Of a stretch of 64,000 bases of DNA, positions 1 to 64,000 are shown piece after piece. Positions within the stretch are counted from its first letter, which is position 1. Every line of letters begins with the position of its first letter. Location of the stretch: positions 1 to 64,000 of the forward strand of contig NZ_JMKT01000016.1 in NCBI RefSeq assembly GCF_000686525.1. The letters run 5' to 3'. Under the pieces are notes generated by a model that was not told where the DNA came from, ran no database searches, and saw only the letters and a list, made by a program, of their open reading frames with translations. Source of the stretch: Desulfonatronovibrio hydrogenovorans DSM 9292 (GTDB lineage Bacteria; Desulfobacterota; Desulfovibrionia; Desulfovibrionales; Desulfonatronovibrionaceae). The position numbers were made by a program, and so were the translations under genes.

Positions 1-435
1 AATGTCTTGACTCTTGTAGAACCTGAACCAACCGAGCTTAGGCAGATATATATGTCTGCCTTCGACTTTAAATCCCTGGGGAAATCTGAAACTATCATGC
101 ACAAACTTTTTCTTGTACCTGGGATAGCCGGGATCTTCGCCCTGTTTCAATCTTCTGAAAAAGTTCTGGTAAGCCCGGTCCAGGTCAATCAGGCTTTGCT
201 GCAGAATTTGGGAATGAGCTTCCCTTAGAAAGGGATGCTCATTCTTCCACTCAGGCAACAGGTTCAGGAGTTTGGTTTTGGATAGAATCTTTTCACCTTC
301 AGCCTTAAAGAGTCCATCCTGATACGTAAGAGCCTTATTCCATACAAAACGGCAACACCCGGCAAACTGGACGAACTTCTGCTCATCACCATCTCGAAGT
401 TTAAGCCTGAATCTATATCCCCTACGTATCAGCAT
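1..435 (-). CDS. tnpB: IS200/IS605-family TnpB (OrfB), 5' part only
   Basis: The minus strand reads from an ATG at 435 through 145 codons without a stop to the window edge, so the gene continues to the left. The N-terminus (MLIRRGYRFRLKL, then CCRFVWNKAL, then PGYPRYKKKF) is the helix-turn-helix region typical of TnpB proteins, the RNA-guided nucleases encoded by IS200/IS605 elements. The RuvC-like and zinc-finger parts would lie outside the window, so integrity cannot be judged. No tnpA is seen on the upstream (right) side, which suggests either a tnpB-only (IS1341-type) element or a tnpA beyond the left edge. Family is clear; activity is unknown. Confidence 0.85.
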   Translation of the reverse strand, partial: MLIRRGYRFRLKLRDGDEQKFVQFAGCCRFVWNKALTYQDGLFKAEGEKILSKTKLLNLLPEWKNEHPFLREAHSQILQQSLIDLDRAYQNFFRRLKQGEDPGYPRYKKKFVHDSFRFPQGFKVEGRHIYLPKLGWFRFYKSQDI

Positions 436-558
436 GAACTAAACTATAGCTAATTTTTACTTAAAAGTCAATACATTAAGGCTAATTGCTGTATTGGCAA
501 AGCCTGAACCCGGAAAAAAATTCCTTGCGATTCTTTCAAAATTCTTAAGAACTACGCC

Positions 559-1485
559 TTATATCCCCCACCTGAAAGAAGGGGGCTTACGGCGTAGATG
601 ATAAATCTGAGCGGCCAGCATGCCGGAAAACATCAGAATGCAACCTGATATCTCCCTGATTCCCAAGTATTCACTAAGTATCATCCACCCTGCAATAACT
701 GCAAAAACAGATTCCAAGCTTAAAATTATGGCGGCATGCCCAGGCAAAGCCTCCCTTTGAGCCACGATCTGCAGGGTATAGGCAACCCCGGCAGACATGA
801 TCCCGCCGTACAGAATCGGAATCAGGCCGTCACGCAAAGAACTTAGAAGAATTTCTTCAAAAACCAGAGCCACAATAAAGCTTAGCACTGATGTAACCAG
901 AAATTGAGCAGCAGCCAGCTTCACGCAATCTACTTTTGTCACCAGCCATCCAATGGCCAGAACATGCAGGGCAAAAGCAACAGCGCACAAGAGAACCAGA
1001 AAATCACCGAACTCAATTCTCAACCCATCGGTGATGGTCAAAAAATACAAGCCAGAAGCCGCCAGCAGGGCTCCAAGCCAGACCCCTGGCCCGGGACGTA
1101 TTTTCCAGATCAACCCTAATACCGGGACAATGACCACGTAGAGTCCAGTGATAAAACCAGCCTTTCCTGCTGTAGTGTATACTATCCCTACCTGCTGCAG
1201 GCTGCTTCCCAAAAAAAGCAAAAGTCCGGAGATAATCCCGGCCTTCAAAAGAGCTGATTTGTCCGTATGCTTTTGAAAGGCGTGGTCCACCAGACCTTTT
1301 TTCTGTCTGTACCAGATAACCGGCAAGAGACTGGCTGCTCCCAGCCCGAACCGAACCGCATTGTATATAAAAGGACCCATATGATCCATGCCAGCCCTTT
1401 GAGCCACAAAAGCCACACCCCAGATAAGGGCTGTCAGCAGAAGCAGGGCGTCTGCCTTGAGAGTCCCAGGAAGCAAGGTTTTCAT
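559..1485 (-). CDS. EamA/DMT-family permease
   Basis: This 308-residue, very hydrophobic protein has about ten predicted membrane helices arranged as two EamA repeats. The first repeat opens with the family-typical phrase ALIWGVAFVAQRAGMDHMGPF, and the second contains GHAAIILSLESVFAVIAGW. DMT-superfamily members export metabolites, often amino acids or other small organic compounds, across the inner membrane; the substrate cannot be read from sequence. The gene stands alone, transcribed away from dapL. A short C-terminal basic tail follows the last helix. Confidence 0.85.
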   Translation of the reverse strand: MKTLLPGTLKADALLLLTALIWGVAFVAQRAGMDHMGPFIYNAVRFGLGAASLLPVIWYRQKKGLVDHAFQKHTDKSALLKAGIISGLLLFLGSSLQQVGIVYTTAGKAGFITGLYVVIVPVLGLIWKIRPGPGVWLGALLAASGLYFLTITDGLRIEFGDFLVLLCAVAFALHVLAIGWLVTKVDCVKLAAAQFLVTSVLSFIVALVFEEILLSSLRDGLIPILYGGIMSAGVAYTLQIVAQREALPGHAAIILSLESVFAVIAGWMILSEYLGIREISGCILMFSGMLAAQIYHLRRKPPSFRWGI

Positions 1486-1664
1486 TCCATTCCCATATTG
1501 TTTTAGTTTAACTGTTTTATGCAGGAATAAGGCAAAAATGAAAAAAAGCTCTTATGCCTAAGACCGGATGAAGTCAAAGTTAGAGCAGGTCGATATCTGC
1601 CAAGTTTGACACCGGAAGTTGAATATTTTAAAAAATATATGAATCTTAAACTTCAGGAGAAACC

Positions 1665-2885
1665 ATGATCAACATCAATGAACACTATCTCAAGCTCAAG
1701 TCTTCATATCTTTTTGCAGATATCGCCAAAAGAGTGGAAAAATTCCAGAAGGACAACCCGAAGCAGGAAATCATCAAGCTAGGCATAGGAGATGTCACCC
1801 TGCCCCTGCCCACAGCATGCATCAAGGCCATGCATGAAGCAGTGGATGAAATGGCCATTGGAGACAGTTTCAGGGGATATGGCCCTGAACAGGGCTACTC
1901 TTTTCTACGTCAAGCCATTGCCAGAGATGACTTTCAATCCAGAGGGGCTTTGATCGAGCCCGATGAAATATTTATCAGTGACGGAGCCAAGTGTGACACC
2001 GGAAATATCCAGGAAATATTTGATACCGGTATCCAGGTGGCGGTTCCTGATCCTGTTTACCCGGTTTATGTTGATACCAATGTTATGGCCGGGCGGACAG
2101 GAATGTTCCAGGAGGGGCGTTATCAGGGGCTGGTATACCTTGAGTCCACCAAGGACAACAACTTTATCCCTGCCCTTCCGGACAGGCCTGTGGATCTGAT
2201 TTATCTTTGCTACCCCAACAACCCGACAGGAGCCACAATTACCAAAGATGAACTTTCCAGGTGGGTGGATTACGCCAGAACCAACAAGGCTTTGATCCTT
2301 TTTGATGCTGCCTATGAAGCCTTTATTAAAGATCCGGACCTTCCCAGGTCCATCTACGAAATAGATGGAGCCCGGGAGGTGGCCATCGAATTTCGAAGCT
2401 TTTCCAAGACAGCTGGATTCACCGGAACCAGATGCGCTTTCACTGTTGTCCCCAAGAACTGCAGGGCCTATGATGGTCAGGGCAAGGAAGTCTCAATTCA
2501 CGGACTCTGGAACAGAAGACATTCCACCAAGTTCAACGGTGTATCCTACCCTGTTCAGAAAGCTGCCCTGGCTGTTTACAGCCCTGAAGGCCAAAAGCAG
2601 GTCCAGGCCAATATTGATTACTACCTCGCCAATGCCTCAATCATCAGGGATAAAATGCAGAGTCTTGGATTTGAATGTTATGGCGGAGTTAACTCCCCGT
2701 ACATCTGGATCGACGGTGGAAAGGATTCCTGGAGCTTTTTTGACGACCTTTTGAACAAAGCCGGGATTGTTTGTACTCCTGGAGATGGTTTTGGCCTTTG
2801 CGGTCAAGGCTTCATCCGGATAAGTGCCTTCAACAGCCTGGAGAATGTTGAAAAGGCCATGGCCAGGATTGAAAAGGCCCTTTAA
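1665..2885 (+). CDS. dapL: LL-diaminopimelate aminotransferase
   Basis: This 406-residue fold-type I PLP aminotransferase converts tetrahydrodipicolinate and glutamate to LL-diaminopimelate, a short route to lysine and peptidoglycan. The N-terminus ([17 protein letters not shown], then [11 protein letters not shown]) is diagnostic of DapL rather than of generic aspartate aminotransferases. The PLP lysine is K248 in [15 protein letters not shown], and the substrate-binding CYPNNPTGA lies near residue 185. The start has an AGGAG site 5 nt upstream. Length matches the family (about 410). It appears monocistronic, followed by a 13-bp inverted repeat at 2902-2961. Confidence 0.93.
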
Positions 2886-2901
2886 TCTCATGAACTCACT
2901 T

Positions 2902-2961
2902 GCATCAGGACAGGATCCGGCAGGGTGGACAATGACCAGGTTGAAGAGCCTGTCCTGATGC
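2902..2961. repeat. Intergenic inverted repeat, 13-bp perfect arms
   Basis: Arms 2902-2914 (GCATCAGGACAGG) and 2949-2961 are exact reverse complements separated by 34 nt. The element lies 16 bp after the dapL stop. There is no T-tract after the right arm, so it is not a standard intrinsic terminator. It may stabilise the mRNA 3' end or be part of a repeat family. Confidence 0.6.
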
Positions 2962-3027
2962 CTCCCCAAAAATACATTCTTCCACCAGCCACTGGTTCAC
3001 CTTTGAACCTCATTTGCTGATCAGGCC

Positions 3028-4428
3028 ATGCCCATGTCGATTCTTCTTGACATTAAACTCCTTCTGCTTCTCTGGCTGATCAACTTCACCCCACCCCTAC
3101 TGGCCTTTTTCTTAGAAGACAGCCTGAATAAACCCATTGACCTGGGAAGGACATTCAAGGACAAAAAACCCCTCCTTGGCCCCCACAAGACCTGGAGAGG
3201 GCTGGCTGGGGCTCTATTATGCGGGTCATTTCTGGCAATGCTTTTAGGTCTGCCCTTCTGGCTGGGACTTGCAACTGCTATATTAAGCATGACCGGGGAT
3301 ATGGTCTCAAGCTTCATCAAAAGACGCTTGAACAAGCCAAGTGGAAGGAACTTCCCGGTCCTGGATCAGTTTTTTGAAGGGGCATTGCCCTTTCTGGTAA
3401 TATCTCCGTATCTTGGCATCGGCTATATCAGGTCTTTCATCCTCATAATCCTGTTCTGTCTGGGCGCATATATTGGTTCGGTATTTTACAAAAGTATCCT
3501 GCTAAAGGAGCCCTTTCCGTGGTATCCCCGAAAGCTTAAGGCCAGGACCAGGTTAAAGGAGATAAGTTCATGCTCTTCCGGCTTTAAGCATATTCAACCT
3601 GTTTTTCATTTTGAAGAAGCAATTTACTATCACTGGCTCATTAAGCGCTTTTTCAAGGTTGCTGGCCTTTACGAACGAGGGATAAAAAATGCATTAGACG
3701 TTCAGGTTGTCAGAAAGGTGGTCACCATGCCCAATCTTCCTGAGGAATTTGACAATTTCAATATCGTCTATTTTTCCGACCTGCACATTGACGGTTTGAC
3801 TGAGTTGGTCCCCAGGGTCTCTCAACTCCTGGAACAGGAAGATCCGGACATCTGCGTTTTCGGTGGAGACCTGCGCATGTCCACTTATGGAAACTATCAG
3901 ACCTGTCTTGAATTATTTTCAGAAATAGCTGCCAGGATCAGATCCAGATATGGCAATTATGCAGTCCTGGGAAATCACGATTGCCTGGAAATGATTCCTG
4001 TTATGGAGAATCTTGGATTCAGGGTTCTCCTGAATGATTCGGCCAGGATTGATAAAAACGGGCAAAGCATATACTTAGCTGGGGTGGACGACCCCCACTA
4101 CTACAACTGCGCCAACGTTGAGATGGCTGCAAGAAATATCCCGGATGAAGCCTTTAAAATATTTTTATGCCATTCTCCAGAAATGTACAAACAGGCTGCT
4201 TCAGTGGGGATGGATCTTTATCTGTGTGGTCACACCCATGCCGGCCAGGTTCAGCTTCCAAGGATCGGCCCGGTTTTCACCCATTCCAGATCACCCAGAT
4301 CCATGGCCCAGGGCTTCTGGGTCAACGGTTCCATGCAGGGCTACACAAGTGCTGGAGCCGGAGTGTCCGGTGTTCCTGTCCGCTTTTTGACCAGAGGCGA
4401 AATATTGAGTCTGACCCTTATCAGGTAG
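3028..4428 (+). CDS. CarS-like (DUF46) membrane domain fused to YkuE-type metallophosphoesterase
   Basis: This 466-residue protein has two unrelated parts. Residues 1-165 are hydrophobic and carry the CDP-archaeol synthase (CarS, PF01864) signature: GPHKTWRG near 52, GDMVSSFIKRR near 92 and LDQFFEGALPF near 113. Residues 235-466 form a calcineurin-like phosphoesterase of the YkuE type with YFSDLHIDG, GGDLR, GNHD, CHSPEMYK and CGHTHAGQVQLP, supplying the usual Asp/His/Asn metal ligands. CarS enzymes transfer CMP from CTP to a lipid alcohol. YkuE-type enzymes act on phosphate esters at membranes, some on UDP-sugar lipids. The fusion suggests a lipid nucleotide or phospholipid turnover role, but the substrate is unknown. 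There is no strong ribosome site; ATG 3034 is an alternative start. Confidence 0.85.
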   Translation: MPMSILLDIKLLLLLWLINFTPPLLAFFLEDSLNKPIDLGRTFKDKKPLLGPHKTWRGLAGALLCGSFLAMLLGLPFWLGLATAILSMTGDMVSSFIKRRLNKPSGRNFPVLDQFFEGALPFLVISPYLGIGYIRSFILIILFCLGAYIGSVFYKSILLKEPFPWYPRKLKARTRLKEISSCSSGFKHIQPVFHFEEAIYYHWLIKRFFKVAGLYERGIKNALDVQVVRKVVTMPNLPEEFDNFNIVYFSDLHIDGLTELVPRVSQLLEQEDPDICVFGGDLRMSTYGNYQTCLELFSEIAARIRSRYGNYAVLGNHDCLEMIPVMENLGFRVLLNDSARIDKNGQSIYLAGVDDPHYYNCANVEMAARNIPDEAFKIFLCHSPEMYKQAASVGMDLYLCGHTHAGQVQLPRIGPVFTHSRSPRSMAQGFWVNGSMQGYTSAGAGVSGVPVRFLTRGEILSLTLIR

Positions 4429-4468
4429 GGTTAAACCGAAACCAAAACAGTTAACAAAGGAGAAGCCA

Positions 4469-5377
4469 ATGATCCCCACTCTGGACGGTAAAAACGTTTT
4501 TCATGCCTTTTCCCCAAAGCTCGAACCAGCCATGTCCGTGGCCCAGGGTCAGGAATTTCTCCTCAAGACCCTGGACTGTTTTGGCGGACAGATCAAATCC
4601 GAAAGAGATCTACTGGAAAGTCTGGACTGGGAAAATGTCAATCCGGCAACCGGCCCGGTATATATCGAAGGGGTCAGACCAGGGGAAATTATTGGTTTTG
4701 ACATCTTAGACATCAAAATCAATGACCATTCAATTGCTGTGGTTGCTCCTGGAGAAGGGGTCCCTGGAAAAGAAATCACCACCATGGAAACCGCTCTGCT
4801 CACCCATGAAAACAACGTCTTGAACTTCAAAGACATAGCCAGAATTAATATCAAGCCCATGATCGGGGTCATGGGAGTCGCCCCCAAAGACAGAGACATT
4901 CCCAACGGCACACCTGAAAAACACGGCGGGAACATGGACTGCAGGATAATCACCGCAGGATCAAGGATATATTTCAAGGCAGAGGTGGAAGGAGCGCTTT
5001 TCGGATGCGGGGATCTGCATTCAGCTCAGGGAGACGGAGAAATCGGAGTTTCAGGTGCAGAAACATCCGGTGAGGTCCTTTTAAAGGCAGAGGTATTTCC
5101 GGATCTCCAAGGCCTGCCCACTCCTTTTCTTGAAAATGACCACTTAGTGGCCACTATTTTTTCGGCTGAAACAGCAGATCAGGCAGCCAAGGGAGCTGTG
5201 GACAGTATGGTTGAGTTTCTGACCGGTTTTGCCGGACTGGAAAAAAACCATGCAGTCATGCTCATGAGTATTGCCGGAGATCTGCGCTTCTGTCAGATGG
5301 TGGACCCCTTGAAGACCGTTCGGTTTGAGTTTCCTAAAAAAATCCTTTCCGGAGTGTCTGGTTTTCATGCCAAGTGA
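4469..5377 (+). CDS. Acetamidase/formamidase family protein
   Basis: This 302-residue soluble protein belongs to the FmdA/AmdA family. Visible markers are the proline/glycine-rich EGVRPGEIIGFDILDI, the central GVMGVAPK, the GGNMDCR segment, and FGCGDLHSAQGDGEIGVSGAE, which holds the conserved metal- and substrate-contacting residues. Family members hydrolyse formamide or acetamide to ammonia and the acid. The specificity here is undetermined. It starts 41 bp after the phosphoesterase fusion with a good AGGAG site and may share its transcript. No amide transporter is nearby. Confidence 0.88.
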   Translation: MIPTLDGKNVFHAFSPKLEPAMSVAQGQEFLLKTLDCFGGQIKSERDLLESLDWENVNPATGPVYIEGVRPGEIIGFDILDIKINDHSIAVVAPGEGVPGKEITTMETALLTHENNVLNFKDIARINIKPMIGVMGVAPKDRDIPNGTPEKHGGNMDCRIITAGSRIYFKAEVEGALFGCGDLHSAQGDGEIGVSGAETSGEVLLKAEVFPDLQGLPTPFLENDHLVATIFSAETADQAAKGAVDSMVEFLTGFAGLEKNHAVMLMSIAGDLRFCQMVDPLKTVRFEFPKKILSGVSGFHAK

Positions 5378-5525
5378 TGTATCGCTTCATTATTCTGCTG
5401 AAGCGCTTCCTTGAGTACACATCTGAAAAATCCAGCTGCCCCGGTCACCTGACACCTAAAAGACTTTCCAGCTGCCACGCCTTCCTGACCAACCCCTTTC
5501 TCACCAAAACCATCACTTGTCTGTA

Positions 5526-5571
5526 CTTAACAAAACAATGCGACACAATGGCGTCACATTGTTTTGTTAAG
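5526..5571. repeat. Long hairpin, 15-bp perfect arms extending to 21 bp with two mismatches
   Basis: Arms 5526-5540 (CTTAACAAAACAATG) and 5557-5571 are exact reverse complements. Pairing continues inwards for six more positions with two mismatches, leaving a 4-nt loop. The stem is AT-rich, unlike a typical terminator. It sits in the 321-bp gap between the formamidase gene and phoH, about 127 bp before the phoH start. It could act as a transcription end for the upstream gene, an operator, or a mobile repeat remnant. The rest of the gap (5378-5698) shows nothing recognisable. Confidence 0.6.
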
Positions 5572-5698
5572 GTTGCAGTTGATAAGCGGTCATTATCTGT
5601 ACCTGTTTATAACTGAACGGTTCTAAAGCACTTCCCATCAACCAGGTCGTGGAAGGACAGTCTGCATCAATTAACCCGTCATTTCAGCGAGGAGTAGT

Positions 5699-6892
5699 AT
5701 GGACCAGATTAAAAATTATGTTCTGGATACCAATGTTCTCATCGAAAATCCCAAAAGCATTGAGATCCTCAGGAACGGATCGGAAAACAATGTTTTCATC
5801 CCTTACCACGTCCTCATGGAGCTCAACAAGCTCAAGGCTGATCCCAGGCTGTCCCACATTATAACCAAAATCGTGGACTCCCTCATTCATAACATGGACA
5901 GTATCAGGATCATAAGTAAAGACGGTCTTGTCACTTCCTACACAGACATTGCTGACAACCACATCCTGTCTGAAATAAGGGCTAATTCAGATATCCCGGA
6001 TCCAACTCTGGTCACCAACGACAAGATACTGCGTCTGCAGGCAAAGATGCTTGGCATCCATTGCGAAGAGTTCAGAGACTCAAGGCCCTTTGAATCGGAA
6101 TCCCAGCAGTATACAGGCTTTGTTGAAGAAAATGGAGTCCCCATACCCAATTCATTCTCCTGGGACAATGGAAAGCCTGTCTTCAATGGTCCTGAAGGTT
6201 CCAAAATCATCAACTATACCCTGGACATCTGGAAGATCACTCCCAGGTCAATATACCAGAACCTTGCCCTGGAGCTTATGCAAAACCAAGACATCGACCT
6301 GGTGACTATCCAGAGCGAGGCAGGATTCGGCAAGACTTTTCTTGCTCTTGGTTCTGCCCTTGAAATGGTCCTGGGCAGAAAGGCCTACTCAAAAATTCAT
6401 ATAATAAAGCCGACCCATGAGATAGGTCCAAAACTGGGATACCTGCCCGGCGATGTTTCAGAAAAAATTGCCCCCTATATAAAGTATATTTTTGCCCTCC
6501 TGGAAAAACTGCATAGTATCCGTAAAGCCAACAAGGTGTTTCTCGATCCCAGTGAAAGCAACTTCAAACTCAATCCTAAAAAAATTGAAGTCATGCCGGT
6601 CAGTTTTGTCAGGGGGATGACCATTGAAAATTCTTTTGTCATCATTGATGAAACCCAGAATCTTTCCAGATATGAAATAAGATCTCTGCTCTCAAGGATG
6701 GGTGAGGGCGTTAAATGCGTGTGTCTGGGTGACACCAGACAGATCGACAATCCTCACCTTAATGAGTCCAACAATGGTTTGAACTGGATTGTAAAGAAAA
6801 TGAAGGGGTTCAACAACTACGCCCACCTGGTGCTCAAGGGGGAAAAATCAAGGGGTCCCATCACTGACATGGTGATAAAATCCAGACTATAA
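5699..6892 (+). CDS. PhoH-family ATPase with N-terminal PIN domain
   Basis: The 397-residue protein has the PhoH2 layout. An N-terminal PIN ribonuclease domain (residues 1-130) includes the acidic motif LDTNVL, a conserved glutamate in LMELNKLK, and acidic LVTNDKILR. A PhoH helicase-type P-loop ATPase follows from about residue 180. Walker A is SEAGFGKTFLAL with lysine K212, and Walker B is FVIIDETQNL. GDTRQID lies near the C-terminus. PhoH2 proteins unwind and cleave RNA and are often toxin-antitoxin related, but no antitoxin-like small gene overlaps here. The start has GAGGAG 4 nt upstream. Despite the name, no PhoB-box-like repeat is seen upstream. Confidence 0.9.
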   Translation: MDQIKNYVLDTNVLIENPKSIEILRNGSENNVFIPYHVLMELNKLKADPRLSHIITKIVDSLIHNMDSIRIISKDGLVTSYTDIADNHILSEIRANSDIPDPTLVTNDKILRLQAKMLGIHCEEFRDSRPFESESQQYTGFVEENGVPIPNSFSWDNGKPVFNGPEGSKIINYTLDIWKITPRSIYQNLALELMQNQDIDLVTIQSEAGFGKTFLALGSALEMVLGRKAYSKIHIIKPTHEIGPKLGYLPGDVSEKIAPYIKYIFALLEKLHSIRKANKVFLDPSESNFKLNPKKIEVMPVSFVRGMTIENSFVIIDETQNLSRYEIRSLLSRMGEGVKCVCLGDTRQIDNPHLNESNNGLNWIVKKMKGFNNYAHLVLKGEKSRGPITDMVIKSRL

Positions 6893-6939
6893 TTGCCTAA
6901 ACCTTAAACCAACAGACAACTCACCGTCTGAGAAGGATC

Positions 6940-8217
6940 ATGCACAGCAAATTGAAGCCAGGCCTCCTGGCCCAAGGTCCCTTTCCTGTAAACCTTCAGC
7001 AACTGTTTTTTTCATATTCTGTGCATTGGCGAAAACAGAGCAAGTCAAGCCTCAATGATATTCTCCAGTACGCTGGTAAAAAATCCAGACCAACACAGGA
7101 TCTAACTAACATAATTAACAGGAATAGAATAATGTGCATTATAGATGATCAGATCAGGCAGAGCCTGAAAAACATTCAGAAACATACTGATATGGATCAG
7201 GAATTGATGCTATCCTTTGATGACTGCAGAATAAAAGTCCAAACCAATTCTTCCCGGCTCAAAAATAACCTGCTCAGGTATTTCAATCAGTTCATTATTG
7301 ATCCAGACACCCCTGACAGTCACTTTACCGTAAAGGCTCTGGATTCTCAGCCACCCCGGATAAAAATTCAGCTTAAGGACAAAGCGCCGGAAAAAGGCAA
7401 AAAGAAAATCAAGGAACAATATGCAGATTTGGGCTCAGGCAGGATAATACGTAAAAAACTAACCAATCTCTGCTTTTACTTTGACAACCAGGAAAACCTG
7501 GTTGTTGGCCCATGTACAGCCAATGAAAATCAGGTGATAAATTTTATCAACAACAGATTTATCCAGTGGAAACTTGATCAGGGGTGTCTGCTTTGCCATG
7601 CTGCTGCTGTGACTAGTGAAAACCAGGCCCTGATAATTGCCGGCTTCTCAGGTATGGGTAAATCCACCCTGGCCTTGCACCTCATGAACAAAGGGACCAC
7701 ATTCATCAGCAATGACCGGCTGATGATTGAAAATAAACCTTCAGGCCTCAAAATTTACGGGGTGGCCAAGTTGCCCAGAGTTAACCCAGGCACGATTCTA
7801 AACAACCCAAGTCTTCTGAAAATCCTTAATAAAGAAGAGGAAAAGAGATTCAGAAAAATTGGAGCTCAAAAAATTTGGAGTGTTGAGCATAAGTATGACG
7901 TATGCATTGATGAATGTTTCGGGCAAGCCAGATTTAAACTAGCCTCATATGCAAAGGCCCTGGTAATACTTAACTGGCATCGAATCCCCAAGACCCCGGA
8001 ATTAAGAAAAGTTGATCTAACCCAAAGACTGGACCTCCTTGATGCTGTCATCAAATCTCCCGGCCTCTTTTATCTTCCCAGTGCCGGCAAGCCCGGCCTG
8101 GTCCAAAACAAGCATGATTATTTGAACTTATTTGAATGCTGTGATGTTTACGAGCTTTCCGGAGGAATTGGCTTTTTAGAGGCTGCTGAAAAGTGTCACA
8201 AGCTGATATCAGCATAA
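6940..8217 (+). CDS. HprK-related kinase B
   Basis: This 425-residue protein resembles the C-terminal domain of HPr kinase/phosphorylase. Walker A is GFSGMGKSTLALHLM (lysine K241), followed by FISNDRLM, equivalent to the HprK active-site loop, and KLPRVNPGTI. From memory it matches the HprK-related kinase B family, which usually travels with an ATP-grasp enzyme, a CofD-like protein and an XXXCH protein (the GAK system) in deltaproteobacteria. None of those partners is here. It follows phoH by 47 bp. ATG 6940 has AGAAGGA upstream; an internal ATG at 7132 would give a 361-residue protein nearer the expected family size, so the start is uncertain. Confidence 0.8.
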   Translation: MHSKLKPGLLAQGPFPVNLQQLFFSYSVHWRKQSKSSLNDILQYAGKKSRPTQDLTNIINRNRIMCIIDDQIRQSLKNIQKHTDMDQELMLSFDDCRIKVQTNSSRLKNNLLRYFNQFIIDPDTPDSHFTVKALDSQPPRIKIQLKDKAPEKGKKKIKEQYADLGSGRIIRKKLTNLCFYFDNQENLVVGPCTANENQVINFINNRFIQWKLDQGCLLCHAAAVTSENQALIIAGFSGMGKSTLALHLMNKGTTFISNDRLMIENKPSGLKIYGVAKLPRVNPGTILNNPSLLKILNKEEEKRFRKIGAQKIWSVEHKYDVCIDECFGQARFKLASYAKALVILNWHRIPKTPELRKVDLTQRLDLLDAVIKSPGLFYLPSAGKPGLVQNKHDYLNLFECCDVYELSGGIGFLEAAEKCHKLISA

Positions 8218-8224
8218 TAATCTG

Positions 8225-10048
8225 CTAAACAGCTTTTGCCCTGCAGGTAACCTGGTGATACGTGAGATAGTCCAATGCTCCTTCTTTTCCCATATACCTG
8301 CCCAGCTGCTGAAGGTCGGTCTTTCTAAGGTCAACCAGGACAAGACCGTCAAGAACATTGCTGAAGTCAGGATCAAGGTTAAAGCCCAGCATTTTACCTC
8401 CCAGCTTGAGGTATTGCCTTAATAACACCGGGATACCTTTTTTGTGGGTATCTATCTCAGAAATAATTTTGGACAAATCTTCGATGTTCTTGATCATCAG
8501 ATCCATATCTATTTTTTCAAAGTAATGCTTGCCAGCTGTTTTTAAAGGTCTTCTCGGTGTCACCAGATGCTGCATCTCATGCATGAGATCCATTTTTTGC
8601 ATGAACCTGATCATAAGATTTCTCGAAGCATCATTGTAGCCGTTGTCAATGCTCACCGGTCCGAAGAGTACCTTATAATGGGGGTTTTTCAGCACAAACT
8701 TTCCAATTCCCTTCCAAAGCATAAGCAGGGAAGAATAGCTCTTTTGATACTCTGGACAGACAAATGAACGCCCCAGTTCCAGGCATGGCTGAATGCTCTT
8801 CCAAAAAGCCGCCTTAAACTTGAACAGGCTGTTGCTGTAAATCCCCTTGGGGCCAAGATTTCTAATAATTTCATCAACCTGTCCCATCCTGTATGCCCCG
8901 GCCAGCCTGGACTTTTTTTTATCCCAAAGAAATACATGCAGATAGTGGGTATCAAAAATGTCCAGATCAATGTCCCTGCCAGTACCTTCACCGGCCAGCC
9001 TGAAAGTATGTTCTCTCAGCCATCCAATTTCATGAAGGAGCTTGGGTATTTGAACCGACTTTGCAACATGTACGCTGAACTCCGCGTTCTCAAACAGAGT
9101 CTGGTCAGGACTCAAAGTCCGCTGTTCACTGATCAGTGTTCCAGGATACACATGAGGTACTTTTGGGTTCAGACTAGCCCTGTGTTTCGAGTATTGCTGA
9201 AAGTGGCCTGTTTTCTTCCTCATTTCCAGAAGATAGGTTCTCTGTCGCAGGTAGGTGATAATCTCCTGGTCTGAACCATATGCAGTCAGCTGATGTGGAA
9301 AAACCGGACTCCCGATGCTGACCTTCACCCTTGTTCCAGAATGGCCGGCCAGGGCATGGGGCAAAAGTACCGTCCTCAGCACGGGGTGAACAAGGCCTGC
9401 CAGTTGAAAAAGGGAGTCATTCCTGCCCTTGAAAAACATGGGTACAACAGTTGCCTTGGTCTTTCGAATAATCCTGGCCACTGACTCCTGCCAAGGAGGG
9501 TCAGAGATCTCTCTTTTCACCAGTCTCAGATGTGACACCTGTCCTGAGGGAAACACCCCTACCAGCCCTCCATGATGCAACCACTTATAGAGGTTTCTGA
9601 GGGCAATCCCGTTGGCCTTGATCCTTTCCAGAGAAGCCTCAAAAGGGTCCACCCCGATCAATACCTCTTTCATGTCCGGTATCCGCTCAAGCAGATAATT
9701 AGCCAATATCCTTACATCTGAGCGTTTTTTTCTTAAAATAGAAGCCATGATCAGCCCTTCCAGGGCTCCGAAGGGGTGATTGGCTACAACAACTACGGGC
9801 TTATCTACTGGAATATTATCCAGTTCGTACTCATCAAGGTCATAACTAATGTCCAGGACATGAAGGGCTTTTTCCCAGAAATCCAGCCTGGCAGAGCAAA
9901 TCTTTGCCTCCTGATACTTTTCATTCAGATAGCTCAGGGCAAGAATTTTTTTCATCAGCGGGCTGAAAAAGGAGATAATCTTTCCAGAAACAGTACCTGG
10001 AAAAATGGGAGGCAAATCAATCAATGGAGCATGTGAATCTGCGTTCAT
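8225..10048 (-). CDS. Two-domain acyltransferase, OlsF-like (PlsC plus hemolysin/OlsB-type GNAT)
   Basis: The N-terminal half (to about residue 280) is a PlsC-like glycerolipid acyltransferase with VANHPFGALEG in the place of the NHx(4-5)D motif; Glu replaces the usual Asp. The C-terminal half (about 320-560) matches the putative-hemolysin/OlsB acyl-ACP N-acyltransferase fold, with EIGWLREHTFRLAGEG, ELGRSFVCPEYQ and LFGPVSIDNGYN. This order resembles OlsF, a bifunctional enzyme that makes ornithine lipids by N- then O-acylation. These phosphorus-free lipids often replace phospholipids during phosphate limitation, which fits the neighbouring Pho genes, but no PhoB box was found upstream. The start is ambiguous: ATG 10048 has GGAG 9 nt upstream; ATG 10063 is also possible. 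Confidence 0.8.
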   Translation of the reverse strand: MNADSHAPLIDLPPIFPGTVSGKIISFFSPLMKKILALSYLNEKYQEAKICSARLDFWEKALHVLDISYDLDEYELDNIPVDKPVVVVANHPFGALEGLIMASILRKKRSDVRILANYLLERIPDMKEVLIGVDPFEASLERIKANGIALRNLYKWLHHGGLVGVFPSGQVSHLRLVKREISDPPWQESVARIIRKTKATVVPMFFKGRNDSLFQLAGLVHPVLRTVLLPHALAGHSGTRVKVSIGSPVFPHQLTAYGSDQEIITYLRQRTYLLEMRKKTGHFQQYSKHRASLNPKVPHVYPGTLISEQRTLSPDQTLFENAEFSVHVAKSVQIPKLLHEIGWLREHTFRLAGEGTGRDIDLDIFDTHYLHVFLWDKKKSRLAGAYRMGQVDEIIRNLGPKGIYSNSLFKFKAAFWKSIQPCLELGRSFVCPEYQKSYSSLLMLWKGIGKFVLKNPHYKVLFGPVSIDNGYNDASRNLMIRFMQKMDLMHEMQHLVTPRRPLKTAGKHYFEKIDMDLMIKNIEDLSKIISEIDTHKKGIPVLLRQYLKLGGKMLGFNLDPDFSNVLDGLVLVDLRKTDLQQLGRYMGKEGALDYLTYHQVTCRAKAV

Positions 10049-10170
10049 CCTGTTTGTCTCCATACGGAACAACCAGTCTATAGTTTTAGTTATTCTTTAC
10101 CAAACCTAATCAAATTGCTGTGACTATCTCTAAACCCTATTAAGAATATAATCAGCAGCATCTTGAAATT

Positions 10171-10968
10171 CTAAATGATTCTCTTGCGGATCCAGGTGAC
10201 CAGTATTTCCATTGCAATGACCACGGCAAAAATCGTAAAAAGGATCAATGAAACCCTGTCCCAGTAGAAAAGGTTCAGGGCGGTGTCCAAGGCCATTCCG
10301 ATTCCCCCTGCTCCCACCAGGCCAAGCACAGCGGATTCCCTGACGTTTATATCCCATCGAAAAAGGATGATGGACCAGAAGGAAGGCAGAACCTGAGGCC
10401 AGTACCCTTTGATAAAGACGCTGAACCAGGGAGCTCCAACCGAGCGGAGGGCTTCCACCGGCCCTGGATCGGTTTCATCCAGGGCCTCTGATAGAAGTTT
10501 ACCCACAAAGCCGATGGATCTGAATGCGATAGCCATAGTGCCGGCAACAGCACCAGGGCCGAAAACCGCCACAAAAAGTAAAGCCCAGACCAGGGTGTTG
10601 ACCGATCTTGAAGAAACCAGAATTAGTCTGGCAGACATGTTGACCGGCTGCCAAGGCACAACTCTTCCAGATGCCAGAATTGCCACCGGAATCGCAAAAA
10701 AAACCGTGCCTATGGTTCCCAGAGTTGCTACATGCATGGTTTCCATAAGGGCCTGGTGAACTCCCTGGGAGTAGTGTCCTGTGTCCATTGGCCACATCCG
10801 GTTCAGAAGGTCTGCCATCTGGTGCGGGGCATCCAGTATGAATTCCGGGATGATTTCAATCGTTCGGATGGAAAATACTACTGCGGCAACTGTCAGCAGG
10901 TATACGCTGAAGCGCAGGAAGCGTTTTGTTGGTGTAAACCTCTGCCACTGAGGTCCTGAGGTGTTCAT
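10171..10968 (-). CDS. phnE: Phosphonate/phosphite-type ABC transporter permease, second subunit
   Basis: This 265-residue inner-membrane permease has about six helices and the binding-protein-dependent transport signature, with the EAA loop near ALDETDPGPVEALRSVGAPWFSVFIKG. It is the last gene of phnD-phnC-phnE-phnE and overlaps the stop of the first permease by 4 bp, indicating translational coupling. It is paralogous to its neighbour, and the two probably form a heterodimeric channel. Ligand could be phosphate, phosphite or an alkylphosphonate. No C-P lyase or phosphite dehydrogenase is in the window. Confidence 0.9.
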   Translation of the reverse strand: MNTSGPQWQRFTPTKRFLRFSVYLLTVAAVVFSIRTIEIIPEFILDAPHQMADLLNRMWPMDTGHYSQGVHQALMETMHVATLGTIGTVFFAIPVAILASGRVVPWQPVNMSARLILVSSRSVNTLVWALLFVAVFGPGAVAGTMAIAFRSIGFVGKLLSEALDETDPGPVEALRSVGAPWFSVFIKGYWPQVLPSFWSIILFRWDINVRESAVLGLVGAGGIGMALDTALNLFYWDRVSLILFTIFAVVIAMEILVTWIRKRII

Positions 10969-11744
10969 TGAAAGACTTTCCTGATCTGGTCGGTAAGGGC
11001 TTCCCCGATCATGATCAGGGCAATTATTGTCAACAGAATGGCGGCTACAAAATCATAGTCAAAACGCTGGAATGCAGCAAAAAGGGTCCCACCGATTCCT
11101 CCTGCCCCTACAATTCCGACCATAGTGGAGTTACGGAGATTTACCTCGGTCTGGTAGGTGCTGAAATTTAGAAACCGGCTGAACACCTGGGGCATGACTC
11201 CGAAAATGATCAGGTTTGGAAAGGATGCCCCGGTTGATCTTATGGCTTCGACCTGCTTCAGGGATATCTCCTCAATGGCTTCTGCAAACAGTTTGGCAAT
11301 AAAGCCAACTGAAAATACCACCAAAGAGGCAATTCCTGCTGCAGCCCCGAAGCCAATGGCTTTAACAAACAGGATAGCCATGATGACCGGGTGAAACGAC
11401 CTGCAAACTGCGATGAACCCCCTGACCGGCCAGGTAATTACGGCTGGCATGAGGTTTCTTGCGGCCAGAAAACCCACGGGCAGAGAAAGAGCTATTCCTA
11501 TGGCCGAGGCAAGAACAGCAATCTGCAGACTTTCAACCAAATCCTCCAGCAGGATTTGCCAGCGGCTGAAATCAGGAGGCCACATCCTTTTTAAAAAGTT
11601 TAAGCCGTTATCCAGACCGTACACAAAGCGGTTCCAGTCAAATTCCAGTATAGACAAGGCATACATGGTATAGAGTACAAGCGTTATCCAGCCCAGCCTA
11701 GATGCCCAGCTTTGCCTGAAGGGTTTCCGAACTGAATTGATCAT
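10965..11744 (-). CDS. phnE: Phosphonate/phosphite-type ABC transporter permease, first subunit
   Basis: This 259-residue permease has the same family signature as the following gene ([20 protein letters not shown], then [14 protein letters not shown]). ATG 11744 overlaps the phnC stop as ATGA, so I prefer it to the TTG at 11768. The first membrane helix then begins at about residue 17. It works with the second PhnE, PhnC and PhnD as a high-affinity importer of phosphorus oxyanions or phosphonates at the inner membrane. Confidence 0.9.
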
Positions 11745-12550
11745 TGATTCTGACCGTGAGTCAGCCAATCCTGACCGCCATATATGTCCTTGAGTATGTC
11801 ATCGGTTATTTCTTCTGGTAAACCGTCAAAAACGACTTCCCCCCGGGAAAGACCGATAATCCTTTGAGCGAACCTGGATGCAAGGGTGACGTTGTGGATA
11901 TTAACCACTACGGGTATGTCCCGTTCTTTGCCCATGGATGACATCAGTTCCATAATCTCCACTGAGGTCTTGGGATCCAGAGATGATGTGGGTTCATCTG
12001 CCAGAAGGATGTCCGGACCCTGCATCAGGGCTCTGGCAATACCCACCCTCTGTCTCTGACCTCCTGACAGAGCGTCGGCTCTTTGCATTGCAAACTCCTG
12101 CAAACCGACCTGGTTTAGAAGCTTAAATGCAGCATCAATATCCTGCTCTGGAAATTTTCTAAACCAAGCCCGCCAAGCAGAAATGTAGCCCAACCTGCCG
12201 GAAAGTACATTCTCCAGGACTGTCAATCGCTCCACCAGATTATATTCCTGAAAGACCATGCCGATCCTGCGTCTGATCCTGCGCAGCTTTGATCTGTTCA
12301 TCCGGGTGATGTCTTGACCCATAAAAATGATCTCTCCAGAAGTAGGCTCCACCAAGCGGTTGATGCACCTGATGAGAGTACTTTTCCCTGTTCCCGAAGG
12401 CCCGATTATGGCCGTCACGCCCTGGCCGTTGATGAACATGCTGAGATTCTTCAAAACAGGTTTTCCAGGCTTGTAAGCCTTGACCAGGTTTGTAATGGTC
12501 AGGGAACGGCCTTTTACAGATCCATTCCCTGACCCTCTGCTTTTTTTCAT
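11741..12550 (-). CDS. phnC: Phosphonate/phosphite-type ABC transporter ATP-binding protein
   Basis: The 269-residue ATPase shows Walker [19 protein letters not shown]-loop MVFQEYNLV, signature [17 protein letters not shown], Walker [14 protein letters not shown] and the switch histidine in [25 protein letters not shown] is typical of PhnC. It powers import through the two PhnE permeases. It overlaps the first phnE by 4 bp and starts 36 bp after phnD. No clear Shine-Dalgarno site precedes ATG 12550. Confidence 0.93.
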
Positions 12551-12586
12551 TATAAAAGTAATTTGGGCTTGATGTTGGGTAGACTT

Positions 12587-13585
12587 TTATTGCAGCTTGG
12601 TAGAAAACTCTTTCTCAAAACCTGTCCGGCTGTAAGATACTCCTGTACCCTCTGCAATTTGACGAACTACGGCCCAGTCGGCCTTATAGGTGATGGGGTA
12701 GAACCTGTCAGCTCCATCAAAGGCTTTTTTCATCTCATCAGTAAAGCGGTAAGTATGAAAAGCTCCAACGATCCTGCGGACCAGATCCGGGTTGAGATCA
12801 TGAGCATAGGCAAAAGAAGATGTGGGGAAGACTGCGCTCCTGTAAATAATCCTGAAGTCTTCCTCCTTTACAGTTCCCCTCCGGACCATCCGGTCAAAGA
12901 CATCAGAGGCCACTGGGGCAGCATCATAGTCCCCGCTCAGCACCCCCATGACCGACTGATCATGCTTGCCTGAAAAAAGCACCTCATAGTCCTGCTCAGG
13001 TACCAGACCATGGTCTGGGAGAAGAATTCTGGGAGCAAGGTTGCCTGAATTGGATGAGGGTGAAGTATGGGCCACTCTTTTTCCTTTGAGATCTGAAGGT
13101 TTTTGATATGGGCTATCACTTCTGACTACAAGAATAAGGTTATAACCCTGCAGCCCGTCGGGAAAACCCTTTACTGCAAAAGGCACTGCACCGGCCAGGT
13201 TGACGGCAAACCCGGTAGGTCCGGTTGAAAATCCACCCACATGAAGCCTTCCTGAGCGCATGGCTTCGATCTGGGCGGCATTGGAATGAACAGTATAATA
13301 GGTGACCCTCTTCCCGGTAGCCTTGGACAGATAGTCCAGAAAATCGGTAAACAGATCCCTGTAAACAGCAGGATCTTCTACCGGAGTATAGGTAAAAATC
13401 AGTGTGCTGGGATCCTTCCACTTACCTGGATCAGCTGGCGAGTCAGCCACCAGATCCATATCCTCATCGCAGAACATGGGATCAAGGGCTCCGCGGTGCT
13501 CACATCCAAAAACTAAAGAGTTTGCTGAAAACATAAGGAAAAACAACATCAGGCTGATTTTAACCACAACTAGCTTCCTTGCCAT
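12587..13585 (-). CDS. phnD: Phosphate/phosphite/phosphonate-binding periplasmic protein
   Basis: With the start at ATG 13585 the protein is 332 residues and begins with a signal peptide (MARKLVVVKISLMLFF...), preceded by GGAGG at 8 nt; the open frame extends 16 codons further upstream, but without such support. The mature part is PhnD-like, with FTYTPVEDPAVYRDLFTDF, TVHSNAAQIEAMRSGRLHVGGF and VAHTSPSSNSGN, residues that line the phosphonate/phosphite pocket in the family. It is first in the phnDCEE operon. Two CTGTAAC sites 33 bp apart lie 54 to 93 bp upstream and suggest PhoB control. Confidence 0.9.
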   Translation of the reverse strand: MARKLVVVKISLMLFFLMFSANSLVFGCEHRGALDPMFCDEDMDLVADSPADPGKWKDPSTLIFTYTPVEDPAVYRDLFTDFLDYLSKATGKRVTYYTVHSNAAQIEAMRSGRLHVGGFSTGPTGFAVNLAGAVPFAVKGFPDGLQGYNLILVVRSDSPYQKPSDLKGKRVAHTSPSSNSGNLAPRILLPDHGLVPEQDYEVLFSGKHDQSVMGVLSGDYDAAPVASDVFDRMVRRGTVKEEDFRIIYRSAVFPTSSFAYAHDLNPDLVRRIVGAFHTYRFTDEMKKAFDGADRFYPITYKADWAVVRQIAEGTGVSYSRTGFEKEFSTKLQ

Positions 13586-13638
13586 CGCTAATACCTCCAC
13601 AATATGTTTAAAAGATGTCTCAAAAATAGACACGACCA

Positions 13639-13678
13639 GTTACAGGCACTGCTCAGGACTATGGCTTTTTTGTTACAG
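13639..13678 (-). promoter_or_regulatory. Candidate PhoB box upstream of phnD
   Basis: On the minus strand two exact CTGTAAC 7-mers (13678-13672 and 13645-13639) lie exactly 33 bp, three 11-bp steps, apart. The intermediate step at 22 bp is CTGAGCA. PhoB binds 7-bp direct repeats spaced at 11 bp. The same 7-mer recurs before phnS, pstB and in variant form before pstS and phoB in this window. Assignment is inferred from spacing and context. Confidence 0.55.
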
Positions 13679-13841
13679 GACAAAGAAGGAGTTGAACCGA
13701 TATTCTAATTGACCCAGCCGGGAATTTGAGCCAATTTATAGTTTACAGCTGTCAACTTACCTTGATGTATTTTTGCAGATCACGTTAGATAAACAGAAAA
13801 ATCATGCTCCTTAATTTTGCCAAGCCTGCCTGGAGCCCTGC

Positions 13842-16800
13842 ATGAGGGCACCCCAATCTCGAATGTCTGAGACTGCTCCTCAAATTTTCTTTACATCTCG
13901 GCCAGCCTCCTTTTTTTTGTCTGCTTTTGTCTTTTGGGCATTGGTTCTTTTGCCTGGCACAATCCCGGCCCAGACTATAATCCTGAGTGCTGAAGAAAGA
14001 TCATATCTAAAAGATCTTGAAACAGTGACCATGTGCGTTGATCCGGACTGGGAGCCCTACGAACTGGTTGATGAGCAGGGAAACTTTACTGGAATCGCTG
14101 CTGATCTTGTTCAGCTCATATCTCAGCGCCTGGATGTCCCTTTCACCCTTGTTCCAACGGCAGACTGGCAGGAAACCCTTGAGTATTCCCAGAGCCAGAA
14201 ATGCATGATCATTCCCTTTCTCAATCAGACTCCGGAACGGGAGGAATGGCTCATCTTTACTGATCCCATCTTTACCAACCCTAATGTCTTCATCACCAGA
14301 AACGAACATCCCTTTATCTCCGATCCCGCTGAACTGACCGATAAAACCGTTGTCCTGCCTCACGGGACATCCATGGAAGAATTTCTCCGCCGGGACTATC
14401 CCAATCTGCATATCATCACCGTGGACACTGAAATGGAGTGTTACCAGATGGTGTCCCAAGGCAAGGCCGACATGACCCTGAGGTCTCTGGCCATTGCAGC
14501 CTACACCATCAGAAAGCAAGGATTCTTCAATCTCAAGATTGCCGGCCAGATACCTGATTATACCAACTACCTGCGCATTGGTGTCTTAAAAGACATGGTC
14601 ATGCTCAGGGACATCCTGAACAAGGGCGTACAGAGCATTACACCTTCTGAACGGGAAAAAATCGTCAATCAGCATGTCCACATTTTGGTGGAAACCCCTT
14701 TTGATCGGGGAATCATCTATAAATTTGCCGGTGGGCTGGGTATCTTGATTCTCGGAGTCCTGGGCTGGAACTTTCGTTTGAAAAAACTGCAGAAAGACCT
14801 GGTCAAGTCAAATACTGAACTGCAGGAGACCATGGCCAAAGCCCGGCAAAGTGAACGCAGATACATGGAGCTTTTTAACCACGCTGTATCAGGAGTAGCC
14901 ATCCATGAAATCGAGCTGGATGGGGCAGGAAACATTACTGATTTTATATACGTGGAGGTCAATGCAGCCTTTGAAAGACACACTGGCATCAGCCCCGAAA
15001 AAATCATCGGGCAAAGGGTTTCAGAAATTTTTCCCGAACTCCTGGATTCCGACCTGGTAAAAACTTATGAGCAGGTGATGCTGACCAGTCAGCCCAAAAC
15101 CCTGACCTATTACAGCAAAGATCTTGGCAAACACTTTTATATTTCTGCCTATAATATATCTGATAAACAGCTGGTCACCATTTTTACAGACATTACCGAC
15201 CAAAAAAAGAATCAGGACGAGCTGAGATCCAGTCAGGCCTTTCTTAACTCACTTTTGCACTCTATTCCCCTGCCCATATTTTACAAAGACAGGCAGGGCC
15301 GCTACCTTGGGTTTAATCATGCTTTTGAGGAATTTTTCGGAACCACCGCCCAGTCCATGATCGGCAAAACCGATTTTGAAACCAGCCCCTTGGAACTGGC
15401 CAGGATCTACCAAGAACAGGACCTCAAGCTTTATGAAAACCCGAACCAGCCCCAGCAATATGAATCGCAGATTCAAAATGCCTTAGGGGAACAGAAAGAG
15501 GTCATTTTTCACAAAGCCACCATTGTTGACTGTTCCGGAGATATCACCGGGCTCATCGGGGCAATCATGGACATTACCGACCGCAAGCTGGCTGAAGAAA
15601 AACTTCAAAAAGCCAGCCTGGATCTGGAAAAAGCCAATGCCGAGCTAAAGGAGAGTCAGGATCGCTTCAGAACCCTGGCTCAAAACACGACAGCTGGAAT
15701 ATACATTTTAGAAGGCCGCCATTTTGTCCTGGTCAATCCTGCCTTGACCGATATCCTGGGGTATTCGGAAAAAGAACTTCTGGAACATGACTTTCTGGAT
15801 TTTGTTCATCCTGATTACAAGGAAATGATCCTGGACAGGGCTGCGGCCCGTTTAAGAGGAGAGGCGGTTCCCTCCAGGTATGAGCTGAAAGTAAAGACTA
15901 AACAGGGGGAGACCCGCTGGATATTTCTGACTGCCGGGCTGACCTATTATAATGGAAAAAAATCCAATACCGGTACTGTTCATGACATTACTGACCGTAA
16001 AGAAGCTGAACTGGAACTGACCAGGGCCAAAGAGCTGGCCGAGGAGGCCAGCAAGGCCAAAAGCCGTTTTCTGGCCAACATGAGCCATGAGATACGGACT
16101 CCCATGAACGCCATCATCGGCATGACCCATCTGATGAAAAAAACCGGTCTGACCCCAAAGCAGAAAAACTATCTTGATAAAATTAACGTATCTGCCCGGT
16201 CTCTTTTACGGATCATCAATGATATTCTGGATTTCTCCAAAATCGAGGCTGGAAAGATCCTGCTTGAAAAAAACACCTTTAGACTCAAACAGCTTCTAAG
16301 TGATCTTCAGGACATTTTGACAGTGGAGATTGATCAAAAAGGACTTGAGCTGTCCATAACCATTGACCCTGATTTGCCGGATTTCTATCAGGGAGACGCA
16401 ATGCGTCTGGGGCAGGTTCTGCTTAATCTGACCGGCAACGCTGTCAAGTTCACCCACCAGGGAAAAATTTCTGTCCAGGTAACCCCTTACCATCGCCTTG
16501 AAAAGCCTTTGAAACCAGGCGATGACCTGGTCCTGTCCTTTTCCGTAGATGATACTGGCATCGGTATGAGCCCGGAGCAGATTGCCAGCCTTTTTTCTCC
16601 ATTTACCCAGGCAGACTCATCCACCACTCGAAAATACGGTGGAACAGGCCTTGGACTGTCCATATCCAGGCAGCTGGTGGAAATAATGGGTGGAAAAATT
16701 AATGTGGAAAGCCTGCCGGCAAAAGGAAGCAGTTTTACTTTCACAGTCAAGCTGCAGGTTGCCTCATCAGATGACTCCCAGTCCAGGGCTGTGCCATTTT

Positions 16801-17957
16801 CAGAACTGGGGCCGGAAAAACTGGCTGGCAGCAGAATACTGCTGGTGGAAGACAACCCCATCAACCGGGAATTGTCCAGGGAGATATTAGAAGAGCTGGG
16901 AATTGAAGTGCATGAAGCCGTCAATGGGACACAGGCAGTGGAAATGGCCTTTTCCCAAAAGTTTGACCTGATCCTGATGGATATTCAGATGCCTGAGATG
17001 GACGGCCTGGAAGCTGCGCGCAAAATCAGGGAAATCGAAGCTAAAACCACTGATGCAACAGAACATGCTCATTTTGATCCGGACCAGACACAAAAAAAAC
17101 CAGGCCATAAAGCATCAAGAATTCCTATCATAGCCATGACTGCTCACGCCATGGCAACTGACCGGGAAAAAAGTCTGGCCGCTGGAATGGATGACCACCT
17201 GACCAAACCCGTTGATCCGGCCAAGCTAATGGAAGTGTTGATGCAATGGATTTTGTGCCTGGAACCCATTGGGGACAATGCTGAAACTAAAGCCCGGCCA
17301 TCTGATGATCTGAAGACTGGGCCTTCTGATACCCTTTTTCCATTTGATATTCAGACAGCCCTGAAAAGATGCCTGGGTAATTTTGAACTCCTGACCAAAC
17401 TGATCAGAGTCTTTGCCAATGATTACCAGGATGCCCCTGTCCGTCTGCGCAACATGATCAGAAAAAGGCAGTTCAAGGAAGCAGCTTTGCTGGCCCATAC
17501 CCTAAAAGGTTCATCTTTGACCCTGGAAGCCGGTGATGTGGCCAAAGCAGCCCAAAAGCTGGATAGCGCCCTCCAAGATAACCAGGACCACGACCTGGAA
17601 CCCCTGATAGATGAACTTGAAGAACACCTGGAGGCTGCGGTTCAGGCATCCTTCAACCTGCCCTGGGAAAAAGAGAATGAAAAGGATCATAACTCACCTC
17701 ACCCCGGCTCAATATCAGATGAAGATCTTGCCCAAGAGCTGCTCAAGCTCAAAAGAGAAATCCTGGACAACAACCTGGCAGCCAGAAAAACAGTCCAGCT
17801 GATCAGCCCGGTCCTGGTGGCCAGCAATTTTGAACAAGAAGGCCTTAAGATTAGAAGGCATCTGGACAATCTTGCCTACCAGGATGCATTAAAGGAACTC
17901 GAGCTTCTCATTTCCAGACTTCCTGCCCGCCTTTTTGGCCCTGATACTCACCATTAA
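13842..17957 (+). CDS. Hybrid sensor histidine kinase: SBP_bac_3, three PAS, HisKA, HATPase, REC, HPt
   Basis: The 1371-residue membrane kinase has the following parts. There is a signal segment (to about 45) and a periplasmic solute-binding type 3 domain (50-285) that probably senses an amino-acid-like ligand. One membrane helix lies near 290-310. PAS domains lie at about 335-450, 465-580 and 605-720. HisKA has the phospho-acceptor H749 in NMSHEIRTP. The HATPase domain (850-965) has DDTGIGM and GGTGLGLSI. REC has phospho-acceptor D1047 in LILMDIQMPEMDG, and HPt has H1219 in AHTLKGSS. REC carries an acidic/His-rich insertion of about 25 residues. A helical tail (1290-1371) follows HPt. The complete phosphorelay implies an external response regulator, not identified here. 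GGAG lies 6 nt before the ATG. Confidence 0.92.
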   Translation: MRAPQSRMSETAPQIFFTSRPASFFLSAFVFWALVLLPGTIPAQTIILSAEERSYLKDLETVTMCVDPDWEPYELVDEQGNFTGIAADLVQLISQRLDVPFTLVPTADWQETLEYSQSQKCMIIPFLNQTPEREEWLIFTDPIFTNPNVFITRNEHPFISDPAELTDKTVVLPHGTSMEEFLRRDYPNLHIITVDTEMECYQMVSQGKADMTLRSLAIAAYTIRKQGFFNLKIAGQIPDYTNYLRIGVLKDMVMLRDILNKGVQSITPSEREKIVNQHVHILVETPFDRGIIYKFAGGLGILILGVLGWNFRLKKLQKDLVKSNTELQETMAKARQSERRYMELFNHAVSGVAIHEIELDGAGNITDFIYVEVNAAFERHTGISPEKIIGQRVSEIFPELLDSDLVKTYEQVMLTSQPKTLTYYSKDLGKHFYISAYNISDKQLVTIFTDITDQKKNQDELRSSQAFLNSLLHSIPLPIFYKDRQGRYLGFNHAFEEFFGTTAQSMIGKTDFETSPLELARIYQEQDLKLYENPNQPQQYESQIQNALGEQKEVIFHKATIVDCSGDITGLIGAIMDITDRKLAEEKLQKASLDLEKANAELKESQDRFRTLAQNTTAGIYILEGRHFVLVNPALTDILGYSEKELLEHDFLDFVHPDYKEMILDRAAARLRGEAVPSRYELKVKTKQGETRWIFLTAGLTYYNGKKSNTGTVHDITDRKEAELELTRAKELAEEASKAKSRFLANMSHEIRTPMNAIIGMTHLMKKTGLTPKQKNYLDKINVSARSLLRIINDILDFSKIEAGKILLEKNTFRLKQLLSDLQDILTVEIDQKGLELSITIDPDLPDFYQGDAMRLGQVLLNLTGNAVKFTHQGKISVQVTPYHRLEKPLKPGDDLVLSFSVDDTGIGMSPEQIASLFSPFTQADSSTTRKYGGTGLGLSISRQLVEIMGGKINVESLPAKGSSFTFTVKLQVASSDDSQSRAVPFSELGPEKLAGSRILLVEDNPINRELSREILEELGIEVHEAVNGTQAVEMAFSQKFDLILMDIQMPEMDGLEAARKIREIEAKTTDATEHAHFDPDQTQKKPGHKASRIPIIAMTAHAMATDREKSLAAGMDDHLTKPVDPAKLMEVLMQWILCLEPIGDNAETKARPSDDLKTGPSDTLFPFDIQTALKRCLGNFELLTKLIRVFANDYQDAPVRLRNMIRKRQFKEAALLAHTLKGSSLTLEAGDVAKAAQKLDSALQDNQDHDLEPLIDELEEHLEAAVQASFNLPWEKENEKDHNSPHPGSISDEDLAQELLKLKREILDNNLAARKTVQLISPVLVASNFEQEGLKIRRHLDNLAYQDALKELELLISRLPARLFGPDTHH

Positions 17958-18192
17958 CTACCACCCAAATCGCCATCTTGAAATATTCTTGACTCATCTC
18001 AAGCAGGCAAGCTGGATCTTTTGAAAGTATCAAAAAAATCCAGCAATTACCCAACAGTAAGCTTCCTGCCATCTCTTTGTAACATCTAAAAGTTACAGAT
18101 GCTCCCTTGCAGCGAATCACCTATCCAGCCCTGCCCGGCCTTTTGTGTGCCGGACTGCTGGAAATATCCTAACTAGTCTGCTGGAGCGTAAA

Positions 18193-20223
18193 ATGAAATT
18201 ATCTATTTTCTGGAAAGTACTGGGGATGGTCATAATACCCATCATTCTGGTCAGCTGCTTTATTTTCATGGCCACCAACTACCTTGTAAGCCGCAGTATG
18301 GATGAAGACCTGGATGCAAGCCTGAACAGCCATTACCAGACTTTCAACCTTGAGCTGAAAGAAATTCAAAGATCCCTGTCCGCCATTGCTTATAAAAGTG
18401 CAATAAATCCTGATGTGGCATTTGCCATTGAAAGCGTTGATGTTGATTATTTGGCAGGATACGGACAGGAACTCATCCTCCAGCTCCCCAGTGTTGACCT
18501 GGTAACCATAAGCGATGCCTACGGGCGGGTCGTGGCCAGAGGTCACTCAAATCAGGCCTCGGATTCTGTCCGAAGTCAGCACAATATTGAGCAGGCCTTG
18601 CTGGGAACTTCTGTTGCCGGAATTGAAAAGGGCTCCATTGCCGGACTCTCACTCCGGGCAAGCCATCCGGTAAGACTTCATGGTCGGATAGTTGGAGTGG
18701 TAACCATGGGCATGGACCTGAGTTCAACTGACTTTGTCCAATCGCTTAAAAACAAGCTGGGCATGGAGATTGCCGTTTTTGATGGAGACATGAGTGTTTC
18801 CTCGACCCTGGAGGACCTGAGTCCTCAAGCCAAAGACAGATCATGGAACAATCCAGACATAACCGAAGCAGTACTTGGTCATGGTGAAACATACCGGATG
18901 ATGAACACTTTTTCCGGTCAGAGATACGAAGCCATCTACTGGCCTCTGACTGACATTCAAGGAAACACCGTAGGCATGTTCTTTCTGGGACAGTCCAAGG
19001 AAGCCCTGGAAAGCATCCAGGCTTCCATTTTCCATTCTATATTGTTTGTGACAGTTCTGGTCGGGTCAATTATGAGCCTGGCTGGCATTCTCTTTGCCAA
19101 GTTTTTCAGCAGACCCATATCACTGGCAACCAGGTTTGCTACAGGGGTGGCAGAAGGAAATCTGGACCAGCATCTGGAAATAAAGAACAGAGACGAGCTT
19201 GGAGCCTTGTCCAGGGCTCTTAACACCATGCTTAAACATCTCAAACAAAAAATTGCTGAGGCACATAATAAATCAGAACAGGCCGTTAAAGAGTCTGAAA
19301 AGGCAAAACAGGCCCGAATCGAAGCCCAGCAGGCCGGGGAAAAAGCTGAGCAGGCCAGGCGGGAAGGGATCATCCAGGCTGCTCTTGATCTAGAAGATAT
19401 TGTGGACCGACTTCGTTCAGGTTCAGAAGAGCTGTCTTCTCATGTTCAACGCTCCCATTCAGGAGCTGAAGACCAAAAAAACAGGATCAGGGAGACTGCA
19501 GCAGTCATGGAACAAATGAACGCAACCATGCTCGAAGTAGCCCGCAATGCTTCCAGTGCTGCCACAGGAGCTGAAAAAGCCAGCCAGGATGCCCTGAAAG
19601 GATCCGAGATAGTGTCTGATTCTATGAAAGCGATCAATCTGGTCAGAGATATGTCCACATCAGCGCAACAGAACATGAACGACTTGGGCAGGCAGGTGAC
19701 CCAGATCGGCAGCATTATGGCCATGATTGAAGACATAGCAGACCAGACCAACCTTTTGGCCCTGAATGCAGCCATTGAGGCGGCCAGAGCCGGTAATGCC
19801 GGGCGAGGTTTTGCCGTGGTTGCCGATGAAGTAAGAAAGCTGGCTGAAAAAACAATGAATGCGACCAAGGAAGTCGATAATACCATCAGATCAATTCAGC
19901 AGGTTACCAGGGACAATATCCTGGAAATGGAAAAAGCGGTTTCAGCGGCAAACAATGCCACCAGCCACGCAGACATGTCTGGTCAGGCCCTGCAAAACAT
20001 CGTCAGCTTGGCCGGGACAGCAGCTGGTCAGATCAGATCCATTGCCGCCGCAACTCAGGACCAGTCAGTCACCAGTCAGCAAGTCACCCGGAGCACCGAC
20101 GGGATACGCTGCATTGCCGATGAAACCGCCACCATTATGAACCAGGCAGCAACCGCCATCAGAAACCAGGCTCAACAGGCTGAAGAACTGCAAAATCTGA
20201 TTGAAAAACTTAAACAGAGTTGA
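18193..20223 (+). CDS. Methyl-accepting chemotaxis protein
   Basis: Starting at ATG 18193 (GGAG 7 nt upstream) gives 676 residues; an upstream in-frame ATG at 18145 would add 16 residues without a ribosome site. Order: membrane helix ([21 protein letters not shown]), a periplasmic Cache-like sensor (about 40-275), a second helix, HAMP, then a coiled-coil signalling domain with the conserved tip [20 protein letters not shown] and [18 protein letters not shown]. It senses a periplasmic ligand and controls CheA at the flagellar motor. A long Ala/Glu-rich coiled coil (about 375-410) joins HAMP to the methylation helices. The ligand is unknown. It follows the hybrid kinase by 235 bp on the same strand. 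Confidence 0.92.
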
Positions 20224-20447
20224 AGCCTTCCAGCAATACCGGCAACTTGCCAGCACTCTGGCTGAATCCTGATTATCTGCTCTCTGATCATAATCAACCA
20301 GGTCATATTTTGTTCAATGAAACCTCTGCGCAAGACAAAGGTCATGAACCGGTAACCTCTTGCTGGCATACCAGTACAAGCTGGCTGGAACCATTATTTT
20401 TATGCAACCGGACTAATTGAACACCACCATCCCGCAAGGAGGGAAAA

Positions 20448-20831
20448 ATGACCTGGAACCAGATGCTTACCTTTCGGCTGGTCCTTGAAAATCTTCTTCA
20501 AGAGACCAGAGCCAACCTGGAAGATATCGGCTTTAATATGAGCACAACCCAATATGCCTGCCCTGATGAAGTCGAAAGAGGGTCTGTAGAGTCAGATCGA
20601 AGACTATTGATTGCCCAGGCAGACCGGGGAGTACGTCTGATCAGTGAAATCAAGCATGCTCTGGATCTCATTGACAGCGGAGAGTACGGAATTTGTGAGT
20701 CATGCGCAGATGACATTGATCCAAGGCGTTTAAAGGTTTACCCTACTGCAAGGTATTGCACCCAGTGCCAGGAACTGATGGAAAGAGGTGTTCTAAACCA
20801 CGGACAGGTCCCGGTCTCCGACCATACCTGA
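20448..20831 (+). CDS. DksA/TraR-family C4 zinc-finger protein
   Basis: This 127-residue protein has a helical N-terminal half and a C-terminal C4 zinc finger (CESCADDI...YCTQCQE). The sequence GEYGICESCADDIDPRRLKVYPTARYCTQC is near-canonical for DksA/TraR proteins, which enter the RNA polymerase secondary channel and adjust promoter output. The acidic tip is not the DxxDxA of E. coli DksA: the corresponding region reads VERGSVESDRR, so activity may differ. A strong AAGGAGG-like site precedes the start. It is monocistronic. Confidence 0.88.
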   Translation: MTWNQMLTFRLVLENLLQETRANLEDIGFNMSTTQYACPDEVERGSVESDRRLLIAQADRGVRLISEIKHALDLIDSGEYGICESCADDIDPRRLKVYPTARYCTQCQELMERGVLNHGQVPVSDHT

Positions 20832-21030
20832 ACTGATAACCCCAGGTCTTTTGACCTGGCCAGCCCAATAGATTGGGAGTATTGTTAGCTGTTACCTGAA
20901 AGAGATTTAGCCGTAACCATTGCTTCACATAACCATGGCATAATCTTATCTATGGCCGGGTTTTGCCCCCCTGCCAAGCGTCAATACTTGCTTGACCTCC
21001 TGAACATGAGCAAGTTGCGCCTCCTGAGAC

Positions 21031-21138
21031 ATGTCCGGCATCCATCTTCAGACGTGCGTGAACAGCTGTTCAGGCCGCCTTAATTCAAAGAACATGGCAG
21101 CAAACAGAATTACGCCCATGAAGATGGATGCCGGACAT
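21031..21138. repeat. 108-bp element with 20-bp perfect terminal inverted repeats
   Basis: Left arm 21031-21050 (ATGTCCGGCATCCATCTTCA) and right arm 21119-21138 are exact reverse complements around a 68-nt interior. The interior contains a 12-bp palindrome, GAACAGCTGTTC. The element lies in the 400-bp gap between the dksA-like gene and the EAL/GGDEF gene. No terminator T-run follows. It looks like a MITE-like insertion or a large regulatory hairpin; no target-site duplication is evident. Nothing else was recognised in 20832-21231. Confidence 0.65.
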
Positions 21139-21231
21139 ACTTTTCAATTGCTTAAACAGAGCAGATCCCTGTTCCCTGGACCCATCAGCACTGCATCATA
21201 ATACTCTTAAATATTTTAAGGAAAATATCTC

Positions 21232-23481
21232 ATGCCAGGAATGAACGATCAGATAACCCTGACCCACAGGACCAATGTGGCCAGAAATATCTTTTCCACC
21301 AGACAGATGGCTCTGTTATACTTTCAACTCATTGATCTGCACCTGTTTGAAAATTTTTATGGGCCAAGTGTGGTATTCCAGGCCATGGAAAGAGCTGCCA
21401 AGGCCCTGAACAGCCTGAGCAAGGAATACCTTCCCGGCTACAGAAGTATCAAGCAGCTTGACATGGGCAGCTACATCGTAATCTTTGATTCAAAAAAAAT
21501 GGGCACTCAGGATGTCCTGAACCTGCTGGTCAAATTCAAGCCTGTCCTGAGGGAGGAAATAAACAGCACTGTCTTTCCCCTGACAGGTCAAAAGGCAGAC
21601 CTGGCTGTGGGATATTCTTTTTTGACCTCCAGTAACGGCAACGGGTTCGAAGACGCCATCTACAAGGCCACAATGGATGCCAGGCAGGCTTCACTGTGCA
21701 AAATTGACTTCAATGAGCTGCCCCTGCTTGAAGAACTCAAATCCATAATTGATAAGCCAGAAATAAATATCCTTTACCAGCCCATTCTGGATTTTAAAAC
21801 AAACCGGATCCTTGGATGGGAATCTCTGGCCAGAGGGCCCAAGGATTCCCAGTTTTTCACTCCCCTGGCCCTGTTCGACTTTGCAGAGGAAACCGGCCTG
21901 CTCTTCCCTCTGGAAAGAACCTGCCGAGAACAGGCAATTAAACATCTGGGTGATTTTGATAAGACCCAGAAACTTTTCCTCAACATCCATCCCAAAACCT
22001 TGGTCGATCCCAAGTTCAAGACCGGAGAAACCCTTCGCCTGTTGAAAAAGTTCGGCTTATCTCCGGAAAATGTTGTCTTTGAAATCACCGAAAGGCACAG
22101 CACCAGAAACTTCACTCTATTTTATGAGTCGTTAAACCACTACAGGAATCAGGGCTACCTGGTGGCGGTGGACGATCTGGGAGCTGGCTACAATGGCCTG
22201 TTCTCCATAGCTGAAATAAAGCCGGATTTCATCAAAATTGACATGAGCCTGACCCGGGGTGTTGAGTCCAATCCGGCCAAGCGGGCTCTGGTTGAGGCCA
22301 TCATTACCTTTGCCGATAAGATGGATTCCAAGGTTATTGCTGAAGGCATTGAAACAAAGTCCCAGCTGGAGGCATTGATCTCCATGGGAGCACACTTTGG
22401 CCAGGGTTATTACCTGTCAAGACCGGGCTTTCCAAAACCTGAGCCTGCATTTAATTTCAGATCCTATCTGCCCAAAGAACTACCAAGCACAAAGTATTTC
22501 GGTCGAATGAAGATCCAGGAACTCACCGAAAAAACCCTTATGGTCAGTAAAGAGGTCAAAATCAGCGACATTAAAAAGTATTTTGAAGAAGACGACCCCA
22601 TTTCAGCCATTGTTGTCTGCGATGGCCAGACTCCGGTGGGCTTGATCATGAGTCACCACCTTGATCAGCAGCTGAGCTATTTTTATGGAGTAGCCCTTTT
22701 CTACAGCAGAAATGTGACCCATCTTATGGATTCCAATCCGCTCATAGTTGATGCCGACGACCTGGTGGAGGATGTGGCCAACAAGGCGGTCAAAAGAAAC
22801 AAGTACAAATATTTCGACCATGTCATAGTAACTGATAAGAATGGCTATATTGGAACGGTTTCCGTTCAAAGGATGCTGGATACCCTGACCAAGATTCAGG
22901 TGGAGATCGCCAAGGGAGTAAACCCGCTGACCGGACTTCCGGGCAATGCATACATTGAAAACGAAATTGAAACACGTATCCACAAAAATGGTCGTAAAAT
23001 AAGCATAATCTATGCTGATCTGGACAACTTCAAAGCATACAACGACGTTTATGGATTCAAGCAGGGGGATCAGATCATCCAGTTCATGGCCAAGATCCTG
23101 TCCTGGTCGGTAAAACGTCATGGAATGGAGGACGACTTCATCGGCCATGTGGGAGGTGATGACTTCATCATAATCACTGGCAGCGAAAAAGCCGACCGGA
23201 TATGCAAAGGTATCGTCAGGTGCTTTGTCAGACTCTGCAAAAACTTTTACTCTGAAGAGGATCAGAAAAGAGGCTTTATCAAGGCCAGAAACCGGGATGG
23301 CGAAGAAAAAAAATTCCCGATGTTTTCAATTTCACTGGCCATTGTCGACTGTTTTGAAAACATGACCCTTAACCAGATAAGCAAGCTGGCAGCCGGCACA
23401 AAAAAATTGGCAAAATCCATGCCTGGCAATGCTTTTGTCAGAAACCGCCGAAATCCAGACCAGAACTCATCTCATACCTAA
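21232..23481 (+). CDS. EAL-CBS-GGDEF cyclic-di-GMP signalling protein
   Basis: The 749-residue cytoplasmic protein starts with an N-terminal domain (1-160) that resembles a degenerate GGDEF fold. An EAL phosphodiesterase domain (165-410) follows, whose motif reads ESLAR; it retains LNIHP, ITERH, DDLGAGYNG, FIKIDMSL and IAEGIET, so it is probably active. A CBS pair (425-560) can bind adenine nucleotides. A GGDEF domain (570-730) opens with NPLTGLPGN and has signature GGDDF near 641, a Glu-to-Asp variant. Thus it could make and degrade c-di-GMP under nucleotide control. There are no membrane segments. The first ATG is chosen because an AAGGA lies about 10 nt upstream. Confidence 0.9.
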   Translation: MPGMNDQITLTHRTNVARNIFSTRQMALLYFQLIDLHLFENFYGPSVVFQAMERAAKALNSLSKEYLPGYRSIKQLDMGSYIVIFDSKKMGTQDVLNLLVKFKPVLREEINSTVFPLTGQKADLAVGYSFLTSSNGNGFEDAIYKATMDARQASLCKIDFNELPLLEELKSIIDKPEINILYQPILDFKTNRILGWESLARGPKDSQFFTPLALFDFAEETGLLFPLERTCREQAIKHLGDFDKTQKLFLNIHPKTLVDPKFKTGETLRLLKKFGLSPENVVFEITERHSTRNFTLFYESLNHYRNQGYLVAVDDLGAGYNGLFSIAEIKPDFIKIDMSLTRGVESNPAKRALVEAIITFADKMDSKVIAEGIETKSQLEALISMGAHFGQGYYLSRPGFPKPEPAFNFRSYLPKELPSTKYFGRMKIQELTEKTLMVSKEVKISDIKKYFEEDDPISAIVVCDGQTPVGLIMSHHLDQQLSYFYGVALFYSRNVTHLMDSNPLIVDADDLVEDVANKAVKRNKYKYFDHVIVTDKNGYIGTVSVQRMLDTLTKIQVEIAKGVNPLTGLPGNAYIENEIETRIHKNGRKISIIYADLDNFKAYNDVYGFKQGDQIIQFMAKILSWSVKRHGMEDDFIGHVGGDDFIIITGSEKADRICKGIVRCFVRLCKNFYSEEDQKRGFIKARNRDGEEKKFPMFSISLAIVDCFENMTLNQISKLAAGTKKLAKSMPGNAFVRNRRNPDQNSSHT

Positions 23482-23670
23482 TCCCTTTGCTTTATTTTGA
23501 CCCCTTCTCTTTTAAAATGCCCCGGGATATTAACCTGGACGGCATCTTTTCTTAACAAAAGCCCTGTAAATATCCTGGCTGATCATTATGATCAATCCGG
23601 CCCTGCCCCGGTCAGCCCCGGACCTGAGGTAATGCCCAAACTGTCCAGATTCAAGACCAGGAGGTGAGTC

Positions 23671-26100
23671 GTGATCAAAGCTACCAGAGCGGACATGCAT
23701 GTCCACTCCAAGTATTCCCGGAAGCCATCCCAATGGATTCTCCAAAAAATGGGCTGCTCAGAAAGTTATACTGAACCTTTATTTATCTACAAAAGACTCA
23801 AAGACAAGGGGATGTGCCTGGTTACAATCACCGACCACAATTGCATCTCCGGATGCCTTGAACTGGCCCACCTTGAGGACACCTTCATCAGCCAGGAGAT
23901 CACCACTTACTTTCCTGAAGACAGATGCAAGGTCCATGTACTGGCCTATAATATTACTGAACAGCAGCATCAGGACATCCAAATGGTCCGACAGAATATT
24001 TTTGAACTTGTGGACTATCTCAACCATCAACAGATAATCCACGCTGCTGCCCATCCCCTTTTCCCGGTTAACGGCAAGCTCAGCTTTGAACATTTTGAAC
24101 AACTGCTGCTTCTGTTCAAGATCTTTGAGTATAATGGAGCCAGGGAGGAAAGTCTAAACAATGCCCTTAGGTTCATGCTTGACCAACTCTGTCCCAGGGA
24201 TTTTGAATACCTGGAAGACAAGTACGGATACAAAGCCCGGAGTGAAAGACCCTGGGAAAAAGGAACCATTGGCGGATCAGACGATCACAGCTCACTTAAT
24301 ATCGGCCGGATGTTTACTGAAGTCCCTGGAGCATGTGATCTTGTTGATTTTCTGAAAAAAATTGAGAACAAGGACGCACAAGCCAAAGGTCTGGCCTCCA
24401 CCCCTAAGACCATGGCCCATAATCTTTATTCCATAGGTTATCAATTCTGCAAGAAAAGATTCAACCTGGAAAAACATGTCTGGCGGGACAGCTTTCTGCA
24501 GTTCATGGACAAAGCCCTGCATCCGGGTCAGGTCCCCCCCAAAAGCATCTTGAATTCTATTTACAGATTCATCAGTCAAAGAAAAATGAGTTCTCAAAGT
24601 GCCAGTGGAAAACTGCACCAGCTTCTCAGTGCTGAAACCCAGAAGCTGATCAGGACCGATCCGGAAATTAAAACAATGGTCAATGCTTCCATCAACCCGT
24701 ATGAGCATATGGGCGCAAAATGGTTCAGATTCGCCAACCAGGCCTCCAACAAGGTCTTGGCTCATTGGGCTGAACAGCTTCTCAGTCAGGCTGCCTCATC
24801 CGGATTCATGGGGGTTTTTCAGACCCTTGGTTCTGCAGGAAGTCTTTACACCATGCTCTCCCCGTACTTCTTTTCCTACTCCATGTTCAATCAGGACCGG
24901 AAAATGAGCAGAGAATTCATCCTCAGGTTCGCAGAACGCAAAGGCCTGAATCTGCCGGATCAGGAGATGAAGGTCGCCCATTTCACAGATACCTTTTATG
25001 AGGTCAACGGCGTGGCCTTGACCCTGCAGCAGCAGGTAAGCACGGCTGCCAAGCTGGACAGGGCTCTGACCATCCTGACCTGCCATCCAGGAGATATCAG
25101 GCCATCCAAGGATCAGAGCGTCAAGAATTTTAAGCCCATAGGCGTTTTTGAACTGCCGGAATACCCTGAACTCAAACTGTTCTACCCTCCTTTGCTGGAG
25201 ATGGTGGAGTACTGCTTTGAAGAGAGGATAACCCATATCCATACCGCCACCCCCGGTCCCATAGGCATGACCGCCCTGGCAGTGTCCAGGCTTCTCCAGA
25301 TTCCCATATCAGGAACCTACCATACCTCCCTGCCTCAATACACAGGTTACCTGACCAATGACCACGCTCTGGAATCCATAATGTGGAAATACATGATCTG
25401 GTATTACAATCAGCTTGATACTGTTTTTGCCCCGTCCCAAAGCACTGCTGATGAGCTCAAGCATAAGGGTGTCCGAACTGAAAAAATCAAGGTCTACCCC
25501 AGAGGAGTGGACACTGAAAGATTCAATCCAGCCAAGCGAAACGGTTTCTTTGAAAAAAACTATCAAATCAATGGAAGGGTCAAGTTGCTTTATGTCGGCC
25601 GGGTTTCCAAGGAAAAAAATATGCACATCCTTGAACATGCCTTCAAGGATCTGTGCAGCCAGACCACCAATGTCCACCTGGTGATTGTGGGAGATGGTCC
25701 ATACCGCCTGGAAATGGAACAAAATCTGAAAGGGCTCCCTGTCACCTTTACCGGCTATCTAAAAGGTGAGTCCCTGACCCAGGCGTTTGCATCCTCAGAC
25801 CTTTTCGTCTTCCCAAGCACCACTGACACCTTCGGGAATGTGGTACTTGAGGCTCAAGCTTCAGGTATTCCGGCCATAGTGGTCAATCAGGGCGGTCCCA
25901 TGGAAAATATCATCCATCAGAAAACCGGACTCATAATCCCGGCTAATGATATTCAGGCCCTGAAAGAGTCCATCTTTGGACTTGTCTCCAACCCTGAAAG
26001 GCTGCGCACCATGGGCCAGGAAGCAAGGCTCTACATGGAGGGGAGATCCTTTGAAAAAGCCTTTGACCAGGCATGGAAGATGTATGGTCAGAGTGCCTGA
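23671..26100 (+). CDS. PHP-domain phosphoesterase fused to GT4 glycosyltransferase
   Basis: The GTG start at 23671 has AGGAGGT 6 nt upstream and gives 809 residues. Residues 1-250 form a PHP metal-dependent phosphoesterase domain (ADMHVHSKYS, VTITDHNC, AAHPLFP, GGSDDHS), with all metal-ligand motifs visible. A helical linker follows. From about residue 433 a GT-B glycosyltransferase family 4 domain begins (VAHFTDTFYEVNGVALTLQQ), with TYHTSLPQYTGYL, LLYVGRVSKEKN and FPSTTDTFGNVVLEAQASG holding the EX7E-type nucleotide-sugar site. It probably glycosylates a lipid, with hydrolysis by the PHP part, but both substrates are unknown. It is likely monocistronic. Confidence 0.87.
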   Translation: MIKATRADMHVHSKYSRKPSQWILQKMGCSESYTEPLFIYKRLKDKGMCLVTITDHNCISGCLELAHLEDTFISQEITTYFPEDRCKVHVLAYNITEQQHQDIQMVRQNIFELVDYLNHQQIIHAAAHPLFPVNGKLSFEHFEQLLLLFKIFEYNGAREESLNNALRFMLDQLCPRDFEYLEDKYGYKARSERPWEKGTIGGSDDHSSLNIGRMFTEVPGACDLVDFLKKIENKDAQAKGLASTPKTMAHNLYSIGYQFCKKRFNLEKHVWRDSFLQFMDKALHPGQVPPKSILNSIYRFISQRKMSSQSASGKLHQLLSAETQKLIRTDPEIKTMVNASINPYEHMGAKWFRFANQASNKVLAHWAEQLLSQAASSGFMGVFQTLGSAGSLYTMLSPYFFSYSMFNQDRKMSREFILRFAERKGLNLPDQEMKVAHFTDTFYEVNGVALTLQQQVSTAAKLDRALTILTCHPGDIRPSKDQSVKNFKPIGVFELPEYPELKLFYPPLLEMVEYCFEERITHIHTATPGPIGMTALAVSRLLQIPISGTYHTSLPQYTGYLTNDHALESIMWKYMIWYYNQLDTVFAPSQSTADELKHKGVRTEKIKVYPRGVDTERFNPAKRNGFFEKNYQINGRVKLLYVGRVSKEKNMHILEHAFKDLCSQTTNVHLVIVGDGPYRLEMEQNLKGLPVTFTGYLKGESLTQAFASSDLFVFPSTTDTFGNVVLEAQASGIPAIVVNQGGPMENIIHQKTGLIIPANDIQALKESIFGLVSNPERLRTMGQEARLYMEGRSFEKAFDQAWKMYGQSA

Positions 26101-26176
26101 GCCAGGCTCCATCAAGGCCGGCACATTGAATGGACCACTAAGCCACAGAACACCATCTCTTCCCAACTCCCTGACA

Positions 26177-26192
26177 TTGCACGATTCTTGCT
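26177..26192 (+). promoter_or_regulatory. Sigma54-like promoter
   Basis: TTGCACGATTCTTGCT matches the -24/-12 consensus TGGCACG-N4-TTGCW with one mismatch (T for G at the -24 GG). Predicted transcription would begin near 26204, just before the GGAGG ribosome site of the following gene at 26233. The mismatch is in an important base, so activity needs testing. Confidence 0.5.
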
Positions 26193-26232
26193 AGGGAAAG
26201 GTATCCGGTAATAATTTCCCAGGGAGGGGTCC

Positions 26233-26688
26233 ATGCAAATCAACAGCTATGAAAGCCTGCTCGAAGCCAGAGAAATCTTTCAAAATTTTTCCGGAACAGC
26301 CAGACCGGAGCAGCCAGGGAGTTTTAAGTTTACATCGGGATCAGACCAGGTCTGCATATCATCAGCAGCTCAAAGCGCTTATGCTGCTTCAAAAGCAGAT
26401 CATGAAAACCATGATCACAGTGACCAAAGCAAGGCTGTGGATGCTTTCCGCGATTATATGGACAAGACCAGGGGGAAAGTGGACCATCCGGCTGGCGGGG
26501 ATATCGAGGCCCTGAAGGCCAGGCTGGAAGAACTGCAGAATAAACTGGCCCAGATTGCTTCCTGCACCACAACACCCGAAGAAACAAAAGGCAGCATGAT
26601 CAATGCGGTTCAGGCTGAGATTGCCCAGATAGTGGCCCAGATTGCCGAACTTGTGGCCCAGGCCGCAAGTTCGGAAAACAAGAAATAG
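26233..26688 (+). CDS. Small coiled-coil protein, FlxA-like
   Basis: The 151-residue soluble protein has a low-complexity, Ser/Ala/His-rich N-terminal half and a C-terminal heptad-like segment (residues 90-147: ALKARLEELQNKLAQIA, then AVQAEIAQIVAQIAELV). The leucine/isoleucine pattern predicts a coiled coil. This pattern and the sigma54-like promoter recall FlxA-type proteins associated with flagellar regulons, but identity is too weak for a firm call. Start has GGGAGGGG upstream. It is monocistronic. Confidence 0.7.
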   Translation: MQINSYESLLEAREIFQNFSGTARPEQPGSFKFTSGSDQVCISSAAQSAYAASKADHENHDHSDQSKAVDAFRDYMDKTRGKVDHPAGGDIEALKARLEELQNKLAQIASCTTTPEETKGSMINAVQAEIAQIVAQIAELVAQAASSENKK

Positions 26689-27200
26689 GCTTTCCACGGT
26701 TTGCAAAGACTCAAGCAGCCATGAACGTGATTTTACCTGACCTGCACTGCTAAACAATGACCAGATCCTGTGTCTGTCATTCCAGCCGGTCAGCCAAGAC
26801 TAAAGAAAAGCCGGATAATTTTTAAGCTGGGATCGGCATATTGCAATTACTGAAAAAACATGGCTGGTCAGTGTTCTCTCTGAAGATGGCCTGATCAAAA
26901 GCGTTCCTGACTGCCTTTAAGCCAGAACTCTGCATTATCCCCCCTGCAGAAGGGTCCACGTACCCGTCAATATCCTAGTCAGACCATACCTCCTGTACTT
27001 CTGAACCCTCCGCCTGCCAGAAAAACTTTTTTCTGGCTGAAAGGTCCTTGCAGCAGACAGCTGGATGTCTCAGAAAAGGTCTCCTGTCCACCCTCTTTCC
27101 CCAGGCTTGACCAGAGTACAAGCCAGATCAAGACCTGCTATCCACAATCAGCTCACTAAAACCTGATCAACGGATCAAGTGCAGACTGCCAGGGCTACCC
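26689..27200. other. Gene-free stretch
   Basis: I see no convincing gene, tRNA or RNA here. A short hairpin at 27016-27037 (GCCAGAAAA paired with TTTTCTGGC) is not followed by a T-run. The end of the stretch leads into the candidate PhoB box at 27201. Confidence 0.5.
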
Positions 27201-27229
27201 CTGTAACAGAATTATCACCCAGCAGTAAC
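27201..27229 (+). promoter_or_regulatory. Candidate PhoB box upstream of phnS
   Basis: Three 7-mers, CTGTAAC (27201), TTATCAC (27212) and CAGTAAC (27223), sit at exact 11-bp steps, the spacing of PhoB half-sites. The box ends 115 bp before the phnS start. It is the clearest tandem array in the window. Confidence 0.6.
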
Positions 27230-27344
27230 AGGGTTGCGCAGATGCATCTCCATACCTGAACTATCTAGTATCGAGAATTTACTGAAAGCACGGCAGATTC
27301 AGCATTTATTGTGTCAAACAACCATTAATTCGGAGTTTAAGAAA

Positions 27345-28367
27345 ATGAAAAAAATCACTTCCTTTCTTCTGGTTCTGAGTTTCATGCTGGCTGGACCTTC
27401 AGGCCTGGTTCTGTCTCAAGCCCTGGCCAGTGAAATTACAGTCTACACTTCCTATGAGGAAGATGAGGCAGCTGCTTTTCTGGCTGCCTTTAACAAAGAC
27501 AACCCGGACATCAGGGTTAACCTGCTCCGGCTGTCCACAGGTGACCTGCATGCCCGCATGCTTGCTGAAAGCTCCAATCCCAGACACGATGTCATCTGGG
27601 GCTGGGCAGTGACCAACATGGTTGATCCCAGGATCATGAATATGCTTGAACCTTATCAGGCCAAAGGCATTGAAAAGGTTCCCTCCAGGTTCCGTGATCC
27701 CGGCAACAAATGGTTTGCCAAGACCGGCTATATGGCTGCTTTTTGCGTCAACAACGAAATTCTCAAACGCAAAAATCTGCCCATGCCCACTTCCTGGGCT
27801 GATCTTCTGAAGCCTGAATTCCAAGGTGAGGTGGTCATGCCCAATCCGGCCAGTTCAGGAACCGGCTATCTTATGATTGCCTCCATCCTGCAGATGAAAG
27901 GGGAGGAAAAAGGCTGGGAATACCTGGAAAATCTTGATCGCAATATCGCCCAGTACATCAAGAGCGGTTCAAGACCATGCAATGTTGCCAGTGCTGGCGA
28001 ATTCGCTGTTGGAGCTTCTTTTGCCCTGCGGGCCATTAAAAATATTGATGAAGGATTTCCCATCACCATGATTATTCCTTCCGAAGGCGCAGGCAACGAA
28101 CTTGAAGCCACCGGTCTGATGAAGACTTCCCGAAACAAGGAAGCTGCCAAACGCTTCATCGACTGGACCCTGTCCGAGAATGCAGTCAATGAATACTACA
28201 AATGGAAGGAAATAGTAACTGTTGAAGGCGGGACCATGCCCCAGAGCTTTATTCAGGCTGGACTTCCCAAAGATATCGGATCAGTTATGGTGGACATGGA
28301 TTTTCCCTGGTCTGCCGCCAACAGGGACCGGATCCTGGGTGAATGGCAGACAAAGTTGGAACGCTAA
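27345..28367 (+). CDS. phnS: 2-aminoethylphosphonate-type ABC transporter substrate-binding protein
   Basis: From ATG 27345 the protein is 340 residues and opens with a signal peptide (MKKITSFLLVLSFMLAG...SQALA). The mature part is a periplasmic binding protein of the iron/AEP class: EITVYTSYEEDEA, WGWAVTNMVD, VVMPNPASSGTGYL, GEEKGWEYL, SGSRPCNVASAGEFAVG. These phrases match the putative AEP-binding PhnS2 family rather than FbpA iron binders. It is first of a three-gene importer. The upstream-extended frame to 27234 is rejected because it lacks a ribosome site and would bury the signal peptide. Confidence 0.85.
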   Translation: MKKITSFLLVLSFMLAGPSGLVLSQALASEITVYTSYEEDEAAAFLAAFNKDNPDIRVNLLRLSTGDLHARMLAESSNPRHDVIWGWAVTNMVDPRIMNMLEPYQAKGIEKVPSRFRDPGNKWFAKTGYMAAFCVNNEILKRKNLPMPTSWADLLKPEFQGEVVMPNPASSGTGYLMIASILQMKGEEKGWEYLENLDRNIAQYIKSGSRPCNVASAGEFAVGASFALRAIKNIDEGFPITMIIPSEGAGNELEATGLMKTSRNKEAAKRFIDWTLSENAVNEYYKWKEIVTVEGGTMPQSFIQAGLPKDIGSVMVDMDFPWSAANRDRILGEWQTKLER

Positions 28368-28471
28368 CCTGCAGGCAATTGATTAAAATACCATCACCAG
28401 CATTTTCCGCCGGAATCAGTCCAGCGGAAAATGCTCTAAAATAAACGCACCTATCAAATAATAATAAACGC

Positions 28472-29500
28472 ATGACCCTGGAAATCCGCAATATCAACAA
28501 GTCCTTTGGCACGATAAAAGCCCTGGACAATGTATCGATGACCATTGAAAACGGCAGTCTGGTCTGCTTTCTTGGGCCTTCAGGGTGCGGCAAAACCACC
28601 CTGCTCCGGGTCATATCCGGCCTTGAACTGCCAGACTCAGGATCAATCCTTGTAGACGGGCAGAATATGTCCACTGTCCCGGCCCGCAGCCGAAATTTTG
28701 GAATGGTCTTCCAGTCCTATTCACTTTTCCCCAACCTGACCATTGCTGCAAATGTCGCCTATGGCCTGGAATGTCGAAGATGGCCAAAATCTGACATTGC
28801 TCTGCGGGTTGATAATATGCTCAGCCTTGTTCATCTTGAGGATCAGGCCCATAAATATCCCCATCAACTGTCAGGAGGCCAGCAGCAGCGGGTGGCTCTG
28901 GCCAGGGCTCTGGCTCCCAGGCCATCTGTCCTGCTTCTGGATGAGCCTCTATCAGCCCTGGACGCCAAGGTACGGGAGGAATTGCGGGAAGAAATCAAAA
29001 CCCTGCAGCAGCGTCTCAATATCACAACCATCATGGTCACCCATGATCAGGAGGAGGCTCTGACTCTGGCTGACCGGATCATGGTCATGAAGGACGGAAA
29101 AGTCATGCAGACCGGAGCGCCCATGGATATCTACAGCCAGCCTGAAAACCCATTTGTGGCCCAGTTCATTGGCCGGATGAACATTGTTCCTGCGGACATG
29201 GGCATCCGGTTCTCCTCCAATGGCGGACCTAAGGGAACTAAGGCCAAAGTCCTGGGAATCAGGCCTGAAAACATAGGCCTGACTGATCATCCCGGAACGG
29301 AGAAAAGACTTAGTGGGACTGTCCAGGGGATTTCAAGACTTGGAAATCTGACCAGGGTAAGAATCAGCCTGAGCAACAACGGTCACCAACCAGTTACAAT
29401 CACAAGTGAAATTCAGGGGTTCGGGCAGGATCTCCAGATAGGAGAAGAAAGAACCCTGGTCATTGATCCCCAAACAGTCCGAGTTTTGGAATGGGCATAA
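28472..29500 (+). CDS. phnT: 2-aminoethylphosphonate-type ABC transporter ATP-binding protein
   Basis: The 342-residue ATPase of the CysA/PotA type shows Walker A GPSGCGKTTLLRVISGLE, Q-loop MVFQSYSLFPN, signature [15 protein letters not shown], Walker B SVLLLDEPLSALD and switch MVTHDQEEAL. A C-terminal TOBE-like regulatory domain (about 240-342) follows. It energises the PhnU permease. The start lacks a clear ribosome site. It follows phnS by 104 bp and overlaps phnU by 10 bp. Confidence 0.87.
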   Translation: MTLEIRNINKSFGTIKALDNVSMTIENGSLVCFLGPSGCGKTTLLRVISGLELPDSGSILVDGQNMSTVPARSRNFGMVFQSYSLFPNLTIAANVAYGLECRRWPKSDIALRVDNMLSLVHLEDQAHKYPHQLSGGQQQRVALARALAPRPSVLLLDEPLSALDAKVREELREEIKTLQQRLNITTIMVTHDQEEALTLADRIMVMKDGKVMQTGAPMDIYSQPENPFVAQFIGRMNIVPADMGIRFSSNGGPKGTKAKVLGIRPENIGLTDHPGTEKRLSGTVQGISRLGNLTRVRISLSNNGHQPVTITSEIQGFGQDLQIGEERTLVIDPQTVRVLEWA

Positions 29501-31191
29501 GCCTTGCTCAGAAGGCCAGATATGCGGGCGGATTTATCCAGCGGGCCTTGCCCATGGATAGGGAAGCTCTTCTAAAAATCATTGTGGCCTGCATGGTGGC
29601 TCTGCCTCTGATAGTCTTTGTCCTCTACCCCCTGATCCACATCCTGGGAAGAAGCTTCCAGACTCCAGATGGAATCGGTCTGAGCAATTATTTTTCCGTT
29701 CTGGGCAATCAAAGATTTCTTGGACTGGTCTACAACAGTTTTGAAGTAACCCTGGTCACCACCGGGTTGACCGTTATCCTGGCATTCATCTTCGCTTTTG
29801 CCATCCAGCGGACCAATGTCCCGATAAAAAACCTGTTCAGGCTCATTGCCCTGATTCCCCTGTTTGCTCCGTCCCTGGTTCAGGCTCAGGGGCTTCTTCT
29901 GCTGCTGGGCAGAAACGGTCTCATCAACCGGACCTTGGGCACTGAATTTTCAATTTATGGATACTGGGGGATAGTTATTTCCAGTGTGCTCTATGTTTTT
30001 CCGTATGCTTTCCTTATTTTTTCCGCGTCCCTGGCCATGGCTGACAACCGCCTTTACGAATCATCGCGCATCCTTGGAGCCGGTCCCTGGAGGACCTTCA
30101 TGACCGTAACCCTGCCTTCAGCAAGGTTTGCCCTGATGGCCTCCACCTTTGTGGTTTTCACCCTGGTCATAACTGATTTTGGAAATCCCATGGTCATAGG
30201 CGGAGACTATAATGTCCTGGCAACCGAGGTCTATAATCAGGTCATTGGACAGGCAAACTTTGAACTGGGAACGGTCATCGGCATGGTCCTGCTGGTTCCG
30301 GTCGCCCTGGCGGTGGCCGTTGAAAAGTTTTTCTACAAAAACAACCAGCACCAGCTGTCAGATCATGCCAAGCCCATGGTGATCCTGCCCCATAAACTCA
30401 GAGATACTGTTTTCACCTTTTACTCTGGGTTAATCTGCCTGTGCATCCTGGCTGTGGTAGGAATAGTAATTTTCGCCAGTTTTACCCATCTCTGGCCTTA
30501 CCGCATGGACTTCTCCCTCAGGCACTACGCCTTTGACGTCCAGAACGGAATTCAGCCTCTGTGGAACAGTATTTATGTGGGACTCATGGCTGCTGGGATC
30601 GGGGTGGTGGCTGCAGGTCTTGGAGCCTATGTCACTGAAAGATTTAAAACCTTTCTGGATTCGCCCCTGTATTTTCTGTGCATCGTACCGGCAGCTGTTC
30701 CGGGAATGGTCCTGGGGCTCGGATATATCCTGGCTTTCAATAATCCTTCCAACCCGGTGCACGCCATTTACGGGTCTTTGCTGCTTATCGCCATCTGTAA
30801 CGTCTACTATTATCACGCCCAGGGTTTCCTCATTGCTTCCACCAGTATGAAACAGATCAGCAGCACCTATGATGAAGCCTCGGCCACCCTGGGCGGGACT
30901 TTTATCCGGACCATACGCAAAATCACCCTGCCCATAATGTGGCCCACCCTGGTCGGAGTTGCTGTATTCTTTTTCATGCGCAGCATGGTCACCTTAAGCG
31001 CAGTGATTTTCCTCATCACCCCATCCTCTCAAGTGGCTGCAGTATCGGTACTGCTCCTAGAAGACAGGGGAGCCGTGAACCAGGCTGCGGCCTTTTCAGT
31101 CTGCATCATGGGGGTGGTTGTGGCTTCCTTGCTTGTGGCCAGAATAATTCTTAATCTGAACGGTTACCGGCATATCTCCCTGATCCGCTGA
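29491..31191 (+). CDS. phnU: 2-aminoethylphosphonate-type ABC transporter permease (fused double permease)
   Basis: The 566-residue protein consists of two tandem permease halves with about 12 helices. EAA-type loops lie at YESSRILGAGPWRTFMTVTLP (first half) and YDEASATLGGTFIRTIRKITLP (second half). The fused layout is standard for the FbpB/PhnU2 group, so a single gene supplies both halves of the channel. No phosphonate-degrading genes (phnW, phnX or C-P lyase) are adjacent, so the imported compound is processed elsewhere or is not AEP. Confidence 0.85.
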   Translation: MGISLAQKARYAGGFIQRALPMDREALLKIIVACMVALPLIVFVLYPLIHILGRSFQTPDGIGLSNYFSVLGNQRFLGLVYNSFEVTLVTTGLTVILAFIFAFAIQRTNVPIKNLFRLIALIPLFAPSLVQAQGLLLLLGRNGLINRTLGTEFSIYGYWGIVISSVLYVFPYAFLIFSASLAMADNRLYESSRILGAGPWRTFMTVTLPSARFALMASTFVVFTLVITDFGNPMVIGGDYNVLATEVYNQVIGQANFELGTVIGMVLLVPVALAVAVEKFFYKNNQHQLSDHAKPMVILPHKLRDTVFTFYSGLICLCILAVVGIVIFASFTHLWPYRMDFSLRHYAFDVQNGIQPLWNSIYVGLMAAGIGVVAAGLGAYVTERFKTFLDSPLYFLCIVPAAVPGMVLGLGYILAFNNPSNPVHAIYGSLLLIAICNVYYYHAQGFLIASTSMKQISSTYDEASATLGGTFIRTIRKITLPIMWPTLVGVAVFFFMRSMVTLSAVIFLITPSSQVAAVSVLLLEDRGAVNQAAAFSVCIMGVVVASLLVARIILNLNGYRHISLIR

Positions 31192-31201
31192 CCAGAATCC
31201 C

Positions 31202-31918
31202 CTAAATCAAAAGATCCTTCAGACAGGTGATATCCTCAAGCACCAGGTCAGCGCTGTTTCCCAGTGATTCCCTGGTCCCGGCCCCGGTCAGCACTCCAAT
31301 GCGGATGCCTGCCCCAGCCAGCCTGGCCATTACCATATCGTGGTCACTGTCGCCAACCACAGCCACGGCCCGGGGCTGCAGGCCAGTGACCCTGCAGAAC
31401 CCTTGAGCCATGCCAGGCCCGGGCTTGGGGCCGAATCCGCTGTCGTATCCAGCCACAAAACTTACCAGATCCGACAGACCGAATTCATTGACCGTGGCCA
31501 TGGCCCCTGCTTCGCTGTCATTGGTGGCAATGCCAAGCAGCAAACCTCTGTCCTTCAAAAAACCAAAAAAGGTTTTCAGATCAGTTACCGGAGCTGCATT
31601 AGCCAGGCCCAGCCGATTAAAAGCATCATCAAGATACTGGTGCAGAACCTTGGTGGGTCTGATCGCGCCGAGATCTCTCCAGAACTCGGCCAGTTCCAGA
31701 GAATATCCGGCTGCGATAAGCGAATCAGGAAGAAAACGATTTTCGTTCAGGTCCAGCCCCCCTGCAGAAAGCAATACCTGGGCCAGATCCTTGTTTCCTC
31801 CTGCGGCAAAGTCAGCGGCATCTCTGACTACCGGGAGCCATGTCCTGGTAAAGTCGAACAAGGTGCCGTCCTTGTCGAACAGCACCCCTTTGATGGATGA
31901 AAGATTCTGCTTACTCAT
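31202..31918 (-). CDS. HAD-superfamily hydrolase, phosphoglycolate-phosphatase-like
   Basis: The 238-residue protein has HAD subfamily IA motifs: nucleophile FDKDGTLFDF, motif II ATND, conserved lysine in GFGPKPGPGM and motif IV VVGDSDHDM. It resembles Gph/PhnX-like phosphatases. Phosphonatase (PhnX) normally has FDWAGT in motif I, so this is not a clear phosphonoacetaldehyde hydrolase despite its position. It is convergent with phnU, with only 10 bp between stops. The substrate is unknown. Confidence 0.85.
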   Translation of the reverse strand: MSKQNLSSIKGVLFDKDGTLFDFTRTWLPVVRDAADFAAGGNKDLAQVLLSAGGLDLNENRFLPDSLIAAGYSLELAEFWRDLGAIRPTKVLHQYLDDAFNRLGLANAAPVTDLKTFFGFLKDRGLLLGIATNDSEAGAMATVNEFGLSDLVSFVAGYDSGFGPKPGPGMAQGFCRVTGLQPRAVAVVGDSDHDMVMARLAGAGIRIGVLTGAGTRESLGNSADLVLEDITCLKDLLI

Positions 31919-31959
31919 AATTATCAGTTTGCAAGGTAAATCCTCCAGGATATCCTTGA

Positions 31960-33390
31960 TCAGAGCAACGGGCTGAAAATCTTGACCACACCTTCGGTCA
32001 CCCTTTTAGGCAGAGGTCTCTTAAACCATGCATCGGCCCTGACCAGGGAGGAATGGCCCTTGTAACAGTTCTGGAGCATGCTCAGGTTGTAAATGAATTC
32101 AGGTTCAAACAGGATAAGGACCAGTTCCATGTTCAGGTAAAATGAACGGATGTCAAAATTGGCCGAACCCACTATGGCCATATCATCGTCAACTGTCATG
32201 ATTTTTGTATGGAGCATACCCTGGTTGAACAGGTAAACATTGCATCCGTTTTTCAGGGCCACTCCGCAATAGTAGGCAGTAGCCTGGTCCACAAGGAGAT
32301 GGTCACTGCGGTCCGGGACAATTATATCAACATCCACCCCCCGGGCGGTGGCCAGCCTGAGGGCGGTAATCAAACCTTCATTGGGAATGAAATAGGGTGA
32401 GGTTATTGATATTTTTCGCCGGGCCGACTGAATGGACTGGATGAGGATGTCCTGAAAGCCTTCAGTCGGCTGGTCTGGTCCGGTGGGAACGACCTGGATG
32501 GTTGCCTTGCCCTCTTTGCGGGCATTCGGATAAAGATCTGGAAAATCAAGAACTTCATCAGTCTCGTAGTACCAGTCCTCCACAAATACGGTCTGAAGTT
32601 GCCTGACTGTGGGCCCTTTGATCCTGACCATTACATCATGCCACTGCCCTGCCTTTTTATGCCCGAATTCTGATTCTACAATGTTCTGGGAGCCAGTATA
32701 ACCGATTTGACCATCGATCACAGCCAGTTTCCGGTGATTCCTGATGTCCAGGCGAGAAAGCCTGAGCCTTAAAGGGTTGGCAGGAAGAGCAGGATATACC
32801 TCAACTCCTTTTCGGCTCATCCAGCTGCCCAGCTCTGAAAACATGCCCCGCGACCCTACGGCATCAGCAAGAACCCTGCATTGAACCCCTTTTTGGGCAG
32901 CCTCAACCAGTGCTCCGGCAACCTGCCTTCCTGTGTCGTCATTTCTAAAGATATAAAACAAAAGGTGGACATGGTTCCTGGCCTCTTTGATATCTGTCAT
33001 CAGCGAGGATATAAAATCATCGGTATCTGCAATAAGGCCGACTTTGTTGCTGCCTAGAAGAGGCAGTCCCCCGTGGGCCTCAGCCAAGCTAACCAGGACC
33101 TGGTAGTCACGGTTGACCTGACATCCCTGATAACTGGGACACTCAAGATATTCGGAATTGACCAGATGAAAATTGCGGTGCTCTTTGAGCCTTCGAAAAA
33201 CCCTGGGCCTGCTCAACCCATGTTCACCAACCAGCAGATAAAGGACAAGCCCCAGCCAGGGGGAAAGAAAAATTACTGCCACCCAGGCCAGACAGGTGGT
33301 GGGGTCATCCTTGCGCATGCCTATGACAGGGATCATGCATATCCGGATTATCCATCCGCCCACTATCCAGAACATTGAATCGAAAATCAT
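31960..33390 (-). CDS. cls: Cardiolipin synthase (phospholipase D family)
   Basis: The 476-residue protein has two N-terminal membrane helices and two HKD catalytic motifs: NHRKLAVIDGQIGYTGSQNI and HTKIMTVDDDMAIVGSANFD. It condenses two phosphatidylglycerol molecules to cardiolipin at the inner membrane. Length and helix placement match Cls. It lies 42 bp upstream of the HAD gene on the same strand and may share its transcript. Confidence 0.92.
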   Translation of the reverse strand: MIFDSMFWIVGGWIIRICMIPVIGMRKDDPTTCLAWVAVIFLSPWLGLVLYLLVGEHGLSRPRVFRRLKEHRNFHLVNSEYLECPSYQGCQVNRDYQVLVSLAEAHGGLPLLGSNKVGLIADTDDFISSLMTDIKEARNHVHLLFYIFRNDDTGRQVAGALVEAAQKGVQCRVLADAVGSRGMFSELGSWMSRKGVEVYPALPANPLRLRLSRLDIRNHRKLAVIDGQIGYTGSQNIVESEFGHKKAGQWHDVMVRIKGPTVRQLQTVFVEDWYYETDEVLDFPDLYPNARKEGKATIQVVPTGPDQPTEGFQDILIQSIQSARRKISITSPYFIPNEGLITALRLATARGVDVDIIVPDRSDHLLVDQATAYYCGVALKNGCNVYLFNQGMLHTKIMTVDDDMAIVGSANFDIRSFYLNMELVLILFEPEFIYNLSMLQNCYKGHSSLVRADAWFKRPLPKRVTEGVVKIFSPLL

Positions 33391-33687
33391 TGTTTCTCCG
33401 AGCTGATTTGGAGCATTTGCCTCTGGAATTATTAAGGTGATTATTTATTCTTGAGAATATCCTTGGCACTTGATGAACTAATTGGTTTCAAGGCTGGAAA
33501 CAAGGAGATTTTCACCCTTTGCCAAATTCTGTCACCTGAACCATGCCACTAGGTAACATGTGGTTGAAATATAGAAATAATTTCACTTAGGATGAGATCA
33601 TAGCAAAATGCCTGGTTCAACCTGATAATCATGACTTATGGATTGATGATGGAATGGCCTAGGTCCATCCAGGTTCGCCCTTTGACC

Positions 33688-33704
33688 TTGATAATTTATA
33701 TCAA
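33688..33704. promoter_or_regulatory. Palindromic operator candidate
   Basis: TTGATA and TATCAA flank a 5-nt spacer, six bases before a near-consensus promoter. This placement suits a transcription regulator. The arms look like FNR half-sites but the spacing (7 between TTGAT and ATCAA) is not the FNR spacing of 4, so the regulator is unknown. Confidence 0.5.
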
Positions 33705-33709
33705 AATCA

Positions 33710-33738
33710 TTGACTGCAAGCTTGAATATGTTTATAAT
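33710..33738 (+). promoter_or_regulatory. Sigma70 promoter of the DUF4198-ABC operon
   Basis: TTGACT (33710-33715) and TATAAT (33733-33738) are separated by 17 bp, near-ideal -35 and -10 boxes. Expected start is near 33745, leaving an 87-nt leader before the ATG at 33832. The remainder of 33391-33831 holds no other recognised feature. Confidence 0.65.
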
Positions 33739-33831
33739 TCCTATCGTGTTGGTATGGATTCGGATTTGCCGCTAGAAAGAAATGATTCCCGAAAGCAATT
33801 ACGGTCGATTAATAATCAGAAGGAGTTGTTG

Positions 33832-34560
33832 ATGAAAAAATTTATCACTGTATTGGGGGCAATGCTAGGCATGATATTTATCTCGCTTTCATCGTCCCTA
33901 GCTCACTGCATATGGACTGAAGTACCTTTCAAAGTTGAGCCGGGACAAGAGTTTACCGTAAGTGCTTATTATGCCCACCCCGACTATCCTCTTGAAGAAA
34001 GAGACAAGACCAGTCTAAGTCTGGTGGTACTTAAGCCGGGGGAGGAAATGCAGGAGATCGTTCTTTTTGAAAATCCCTACCATTATGATAATGAAGTCAG
34101 CCTGAACAGTCCAGGGCAACATTTTTTTGTGCTGGAGCGCAGCCCCAACCGCTACAGGCTGTCCGAAATAAGGGATTTCGGAAAAAGCATGACCTGGGTC
34201 GGAGAAGCCGGCTCCCTAGTTCATGATCCTGTAGGAATTCCTCTGGAAATTATTACGGTCAAGGTCAATGAGCTTGCCAACGGCCATAAAGAATTGACTG
34301 TACAGGTACTTTTTAAAGGCAGCCCTGTCTCAGGAGGTGCAATAGAGGTCTTCCAGTCCCTGGAGAACGATTCAATCCTTTATGATGAGATCGCCGAATA
34401 TGATGTGCCAAAAGGCGGCAAGGTGACTTTTACCATTGATCCTTCCCGCAAATATGTTCTTGAGACAGACCACCGGGTCCCAGCCAGGGAAATAGCTGGG
34501 ACTGGTTTTGCCATTACCGAGGTCAGGTTCCGCTCTACATTGTTTATTGGAGCAATGTAG
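33832..34560 (+). CDS. Exported DUF4198-like protein
   Basis: From ATG 33832 (AAGGAG 7 nt upstream) the protein is 242 residues. A signal peptide (MKKFITVLGAMLGMIFISLS...) probably ends at LA, so the mature protein would begin with His (HCIWTEVPFKVEPGQ). Two beta-rich domains follow. DUF4198 proteins accompany nickel or cobalt uptake systems (NikK) and are thought to present metal at the outer face of the membrane. An N-terminal His is a frequent metal ligand in exported metal proteins. It is first of five tightly packed genes. The open frame begins 67 codons earlier, but that region contains the promoter. Confidence 0.75.
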   Translation: MKKFITVLGAMLGMIFISLSSSLAHCIWTEVPFKVEPGQEFTVSAYYAHPDYPLEERDKTSLSLVVLKPGEEMQEIVLFENPYHYDNEVSLNSPGQHFFVLERSPNRYRLSEIRDFGKSMTWVGEAGSLVHDPVGIPLEIITVKVNELANGHKELTVQVLFKGSPVSGGAIEVFQSLENDSILYDEIAEYDVPKGGKVTFTIDPSRKYVLETDHRVPAREIAGTGFAITEVRFRSTLFIGAM

Positions 34561-34633
34561 ATCACCTTGAGGCAGGATATCCCATCCATAAAACAAAATT
34601 TTTTCTGAATTAAACATTTTCTTGGAGGATAAA

Positions 34634-34948
34634 ATGAAATTAAGTGCATTTGTTCTTGCTGGTTGCCTCATATTTGCTGTGCCAGCTGTTCAGGCCCACA
34701 AGCCTCTGGTCTCCTGCTTTGACAATGGGGACAACACTATCACCTGCCAGGGAGGTTTTTCAGATGGTTCTTCGGCCGCCGGGGTGATGATGCAGATCAA
34801 GGCCAGGGACGGAAGAGTATTGCAAAGAGGCCTGATGAATGACAACTCTGAGTTCACGTTTACCAAGCCAAGGGATGAATTTGTCGTACTTTTCGATGCA
34901 GGACCAGAACACAGGCTTAGAGTCCCTGGAAACAGGATCGCTCAATAA
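34634..34948 (+). CDS. Small exported beta protein
   Basis: The 104-residue protein begins at ATG 34634 with GGAGG 5 nt upstream. The signal peptide ends at VQA, again leaving a mature N-terminal His (HKPLVSCFDNG). Two Cys (SC and TC) near the mature N-terminus could form a disulfide. The remainder (GVMMQIKARDGRVLQRGLM, then RDEFVVLFDAGPEHRLRV) looks like a small carboxypeptidase-regulatory-type beta sandwich, as in NikL-type companions. I do not recognise a named family. Its stop overlaps the ATPase start by 1 bp. Confidence 0.7.
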   Translation: MKLSAFVLAGCLIFAVPAVQAHKPLVSCFDNGDNTITCQGGFSDGSSAAGVMMQIKARDGRVLQRGLMNDNSEFTFTKPRDEFVVLFDAGPEHRLRVPGNRIAQ

Positions 34949-35826
34949 TGAACGCAATTGAGGTTCATAATCTCAGCCACCAATACAACTGCAAGACAGT
35001 ATACAGGGATCTAACCTTTTCAGTACCTCAAGGGTCCATATGTGGGCTGCTCGGAAAAAACGGCCAGGGCAAAACAACCCTGGTCAATATCCTTATGGGG
35101 TTTTTAAAGCCCAGTGCAGGCAGATGTCTGGTCCTGGGGGAAAACTCTCACAGCTTGTCGCCAGATGTACGCAAGCGTATCGGCCTTCTTCATGAAGGGC
35201 ATCAAGCATACGAGTTCATGACCATCGCTCAGACTGAAAAATTCTTCCGAGGGTTTTACCCTGACTGGAATCCTGACATCTTTTATTCTCTGATCAAAAA
35301 AATGGGACTTTCCCAAAAGCACAAAGTTGGCAATATGTCCTGCGGCCAACGCTCTCAGGTGGTGCTTGGAGTAATCATGGCCCAAAATCCGGACCTGTTG
35401 ATTCTTGACGACTACTCCATGGGCCTTGATGCCGGATACAGAAGGCTCTTTCTTGACGTGCTTCACGATTTTGCGGCCCTAGAGGGCAAGACCATATTCG
35501 TGACCAGTCATATTGTTCAGGATCTTGAACAGCTGGTGGACACCATTTTTTTTCTGGACCAGGGCAGGATAACCAGGGCTGGGCTTAAGGAATTTCTCAC
35601 TTCCTTTAAAAAATACGTCTTTCATTCGAATTCAAGTACAGCCCCTCATGAAGATGAAGTCATCAAGGGAGTTGAGCGAAGAGGGGACCGGTTTACTGTT
35701 TATTCATTCCGCAACCAGGATACTGTCACTGAGCATCTGTCCAGGCAAGGGGTGAAGGTCAGGGAACTGTATAGAGCTGACATGACCCTGGAAGACGGGT
35801 TCATCGGACTGATGGGGAAGTACTGA
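34948..35826 (+). CDS. ABC-2-type transporter ATP-binding protein
   Basis: The 292-residue ATPase has Walker A GLLGKNGQGKTTLVNILMGF, a signature reading MSCGQRSQVVLG in place of LSGGQ, and Walker B LLILDDYSMGLD, in which Asp replaces the catalytic Glu. The switch is TSHIVQD. A C-terminal extension (about 215-292) follows the nucleotide-binding fold. These substitutions suggest slow or altered hydrolysis, or a subfamily trait. It pairs with the adjacent permease. Confidence 0.85.
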   Translation: MNAIEVHNLSHQYNCKTVYRDLTFSVPQGSICGLLGKNGQGKTTLVNILMGFLKPSAGRCLVLGENSHSLSPDVRKRIGLLHEGHQAYEFMTIAQTEKFFRGFYPDWNPDIFYSLIKKMGLSQKHKVGNMSCGQRSQVVLGVIMAQNPDLLILDDYSMGLDAGYRRLFLDVLHDFAALEGKTIFVTSHIVQDLEQLVDTIFFLDQGRITRAGLKEFLTSFKKYVFHSNSSTAPHEDEVIKGVERRGDRFTVYSFRNQDTVTEHLSRQGVKVRELYRADMTLEDGFIGLMGKY

Positions 35827-35827
35827 C

Positions 35828-36496
35828 ATGATTTCATCAATCCTGCTCAAGGAATGGCTTAAATTGAAATATTTTTTTACCGGAGTTCTGGTGCTTAACA
35901 TTGGCGTCTGCCTGAAAATCTATTTCGATATCCGGGGGTTGATCCAGTCTGAGCACCCTGAAATGATCTGGTATGAGGCTATTCACCTGCACAATATTTT
36001 TTTCAAGGATATCATGTTTTTTCCCCTGGTAACAGGACTGGTCCTGGCCGCAGCCCAGCTTGTACCAGAAATCAGCCGGCGCAGAATGCGCATATCCCTG
36101 CATTTGCCCCTGCATCGTGATTTACTGATGTTGTTAAGCGTTGCTGCTGGCCTCTTTTTTTTCTTGATTGTGGCGGGCGTATCAACGTTGCTCATCTATT
36201 TCACCATGCGGACCTGGTTTCCTTGTGAAGTTTCATTGACCGTCTTTACGACTATGGGACCGTGGATTCTGGCTGGAATTCTGGGATATCTGGGAATTAC
36301 CGCTGTTCTCCTGGAGCCTTTTAAAATCAGAAAGACATTTCTGGCAGCAGTGTTCAGTGTGATTATATCTGTTCTGTACATGGGAATCGGTTATGGCTGG
36401 CTATCTCCGGCCATGCCATACCTTATATGGCTCTTGCCCCTGTTTCTTTTAAGTGTTTTTGAATCAGGCCAGAGATTCCAGCAAAGGGGGACCTGA
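35828..36496 (+). CDS. ABC-2-type permease-like membrane protein
   Basis: The 222-residue protein has about six membrane helices (for example FFPLVTGLVLAAAQLVPEI and MLLSVAAGLFFFLIVAGVSTLL). Gene order, one base after the ATPase stop, makes it the partner permease. It has no detectable solute-binding signature. The direction of transport is inferred to be export from the ABC-2 type. Confidence 0.75.
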   Translation: MISSILLKEWLKLKYFFTGVLVLNIGVCLKIYFDIRGLIQSEHPEMIWYEAIHLHNIFFKDIMFFPLVTGLVLAAAQLVPEISRRRMRISLHLPLHRDLLMLLSVAAGLFFFLIVAGVSTLLIYFTMRTWFPCEVSLTVFTTMGPWILAGILGYLGITAVLLEPFKIRKTFLAAVFSVIISVLYMGIGYGWLSPAMPYLIWLLPLFLLSVFESGQRFQQRGT

Positions 36497-37737
36497 TGAC
36501 TGGCAAAATTTCCCGTTTGTCCTTACTTATCCTGGCCGTTATGGCTATGAGTTATATTTTACCTGCAGCCTTTGACAAAGTAGTGGACAGAAAAGCCGAA
36601 GAACCTCTGCTTTTTTTCAGTCCAGTACTCAAAAAGTTCGTTTATCAGAAATCTTTGGGTGGTCATCGGTTCATATACACTGATGAGGACGGCGTACTTT
36701 ATGACCGTCAGGAGTTTGAAGCCCTCCTTCCTTTTCTATATCATAGAAATCTGGAAATACATGGCATGCTGCCTTTGGTCATTGATGGCCAAAGCTTTGA
36801 TCTTGAAGAGATCAGGGCAGGAAGACAGGCTGTTGAGATTAGGTCCCGCCAGATCAGAATCAATCGTCAGCAGATTGATCTTTTTCCGCTTTTTAATAAC
36901 GATCCCGCTGTTCCAATGATACCTTTTCCTGAAGACGTCTTCAGGATTACTCATAATGGCATGGAGTTCAAAAATGCTGATTACAACAGGATTGATCGGG
37001 AACTCTCTGAGGTTTTCACTCATGTCCTCGAGGAAAAAAGGTTTGTATATCCCGCTACAGTCATCAGTGGCAATCCCACCAATCTCAAGCCTTTTGATGA
37101 AGGATACTTTATCCGGGATGATTCAGGGCAAGTTTTTCATGTCAAGCGGGCCATGAACCAGCCGGTCGTAGTCAAGACAGGCATAGACCCAGGACTGGAT
37201 ATCCTTGATATGATCATTTCTGAAAACAGGCGGATGGAATTTTATGGGATTGTGTTCACCACCCAAGGTGAAATCTTTCTGATTTCCTATGACGATTACC
37301 GTCTGATCCAGATTCCCGTTAACCACTTTGAACCCCCAAGAATGGACTTCAAGCTCCTGATCAACCCACTCTACCGGACGGCCATCATCAGCAGCAACAA
37401 AGGAATATATGGCCTGGCCATGGACAGTGAGTACCGAGCTGTTCATGATTTTTTTCTTGAACGGACTGCTGGAGAAGTTGGGCTTGCTGACAGGGTCCGT
37501 GATTTTTTCCTGCCTTATCAGATAACCCTGACCAGTGATCATCAGAGCCAGGCAAAACCTGGCCTTGAAGCCGGAGGGCCATGGTCTTTGGCTGGTGTGT
37601 TTGCTGCCATGGCCATTTTCATAATCTTTAGCAGAAAATGCCGCAAAGTAGCAGTCAGCAAAATTGATCTCATCGTGGTATTCCTAAGTGGGTTCTATGG
37701 CCTGCTGGCCGTCTGCTTTATGAGAAGCGAGTCCTGA
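36496..37737 (+). CDS. Membrane-anchored DUF4857-like protein
   Basis: The 413-residue protein has an N-terminal helix (residues 6-24), a large extracytoplasmic region rich in beta segments (30-350) and two C-terminal helices (about 360-410). It resembles DUF4857 proteins found beside ABC-2 transporters, a family assignment from memory and tentative. Its start overlaps the permease stop as TGATG. It may form a periplasmic scaffold linking the exporter to the two exported beta proteins. Confidence 0.65.
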   Translation: MTGKISRLSLLILAVMAMSYILPAAFDKVVDRKAEEPLLFFSPVLKKFVYQKSLGGHRFIYTDEDGVLYDRQEFEALLPFLYHRNLEIHGMLPLVIDGQSFDLEEIRAGRQAVEIRSRQIRINRQQIDLFPLFNNDPAVPMIPFPEDVFRITHNGMEFKNADYNRIDRELSEVFTHVLEEKRFVYPATVISGNPTNLKPFDEGYFIRDDSGQVFHVKRAMNQPVVVKTGIDPGLDILDMIISENRRMEFYGIVFTTQGEIFLISYDDYRLIQIPVNHFEPPRMDFKLLINPLYRTAIISSNKGIYGLAMDSEYRAVHDFFLERTAGEVGLADRVRDFFLPYQITLTSDHQSQAKPGLEAGGPWSLAGVFAAMAIFIIFSRKCRKVAVSKIDLIVVFLSGFYGLLAVCFMRSES

Positions 37738-37807
37738 TTATTTTAAAACAGCTCCTTAAGCAGAGTGGGACATTGATTAGAAGCCAAATAACGGTTCCAT
37801 GGCCACA

Positions 37808-37843
37808 AAGAATGCCGGCCCCCTGAAGAGGACCGGCATTCTT
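37808..37843. terminator. Bidirectional hairpin between the DUF4857 operon and arsC
   Basis: AAGAATGCCGG (37808-37818) pairs with its exact reverse complement at 37833-37843 around a 14-nt loop. Short T-runs follow on both strands. It lies between convergent genes and probably ends both transcripts. Confidence 0.7.
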
Positions 37844-37869
37844 AATGAGCTCCAGATTGTCTTAAACTA

Positions 37870-38310
37870 TCAGTGCACAGGACAGCCTTGCTTCTTAAGC
37901 CATTCCCGGATTTTTTCATCGATCCTGTCCCGGACTTCCCTGAATTTAGCCAATCTTTCCTCATCGCTTCCTTCACCAGCGGCCGGGTCTTCAAAGTCCC
38001 AGAACAGGTGCTTGTTGGCGCTCATCAAAAAAGCCCTGGGACAGTTCTGCTCTGCATGTGAGCAAACTGTTATAAAGTGGCTGATGTTGACCTGGGCCAG
38101 GTATTCGCTGACACTTTTGGAACGATGATCTTCAAGGCTGATCCCGGCTTCTTCCAGAACTATTCTGGTTAAGGGATGGATTCCCTTGGGATCAAGACCG
38201 GCGCTGTGAGCTTCAAACCTGTCGCAGGCATATTTTTTGAGAATTGCCTCGGCCATCTGGCTGCGGGCTGAGTTGCCGGTGCATAGAAAAAGTACCTTCT
38301 GTTTAGTCAT
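37870..38310 (-). CDS. arsC: Thioredoxin-linked arsenate reductase
   Basis: From ATG 38310 (AAGGA upstream) the protein is 146 residues with the low-molecular-weight phosphatase fold: [13 protein letters not shown] is the P-loop with the nucleophilic Cys, and CSHAEQNCP holds the two resolving Cys of the thioredoxin-dependent cascade. It reduces arsenate to arsenite. It lies only 33 bp downstream of pstA on the same strand, so it is likely co-transcribed with the phosphate transporter. The acr3 exporter is 18 kb away. Confidence 0.92.
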
Positions 38311-38342
38311 GATGCATCCTTTTGTCTTCAACTGATGACTTA

Positions 38343-39263
38343 CTAAAGTTTTTTCTGGAGCTTATTACGAATAATGATGGCCACCAGGTTAAGCCCAAGG
38401 ACCAGCATCATAAGCACTAGGGCTGTTCCGTACTGAAGAGGCCTGGTCTGTGCGATATTCGTACCAGCCGTAGCCAGGACATAGATATGGTAAGGCATGG
38501 CCATGACTTCATCAAAGATGGATGTTGGCAGCTTGGCTGTGGAAAAAACTGCTGCAGTAAACATGATGGGAGCGGTTTCCCCTGCAGCCCTGCTCATGCC
38601 AAGGATCAGCCCGGTAAGCATGCTGGGAAGGGCCGCAGGCAGTACAACCTTGTAAATTGTCTGCCATTTGGTCCCCCCCAGGGCCAGAGAAGCTTCCCTG
38701 TATGTCTGGGGAATGGCCCGCAGGGCCTCTTCTGCCGAACCAATAATGAGCGGCAGAATAAAGGCGGCCAGGGTCAGTGAGCCGGCCAGCAGGCTGACCC
38801 CCATCTTCAGCCAGATAACAAAGAATGCCAGTCCGAAAAGACCGTAGACCACTGAAGGAACCCCGGCCAGATTGATGATCCCCATCCGGATAATCCTGGT
38901 CCAGCGTCCCTGGGTAGCATACTCATTAAGATATATGGCCGTGCCTACCCCAATGGGAAAAGCCACCAGTATGGCTCCCAAGCTTAAATAAACCGTACCT
39001 ATTATGCAGGGCAGTATGCCCCCTGCAGTCATTGAATCCCTGGGCATCTCAGTCAGAAACGACCAGTTGACTGCCCCTATCCCGTTTACCACTATAAACA
39101 GCAGAAAAACACCCAGGGCTCCAACATTTATATACACAGCCAGCCTGAAAATCGAAAAGGCCACCATCTGACTGCGCTTTCTTTTTCCATTGAGCCTATC
39201 TTTTCCCAACACAACTTCCTCTTTTGTTGTCGTTTGTTCTTCTTGTTGTTCTGGACAAATCAA
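38343..39263 (-). CDS. pstA: Phosphate ABC transporter permease PstA
   Basis: The open frame is 306 codons from a TTG at 39263; internal GTG 39212 with GAGGA upstream, or another internal codon, is a better start. Six membrane helices begin near [19 protein letters not shown]. Family phrases are [45 protein letters not shown] and [17 protein letters not shown]. It forms the Pst channel with PstC. Confidence 0.92.
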
Positions 39264-39314
39264 ATATTATTTCTGGAATGGACCGTTCTCCTGGAATTGA
39301 GTCCAAAACCATCC

Positions 39315-40208
39315 CTACAGGCTTGCTGCGCCCACCTGCTTGTGCTTCTGGGCCAGGTAGCCGGCCAGCAGATTAAACATGAAGGTGAACACAAAAAGCA
39401 CAAGACCAATGGCAAACAGGGCATGGTAGTGATCGCTCCTGAACGGAGCATTGCCCATTTCTGCGGCAATGTTGGCCGGCATGGGCCGCACTGGATCAAA
39501 TATTGATTCCGGGATCATGGCTGCCCCCCCTGCCACCATCAAAACCACCATGGTTTCGCCAATGGCCCTGGCAATACCCAGGATAACCGCTGTAGAAATG
39601 CCGGTCATGGATGCTGGAAAGATCACCCGGTAAATGGTTTCCCAATGGGTTGCGCCCAGAGCCATGGACCCTTCTTTCATGTGCCTTGGTACACTGTAAA
39701 TAGCGTCTTCTGATATACTGGTAATGGTCGGCACGGCCATAAAGGCCAGCATGACCGAAGCATTGAGCACATTAAGCCCGGTTGCGATATTAAAATGCTG
39801 CTGAAGAAAGGGAGCAACAACAACCATTCCAAAAAAACCTATGACAACTGTTGGCAGACCCTCAATAAGCTCAACAATGGGCTTAATCACACCCCTGACC
39901 TTGGGATGAGCTATTTCAGCAAGGTAAAAAGCACTGCCAATCCCAAGGGGTATGGCAATAAGTGAGGAAAGGGCTACAACACTGAGCGAGCCGATTATCA
40001 GAGGAAATATTCCGTAGTCAGGCGGAAAATAGGTTGGATACCAGTCACTGCCAAATATAAAATCCTTGACCGAAACCACGTTGAAAATCGGCAGCCCTTC
40101 CATAATCAAAAAAAGCAGAATCAAAGCCAGAACTATGATTCCGCTTGCTCCGATCAGCAAAAAGAAAATGTGAATAAGATACTCTCGAGCTCGACTATTT
40201 AATCCCAT
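39315..40208 (-). CDS. pstC: Phosphate ABC transporter permease PstC
   Basis: The 297-residue protein has six helices and PstC phrases: IEGLPTVVIGFFGMVVVAP, SISEDAIYSVPRHMKEGSMALGATHWET and ARAIGETMVVLMVAGGAA. It lies between pstS and pstA. Together they import inorganic phosphate, and also arsenate as an unwanted analogue, across the inner membrane. Confidence 0.93.
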   Translation of the reverse strand: MGLNSRAREYLIHIFFLLIGASGIIVLALILLFLIMEGLPIFNVVSVKDFIFGSDWYPTYFPPDYGIFPLIIGSLSVVALSSLIAIPLGIGSAFYLAEIAHPKVRGVIKPIVELIEGLPTVVIGFFGMVVVAPFLQQHFNIATGLNVLNASVMLAFMAVPTITSISEDAIYSVPRHMKEGSMALGATHWETIYRVIFPASMTGISTAVILGIARAIGETMVVLMVAGGAAMIPESIFDPVRPMPANIAAEMGNAPFRSDHYHALFAIGLVLFVFTFMFNLLAGYLAQKHKQVGAASL

Positions 40209-40319
40209 ACTTCACCACTGGATAACAACTGTTTGAGTTTTGAATTCAGTTTTTTCTGCATAAAGAGGAAAAGCGGGGTCCCCAAAAGACCCCGCTCAGA
40301 TGAAGCAAAATGCTGGAAT

Positions 40320-41135
40320 CTAGTACAAAGGTACGTAGCCTGCCTTTTTGACCAGGGGCTGTCCCTTCTCAGGATGCAGCATGTAGTTCATGAATTTGAG
40401 AGTTTCACCCTGAGGCCAGTTGTCGGTGAACAGCCAAAGGGTCCTGGATACCGGGAAAGCACCTGAAGCGGCATTTTCATAAGTGGGAGCAACCCCATCA
40501 AGGGTTATGGGCTTCAAATTGTCAGTGAGGTATCCGATTCCCACATATCCGATGGCGTTCTGGTTTCCGGTTACTGCCTGGACTATGGCTCCATTGGAAG
40601 GCAGAAGCTGGGTCCTGGGGCTTACTCTGTCACCCTTCAGGACAACGTCAACCCAGACACCGTAAGTACCAGAGGAAGAATCCCTGGAAATGGAAACAAT
40701 AGGCCTGTCCTGCCCGCCGACCTGGCTCCAGTTGGTGATACTGCCGTTGTAGATTCCTCTGAGCTGCTCACCAGTGAGTTCGCCAACCGGATTATTGGGA
40801 TGAACCACTGGAATAATGGCGTCCAAGGCAATGGCAAAGGGGACAACATAGATACCGTTGTCAAAAGCGTTTTTCACTTCATTGTCCCTGATCCAGCGGG
40901 AAGACATGCCGATATCAGTCATGCCGTCAATGACAGCCTTGATTCCGTTTCCAGACCCGGTCCCGGCAATGGAAATATTGATGCCTGGATTGTCCTTCAT
41001 ATAGGCTTCAGCCACTTCCTGAGCAATGGGCAGCACTGTAGTGGAACCATTAATACTCAGCTGCTTGGCCAGGGCCGGAACCGCACTCAGACATACACCA
41101 AGCAAAAAAATAACCAGAATCAGTCCTCTTTTCAT
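40320..41135 (-). CDS. pstS: Phosphate-binding periplasmic protein PstS
   Basis: From ATG 41135 (GGAGG 5 nt upstream) the protein is 271 residues with a signal peptide ending in PALA. The phosphate pocket motifs are INGSTTVLPIAQ, GTGSGNGIKAVIDG, SRDSSSGTYGVW. It delivers phosphate to PstC/PstA. An upstream frame to 41204 has no ribosome site. PhoB-like repeats precede it. Confidence 0.93.
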   Translation of the reverse strand: MKRGLILVIFLLGVCLSAVPALAKQLSINGSTTVLPIAQEVAEAYMKDNPGINISIAGTGSGNGIKAVIDGMTDIGMSSRWIRDNEVKNAFDNGIYVVPFAIALDAIIPVVHPNNPVGELTGEQLRGIYNGSITNWSQVGGQDRPIVSISRDSSSGTYGVWVDVVLKGDRVSPRTQLLPSNGAIVQAVTGNQNAIGYVGIGYLTDNLKPITLDGVAPTYENAASGAFPVSRTLWLFTDNWPQGETLKFMNYMLHPEKGQPLVKKAGYVPLY

Positions 41136-41232
41136 AAAATCCTCCGTTTTGATCTCCATTAAGGTTTTGTTCTCATGAATTTGCATAGGTGCTTTTTTAT
41201 CCATAAATTGCGACAGATATATGTCTCCACTG

Positions 41233-41250
41233 TTATAAAACAGTTACAAA
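41233..41250 (-). promoter_or_regulatory. Candidate PhoB box upstream of pstS
   Basis: On the minus strand TTGTAAC and TTATAAC occur 11 bp apart, close variants of the CTGTAAC 7-mer seen at other Pho genes in the window. They lie about 100 bp before the pstS start. Confidence 0.5.
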
Positions 41251-41491
41251 GGCTTCAAATGTATATTTCGAATAATTACATATAGATAGAATGGAAAAGC
41301 AAGAGAATTGACCTGCACTGGCCATTTTGTTTTCCCAGTTTGTTACATTTTGTATCTTCATTGATCCTGACCTAAACTGGCAAAGTGATGAACCCGAAGT
41401 AAGATCCATTTAATTCGAATGTTTGTGTCAAAAATCATATCCTTCACATATCACACAACCCTGGAACCATCTTCTCTGAAAAGACATTTCA

Positions 41492-41514
41492 TCGTCATCT
41501 ATCTGTAACATTAT
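41492..41514 (+). promoter_or_regulatory. Candidate PhoB box upstream of pstB
   Basis: TCGTCAT (41492) and CTGTAAC (41503) are 11 bp apart; the first is near the E. coli Pho-box half-site CTGTCAT. The array ends 82 bp before the pstB start. TGTAACATTAT (41504-41514) also occurs before phoB. Confidence 0.5.
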
Positions 41515-41595
41515 GTTTGTAATCAAATTGTTCTGAACTACCAGTATGACCCTCTGGGCCAACTGGCTAACCAATAACAATTTTTGGAGTGGATA

Positions 41596-42444
41596 ATGTT
41601 TGCAACAGCTTCAGGACCGCCATCAGCCCCAGCCGGCATGCTCTTTCATGATAGCGACAAGCAGTTCCAGAAAATGGATCTGGACAAGGAAGAGATCTGT
41701 CTGGAGGTTGAGAACCTTGATCTTTTTTATGGTCAGGAAAAGGCTCTAAAAGCTATCAACTTGAAAATTCCCACCAAAAGAGTCACAGCCTTTATCGGGC
41801 CCAGTGGCTGCGGCAAGTCGACCTTGCTTAGATGTTTCAACCGGCTCAACGATCTCATTGATATCTGCCGGGTGGATGGAAAAATTCTCATGTATGGGAA
41901 GGACATATACGAATCATCTGTTGATGTGGCTGAACTGCGCAGAAGGATTGGGATGGTCTTTCAAAAACCGAACCCATTTCCCAAGTCCATATTTGAAAAC
42001 ATCGCCTATGGCCTGAGACTGCAGGGAGTCAGAAACAAGAAAACTCTGACTGAAGTTGTGGAAAAATCTCTCAGAGGGGCAGCTTTGTGGGACGAGGTCA
42101 AGGATCGGCTGGACAAAAGCGCTCTTGGCCTGTCCGGCGGACAGCAGCAGAGGCTGGTCATTGCCAGGGCCATTGCTATTGAGCCTGAGGTCATTCTTCT
42201 GGATGAACCCTGCTCAGCCCTTGATCCTATTTCCACGGCCAAAATCGAAGAGCTGATTCACAAGCTCAAAGACAAATACACCATAATCATTGTTACCCAC
42301 AACATGCAACAGGCAGCCAGGGTTTCGGATTACACCGCCTACATGTACCTTGGCGAACTCATTGAATTCAGGGATACCATTACTCTGTTCACCAATCCGG
42401 AACAGAAAAGCACTGAGGATTACATTACTGGAAGATATGGTTGA
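41596..42444 (+). CDS. pstB: Phosphate ABC transporter ATP-binding protein PstB
   Basis: From ATG 41596 (GGAG 6 nt upstream) the ATPase is 282 residues. Walker A is [20 protein letters not shown]-loop [12 protein letters not shown], signature [16 protein letters not shown], Walker [13 protein letters not shown] and switch [16 protein letters not shown]. These are diagnostic PstB sequences. Unusually it is divergent from pstSCA, 460 bp away, rather than last in that operon. A non-conserved 30-residue N-terminal tail precedes the fold. Confidence 0.94.
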
Positions 42445-42477
42445 TCCAGGGGACAAGCACTGGACATTAAGAAAATC

Positions 42478-42514
42478 AAAAAAGGGATTCCGGTTAAACC
42501 GGAATCCCTTTTTT
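42478..42514. terminator. Strong bidirectional terminator between pstB and phoU
   Basis: An 18-bp stem (AAAAAAGGGATTCCGG and complement) has A and T runs on both sides. It ends pstB on the plus strand and phoBRU on the minus strand. Confidence 0.9.
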
Positions 42515-42615
42515 GTGTTCTTTTGGATGGTTATTGCCTGATTTCATGCAGATGGAACTGGAAAAAACCAAAGATACGTGCTTCAGAGACTAATGTCCCT
42601 GGAAAAACATGCTCT

Positions 42616-43284
42616 CTAGACCCGGTCGTCAAACTGACAGGTATGCTTGAGGCTGGTCCCTTTGACAATGAACATGGTAGTCTCAGCGATATTGGTGGCC
42701 ATATCCGCAATCCGCTCAAACCTGCGGGCCACATTGATACTCTGGACGCAGGGCTCAATGGTCTGACTCTGCTCGGACATATGTTTGATGATGTCCTTAA
42801 GAACAGCTGAGTTGAGCTCATCCACCTCAAAATCCATCCTGCAGACATCCACTGCCTTGTCCACATCCGGAGAGGAAAAGGCTATAATGGCCTCCTGAAG
42901 CATGTCATAGCTTTTCTGGCCCATGAGCAGAATCTTGTCGTAGAACTCCATGGGTGGATTAAGGCTCAGGAAAATTGTTGCATCGGCAATATTGGCCGAC
43001 TCGTCCCCAATCCTTTCCAAATCCACGCTCATGCGCATGCAGCCCAGGATGAAGCGCAGATCCCTGGCCACAGGCTGCTCCAAAGCCAGGAGCCTCATGC
43101 ACAGGTCATAGACCTGGACCTCAAGTTCGTTGATCTTCTTGTCATTGTCCACCACTTCCTGAGCCAGGTCAGCGTTCATCCTGGAGAAGGCATTGACCGT
43201 CTTGCTCAGGGCCTGCTCGGTCTGAACCACCATCTGCATGACCTTCATGTTCAGCCTGTCCAATTCCTGTATTAAGTGAGACAT
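42616..43284 (-). CDS. phoU: Phosphate signalling protein PhoU
   Basis: The 222-residue all-helical protein contains two PhoU repeats, with ARDLRFILGCMRMSVDLERIGDESANIAD in the first and VARRFERIADMATNIAETT in the second. PhoU links Pst transport status to PhoR, silencing the response in high phosphate. It starts 37 bp after phoR and is the last gene of phoB-phoR-phoU. Confidence 0.93.
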   Translation of the reverse strand: MSHLIQELDRLNMKVMQMVVQTEQALSKTVNAFSRMNADLAQEVVDNDKKINELEVQVYDLCMRLLALEQPVARDLRFILGCMRMSVDLERIGDESANIADATIFLSLNPPMEFYDKILLMGQKSYDMLQEAIIAFSSPDVDKAVDVCRMDFEVDELNSAVLKDIIKHMSEQSQTIEPCVQSINVARRFERIADMATNIAETTMFIVKGTSLKHTCQFDDRV

Positions 43285-43320
43285 GGTATACTCCTGATTA
43301 ATTAATAATGTTGTTCTGGC

Positions 43321-45102
43321 TTATATTGCTTTTGGAAGAGAGAACCAAATGACACAGCCGTCTTTTCTTCCGGAAACAGGGCTTTCAACCCAGATTTCTC
43401 CACCCATGTTCCGGATGATATTCCTGCAGATGGCCAGACCAAGACCGGTTCCTTTAACTTTACCCTTGAATTTTTTGACCCGGTAGAACCTTTCAAACAC
43501 CCTCTGCTGCTCATCTCTTGGTATGCCTGGGCCATTATCCATGACACCAATGTGAACTTTATCTTTGCTGGTCCTGCAGACAACCCTTATCTGTCCGTCA
43601 TCAGGTACAAACTTTATGCTGTTTTCAATAAGGTTCTGAAAAACATGCCCCAGGTATTCCGGCTCTCCCATTACTCTGGCGCATTCATCATCCAGATCAG
43701 TTATAAAACTGACACTTTTGTCCTGGATGTAATGCCTGCAGTTGGTCCACGACTTTTCCACCACCGGCTTGATGGCAATACTTTTAACCACGATCTTTTC
43801 CGGTTCGGATTCAATCTTGGAAAGCTGCAGGATATCATCCAGGAGCCTGATCATGTTGTTGGTGTTCTTGATAATCACCCCCAAAAACTCGTTTCCCTTT
43901 TTCTCCAGGATATCTCTGTTCTCCAGCAAGGTCTCGGTATAACCCTTAATGGAGGTCAGAGGAGTACGCAGTTCATGGGAGGCATTGGCAACAAAGTCCT
44001 TGCGAATGTTTTCCAGTCGCTTGATATTGGTTATATCGTGAAAAACCAGGATAGCCCCAATCATTTTGCGATCTTCGGGTGAAACTATATTCACGTCATA
44101 GTGTCTGCCCTTGAACTCTATTTCCAGGCTCTGGGTCCTGACTTCATGGCTGCTTAAGACCTGGTTGCAGCACTCCTGCAGCTGACTGTTATGAAACATC
44201 TCAATGGGCCGCTTGCCGAAGTAATGATTGTAGTGGCTGAAAGTATCTTTGAAGGCCTGGTTAAAGCTCATGATCCGTCCTGTATTGTCCAGGGCGGCCA
44301 GGGAATCATTCAGGCCGTTCAGAATGGTCTGCAATTCCATTTTCTGGAGGGAAACCACTTCGATATTACTTTCAATACTTCTGGCCATTTCATTGATGGC
44401 CTCCACCAAAGGATCAAACTCCCGACCCGGAGAGCTGGTTATCCTTTTCTGATAATCCCCCCTGCCAATGGCCTGGGCCAGGCTGATCATAGGCTGAAAC
44501 TTGGTCGTAAGCTTTCTGACCAGCAGAAAAACAAGCAGCCCGCTGAAAACAAGGGACAACAGAACCATCTGCCATAGTCCGGTGCTGACCCGCTCAAAAA
44601 AGGAATCCATGGTAGCATATGGGGTGGCCATTCGCAGCACCACTTCACCCACCGGTTCCAGATCAACTTTCCGGGCATAGTAAATAAGATGCCGATCCAC
44701 AGTGGAGCTGTGCCTGACACTGTATCCATCCCCATGACTCAGGGCGTTGACAAATTCTTCTCTTGCCCTGTGGCTCTCTATCCGGCCGACCTGGTCAAAG
44801 GGGACCATTGAATCAGCCAGAACTACACCTTCCAGATTAATGATGCTGATCCTGTCCTGGCCGGTTTCACCGATTTCCTTGATGACTTCATCCAGCAGGG
44901 ACAGATTCTCAGATTCATTGTTGGACAACGACCACACAAGTATGGACATCCTGTCTGAAACGCTTTTGATTGTCTCCTTTTTGACCTCCTCCTCCACTGT
45001 GTTCATGAAGTAATAGGACGGAATGGCCAGGGCTATGACCAGTACAACCCAAAAAGAGATGATGAGTTTAATTTTCAGGGAATATCTATTTTTCATTTTC
45101 AT
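43321..45102 (-). CDS. phoR: Phosphate-regulon sensor histidine kinase PhoR
   Basis: From ATG 45102 (45096 possible) the protein has 593 residues. Order: membrane helix, an extracytoplasmic sensor (about 40-165, unlike E. coli PhoR, which lacks a large one), second helix, HAMP, PAS (about 260-360), HisKA (FVANASHELRTPLTSIKGY) and HATPase (MDNGPGIP, GTGLGLAI). It phosphorylates PhoB. It lies 192 bp after phoB on the same strand. Confidence 0.88.
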   Translation of the reverse strand: MKMKNRYSLKIKLIISFWVVLVIALAIPSYYFMNTVEEEVKKETIKSVSDRMSILVWSLSNNESENLSLLDEVIKEIGETGQDRISIINLEGVVLADSMVPFDQVGRIESHRAREEFVNALSHGDGYSVRHSSTVDRHLIYYARKVDLEPVGEVVLRMATPYATMDSFFERVSTGLWQMVLLSLVFSGLLVFLLVRKLTTKFQPMISLAQAIGRGDYQKRITSSPGREFDPLVEAINEMARSIESNIEVVSLQKMELQTILNGLNDSLAALDNTGRIMSFNQAFKDTFSHYNHYFGKRPIEMFHNSQLQECCNQVLSSHEVRTQSLEIEFKGRHYDVNIVSPEDRKMIGAILVFHDITNIKRLENIRKDFVANASHELRTPLTSIKGYTETLLENRDILEKKGNEFLGVIIKNTNNMIRLLDDILQLSKIESEPEKIVVKSIAIKPVVEKSWTNCRHYIQDKSVSFITDLDDECARVMGEPEYLGHVFQNLIENSIKFVPDDGQIRVVCRTSKDKVHIGVMDNGPGIPRDEQQRVFERFYRVKKFKGKVKGTGLGLAICRNIIRNMGGEIWVESPVSGRKDGCVIWFSLPKAI

Positions 45103-45299
45103 AAACAACCTGGATAACAGCCTGATGAAAAACCCCAGCTTGCCCGGCCCCAGAAAAACGCGCTTCCATACAGCCGAAGCTTTTGGGCATATGCTCCAAG
45201 GAATATGGAACTCTTTTTCAGCTACCTGGCTGCCGGCAGCTGGAGTCCACCTTGGCTGTGGTCAAGAGTACCCACCTCAGCCTGTCATGCTGAACCCAA

Positions 45300-45989
45300 T
45301 TAATCAGGATTGAATTTATACCCCAGGCCTCTGGAAGTGACAATTATATCGGCATATCTGCCCAGTTTGACCCGAAGTCTTCTGATGTGGGTATCAACAG
45401 TCCTGGCATAGCCGTCAAACTCATATCCCCAGACATGATTCAAAAGATATTCCCTGGACAGAACCTTGCCCTGGTTCTGAATGAATTCAGCCAGAAGCTT
45501 GAGTTCAGTTGCTGTAAGATTGATGTTTTTCCCGTCAAGCCTGAACTGCATGGCAGCAAAATCAAATTCCAGACCTTCATGCTTCCAGATCTGTTTGGTG
45601 TTTGCTTCACCATCACCCTCCCGTCTGATGATGGCCTTGATCCTCAGCATAAGCTCCCTGACACTGAAAGGCTTGACCACATAGTCGTCAGCACCCAGTT
45701 CAAAGCCGACGATCCTGTCGACTTCCTCTCCTTTGGCCGTCACCATGATCACTTTGATGTGCTTCAGCTTGGCACTGCTTTTCAATCTCCGGCAGACCTC
45801 CAGTCCGTCCATGTGCGGAAGCATCAGATCCAGCAAAATAACCTCCGGCATTTCCTCCTGGGCAATGCGCAGGCCGTCATAGCCGTTATCCGTAACCAGG
45901 ACCCTGTATCCGGCTGATTCCAGATTCATAAGCAGCAGATTCTGGATATCCTCTTCATCTTCAATTACCAGCACTTTACTTTTCTTCAT
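45300..45989 (-). CDS. phoB: Phosphate-regulon response regulator PhoB
   Basis: The 229-residue protein has a receiver domain with phospho-acceptor D54 in VILLDLMLPHMDG and an OmpR-type winged helix (LTATELKLLAEFIQNQGKVLSREYLLNHVWGYEF, RTVDTHIRRLRVKLG). It should bind the CTGTAAC-type repeats found upstream of several operons here, including its own promoter. Confidence 0.92.
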   Translation of the reverse strand: MKKSKVLVIEDEEDIQNLLLMNLESAGYRVLVTDNGYDGLRIAQEEMPEVILLDLMLPHMDGLEVCRRLKSSAKLKHIKVIMVTAKGEEVDRIVGFELGADDYVVKPFSVRELMLRIKAIIRREGDGEANTKQIWKHEGLEFDFAAMQFRLDGKNINLTATELKLLAEFIQNQGKVLSREYLLNHVWGYEFDGYARTVDTHIRRLRVKLGRYADIIVTSRGLGYKFNPD

Positions 45990-46027
45990 CCAACCGCCCC
46001 TGAAGGCTTTGCAACCCGGTTTTTTGA

Positions 46028-46039
46028 ATAATGTTACAA
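46028..46039 (-). promoter_or_regulatory. Candidate PhoB half-site upstream of phoB
   Basis: On the minus strand TTGTAACATTAT lies about 40 bp before the phoB start and shares TGTAACATTAT with the pstB upstream region. Flanking 11-bp steps are poor, so this is a single good half-site. Confidence 0.4.
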
Positions 46040-46158
46040 AATATGAATACCCTATCTTGGTACACTGAACATGTTACGATCCGGTCACATCGCCTTAAAA
46101 TTATTGTTACAGCAGTAAACTATTCCCAAACTAGCTGGGTCCGCCAGAGCCCATAAGT

Positions 46159-47115
46159 CTAACCGGATCTTCCGGAGTCAGTTCTTGTCAGCTCCTGGAC
46201 AAGCATGGTTCCGGCGGGAACACTTTGGGTCAGCCAGACATTCCCGCCGATCACCGACCCCTGACCAATGGTCACCCGGCCCAGTATAGTGGCTCCAGAA
46301 TAGATAATCACTTTGTCTTCCACAATCGGATGCCTGGGCATTCCCTTGACCAGCCTGCCGGACTCGTCCTTGGGAAAACTCTTAGCCCCCAGGGTCACTC
46401 CCTGATACAACCTGACATTATTACCGATGATGCAGGTCTCCCCGATAACCGTACCTGTCCCATGATCTATGAAGAAGTCTGACCCGATTTCCGCTCCCGG
46501 ATGAATATCAATACCTGTTTTGGAATGGGCCATCTCTGAAATAATCCTGGGTATGAGGTCTACTCCCAAGTGATAAAGCTCATGGGCAACCCGGTAATGA
46601 ATCAGGGCCAGGATGCTGGGATAGCAGAAAATGATTTCCCCCAGACTTTTAGCTGCCGGATCCCCTTCATAGGCCGCCTTCACGTCCCTGGCCAGAAAAG
46701 ACCTGATCCTGGGCAGAACAGAAATAAATTCGCCAGCCAGGTTCATGGCCATATCATCACAGTCTTCACATGAGTCCTGACCGTTCAGATGACACAAAAA
46801 ACAGTAGCCCCGCCGGATCTGGTCACCCAGCATCTTGTAGACCCGGTCAATCCCCGAACCAAGATAATAGGGCATGGCTGCCGGAGATATTTCAGAATTG
46901 CCAAAATATCCTGGAAACAAAACCGACTTGAGGACATCCATGATCTCGGACAGGGCCTGGATTGACGGCATGGGCTGGCCATGTTCTGGACTGTAATAAA
47001 CCTCTCGGTAAGAGTCAGGATTACCAAGTTCACTGATAACCTGATCCATGATTTGCTGTCTTTTGCTCTCCTGGACCATATTCTTTTTTCTCGAATCTAA
47101 AAATTTGTCAGGCAT
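46159..47115 (-). CDS. cysE: Serine O-acetyltransferase (EpsC/CysE type)
   Basis: The 318-residue protein makes O-acetylserine for cysteine synthesis. Its C-terminal part is a left-handed beta helix of hexapeptide repeats: GIDIHPGAEIGSDFFIDHGTG, VIGETCIIGNNVRLYQGVTLGAKSF, then RHPIVEDKVIIYSGATILG. The N-terminal half is longer than in E. coli CysE and has a CFLC...SCEDC cluster (about residues 105-120) that could bind metal or iron-sulfur. It ends the nifU-nifS-cysK-cysE operon. ATG 47079 is an alternative start. Confidence 0.92.
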   Translation of the reverse strand: MPDKFLDSRKKNMVQESKRQQIMDQVISELGNPDSYREVYYSPEHGQPMPSIQALSEIMDVLKSVLFPGYFGNSEISPAAMPYYLGSGIDRVYKMLGDQIRRGYCFLCHLNGQDSCEDCDDMAMNLAGEFISVLPRIRSFLARDVKAAYEGDPAAKSLGEIIFCYPSILALIHYRVAHELYHLGVDLIPRIISEMAHSKTGIDIHPGAEIGSDFFIDHGTGTVIGETCIIGNNVRLYQGVTLGAKSFPKDESGRLVKGMPRHPIVEDKVIIYSGATILGRVTIGQGSVIGGNVWLTQSVPAGTMLVQELTRTDSGRSG

Positions 47116-47168
47116 GCTTCACCATTCTTCTGGGGGTTGAGACTTTACAACAGAAAAAACCGCCTGGA

Positions 47169-48092
47169 TCAGCCTTTGAAAAGTTCAGTACTCAAATACC
47201 TTTCTCCTGTATCACAGACAATACATGTGACGAGCTTACCCTGGTTCTCTTTTTTCCTGGCCAGTTCCAGAGCACCATGAACAATGGCCCCGGAAGAAAT
47301 ACCGCACAGGATCCCCTCTTCCTGAATAAGCCTTTTGGCCATGGTCATGGCCTGTTCATTGGTCACCTGAATGACTTCATCAAGAATATCCGTATTGAGG
47401 ATTCCCGGAATGAATCCGGCCCCGATCCCCTGGATTGAGTGAGGACCAGGGCTTCCTCCGGACAGGACCGCAGAGCTTGCCGGTTCCACTGCCACTACCT
47501 TTAACCATGATTTTTTCTCCTTCAGAAAAGTGCCGGCTCCGGTAACTGTCCCTCCAGTGCCAACCCCGGCGACAAAAATATCCACCCGGCCATCGGTGTC
47601 TTCCCAGATTTCTGGACCGGTGGTATTGTAATGAACCTCAGGATTGGCCGGATTGTCAAACTGTGCCGGCATGAACCCATTGAGGGTATCAGCCAGAATC
47701 TCCCTGGCCCTGTCCACCGCTCCTTTCATCCCTTCAGCCGCAGGAGTCAGAACCAGCCTGGCCCCGAACCCTTTGAGCAGATCTCTTCTTTCCCTGCTCA
47801 TGCTTTCCGGCATAGTCAAAATAAGATCGTACCCCCGGACCGCACAGACAAAGGCCAGGGCTATTCCTGTATTGCCGCTGGTAGCTTCGATGATCACGCT
47901 GTCCGGTTTCAACAATCCTTCTTTTTCAGCAGCCACAATCATATTTAGTCCGATGCGGTCCTTGACTGAAAAACACGGGTTAAAGGCCTCCAGCTTGACT
48001 GCCACTCCAGCCCGGCATCCATTGGACACCCTGTTCAGATATACCAGCGGAGTCCGACCCACCAGTTCACACATATTTTTGTAAATCTTCAT
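47169..48092 (-). CDS. cysK: Cysteine synthase A
   Basis: From ATG 48092 (GGGGAG upstream) the protein has 307 residues. PLP lysine is in FNPCFSVKDRIG; the phosphate loop is ATSGNTGIALA and GVGTGGTVTGAG is near the substrate gate. It combines O-acetylserine from CysE with sulfide to give cysteine, the sulfur donor for NifS next door. Confidence 0.94.
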   Translation of the reverse strand: MKIYKNMCELVGRTPLVYLNRVSNGCRAGVAVKLEAFNPCFSVKDRIGLNMIVAAEKEGLLKPDSVIIEATSGNTGIALAFVCAVRGYDLILTMPESMSRERRDLLKGFGARLVLTPAAEGMKGAVDRAREILADTLNGFMPAQFDNPANPEVHYNTTGPEIWEDTDGRVDIFVAGVGTGGTVTGAGTFLKEKKSWLKVVAVEPASSAVLSGGSPGPHSIQGIGAGFIPGILNTDILDEVIQVTNEQAMTMAKRLIQEEGILCGISSGAIVHGALELARKKENQGKLVTCIVCDTGERYLSTELFKG

Positions 48093-48111
48093 CATCACTC
48101 CCCTGACTTGC

Positions 48112-49296
48112 TCATTTCTTGTTTGGAAGAACTGGCTCATTACCGGCTGAAAATGGAGACATATCTCTAAGTCTCTGAATTATCCTGGGCAGTCTGTCCA
48201 GGACCAGGTCGATTTCCTGGTCGGTTGTATACCTGCTTAAACTGAACCTGATGGAACCATGAACATGGGTGAAGGGCACTCCCATGGCCCTGAGAACATG
48301 GGACGGCTCCAGGCTCCCTGATGTACAGGCCGAACCTGAACTGGCGCAAATTCCATCCTGATCCAGCAGGAGCAGGATGGCTTCCCCTTCAACATAACTA
48401 AAGGAGATATTCAGGGTGTTGGGCAGGCGGTTGACGTTTTCACCATTGACCCTTGACCTTGGAACCGATTTGAGCAGTTCCTGCTCCAGCCTGTCCCTTA
48501 AATCGGCCATCTTTTTGTTCCCTGACTCCAAATGGGTCATGGCCAGTTCCATGGCCTTACCCAGGCCGATGATGCCGGTGGTGTTTTCAGTCCCGGCTCT
48601 GCGTCCCCTTTCCTGATGACCGCCCATGATATATGGTCTGAACGGGGACTTTTTCCGGACATACAGGGCCCCCACTCCTTTAGGACCATGGATCTTGTGA
48701 CCCGACAGAACAAGGTAGTCAACAGGCAAATCATTAAGAGACATGGATATCTTGCCCATGGCCTGGACAGCATCGGTGTGAAACAGAATTCCCCTGTCCC
48801 TGGCAGCGGCTGCCATTTCCGGGACGGGGAAAATTACTCCTGTCTCATTGTTGGCATACATTACTGAAACCAGGGCCGTTTCCGGTTGCAGGCTGTCAAT
48901 ATATTCATCCATGTCCAGTCTGCCTTCCTGATCCACTCCCAGGTAAGTGATCCGATATCCCTTACCTTCCAGGTACTTCATAGTACTAAGCACAGCCGGG
49001 TGTTCCACCCTGGTGGTGACAAGGTGCTTTTTATCCGGCTGAGCCTGGACTGCAGAAAAAATGGCAGCGTTGTCGGCTTCTGTTCCCCCGGAAGTAAAGA
49101 CTACTTCTTCAGGCAGACACCCCAGCCCTGCTCCAACCCTTTCTCTGGCCAGGGCTATTTTCTGCTGAACATATCCTCCGAAACTGTGCATGCTGGAGGG
49201 GTTTCCGTAATATTCGCCGAAAAAAGGCTGCATCTCCTGGATCACTTCCGGAGCAGTTCTGGTGGTGGCATTATTGTCCAGATAGATTGTCTTCAT
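48112..49296 (-). CDS. nifS: Cysteine desulfurase NifS
   Basis: The 394-residue PLP enzyme removes sulfur from cysteine for iron-sulfur cluster assembly. The PLP lysine is in VLSGHKIHGPKG and the sulfur-carrying Cys in CASSGSACTSGSLEPSHVLRAMG. It overlaps nifU by 4 bp (ATGA). Nif-type rather than Isc-type machinery is common in anaerobes without nitrogen fixation. Confidence 0.94.
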   Translation of the reverse strand: MKTIYLDNNATTRTAPEVIQEMQPFFGEYYGNPSSMHSFGGYVQQKIALARERVGAGLGCLPEEVVFTSGGTEADNAAIFSAVQAQPDKKHLVTTRVEHPAVLSTMKYLEGKGYRITYLGVDQEGRLDMDEYIDSLQPETALVSVMYANNETGVIFPVPEMAAAARDRGILFHTDAVQAMGKISMSLNDLPVDYLVLSGHKIHGPKGVGALYVRKKSPFRPYIMGGHQERGRRAGTENTTGIIGLGKAMELAMTHLESGNKKMADLRDRLEQELLKSVPRSRVNGENVNRLPNTLNISFSYVEGEAILLLLDQDGICASSGSACTSGSLEPSHVLRAMGVPFTHVHGSIRFSLSRYTTDQEIDLVLDRLPRIIQRLRDMSPFSAGNEPVLPNKK

Positions 49297-50138
49297 GAGT
49301 CCACCTCCTCCACCGAGATCCCTTCATCCACCCGGTCCTTAAGCTTCTTCTCCACAAAATCCTTGAGAGTAACCTGACTGGAAGGACACCCGGAACAAGC
49401 CCCCCTGAGGGCCACCAGCACTTTGGTCTTGTCGATATCAATCAGGTCTATGTCTCCTCCATCCTTTTTCAGGCTGGGCCTGATTTCTTCGTCAATGACT
49501 TTAGTGACCAGCTGCATTCTCTGCAGGTTGGTCAGGGGTTTCTTTAGTGCAGACGGTTTTTCCGGAACAGGCTTTTGACCTTTAAGCTCGTCCAGAATCC
49601 TTTCTATTTCAGGCAGGCAATCAGTGCAGCCCCCTCCGGCCTTGGTAAAATGGGTCACATCATCAGCGCTGTCCAGCCTGTTTTCCAGGATAGCCTTTCG
49701 GATCTGCTCTTCAGTCACTCCAAAACATTCGCAGACCACTTCACCTTCCAGGTCCTGAACAACTGGAGGCAGGCCTTGGAGATTTCTCAAAGCCGCCTCC
49801 AGGGCCTGCTGGCCCATGACTGAACAGTGCATCTTCTCCTTGGGCAGACCTCCCAGCTCCCTGGCAATATCTCGGTTGGTTATTTTTGAGGCCTCTTCAA
49901 CGGTTTTGCCCTTGAGCATTTCAGTCAGTACAGAACTGGAAGCTATGGCGCTTGCACAGCCAAAGGTCTTGAACCTGGCATCCTTGATCCGGCCGGAATC
50001 ATCCAGTTTAATGAACAGTTTCAGGGCATCTCCGCAGGCCAGGGAGCCTACCTCGCCCACGGCATCGGCATCATCAATGGAGCCTGCATTTCTGGGATTG
50101 ATGAAATGCTCCTTGACCTTGTCGGTATATTCCCACAT
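49293..50138 (-). CDS. nifU: Fe-S assembly scaffold NifU, three-domain
   Basis: The 281-residue protein has an IscU-like N-terminal scaffold (Cys in SLACGDAL, FGCASA and MHCSVMG), a central BFD-like [2Fe-2S] domain (CECFGVTEEQIR...CTDCLPEI) and a C-terminal NFU domain (RGACSGCPSSQVTLK). AAAGGAGG lies 5 nt before the start. It is first in the operon; no IscR-type operator was recognised upstream. Confidence 0.94.
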   Translation of the reverse strand: MWEYTDKVKEHFINPRNAGSIDDADAVGEVGSLACGDALKLFIKLDDSGRIKDARFKTFGCASAIASSSVLTEMLKGKTVEEASKITNRDIARELGGLPKEKMHCSVMGQQALEAALRNLQGLPPVVQDLEGEVVCECFGVTEEQIRKAILENRLDSADDVTHFTKAGGGCTDCLPEIERILDELKGQKPVPEKPSALKKPLTNLQRMQLVTKVIDEEIRPSLKKDGGDIDLIDIDKTKVLVALRGACSGCPSSQVTLKDFVEKKLKDRVDEGISVEEVDS

Positions 50139-50417
50139 ATGACCCTCCTTTAAAAATCAGACTATTGGTTGTAACATTGGGTTTACCCCTGCTCAATTCG
50201 TCCTTCCTATTTTGTCTAATACTAAGAAATTTAGCTTTATTCCAAAATGCTGGTCAATAAAAATTTGAGATTTTTTCCATTGGTTGCAAAACAAAACTCT
50301 TGGTATCAATTTAATCCTTGACAGTTTCATACAACTGCAATTAATTATTCCGCTGTTCATTTTTTTTCAACAACCCTTAACATGGAGTAAAACAGAAAAT
50401 GGAAGAAGGCAGTAGTT

Positions 50418-50580
50418 GGCGCTTACTTAGCGCCATTCAACCAAACCGGCTGAATAAAGCCAAGCACCGCCTTGTCGTGAAGAGGCGATCAGGACACCTG
50501 CCCTTCGGATAACACCTTCTGATCCGCAGATTCTCCTCCTCCGCCATTTCACCACCCGGCGGCTCATTTACGGAGGAGAA
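50418..50580 (+). promoter_or_regulatory. Structured leader of mgtE with sequestered ribosome site
   Basis: Four hairpins can be drawn upstream of mgtE. They are GGCGCT/AGCGCC (50418-50434), CGCCT/AGGCG (50468-50487), GATCAG/CTGATC (50487-50524) and a final one. In the last, TTCTCCTCC (50531-50539) is exactly complementary to GGAGGAGAA (50572-50580), the mgtE ribosome site, with an inner CCGCC/GGCGG helix (50541-50562). The layout suggests a translational riboswitch or other cis-regulator, perhaps for Mg2+. I do not recognise the M-box or another known class. The rest of 50139-50582 shows nothing certain. Confidence 0.6.
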
Positions 50581-50582
50581 CA

Positions 50583-51962
50583 ATGAAAAAGCCCTACATC
50601 TATTCCACCATTAGGAAATACCTTGAAAATGGCCAGGATGAGCTGCTCCTGGAATTCTGCAATTCCATCCATCCGGTTGATCTAGCCCATTCCCTTGAAT
50701 TAGCCCCAATCAACCAGGTAATCGAGGTCATGTCCAGGCTAGGTCCTGAGTACTCGTCCAGACTGCTGGCCGAAGTCAATCCTGGCTATCAGACAAACAT
50801 CCTGCTTAAACTATCTGATGACGTCTTAAGCAAAATCATCAATGAGATGCGCTCCGACGACCGGGTGGACATGATCCGCAACATCCCGGACGAGCGCAAA
50901 CAAAGGCTTTTGCAGTTGCTGGCCAGGGCTGAACGCCAGGATATTGTCAAGCTGGAATCATATAAGGAAGGAACCGCAGGAGCCTTGATGACCTCAGAAT
51001 ATGCGGCTCTGCCCAAAGATATCACAGCAGGCGAAGCCATTGACAAGCTCCGAGTGGAGGCTCCTGACAAGGAAACAATCTATTACGCCTACGTAATTGA
51101 CCAGCACCGAAGGCTCCTGGGAACGGTTTCCCTGCGTGAACTCATCCTGGCCAGGCCTGAGGTCAAAGTTGAAGAGCTGATGCACCCAGATCCGGTCAAA
51201 GTTACAGTTCAGGAAGATCAAGAAGAGGTGGCCAGAAAGATCAAGAAGTATGATCTGCTGGCCATTCCTGTGACTAATGGCAATGAGGCCCTGGTGGGCA
51301 TTGTGACATATGACGACATTCATGATGTCATTGACGATGAAGCCACTGAGGACTTTCACCGTTTCGGGGGTATGACCCACAAGCTGCCTGATCTCAATGT
51401 CAGCCTCAAAGACGCAGGCTTTATGACCATGATCCAGAAGCGGCTGCCCTGGCTGCTGGTTCTGGTATTCATGAACATCTTCTCCGGAGCTGGCATAGCC
51501 CACTTTGAGGACACCATTGAGGCTGTAGTGGCTCTGGTCTTTTTCCTGCCCCTGCTCATAGACAGCGGGGGTAATGCTGGATCCCAGTCTGCCACCCTCA
51601 TGGTCAGAGCACTGGCCATTGGCGACGTCAAGCTCAAGGACTGGTTCCGGCTGTTGAGCAAAGAAGTATCCGTGGCCATTGGAATCGGTCTGGCCATGGG
51701 ATTAGCCGTATCACTCATCGGCATCTTCAGGGCAGGACCTGAAGTAGCTGTTGTAGTGGCCATGACCATGGTCCTGACAGTTTTATTCGGCAGCCTGGTG
51801 GGCATGAGCCTGCCCTTTTTGCTGACCAGGTTCAAGATGGATCCAGCCACAGCCAGTGCCCCGCTTATTACCTCCATTGCAGACATCGGTGGCGTGCTCA
51901 TTTACTTCAGCATTGCCACCTGGTATCTGAGAGATATTATCGCGGCGACCGGAGCTGCTTAA
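50583..51962 (+). CDS. mgtE: Magnesium transporter MgtE
   Basis: The 459-residue protein has the MgtE layout: N-terminal superhelical domain (1-130, MRSDDRVDMIRNIPDERK), two CBS domains (135-255) that gate by binding Mg2+, a connecting helix (TEDFHRFGGM) and five membrane helices (285-455) with SGGNAGSQSATLMVRALAIGD, typical of the pore. It imports Mg2+ at the inner membrane. GGAGGAG lies 4 nt before the ATG. Confidence 0.93.
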   Translation: MKKPYIYSTIRKYLENGQDELLLEFCNSIHPVDLAHSLELAPINQVIEVMSRLGPEYSSRLLAEVNPGYQTNILLKLSDDVLSKIINEMRSDDRVDMIRNIPDERKQRLLQLLARAERQDIVKLESYKEGTAGALMTSEYAALPKDITAGEAIDKLRVEAPDKETIYYAYVIDQHRRLLGTVSLRELILARPEVKVEELMHPDPVKVTVQEDQEEVARKIKKYDLLAIPVTNGNEALVGIVTYDDIHDVIDDEATEDFHRFGGMTHKLPDLNVSLKDAGFMTMIQKRLPWLLVLVFMNIFSGAGIAHFEDTIEAVVALVFFLPLLIDSGGNAGSQSATLMVRALAIGDVKLKDWFRLLSKEVSVAIGIGLAMGLAVSLIGIFRAGPEVAVVVAMTMVLTVLFGSLVGMSLPFLLTRFKMDPATASAPLITSIADIGGVLIYFSIATWYLRDIIAATGAA

Positions 51963-52090
51963 TCATCTGCCAGATTCATGGTCCGAACTTTCCAATGGAC
52001 TGTGAAGGCTCCAACAAAGTGAGGAATCATCTGCTCTGACTGGATCAAGGCATCTCAACGTACAGCCGAGGATACTTAGTCAGCCCTCAA

Positions 52091-52145
52091 CAAAGGCTGC
52101 ATGGGGTTTAAATGCTTCTTTATCCCCCATGCAGCCTTTGTTTTT
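52091..52145 (+). terminator. Intrinsic terminator of mgtE
   Basis: A 16-bp perfect stem (CAAAGGCTGCATGGGG and complement) with an 18-nt loop is followed by a run of five T. Confidence 0.9.
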
Positions 52146-52238
52146 CCAAGAGAAAAAATTAATCCTTGAAAATAAACCGTCATAACCTTAGGTTGGAAAT
52201 ACTCATGAAAAAGAATCCCAATATCACAAGGAAACAGC

Positions 52239-53441
52239 ATGTATCTGACTGTAATGGCCCATCGACAGGAACTCTTTGACCTGACCCTTAGCTGGATGAA
52301 CGATGACTTTCATCCCCGGGACGGAGAACGGATAACCAAGATATTCGTCTATGAGAGTGCCATTTCAACCCTTGCCGCAGAACACATCTTCTCTTTTCTG
52401 GGCCGGGTATTCAGCGGACCCTTCAGCACTATGCAGGTGCAACAGAAATCTGCCCTAAGGGAACAAATCATTTCCCACCTTCCGGTCAGGACGCCACGCA
52501 CAGATGAGCTGGCCAAAAATTTTCAGGAAAACCCCAAGTACTACTTTCCATACCTGCCTGTTAATGCCCGGATCATCCTGGACAGGGACTCCCGCCTGGT
52601 GGCCATAGCAAGAATCAAGAGACTGTCCAGAGTTGCGGAAAAAGTGTCCTTCAGGCTGGTGGATGCCCTGTTTAAAGAAATTCAGGCCGAAGCCACCCGA
52701 CTGGCTGGACAAAGGGCAATGGATGCAGGGGTTCCCCTTAGTGGACTGATCAGCTCTCCAGAAGCAATGCAGGAAGATTTCGTGGCTGCCGAGGAAAACA
52801 TTGCCCGAAGATTCAGAGATAAAATGGTCAGAATTGATCCCCAGGCCATGATTGTTAATGACATAGTCGGATTCAAGATGGTTGCGGGACAGGAAACCAT
52901 CGAGAGGATTCCTGAATTGTTGGACTCTGAACAGGGAATTCAGGTTGTAGAGATTGAAAGACATGAAGGAGAATATAACGCTGTCAACCTCCTGATGAAC
53001 ATAGACCTGCCAGAACCAAAAGACCTGAAAGCCCGTCTCGAAGCTGCAGACTGGAACTTTACCCGAATGCGCGGACTAGACCCGGACAAGGTCCGCAGGC
53101 AGGCTCTGGAATATATTGATCAAGGCGAATCAACTGTTCAGGTGGAACTTATTCTGACAACTCCTGAAGAGCTGATGGAGGCTGAGTTTGGCCGCTCCAT
53201 CCATGAACTGAGGATTCTAAGGATGCGTCACAGGCAGGCGTACAGCGGCCCGCTGGGGCAAAATGCCGGCTATCTCATTGAATACCTGCTCACCCTTGCC
53301 TCATCACCCACTGTATTCATTCCTGAGCTGCCCATTAAAATGTATGGACGCTACCTTCCTGAAGAGATTTCTGCCCTGAAACACACCCTGTTCAACAGCA
53401 CCGTAGACAACGGACCTCTGGGAACCTTCAGTTTCCGTTAA
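52239..53441 (+). CDS. Uncharacterised protein with a divergent RelA/SpoT-like domain
   Basis: I do not recognise this 400-residue soluble protein as a named family. Its middle has features that align by eye with the alarmone synthetase fold: NDIVGFKMV (like DLxxxRI), EYNAVNLLM (like GYQSLH) and VELILTTPEELMEAEFG (like VEVQIRT-x-MHE-xAE-G). The last keeps the key Glu but lacks the following Gln and Arg. The upstream helical region (130-200) is charged. If real, it may be a catalytically altered or inactive nucleotidyltransferase. No HD hydrolase domain is present. It is monocistronic after the mgtE terminator. Confidence 0.6.
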   Translation: MYLTVMAHRQELFDLTLSWMNDDFHPRDGERITKIFVYESAISTLAAEHIFSFLGRVFSGPFSTMQVQQKSALREQIISHLPVRTPRTDELAKNFQENPKYYFPYLPVNARIILDRDSRLVAIARIKRLSRVAEKVSFRLVDALFKEIQAEATRLAGQRAMDAGVPLSGLISSPEAMQEDFVAAEENIARRFRDKMVRIDPQAMIVNDIVGFKMVAGQETIERIPELLDSEQGIQVVEIERHEGEYNAVNLLMNIDLPEPKDLKARLEAADWNFTRMRGLDPDKVRRQALEYIDQGESTVQVELILTTPEELMEAEFGRSIHELRILRMRHRQAYSGPLGQNAGYLIEYLLTLASSPTVFIPELPIKMYGRYLPEEISALKHTLFNSTVDNGPLGTFSFR

Positions 53442-53569
53442 GCCATTCTGCCTGGGATGAGTCAGGAGTCGTTCCCCTGAATGACCCATTTCCTGTTAAT
53501 AAAACTAGCTAGGTAAATAAAGCAGCCCATCTTCAAGAGACTCTACTAGCTGTATCAAGGAGCAAAATC

Positions 53570-54691
53570 ATGGCAGCAAAGACTGTAAAAACGCTGCTTG
53601 GAAACGCAGGCGTCCTAGTCAACGGCCCCAATCCCTGGGATATCCAGGTTCATGATGAACGCTGGTACAAACGTGTCTACAACCAAAGAAACCTTGGACT
53701 GGGAAAATCTTACATGGACGGTTGGTGGGATTGTAAAAGACTGGATGTTATGTTTTTCAAGTTGCTGCAGGCAGGTTTGCACCACAATACTCCAAAAAGG
53801 CTCAGATATCTGCTCAAGCTTCTGCCAGGCATGCTATTCAACCTGCAAACAATTATGCGCAGCAGGATCATAGCTGAGAAACACTATGACTTGGGAAACG
53901 ACCTGTTTTTTTCCTTTCTGGACCCCTATCTTCAATACAGTTGTGCTTTTTTTCAAGACACGCAAGACCTGAACGAAGCCCAGCATAATAAACTTCAGTT
54001 AATCTCCAGCAAGCTCAACCTCCAGCAAAAAGACCATTTGCTGGACATAGGCTGCGGCTGGGGGGGACTTCTCAAGCACATAACTGAACGTCATGCCTGC
54101 CAGGGAACAGGAGTCAATATCTCCAGTCGCCAACTGAACCATGCCCGAAAATTCTGCAAAGAGCTGCCCGTAAAGTTCAAAGATCAGGACTATCGTTTCA
54201 TAACAGGCCAGTATGAAAAGATTGTTTCCGTTGGCATGTTTGAGCATGTAGGTCACAAGAATTACCGGACTTTTATGAAGGTTGTCCATGACTGCCTGAA
54301 AAAAGAAGGAATATTCCTTCTTCATACCATAGGAGCCAACAGATCCAAACGAAGCTGTGATCCTTGGATCACCAAGTATATTTTTCCCAACGGCATGTTG
54401 CCTTCAATAATGCAGATATCCAAATCCATAGAAGGACTGTTCATAATTGAAGATGTTCACAATCTGGGTCCGAATTACGACAAGACCCTCATGGCCTGGA
54501 ACAACAACTTCCAGCAGACATGGCCCGACTTGAGCAAGAATAATCCAAAGTACGATAAGCGATTCAAAAGAATGTGGGAGTACTACCTGCTTTCTTGCGC
54601 AGGAGCCTTCAGGGCAAGGGATATCCAGGTCTGGCAACTAGTCATGACCCACGATCATCCTGGAAGAAAACAGCCAGAATGCAGATTTTAA
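53570..54691 (+). CDS. cfa: Cyclopropane-fatty-acyl-phospholipid synthase
   Basis: The 373-residue SAM-dependent methyltransferase modifies unsaturated acyl chains of membrane lipids. Seen are the N-terminal substrate domain (LGLGKSYMDGWWDCKRLD), AEKHYDLGNDLFFSFLDPYLQYSCAFF, SAM loop LDIGCGWGGLL and SVGMFEHVGHKNYRTFM, all Cfa-specific. Length matches the family. AAGGAG precedes the start. Confidence 0.94.
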   Translation: MAAKTVKTLLGNAGVLVNGPNPWDIQVHDERWYKRVYNQRNLGLGKSYMDGWWDCKRLDVMFFKLLQAGLHHNTPKRLRYLLKLLPGMLFNLQTIMRSRIIAEKHYDLGNDLFFSFLDPYLQYSCAFFQDTQDLNEAQHNKLQLISSKLNLQQKDHLLDIGCGWGGLLKHITERHACQGTGVNISSRQLNHARKFCKELPVKFKDQDYRFITGQYEKIVSVGMFEHVGHKNYRTFMKVVHDCLKKEGIFLLHTIGANRSKRSCDPWITKYIFPNGMLPSIMQISKSIEGLFIIEDVHNLGPNYDKTLMAWNNNFQQTWPDLSKNNPKYDKRFKRMWEYYLLSCAGAFRARDIQVWQLVMTHDHPGRKQPECRF

Positions 54692-54747
54692 GATGTCTTC
54701 ATCCGGCAGTGAAAACTAAGAAAAAGTCCTCAAACAAAAGTCGGCAG

Positions 54748-55902
54748 CTACTCCAAACAAAATGAGCAATCACTTTCAACCGGGGGCCTTAGCCTGGACT
54801 TGAGTTCAGCTATTCTCTCATAAGACTCATCAATCCTGCTCTTACTTATTCTGCCTTGGTCAACCAGATTCACTATTGTTTGAATACTTCTTTTTGCAAT
54901 ATCCGGCTCATGGACCAAGCTGTTGCCAAACATTATCATATCCACACCTGCCAGAACAGCTCTTTCCAGGATCTTGTCCAGTGAATAATTGTCCTGCATG
55001 GCCTCACTCAGCATATCATCAGATATTACCACTTTGTCAAAACCGAGCTTTTGACGCAGCACCCCGTTGATTGTCCTTTCCGACAAACTGGCTGGCCATT
55101 CAGGATCAAGGTGAGTGTTGTAATAATGCCCAATCATGACCAGGTCACATCCAGGGTCCTGAATAAGCTCTTGAAATACAGAGAGTTCCCTGTCATCCCA
55201 GGACTTGGAGATATCAGGAAAACCTTTATAGGAACCGTGAAGTTCTTCCGGGATGCCAGGGAAATACTTTACTGCTGTGAGCACCCTGAAAACTCGATAG
55301 GCATTGATCACTTCCCAGGCATGGTTAAGAACAACATCTGGATCCTGGGAAAAAAACCTGTCCTGGAAGTGCAGTTCATTCTTTGACTGGGCTGGACCCA
55401 GGTTTACCAGTGGAGCCAGATTCAGATTAAAACCCAGATCTGATATGTACTGTGCAGAATCAAGGGCGCTTTTCATGGTCAGGCTGATATTGTCATTTTC
55501 ACCAAGATAACCTTGAGCTAATGACCTGTTAAAACCAAGCCCTTCCTTGAGGGTAGTAAACTCTCCACCCTCGTGGCTGACCGCTATAAGCAGCCTGTCT
55601 CCACCAGGCAGGTTTCTCAAGCTTGCAGTCATTTCTCTCAACCAGGCCGACGAATCAGAGCTGTTTTCTGTCTCTTTTGGCCATGCTTCATCTTCAAGTA
55701 ACACCACGCCGCCGATGCCATAGTCGACAATGTCCCTGACAACCGGATTATCATCAGCCACTTTAAAGCCAGTAATCCCGACCATGATCATTTGACCGAC
55801 CTTTTGCTCAAGGGTTTTCGCCCCCGCCTCCCCAGGCAGAATCATGGCCATAACTATAGTTATGGCCATAAGCCCCAGTCTGAAGTATTTTAACCTGTTC
55901 AT
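54748..55902 (-). CDS. Exported glycoside hydrolase family 3 protein, NagZ-like
   Basis: The 384-residue protein has a signal peptide (MNRLKYFRLGLMAITIVMAM...) and a GH3 N-terminal TIM barrel. The nucleophile Asp is in VISDDMLSEAM. The NagZ motif KHFPGHG is altered to KYFPGIPEELHGS, so the usual catalytic His arrangement differs. NagZ enzymes release N-acetylglucosamine from peptidoglycan fragments; activity here is uncertain. The signal-peptide codons contain a 26-bp perfect palindrome. Confidence 0.8.
   Translation of the reverse strand: MNRLKYFRLGLMAITIVMAMILPGEAGAKTLEQKVGQMIMVGITGFKVADDNPVVRDIVDYGIGGVVLLEDEAWPKETENSSDSSAWLREMTASLRNLPGGDRLLIAVSHEGGEFTTLKEGLGFNRSLAQGYLGENDNISLTMKSALDSAQYISDLGFNLNLAPLVNLGPAQSKNELHFQDRFFSQDPDVVLNHAWEVINAYRVFRVLTAVKYFPGIPEELHGSYKGFPDISKSWDDRELSVFQELIQDPGCDLVMIGHYYNTHLDPEWPASLSERTINGVLRQKLGFDKVVISDDMLSEAMQDNYSLDKILERAVLAGVDMIMFGNSLVHEPDIAKRSIQTIVNLVDQGRISKSRIDESYERIAELKSRLRPPVESDCSFCLE
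55844..55869. repeat. 26-bp perfect palindrome within a signal-peptide region
   Basis: The sequence reads the same on both strands: ATGGCCATAACTA followed by its reverse complement. It falls in codons 12-20 of the GH3 gene, about 35 bp after its start. Confidence 0.8.
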
Positions 55903-55989
55903 CTTGAATCTGACCGAACTATACCTGTATCAAAGTGGAAGTTGTGATACTCCCTGTCAAAAGCTGTACCAGGGTACAGTTCTTGACGG

Positions 55990-57183
55990 CTATTTTCTGG
56001 TCATTGTTTCTGAAACCCGTTGTCCGGCCTGGCAGGCCCGGCCTGCACCCCCGAAAGTTTCAGTTTCCAGGCCATCATCCCGGACCACGTTCCCAAACAC
56101 CTTTCTTAAGAAATACAGGCTGACATGGACCAGACCGATGAGTACCGGAACCTCCACCAAAGGTCCCACCACCGTAGCAAAGGCAATGGGCGAAGCAATG
56201 CCGAAGACCGCAATGGCCACGGCAATAGCCAGCTCAAAGTTATTGCCCGAAGCAGTAAAGGCCAGAGTGGCGCTGCGGCTGTAATCAGCGCCCAGCTTGG
56301 AGGCCATGAAAAAGCTTATCAAAAACATGAACACAAAGTAACAGGTCAAGGGCACAGCGATCCAGATAACATCCAGGGGCCGGTAAATAATCTGCTCACC
56401 CTGCATGCTGAACATGACCACAATGGTGAAAAGTAGAGCAATCAGGGTAATAGGGGATATCTTAGGGATGAATACACTGTCATACCACTGATGCCCCTTA
56501 ATGGGCAGCAGGATCACCCGGCTCAGGATCCCGGCCCCGAACGGAATGCCCAGATAGATCATGACGCTGGCGAAGATCTCACCGATGGTCACGTCCACAA
56601 CAATACCTTCCAATCCAAAAAAGGGCGGCAGGACAGTGATGAACACCCAGGCATAAAACCCAAAAGTCACAATCTGAAACACACTGTTCAGAGCCACCAA
56701 CCCGGCTGCGTATTCACTGTTACCTTTAGCCAGAGTATTCCAGACCAGGACCATGGCAATGCATCTGGCAATTCCCACCAGAATGAGCCCAACCATATAG
56801 TATCCCCAGCGTTCATCAGGGCCAAACAGGGCCGGAGCCACAAATCCAAAAAAGCCCACAGCCAGGGTAAACATGAGGATGGGTCCTATGATCCAGTTCT
56901 GGACCAAAGAAAGACCCAGGATCTTAAAATCTGAGAAAACCCTGGGCATAAGTTCGTATTTGACCTTGGCCAGAGGCGGATACATCATCAGAATCAGACC
57001 AAAGGCTATAAGCAGATTGGTGTGCTCGCCCACAGTTAATACTTCATTAAAGCTCTCCACCGGCCCCTTGAAAAAAAATCCGATGAGAACTCCCAGGACC
57101 ATGGCTGCGAATATCCAGACCGTTAAATACCGGTCCAGCAATGACATTTTTTGGCTGATTCTATCAGACTTGTGCTTATCCAT
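55990..57183 (-). CDS. acr3: ACR3-family arsenite efflux permease
   Basis: The 397-residue protein has ten membrane helices and the Acr3 cysteine in [13 protein letters not shown], essential for arsenite transport in the family, plus [16 protein letters not shown] near the C-terminus. It exports arsenite from the cytoplasm. ATG 57183 (AAGGTGG upstream) is preferred to ATG 57213. It follows arsR by 80 bp. Confidence 0.93.
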
Positions 57184-57263
57184 ATTTTTTGACCACCTTG
57201 AACTGGTTTTCATCCGGAAACCAGTATTTCCAGCATCCGGAAACAGTTTTCAAATTAAACTTT

Positions 57264-57650
57264 TTACTCCTGGTCACAGGGACCAGCTTTTTTCCTGCAC
57301 AGCTCCTCCACCTGAATGGCAGTGATCTCATCCAGCCGGACTCTATCTGCTTCAATCTCTGGACTGGGCATGAGATCAGCTTCAATCCACAACTTGAGTT
57401 TCACCGGAAAATCACTGGCCAGGCTGTAGTATACCCAGCGTCCGTCTTTCCTGCTCTCCACCAGCCCTGCATTCTGCAGGACCCCCATATGCCGGGATAC
57501 CGTGGCCATGGCCAGGCCCAGAAGCTCAGTTATCTGGCAGACACACAGCTCAGGGAATCTTGACAGGGCTGCAATTATTCGCAGCCGGTTGCCGTCGGCC
57601 AGAGCCTTGGTTTGTTGAAGCATCCTGATCATAATTTTATATTTGCACAA
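57264..57650 (-). CDS. arsR: ArsR-family metalloregulator
   Basis: The 128-residue winged-helix repressor has the As(III)-sensing pair in FPELCVCQITELLG and recognition helix ATVSRHMGVLQNAGLVESRKDGRWVYYSL. Two more Cys near the C-terminus (ELCRKKAGPC) may add a third ligand. It probably represses itself, acr3 and perhaps neighbours. Either of the first three ATGs could be the start. Confidence 0.92.
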   Translation of the reverse strand: MCKYKIMIRMLQQTKALADGNRLRIIAALSRFPELCVCQITELLGLAMATVSRHMGVLQNAGLVESRKDGRWVYYSLASDFPVKLKLWIEADLMPSPEIEADRVRLDEITAIQVEELCRKKAGPCDQE

Positions 57651-57709
57651 TTAGCTAAATAAGTAATTTATAAATGTCCACATTACCAAAGTCAAGCCCG
57701 GATTAAGTA

Positions 57710-58396
57710 TCAAAACAGGCCATACCTGCCTATCAATTCCTCCACAGCCCTGTTCAAACCGCCAGGTCTGTCAAGTTCGATTCCCTCACGGATCAGAATA
57801 AATTTTAAATCATCCACAGTATCCACATCTCTGAGACAGGGAAGAATAAAGCTCTTCAGGTTATTATCCTCCACAATTTCCATAGTTCGGCTGAAAACAT
57901 CAGGTCCGCTCCAGCTAATATCCTGAAAAAAAACTGGGCTATAAGCGTCCTGGCTCATGCCCAGCAGATAGTATCCACCGTCTCTGGCAGGTCCAACCAC
58001 TACATCATTACTTTCAAGCCGCTGGATGGCAGTTTTCATATATCCCATGGACAAGTGGGGCAAATCACTGCCAACAAGGACAACCCTTTTAAATCCCATG
58101 CCAAAAACACGTTCAAAGCAGCCCATCATGTTTAGACCAAGATCATCACCATCCTGGACCACAAACCTGTAGCCCGACCCAAGCCATTTTTTATAATCAT
58201 GGACAGGGCGATCAGGATGACAGCTGAGCACCACTTCATATCCAACCGACTTGCAGGACTCCATCAATCTAAGAACAAACCCTCTGTAAAGCCTGGCAGC
58301 CTGGCTCATCCCAATCACCCTGCCAAGCCTGGTTTTGACTCTGCCCGGCTCTGGATACTTGAGCATTACTGCCAGGCAGGTATTTTGCTCTTTCAT
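57710..58396 (-). CDS. TIGR04282-type glycosyltransferase, arsenosugar-associated
   Basis: The 228-residue protein is a GT-A fold nucleotidyl/glycosyl transferase of the DUF2064 group: VMLKYPEPGRVKTRLG, VLVGSDLPHL, GPARDGGYYLLGM and LRDVDTVDDL. From memory the family is named for its occurrence in arsenosugar biosynthesis loci. It lies 60 bp upstream of arsR on the same strand, which supports an arsenic role. A second such glycosyltransferase is at 60407. Confidence 0.87.
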   Translation of the reverse strand: MKEQNTCLAVMLKYPEPGRVKTRLGRVIGMSQAARLYRGFVLRLMESCKSVGYEVVLSCHPDRPVHDYKKWLGSGYRFVVQDGDDLGLNMMGCFERVFGMGFKRVVLVGSDLPHLSMGYMKTAIQRLESNDVVVGPARDGGYYLLGMSQDAYSPVFFQDISWSGPDVFSRTMEIVEDNNLKSFILPCLRDVDTVDDLKFILIREGIELDRPGGLNRAVEELIGRYGLF

Positions 58397-58636
58397 GCAA
58401 GCACTTCTCCATGAAGATATGCCATTGATGGAATTTCCAACATTTTTCCCTTAAGGACCATCCGAAATTCTAATGAACCATCAGGACCGACTTAACAGCC
58501 CCATTCACTTTTCTAAATCCAAGAATTACCTAAGGGCTTAACAAACTGCAAGTTGTTAATTTTTTTGCATTGCCAAGGACTTGTTTCTAAGAGATAGTTA
58601 AGAGTGATCAACGCCAGAAAACCAAGGAGATTTTTA

Positions 58637-60289
58637 ATGTCCAAGCCAACCCAGACCCAGGCCTGGCCCAAGCTGCAAAAGCATTTCCAGCAGATTAAAG
58701 AACAACACATGCAAGACATGTTTGCCAAAGACAGTAAAAGGTTTTCAAATTACTCTCTCCAGGCAGGACAGGTATTTCTGGATTATTCAAAAAACAGGAT
58801 CAACCAGGAAACAATGAAACTTTTGTTTTCCCTGGCCAGGGATATGGATCTGGAGCCACGAATCCAGGCCATGTTCAATGGAGAAAAGATAAATTTCACA
58901 GAACACCGCAGTGTCCTGCATATAGCACTTCGCAACAGGTCAAACCGGGCCATAATGGTGGACGGCCAGGACGTGATGCCGGAAGTGAACAGGGTCCTGG
59001 ATAAGATGAGCAGTTTTTCATCCAGGGTCAGACAGGGCCGGTGGCAAGGCTGGACAAAAAAGCCCATCAAAGACGTGGTCAATATCGGCATCGGCGGCTC
59101 GGATCTGGGCCCCAAGATGGTCACAAAAGCCCTGTCAGCTTATGCCAAACCAGGCTTAAACATCCACTTTGTATCCAATGTGGACCCGGCCCACCTGGAA
59201 AATACTCTGGCAACACTGGACCAGCAAACCACTCTGTTCATCATAGCTTCCAAAACCTTCACAACTCAGGAGACCATGTTCAACGCCACCAGGGCCAGGG
59301 AATGGTTTTTAAAAGGGGCAATGGATGAAATGCATATCCCGGCCCATTTTGTAGCAGTATCCACCAACACCTCCAGGGTCCGGGAGTTTGGAATCGATCC
59401 TGAAAACATGTTCTCCTTCTGGGACTGGGTTGGGGGAAGATTTTCCCTGTGGTCGGCCATCGGCCTGCCCATAGCCCTGTCCATTGGGATGGATAGCTTT
59501 ATAGAACTGCTCTCAGGAGCCCATGAAATGGACGAACATTTCAGAAACTCCCCCTTGGAACAAAACATGCCGGCTGTCATGGGGATGCTTGGAATCTGGT
59601 ACTCAGATTTCTTCAAGGCTCAGACCCATGCTCTTTTGCCTTACAGCCAGTATCTGGAAGAGTTCCCCGCCTATATGCAGCAGGCTGAAATGGAAAGTAA
59701 CGGAAAGTCCGTGACCCTTGATGGCCAGCAGACCGACTATGAAACCGCGCCGGTGATCTGGGGCGAACCCGGCACAAATGGCCAGCACGCTTTTTTCCAG
59801 CTCCTGCACCAGGGGACAAGGCTTGTGCCCTGCGACTTCATAATCTTTGCCCGTCAGCCCAACCATCATCCCAAACAGCATAGACTTTTGCTGGCCAATT
59901 ACCTGGCCCAGACAGAAGCCATGATGACCGGCAGGACAAAGGCCCAGGTTCTAAAAGAGATGCAGGCTGGCAAAAGACCGGGAAAAGAAATAAGCCATCT
60001 TCTTCCCCACAGAGTGTTCCCCGGAAACAGGCCTTCCAACTCCATCATGCTGCCTGAACTCACTCCCAAAAGCCTCGGAGCACTCATTGCTCTGTATGAG
60101 CACAAGATTTTTGTCCAGGGAGCAGTCTGGAACATAAACTCTTTTGACCAGTGGGGTGTGGAGCTGGGCAAGGAACTGGCCAGAGTCATTGAGCCTGAAT
60201 TGGAGGATGATCTGGAGGTTTCAAGTCATGATCCTTCCACCAACGGCCTGATTAATGTCTGGAAAGCAATGTCCAGAAACAAAGTTTAA
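58637..60289 (+). CDS. pgi: Glucose-6-phosphate isomerase
   Basis: The 550-residue enzyme interconverts glucose-6-phosphate and fructose-6-phosphate. Seen are [26 protein letters not shown], the catalytic region [18 protein letters not shown] and [16 protein letters not shown] 58637 has AAGGAGA 6 nt upstream, so the frame upstream to 58604 is not used. It interrupts the arsenic genes on the opposite strand and could supply sugar phosphates, although it is probably housekeeping. Confidence 0.95.
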
Positions 60290-60323
60290 ACCTTTTTTAA
60301 AGAATCAACCCTTCCTGAGCTCC

Positions 60324-60338
60324 CCTGTCGCGGACAGG
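60324..60338. repeat. Short hairpin between convergent genes
   Basis: CCTGTC and GACAGG flank a 3-nt loop between pgi and the glycosyltransferase gene. A T-run occurs only 20 bp further on, so terminator function is doubtful. Confidence 0.4.
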
Positions 60339-60406
60339 TCAATCCAGGCTGGGGCCGTTTTTAGTCAGCACAAGAACCCGGCCAGAACTGGCCATGATCT
60401 CCAGTC

Positions 60407-61108
60407 TTACCTGTAAAAACTTGAAATCCTGTCTGCAGATACTTTGCAGTGATACATGATTCTAATCAGCCAGTTTCTCAATGTACAGTAAAGAGGCCCC
60501 TCTCTTTCCCAGCGTCTGTCAGAAGTCTTGACCCTTTCCGGAAGAATTTCGATTTTTCCTCCTGACTTTTTGATCCTGGTCATGAACTCCAGATCCTCCA
60601 TAATGGGAATGTCTTTAAAACCTCCAATCTTATAAAAATAATCCCTGCGAACAAATATCCCCTGATCTCCGTACGGCACTCTGGTCCACCTGGAACGCAG
60701 ATTAGCAACCTGCTCAACCAATTTGAGAAATGGCCTTTCAGAGGTTATACCCAGGGAAAAGGATCCGCCAACAATATTTTCATCTTTTAGTGCGCTTGGA
60801 ATGAGCTGGGCGGAATTGGCCGGAAGTCTGGTGTCTGCATGGACAAATAAAAGGACCTGGGCCGTGGCCTGGCCTGCTCCGGCATTCATCTGCCTGGCTC
60901 TGCCCTTGTCAGAAGCAAGCGTAGATATGCCTGGAACATCCAGAGCTTTCCGGGTCTCCTCGTCCGGACTGCCGTCAACAACAATAATCTCATGTCTGTC
61001 CACAGGAAAAATATCCACCAGATGGCGGACAAAGGCATTGATTCCGGCCTGTTCCCTGAAAACCGGGACAATAACGGATATTTCCATGACTTGTCTGGAC
61101 TGGCTCAC
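60407..61108 (-). CDS. TIGR04283-type glycosyltransferase, arsenosugar-associated
   Basis: The GT2-fold protein has ISVIVPVFREQAGI, the metal-binding FVHADTRLP (DxD-like), YGDQGIFVRRDYFYKIGGF and MEDLEFMTRI. From memory the family is linked to arsenosugar loci together with TIGR04282. The GTG start at 61108 (GGAG 8 nt upstream) overlaps the Fe-S gene stop; ATG 61087 is an alternative. It is the last gene of the operon from the right edge. Confidence 0.86.
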   Translation of the reverse strand: MSQSRQVMEISVIVPVFREQAGINAFVRHLVDIFPVDRHEIIVVDGSPDEETRKALDVPGISTLASDKGRARQMNAGAGQATAQVLLFVHADTRLPANSAQLIPSALKDENIVGGSFSLGITSERPFLKLVEQVANLRSRWTRVPYGDQGIFVRRDYFYKIGGFKDIPIMEDLEFMTRIKKSGGKIEILPERVKTSDRRWEREGPLYCTLRNWLIRIMYHCKVSADRISSFYR

Positions 61109-62208
61109 TGGCAATTCTCCGGCTTTGACACTTCCCTGATGAACCGGAATTTAAGCCTCAGCCTGTTCCAATAGGTCCAGGGCGATTTTACCTGGCTTGT
61201 ATTACCAGCCAGGGCCTTTTCCGGATGAATCAGAAAGTCAATCAAATGAACGGCCTTGATCCCGGCAAGTCTGAGATAATCGGTGCAACCTGCGCAATAA
61301 GTGAGCACCAGGTCATCACCGGCCTGGTCCTTGCGTACCCTGCCCCATGCCAGAGCCATATCCCTGTTCAAAAACCCCACTGCCCCGCCCTCCCCGCAGC
61401 ACAAGGTGCAGGCAAAATTATCTGGAAATTCTTCACAAATCAGGCCTGATTCAGCAAGATAGTCACGTATTCCGGCCTGAACTCCTGGAAAAAACCGTAA
61501 GGCACAGGAATCATGCAGACGGAGTTTGTGTTTAGGGGCTTTTTCATGAGCCAGCCTCATTCCTGGCAGAACCTCCCAGGCCATTCTGATCGACAATTTG
61601 GGAGCACAGACCTGGAACAGGGAATAACAGCTGGGGCAGGCCGTGATTATCTGCCTGACTCCCTGAACATGAAGCCTTTCCAGCATCCTTTGCAAACGTT
61701 TTTCAACCAGGACTGTATTGCCCAGATCATGGGAAGGTCTGCAGCAGCAATCCAGAACCACTCCTAATCCGGGCATATACCTCTTAAGCTCAATAAACAA
61801 TGCCCAGGTGGCATCCGGTCTGGTTCCGGCCAGGGCACAGCCGGGAAAAAACACACTTTCGCTGGTCCGGGAAGGCTTATACCAGGATAAAAGGGCTGAA
61901 CTATTCAGCCGCTCATAGAGCAAAAGACGCCAGTATTTTCTGAGTATTGCCGGACTGCGGGTCAGGGACTCCCTGCGCATGGCCAGGAACATGCCGGCAG
62001 GATCAACCCCCACCGGGCATACACCTGTGCACAGACTGCACAGGCTGCACTCAAAAGGATCTGTCCGGGACTCATGGTTCAGAACAGAACGGGCAATATC
62101 CCCTGGAAGGCCCCACTTCTTCAAAAAAGAACAGTTTTCAGAGCAAAGCCCACAGAGCTCGCATCTTCCAAGGACTTGGCTGGCCAGTTCCGGCAAAGCC
62201 ACTATCAA
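61105..62208 (-). CDS. Heterodisulfide-reductase-like (Fe-S) protein
   Basis: The 367-residue protein has two ferredoxin-type [4Fe-4S] motifs (CELCGLCSENC and CSLCSLCTGVCPVG) and two CCG domains (CCCRPSHDLGN...ACPSCYSLF and CTLCCGEGGAVG...TYCAGCTDYL), like GlpC/HdrD. It probably passes electrons to a thiol or disulfide substrate. Start is TTG 62208 or GTG 62202. It overlaps the VTT gene by 4 bp and so belongs to the selenoprotein operon. Confidence 0.85.
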   Translation of the reverse strand: MIVALPELASQVLGRCELCGLCSENCSFLKKWGLPGDIARSVLNHESRTDPFECSLCSLCTGVCPVGVDPAGMFLAMRRESLTRSPAILRKYWRLLLYERLNSSALLSWYKPSRTSESVFFPGCALAGTRPDATWALFIELKRYMPGLGVVLDCCCRPSHDLGNTVLVEKRLQRMLERLHVQGVRQIITACPSCYSLFQVCAPKLSIRMAWEVLPGMRLAHEKAPKHKLRLHDSCALRFFPGVQAGIRDYLAESGLICEEFPDNFACTLCCGEGGAVGFLNRDMALAWGRVRKDQAGDDLVLTYCAGCTDYLRLAGIKAVHLIDFLIHPEKALAGNTSQVKSPWTYWNRLRLKFRFIREVSKPENCQ

Positions 62209-62879
62209 GACTCCCCTTTAATCCTCTTGACCAGCTTTGGCAGGTAAAGGGAAAAGCCGAGCAAGGCCAAAGACAAAAACACCTGCCAGGAAAGCAGTCC
62301 CCACCAGTCACCTGAAAGCCAGACATTTCTGATGGTCCCTATGAAAAAGGTGAAGATAAAGGTTCCCACAATAATGCCCAGGCCTGTCCCGGCAAAATAA
62401 TCCCAGAACCTGACTCTGGTCAGGCCCATGCCGAAATTCATTGGTGTAAACGGAAAATAGACCAGACGAAGATACAAGACTGTGGCAAACCCGTTACGTT
62501 CAATGGCCTGATCATACCTGGCCAGCCTGCCCTTGATCAGGGAAGCAGCAAAGTCGCGCCCAAGGTATCTGGCAATGAAGAATGCTCCAGAGGCTCCCAG
62601 CATGGCTCCGAACCAGACATAGACAAACCCGAAGTATGGTCCAAATATGGCTGCACCAATTCCGGTAAGCACAGTACCGGGAATGAACAGGCACACCCCG
62701 GCAGCGTAAAGAATGATAAAAGATACCGGCGCCCAGAACCCGGCTTCCTCCACCAGTTCGGTCAGCGCCCTGGGAGAAAAGAATCCGCTGACAGGACTGA
62801 ACCTGACCAGATAAACGGCCAGCAGGATGAACATAAGAAATAAAAAAGCCTTGATCAGGTAATTATGCTGTCCAGTCAC
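62205..62879 (-). CDS. TVP38/TMEM64 (VTT domain) membrane protein
   Basis: GTG 62879 with GGGAG 6 nt upstream gives 224 residues, the normal size. The VTT core is visible: PGTVLTGIGAAIFGPYFGFVYVWFGAMLGASGAFFIARYLGRDF and LRLVYFPFTPMNFGMGLTRVR (cited as landmarks in two parts). The family includes phospholipid scramblase-like and mercury/selenium-locus proteins. The longer frame upstream to 63005 would overlap the preceding selenoprotein gene and is rejected. Confidence 0.85.
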   Translation of the reverse strand: MTGQHNYLIKAFLFLMFILLAVYLVRFSPVSGFFSPRALTELVEEAGFWAPVSFIILYAAGVCLFIPGTVLTGIGAAIFGPYFGFVYVWFGAMLGASGAFFIARYLGRDFAASLIKGRLARYDQAIERNGFATVLYLRLVYFPFTPMNFGMGLTRVRFWDYFAGTGLGIIVGTFIFTFFIGTIRNVWLSGDWWGLLSWQVFLSLALLGFSLYLPKLVKRIKGES

Positions 62880-62889
62880 GACCTTCTCC

Positions 62890-63207
62890 CTACCTGCCCA
62901 GCAGACGGCCCAGAATACCCTTTGGAGCAGGATCAGGCGGTTCCAGGCCAAGGTGTTTGCAGATAACCTTTTCCAGTTCGTATTGATCGATTCCGCTTCC
63001 TTCAACCACTATATCATCTCCAACCATGACCGCTGGAGCAACTGGAAGGTCCAGTTCAAAGTATTCGTCTGTCTGATAGTCAGCAATGGGTTTGGAAGTA
63101 GTTTCAATCTGGATATCGTATTTCTCACCCAGCCTGGGCATCATTTTCAGAAAGCCCTTTCACGGCTTTCCACTTGGCTCATTAAGAAAAAAATGGACCT
63201 TCAACAT
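62890..63207 (-). CDS. Thioredoxin-fold selenoprotein with UGA-encoded Sec at residue 16 (longer paralogue)
   Basis: Reading from ATG 63207 (GGGAG 9 nt upstream) through an in-frame TGA at 63162-63160 gives 105 residues. The N-terminus is FFLNEPSGKPU, followed by KGFLKMMPRLG. Position 16 is where thioredoxins place an active-site Cys. The cis-proline loop LPVAPAVMVGDD supports the fold. The motif is Gly-x-x-Sec: no resolving Cys precedes it; one Cys occurs late (VICKHLG). A SECIS-like hairpin lies 21 nt after the TGA. A Pro-rich amphipathic tail (EPPDPAPKGILGRLLGR) is unique to this copy. If TGA is a stop, only the fragment from 63144 would be called. It ends 11 bp before the VTT gene. Confidence 0.85.
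63121..63153 (-). promoter_or_regulatory. Candidate bacterial SECIS element of the longer selenoprotein
   Basis: On the minus strand CCCA and TGGG flank a GGC loop (63138-63128), enclosed by a TTTCT/AGAAA outer helix. The apical GG lies 25 nt after the TGA. Placement is almost the same as in the paralogue. Confidence 0.6.
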
Positions 63208-63283
63208 TTCATTTTTCTCCCTGTATTAAAAGATTCAGCTGAATATTTTTCCGGTCAGCTTCGGCCCAGGTACTGATAATTTA

Positions 63284-63550
63284 TCAATTCCCAAGCCTTG
63301 CCCTGATGGCTTTCTCCAGATCATGCTGCTGGATGTCTTGACCCTGCACCAGCACTTCCTGGCCGATCATTATGGCTGGAGCCACAGGAAGTTTGCTTTC
63401 TTGATATTTAAGGTTTCTATATTCACTAAACGGTTTGGAAACCACATTGATTTGTACAGGATATTTTTTGTCCAGACCGGACATCATTTCTTTGAAATGG
63501 CGTCAGGTTTTGCCCATGGGCTCATTTAAAAAGAATGTTACACTGAGCAT
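63284..63550 (-). CDS. Thioredoxin-fold selenoprotein with UGA-encoded Sec at residue 16 (shorter paralogue)
   Basis: From ATG 63550 (AGGGG 6 nt upstream), reading through TGA at 63505-63503, the product is 88 residues. Its FFLNEPMGKTU, LPVAPAIMIG and LEKAIRARLG align without gaps over most of the length with the longer paralogue. The upstream 15 codons are conserved in phase, which would not be expected if translation stopped there. The protein has no Cys at all, so selenocysteine would be its only redox or soft-metal ligand. It begins 2 bp after the thioredoxin stop. Substrate is unknown; an arsenic, mercury or selenium role is possible. Confidence 0.85.
63469..63483 (-). promoter_or_regulatory. 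Candidate bacterial SECIS element of the shorter selenoprotein
   Basis: On the minus strand TGTCC and GGACA pair around a GGTCT loop. The E. coli fdhF SECIS apical loop is GGUC, so the match is notable. The loop starts 24 nt after the TGA, within the usual bacterial range. Confidence 0.7.
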
Positions 63551-63552
63551 GA

Positions 63553-64000
63553 TCAACCCCTAGTTGTTTGCAATGCATTCTGCATCAGTCCCAAAAAACG
63601 TTCCGGCGGCATATAGTCAATAACCCGCAAATCTTTCATTTCCATTCCGTCCGGGGACAGGAAGATGACCGTGGGCACACCGGGCACTCTGTATTTTTCC
63701 ACCAGGTATTCGTGAAGAGGCACTCCTCCTCTGGTAAGGTCCACCTTGATGCTGACGAACTCCCTGGAAAGCTCCACCACGTCAGGATCGTGGAAAGTCT
63801 CATTCTCCAGACGTCTGCAGGGCGCGCACCAGTCTGCGTAAAAATCCAGGATCACCGGCCTGTTCTCCATCATGGCCTGTTCCAGGAGTTCCTCAGAATA
63901 ATTCTTCCAGTCCACTCCCGGACCCTTGAAAATCCATGATCCAACCAGAAACAGGGCTGTAAACAATCCCACCAGGATTACAGCCGACTTCATCCAGTAA
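63553..64000 (-). CDS. Membrane-anchored thioredoxin, possibly the C-terminal part of a DsbD-like protein
   Basis: From ATG 63993 it has 146 residues: a helix (AVILVGLFTALFLVGSW) then a thioredoxin domain with WCAPC and cis-Pro in GVPTVIFLSPDG. The sequence ILDFYADWCAPCRRLENETFHDPDVVEL is typical of the DsbD gamma domain. The frame stays open to the window edge, so it may be the end of a larger DsbD/CcdA protein. It probably supplies reducing equivalents for the selenoproteins that follow 2 bp later. Confidence 0.8.
   Translation of the reverse strand, partial: YWMKSAVILVGLFTALFLVGSWIFKGPGVDWKNYSEELLEQAMMENRPVILDFYADWCAPCRRLENETFHDPDVVELSREFVSIKVDLTRGGVPLHEYLVEKYRVPGVPTVIFLSPDGMEMKDLRVIDYMPPERFLGLMQNALQTTRG

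Follow-up and report, generated by a model that had tools for sequence, protein, structure and literature searches.

The DNA analysed here, referred to as the window, comprises the first 64,000 nucleotides of contig NZ_JMKT01000016.1 of Desulfonatronovibrio hydrogenovorans DSM 9292. Close to its end, the minus strand carries the gene order tsoB-tsoC-tsoC-VTT-FeS-TIGR04283, which, as far as it can be read, probably belongs to a tso operon (Table 1). The two tsoC genes together span 62890-63550, exactly where the preliminary description of this DNA had placed a tandem pair of selenoprotein genes.

Table 1. Features of the tsoC locus, numbered from the first nucleotide of the window
Feature	Positions	Strand	Remarks
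tsoB, 3' part (C-terminal DsbD-type thioredoxin domain, WCAPC)	63553..64000	-	runs off the window edge
tsoC copy 1 (upstream, divergent GKTU type)	63284..63550	-	88 aa, Sec at residue 16, no Cys
TGA read as Sec, copy 1	63503..63505	-	codon kept as TGA in 134/136 homologues
Bacterial SECIS-type hairpin, copy 1	63469..63483	-	UGUCC-GGUCU-GGACA; fold and family covariation
tsoC copy 2 (downstream, canonical GKPU type)	62890..63207	-	105 aa, Sec at residue 16; AlphaFold2 thioredoxin fold
TGA read as Sec, copy 2	63160..63162	-	
Bacterial SECIS-type hairpin, copy 2	63126..63140	-	UGCCCAGGCUGGGUG; AGG codon and pairing conserved
VTT-domain (TVP38/DedA-like) membrane protein	62205..62879	-	Pfam PF09335, 82.9 bits; start GTG 62879 inferred
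Fe-S dicluster / cysteine-rich domain protein	61105..62208	-	overlaps VTT gene by 4 nt
TIGR04283 glycosyltransferase	60407..61114	-	241 bits, cut-off 182; overlaps Fe-S gene; likely operon end

Both tsoC genes have an in-frame TGA at codon 16, and both frames continue beyond it to a proper stop codon. With the TGA read as selenocysteine (Sec, U), copy 1 begins with MLSVTFFLNEPMGKTU (motif NEPMGKTU) and copy 2 with MLKVHFFLNEPSGKPU (motif NEPSGKPU). The active-site motif of both copies is GxxU, and the CxxC of classical thioredoxins and glutaredoxins is absent. Besides Sec, copy 2 contains one Cys near its C-terminus. The two proteins are 51% identical over 87 amino acids (E 9e-32), and upstream of the TGA their genes differ at 4, 3 and 11 first, second and third codon positions, which is the pattern of coding sequence. 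The start of copy 1 lies 2 nt past the stop of tsoB and that of copy 2 lies 76 nt past copy 1; each is preceded by a purine-rich sequence of its own that resembles a ribosome site (63557-63560, GGGG, and 63217-63222, AGGGAG, respectively). The paired TGAs with matching sequence around them, the separate ribosome sites, the Gly at the position of the resolving Cys and the Cys-free copy, all of which the preliminary description had listed, were thus found again.

The gene upstream of copy 1 matches positions 428-571 of the TsoB model (C14:63574-64002, where C14 is the contig of the window; 202.6 bits). We assign it to the 3' end of tsoB because the match reaches the edge of the readable DNA. Since tsoB runs off the window, the ATG at 63993 is probably internal to the gene. 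Taken by itself, the stretch 63553-64000 on the minus strand mimics a complete thioredoxin of 146 amino acids, which is probably the C-terminal domain of tsoB alone. A search for TsoA gave no match in the readable genome, in which contig C14 was read to position 64000. In relatives, TsoB joins a DsbD-like channel to a rhodanese-like and a thioredoxin domain, and its gene usually has two or three Sec codons.

Among the Desulfobacterota loci the order tsoR-tsoA-tsoB-tsoC recurs, often followed by a gene for a VTT membrane protein. In the 76 loci with more than 4 kb readable upstream, tsoB is present in 64, tsoR in 56 and tsoA in 54, while a VTT gene follows tsoC in 35 of the 101 loci with room downstream. 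The tsoR gene of relatives, which precedes the operon, encodes an ArsR/SmtB-type regulator (146 bits). Because the genes for the VTT, Fe-S and TIGR04283 proteins follow downstream with overlapping or adjoining ends, the operon probably spans tsoR to TIGR04283; in another genome of the same genus (G060; L095, L096) a gene for an Fe-S dicluster protein is likewise found beside tsoC-VTT. At four loci (L083, L085, L137 and L144) tsoC occurs with no recognisable tsoR, tsoA or tsoB nearby. Since tsoB is missing in roughly one in six of the loci with more than 4 kb readable upstream, TsoC may in addition work independently of TsoB and outside the operon.

Both proteins are recognised by the NCBIfam model NF045708, “NEPxGxxU motif selenoprotein TsoC”, with 142.9 bits for copy 2 and 124.2 bits for copy 1, both well over the curated cut-off (45 bits). 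They share with this family the NEPxGxxU motif with its in-frame TGA, the position of Sec, the length and the neighbouring tsoB. The NEPxGxxU motif, the GxxU site and the tso operon are described in a 2026 review (PMC13188914), which lists TsoA, TsoB, TsoC, TsoX and TsoY and credits Haft & Tolstoy 2025. The name stands for “three-selenoprotein operon” (tsoR-tsoA-tsoB-tsoC) and was given in 2025 (Haft & Tolstoy 2025, cited in PMC13188914). The pair in the window therefore consists of known TsoC family members and is not a new type of selenoprotein, and the suggestion that such a monoselenol pair is poorly described has to be given up. In contrast to a single-copy tsoC, the window has a tandem pair with a divergent, Cys-free GKTU copy, although tandem copies are frequent in the family.

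It is very probable that both genes encode TsoC with Sec at residue 16. As far as sequence can show, the reading of UGA at codon 16 as Sec is supported by the conservation of the TGA, a hairpin selected as RNA, the sel genes of the organism and the thioredoxin fold. The preliminary description had pointed to the sel genes, to position 16 of homologues and to the RNA fold after each TGA as places where the reading could be checked, and it was borne out in each. The genome encodes tRNA-Sec (82 bits), SelA (617.6 bits), SelB (403.5 bits) and SelD (376.9 bits), the last with an in-frame TGA of its own. A family search covering 297 genomes from the order and 395 from the phylum gave matches in 14 and 31 genomes, respectively, and each match above the cut-off contains one TGA. 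An additional scan, over contigs of bacterial and archaeal genomes, yielded 151 relatives, of which 80 were kept. In 136 distinct homologues the Sec codon is TGA in 134, TAA in one and frameshifted in one; Cys was found in none. The homologue with TAA (L177, 6334-6549) reflects either a genuine nonsense mutation or a fault of the assembly, and the frameshifted one (L103, 9903-11784) is a further tsoC copy adjoining a partial extra tsoB fragment. A remote relative scoring 29 bits, below the family cut-off, has Cys at the Sec position (L087, 2495-2716, minus strand, NNPMGVRC), as expected for Cys/Sec pairing.

A short hairpin follows each TGA. Counting the T of TGA (63505 in copy 1, 63162 in copy 2) as 0, it occupies nucleotides 22-36 in both copies, which agrees with the near-identical distances and the GGTCT loop of one copy reported in the preliminary description. 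The loop begins about 25 nt past the UGA, and the hairpin conforms to the bacterial SECIS type, defined as lying 16-37 nt after the UGA with G in the start of the loop. The SECIS element of E. coli fdhF is likewise a short hairpin that follows the UGA, and its loop is GGUCU. Copy 1 resembles it in both respects; however, the loop is farther from the UGA here than in fdhF, and that of the tsoC family is AGGYU. A hairpin at nucleotides 22-36 is common to all 56 aligned copies (consensus UGCCC-AGGYU-GGGC). All 51 homologues that have Arg in the loop encode it with AGG, where 6.6 would be expected from local codon use (z 19), and the Pro codon is CCC in 50 of 51 (21.1 expected on the same basis). 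Register-fixed pair counting gave a unique pairing register, with 93.1% of cells paired versus 29-48% after sliding the partner strand. Three stem pairs show compensatory change on both sides, and the stem of copy 1 is itself a compensated case, in which GCCC/GGGC became GUCC/GGAC while the protein changed from PRLG to SGLD. Judged from this codon bias and from the compensatory, register-specific stem pairing, the hairpin is selected as RNA and not as protein alone.

If the TGAs were true stops, either two parallel nonsense mutations would have occurred or translation would begin beyond the TGA, with the ATGs in codons 22-23 as initiation sites. Both copies do have ATGATG at these codons, the first ATG is kept in 43 of 57 homologues, and the TAA in one homologue illustrates that stops can arise at the Sec codon. 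Nevertheless, we consider true stops highly improbable (the preliminary description had called parallel nonsense mutations unlikely): the conserved codon is TGA and not TAA or TAG, the stretch before it evolves as coding sequence (5320, 3160 and 11838 differences at first, second and third codon positions among homologues), the hairpin and the AGG codon are conserved, and a late start would cost the predicted fold its first beta strand. That general recoding or suppression puts Cys or Trp at the TGA is even more remote: conservation concerns the readthrough frame only and the residue itself cannot be read from DNA, but TGA terminates 18 of 47 large open reading frames in the window, copy 1 itself ends in TGA-TAA, the Sec machinery is complete and a SECIS-type element follows each TGA. 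A scan of the window for more genes with a single TGA gave one unconvincing candidate. Elsewhere in the genome, three rhodanese-like or DsbD-channel-like stretches with an in-frame TGA (C9:437195-437626, C9:436355-436654 and C10:227096-227743) are possible further selenoproteins.

A thioredoxin fold is confidently predicted for TsoC. The AlphaFold2 model, calculated from an alignment of 39 members, has a pLDDT of 94.8 and the order beta-alpha-beta-(alpha)-beta-beta-alpha, corresponding to the beta-alpha-beta-beta-beta-alpha of the thioredoxin fold, and its best matches in the PDB are thioredoxins (probability 1.00, TM about 0.53-0.67). When PDB sequences were searched with the family profile, no match was significant (best E 0.075), and neither TsoC protein of the window matched Pfam, while 26 of the 39 homologues weakly match Thioredoxin_3 and two match Glutaredoxin. 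A weak alignment of the profile with a PDI domain places Gly13 and Sec16 on the two Cys of CGHC. In the CxxC-equivalent motif, Sec thus takes the second position and Gly the first, so that the earlier characterisation as a thioredoxin-fold protein with a GxxU active site and no second redox Cys in the motif was right. TsoC resembles selenoprotein W-like proteins (CxxU) in its thioredoxin-type fold and in having Sec at the second motif position, and monothiol glutaredoxins in its thioredoxin-type fold with a single reactive chalcogen; unlike in both, the first motif position is Gly.

Two tsoC genes are present in 24 of the 89 operons with room on both sides. The pairs are asymmetric: 22 of 26 combine a copy that has Pro directly before Sec with a copy that has Thr there, and in the majority of pairs one member is clearly nearer to the single-copy consensus than its partner. 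In single-copy tsoC, Pro precedes Sec in 72 of 80 cases. The divergent copy was assigned by hand in the three pairs with a one-residue insertion (L138, L151, L170). In a tree on 88 columns, a single clade of all upstream copies was rejected (p-AU 7e-6), and a single clade of the divergent copies, in either position, was not (p-AU 0.225). That a pair usually combines one canonical copy (GKPU) and one divergent copy (GKTU) is possibly an unreported detail. From the Pro/Thr pairs, the predominance of Pro in single copies and the unrejected divergent clade, we speculate, with considerable doubt, that GKPU and GKTU are two functional subfamilies which arose by an old duplication, were repeatedly kept together and act as a paired monoselenol relay. 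In such a relay the two proteins might, for instance, be joined by an intermolecular diselenide or act one after the other as acceptors that differ in reactivity.

As the preferred role we tentatively propose that TsoC is a carrier whose single selenol holds a selenenylsulfide, a persulfide or a metalloid adduct. A toxic metalloid or a reactive chalcogen species would act on the ArsR-type TsoR and turn the operon on. TsoC, which is probably cytosolic since no signal peptide was seen, would then use its selenol in the manner of a monothiol glutaredoxin and form a selenenylsulfide, a selenopersulfide or a soft-metalloid adduct. The adduct would be exchanged with TsoB, a membrane protein in which a rhodanese-like selenodomain is joined to a DsbD-type electron channel and to a thioredoxin domain, and the second TsoC copy might serve as a partner with different reactivity.

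The main rival, which concerns the function only, is that TsoC is an electron carrier, namely a cytosolic reductant that takes over from thioredoxin in supplying electrons to the DsbD-type channel of TsoB. The fold, the DsbD-like protein encoded by the adjacent gene and a thioredoxin reductase-like gene near some operons (L098, L067, L158, L185) fit this role. However, with one selenol and no partner Cys in the motif, TsoC is unable to store two electrons in an intramolecular disulfide as thioredoxin does, and some copies are entirely free of Cys; we regard electron transfer as a possible but rather unlikely role.

Somewhat more doubtful still, again with regard to function only, is a chaperone that binds and delivers a soft metalloid or chalcogen such as arsenite, selenide, tellurite or Hg with little redox activity. 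The ArsR/SmtB-type TsoR of relatives and the genes for ACR3 efflux and ArsR within 7 kb of the pair point in this direction, whereas in other genomes ACR3 and ArsR are seldom near tsoC, and here a plus-strand gene (58604-60289) separates them from the operon. Beyond this gene follow TIGR04282, the ArsR-type regulator and ACR3. The preliminary description had put the pair beside arsenic genes; arsenic-type genes are indeed nearby, but the defining neighbour is tsoB. Two glycosyltransferases of the arsenosugar type are encoded here (TIGR04282, 57710-58396, and TIGR04283), and such enzymes also occur near tsoC-VTT in other family members (L097, L099). They do not show an arsenosugar pathway, because the radical SAM protein ArsS (TIGR04167) was not found in the readable genome, with C14 read to 64000 (best match 42 bits versus a cut-off of 300).

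In conclusion, Tso is a selenium-rich redox system that is conserved in sulfate reducers and related bacteria. This locus contributes a clear case of tandem tsoC genes and strong evidence at the RNA level for the reading of UGA as Sec. The recurrent pairing of a canonical with a divergent copy provides a testable clue to how TsoC works.
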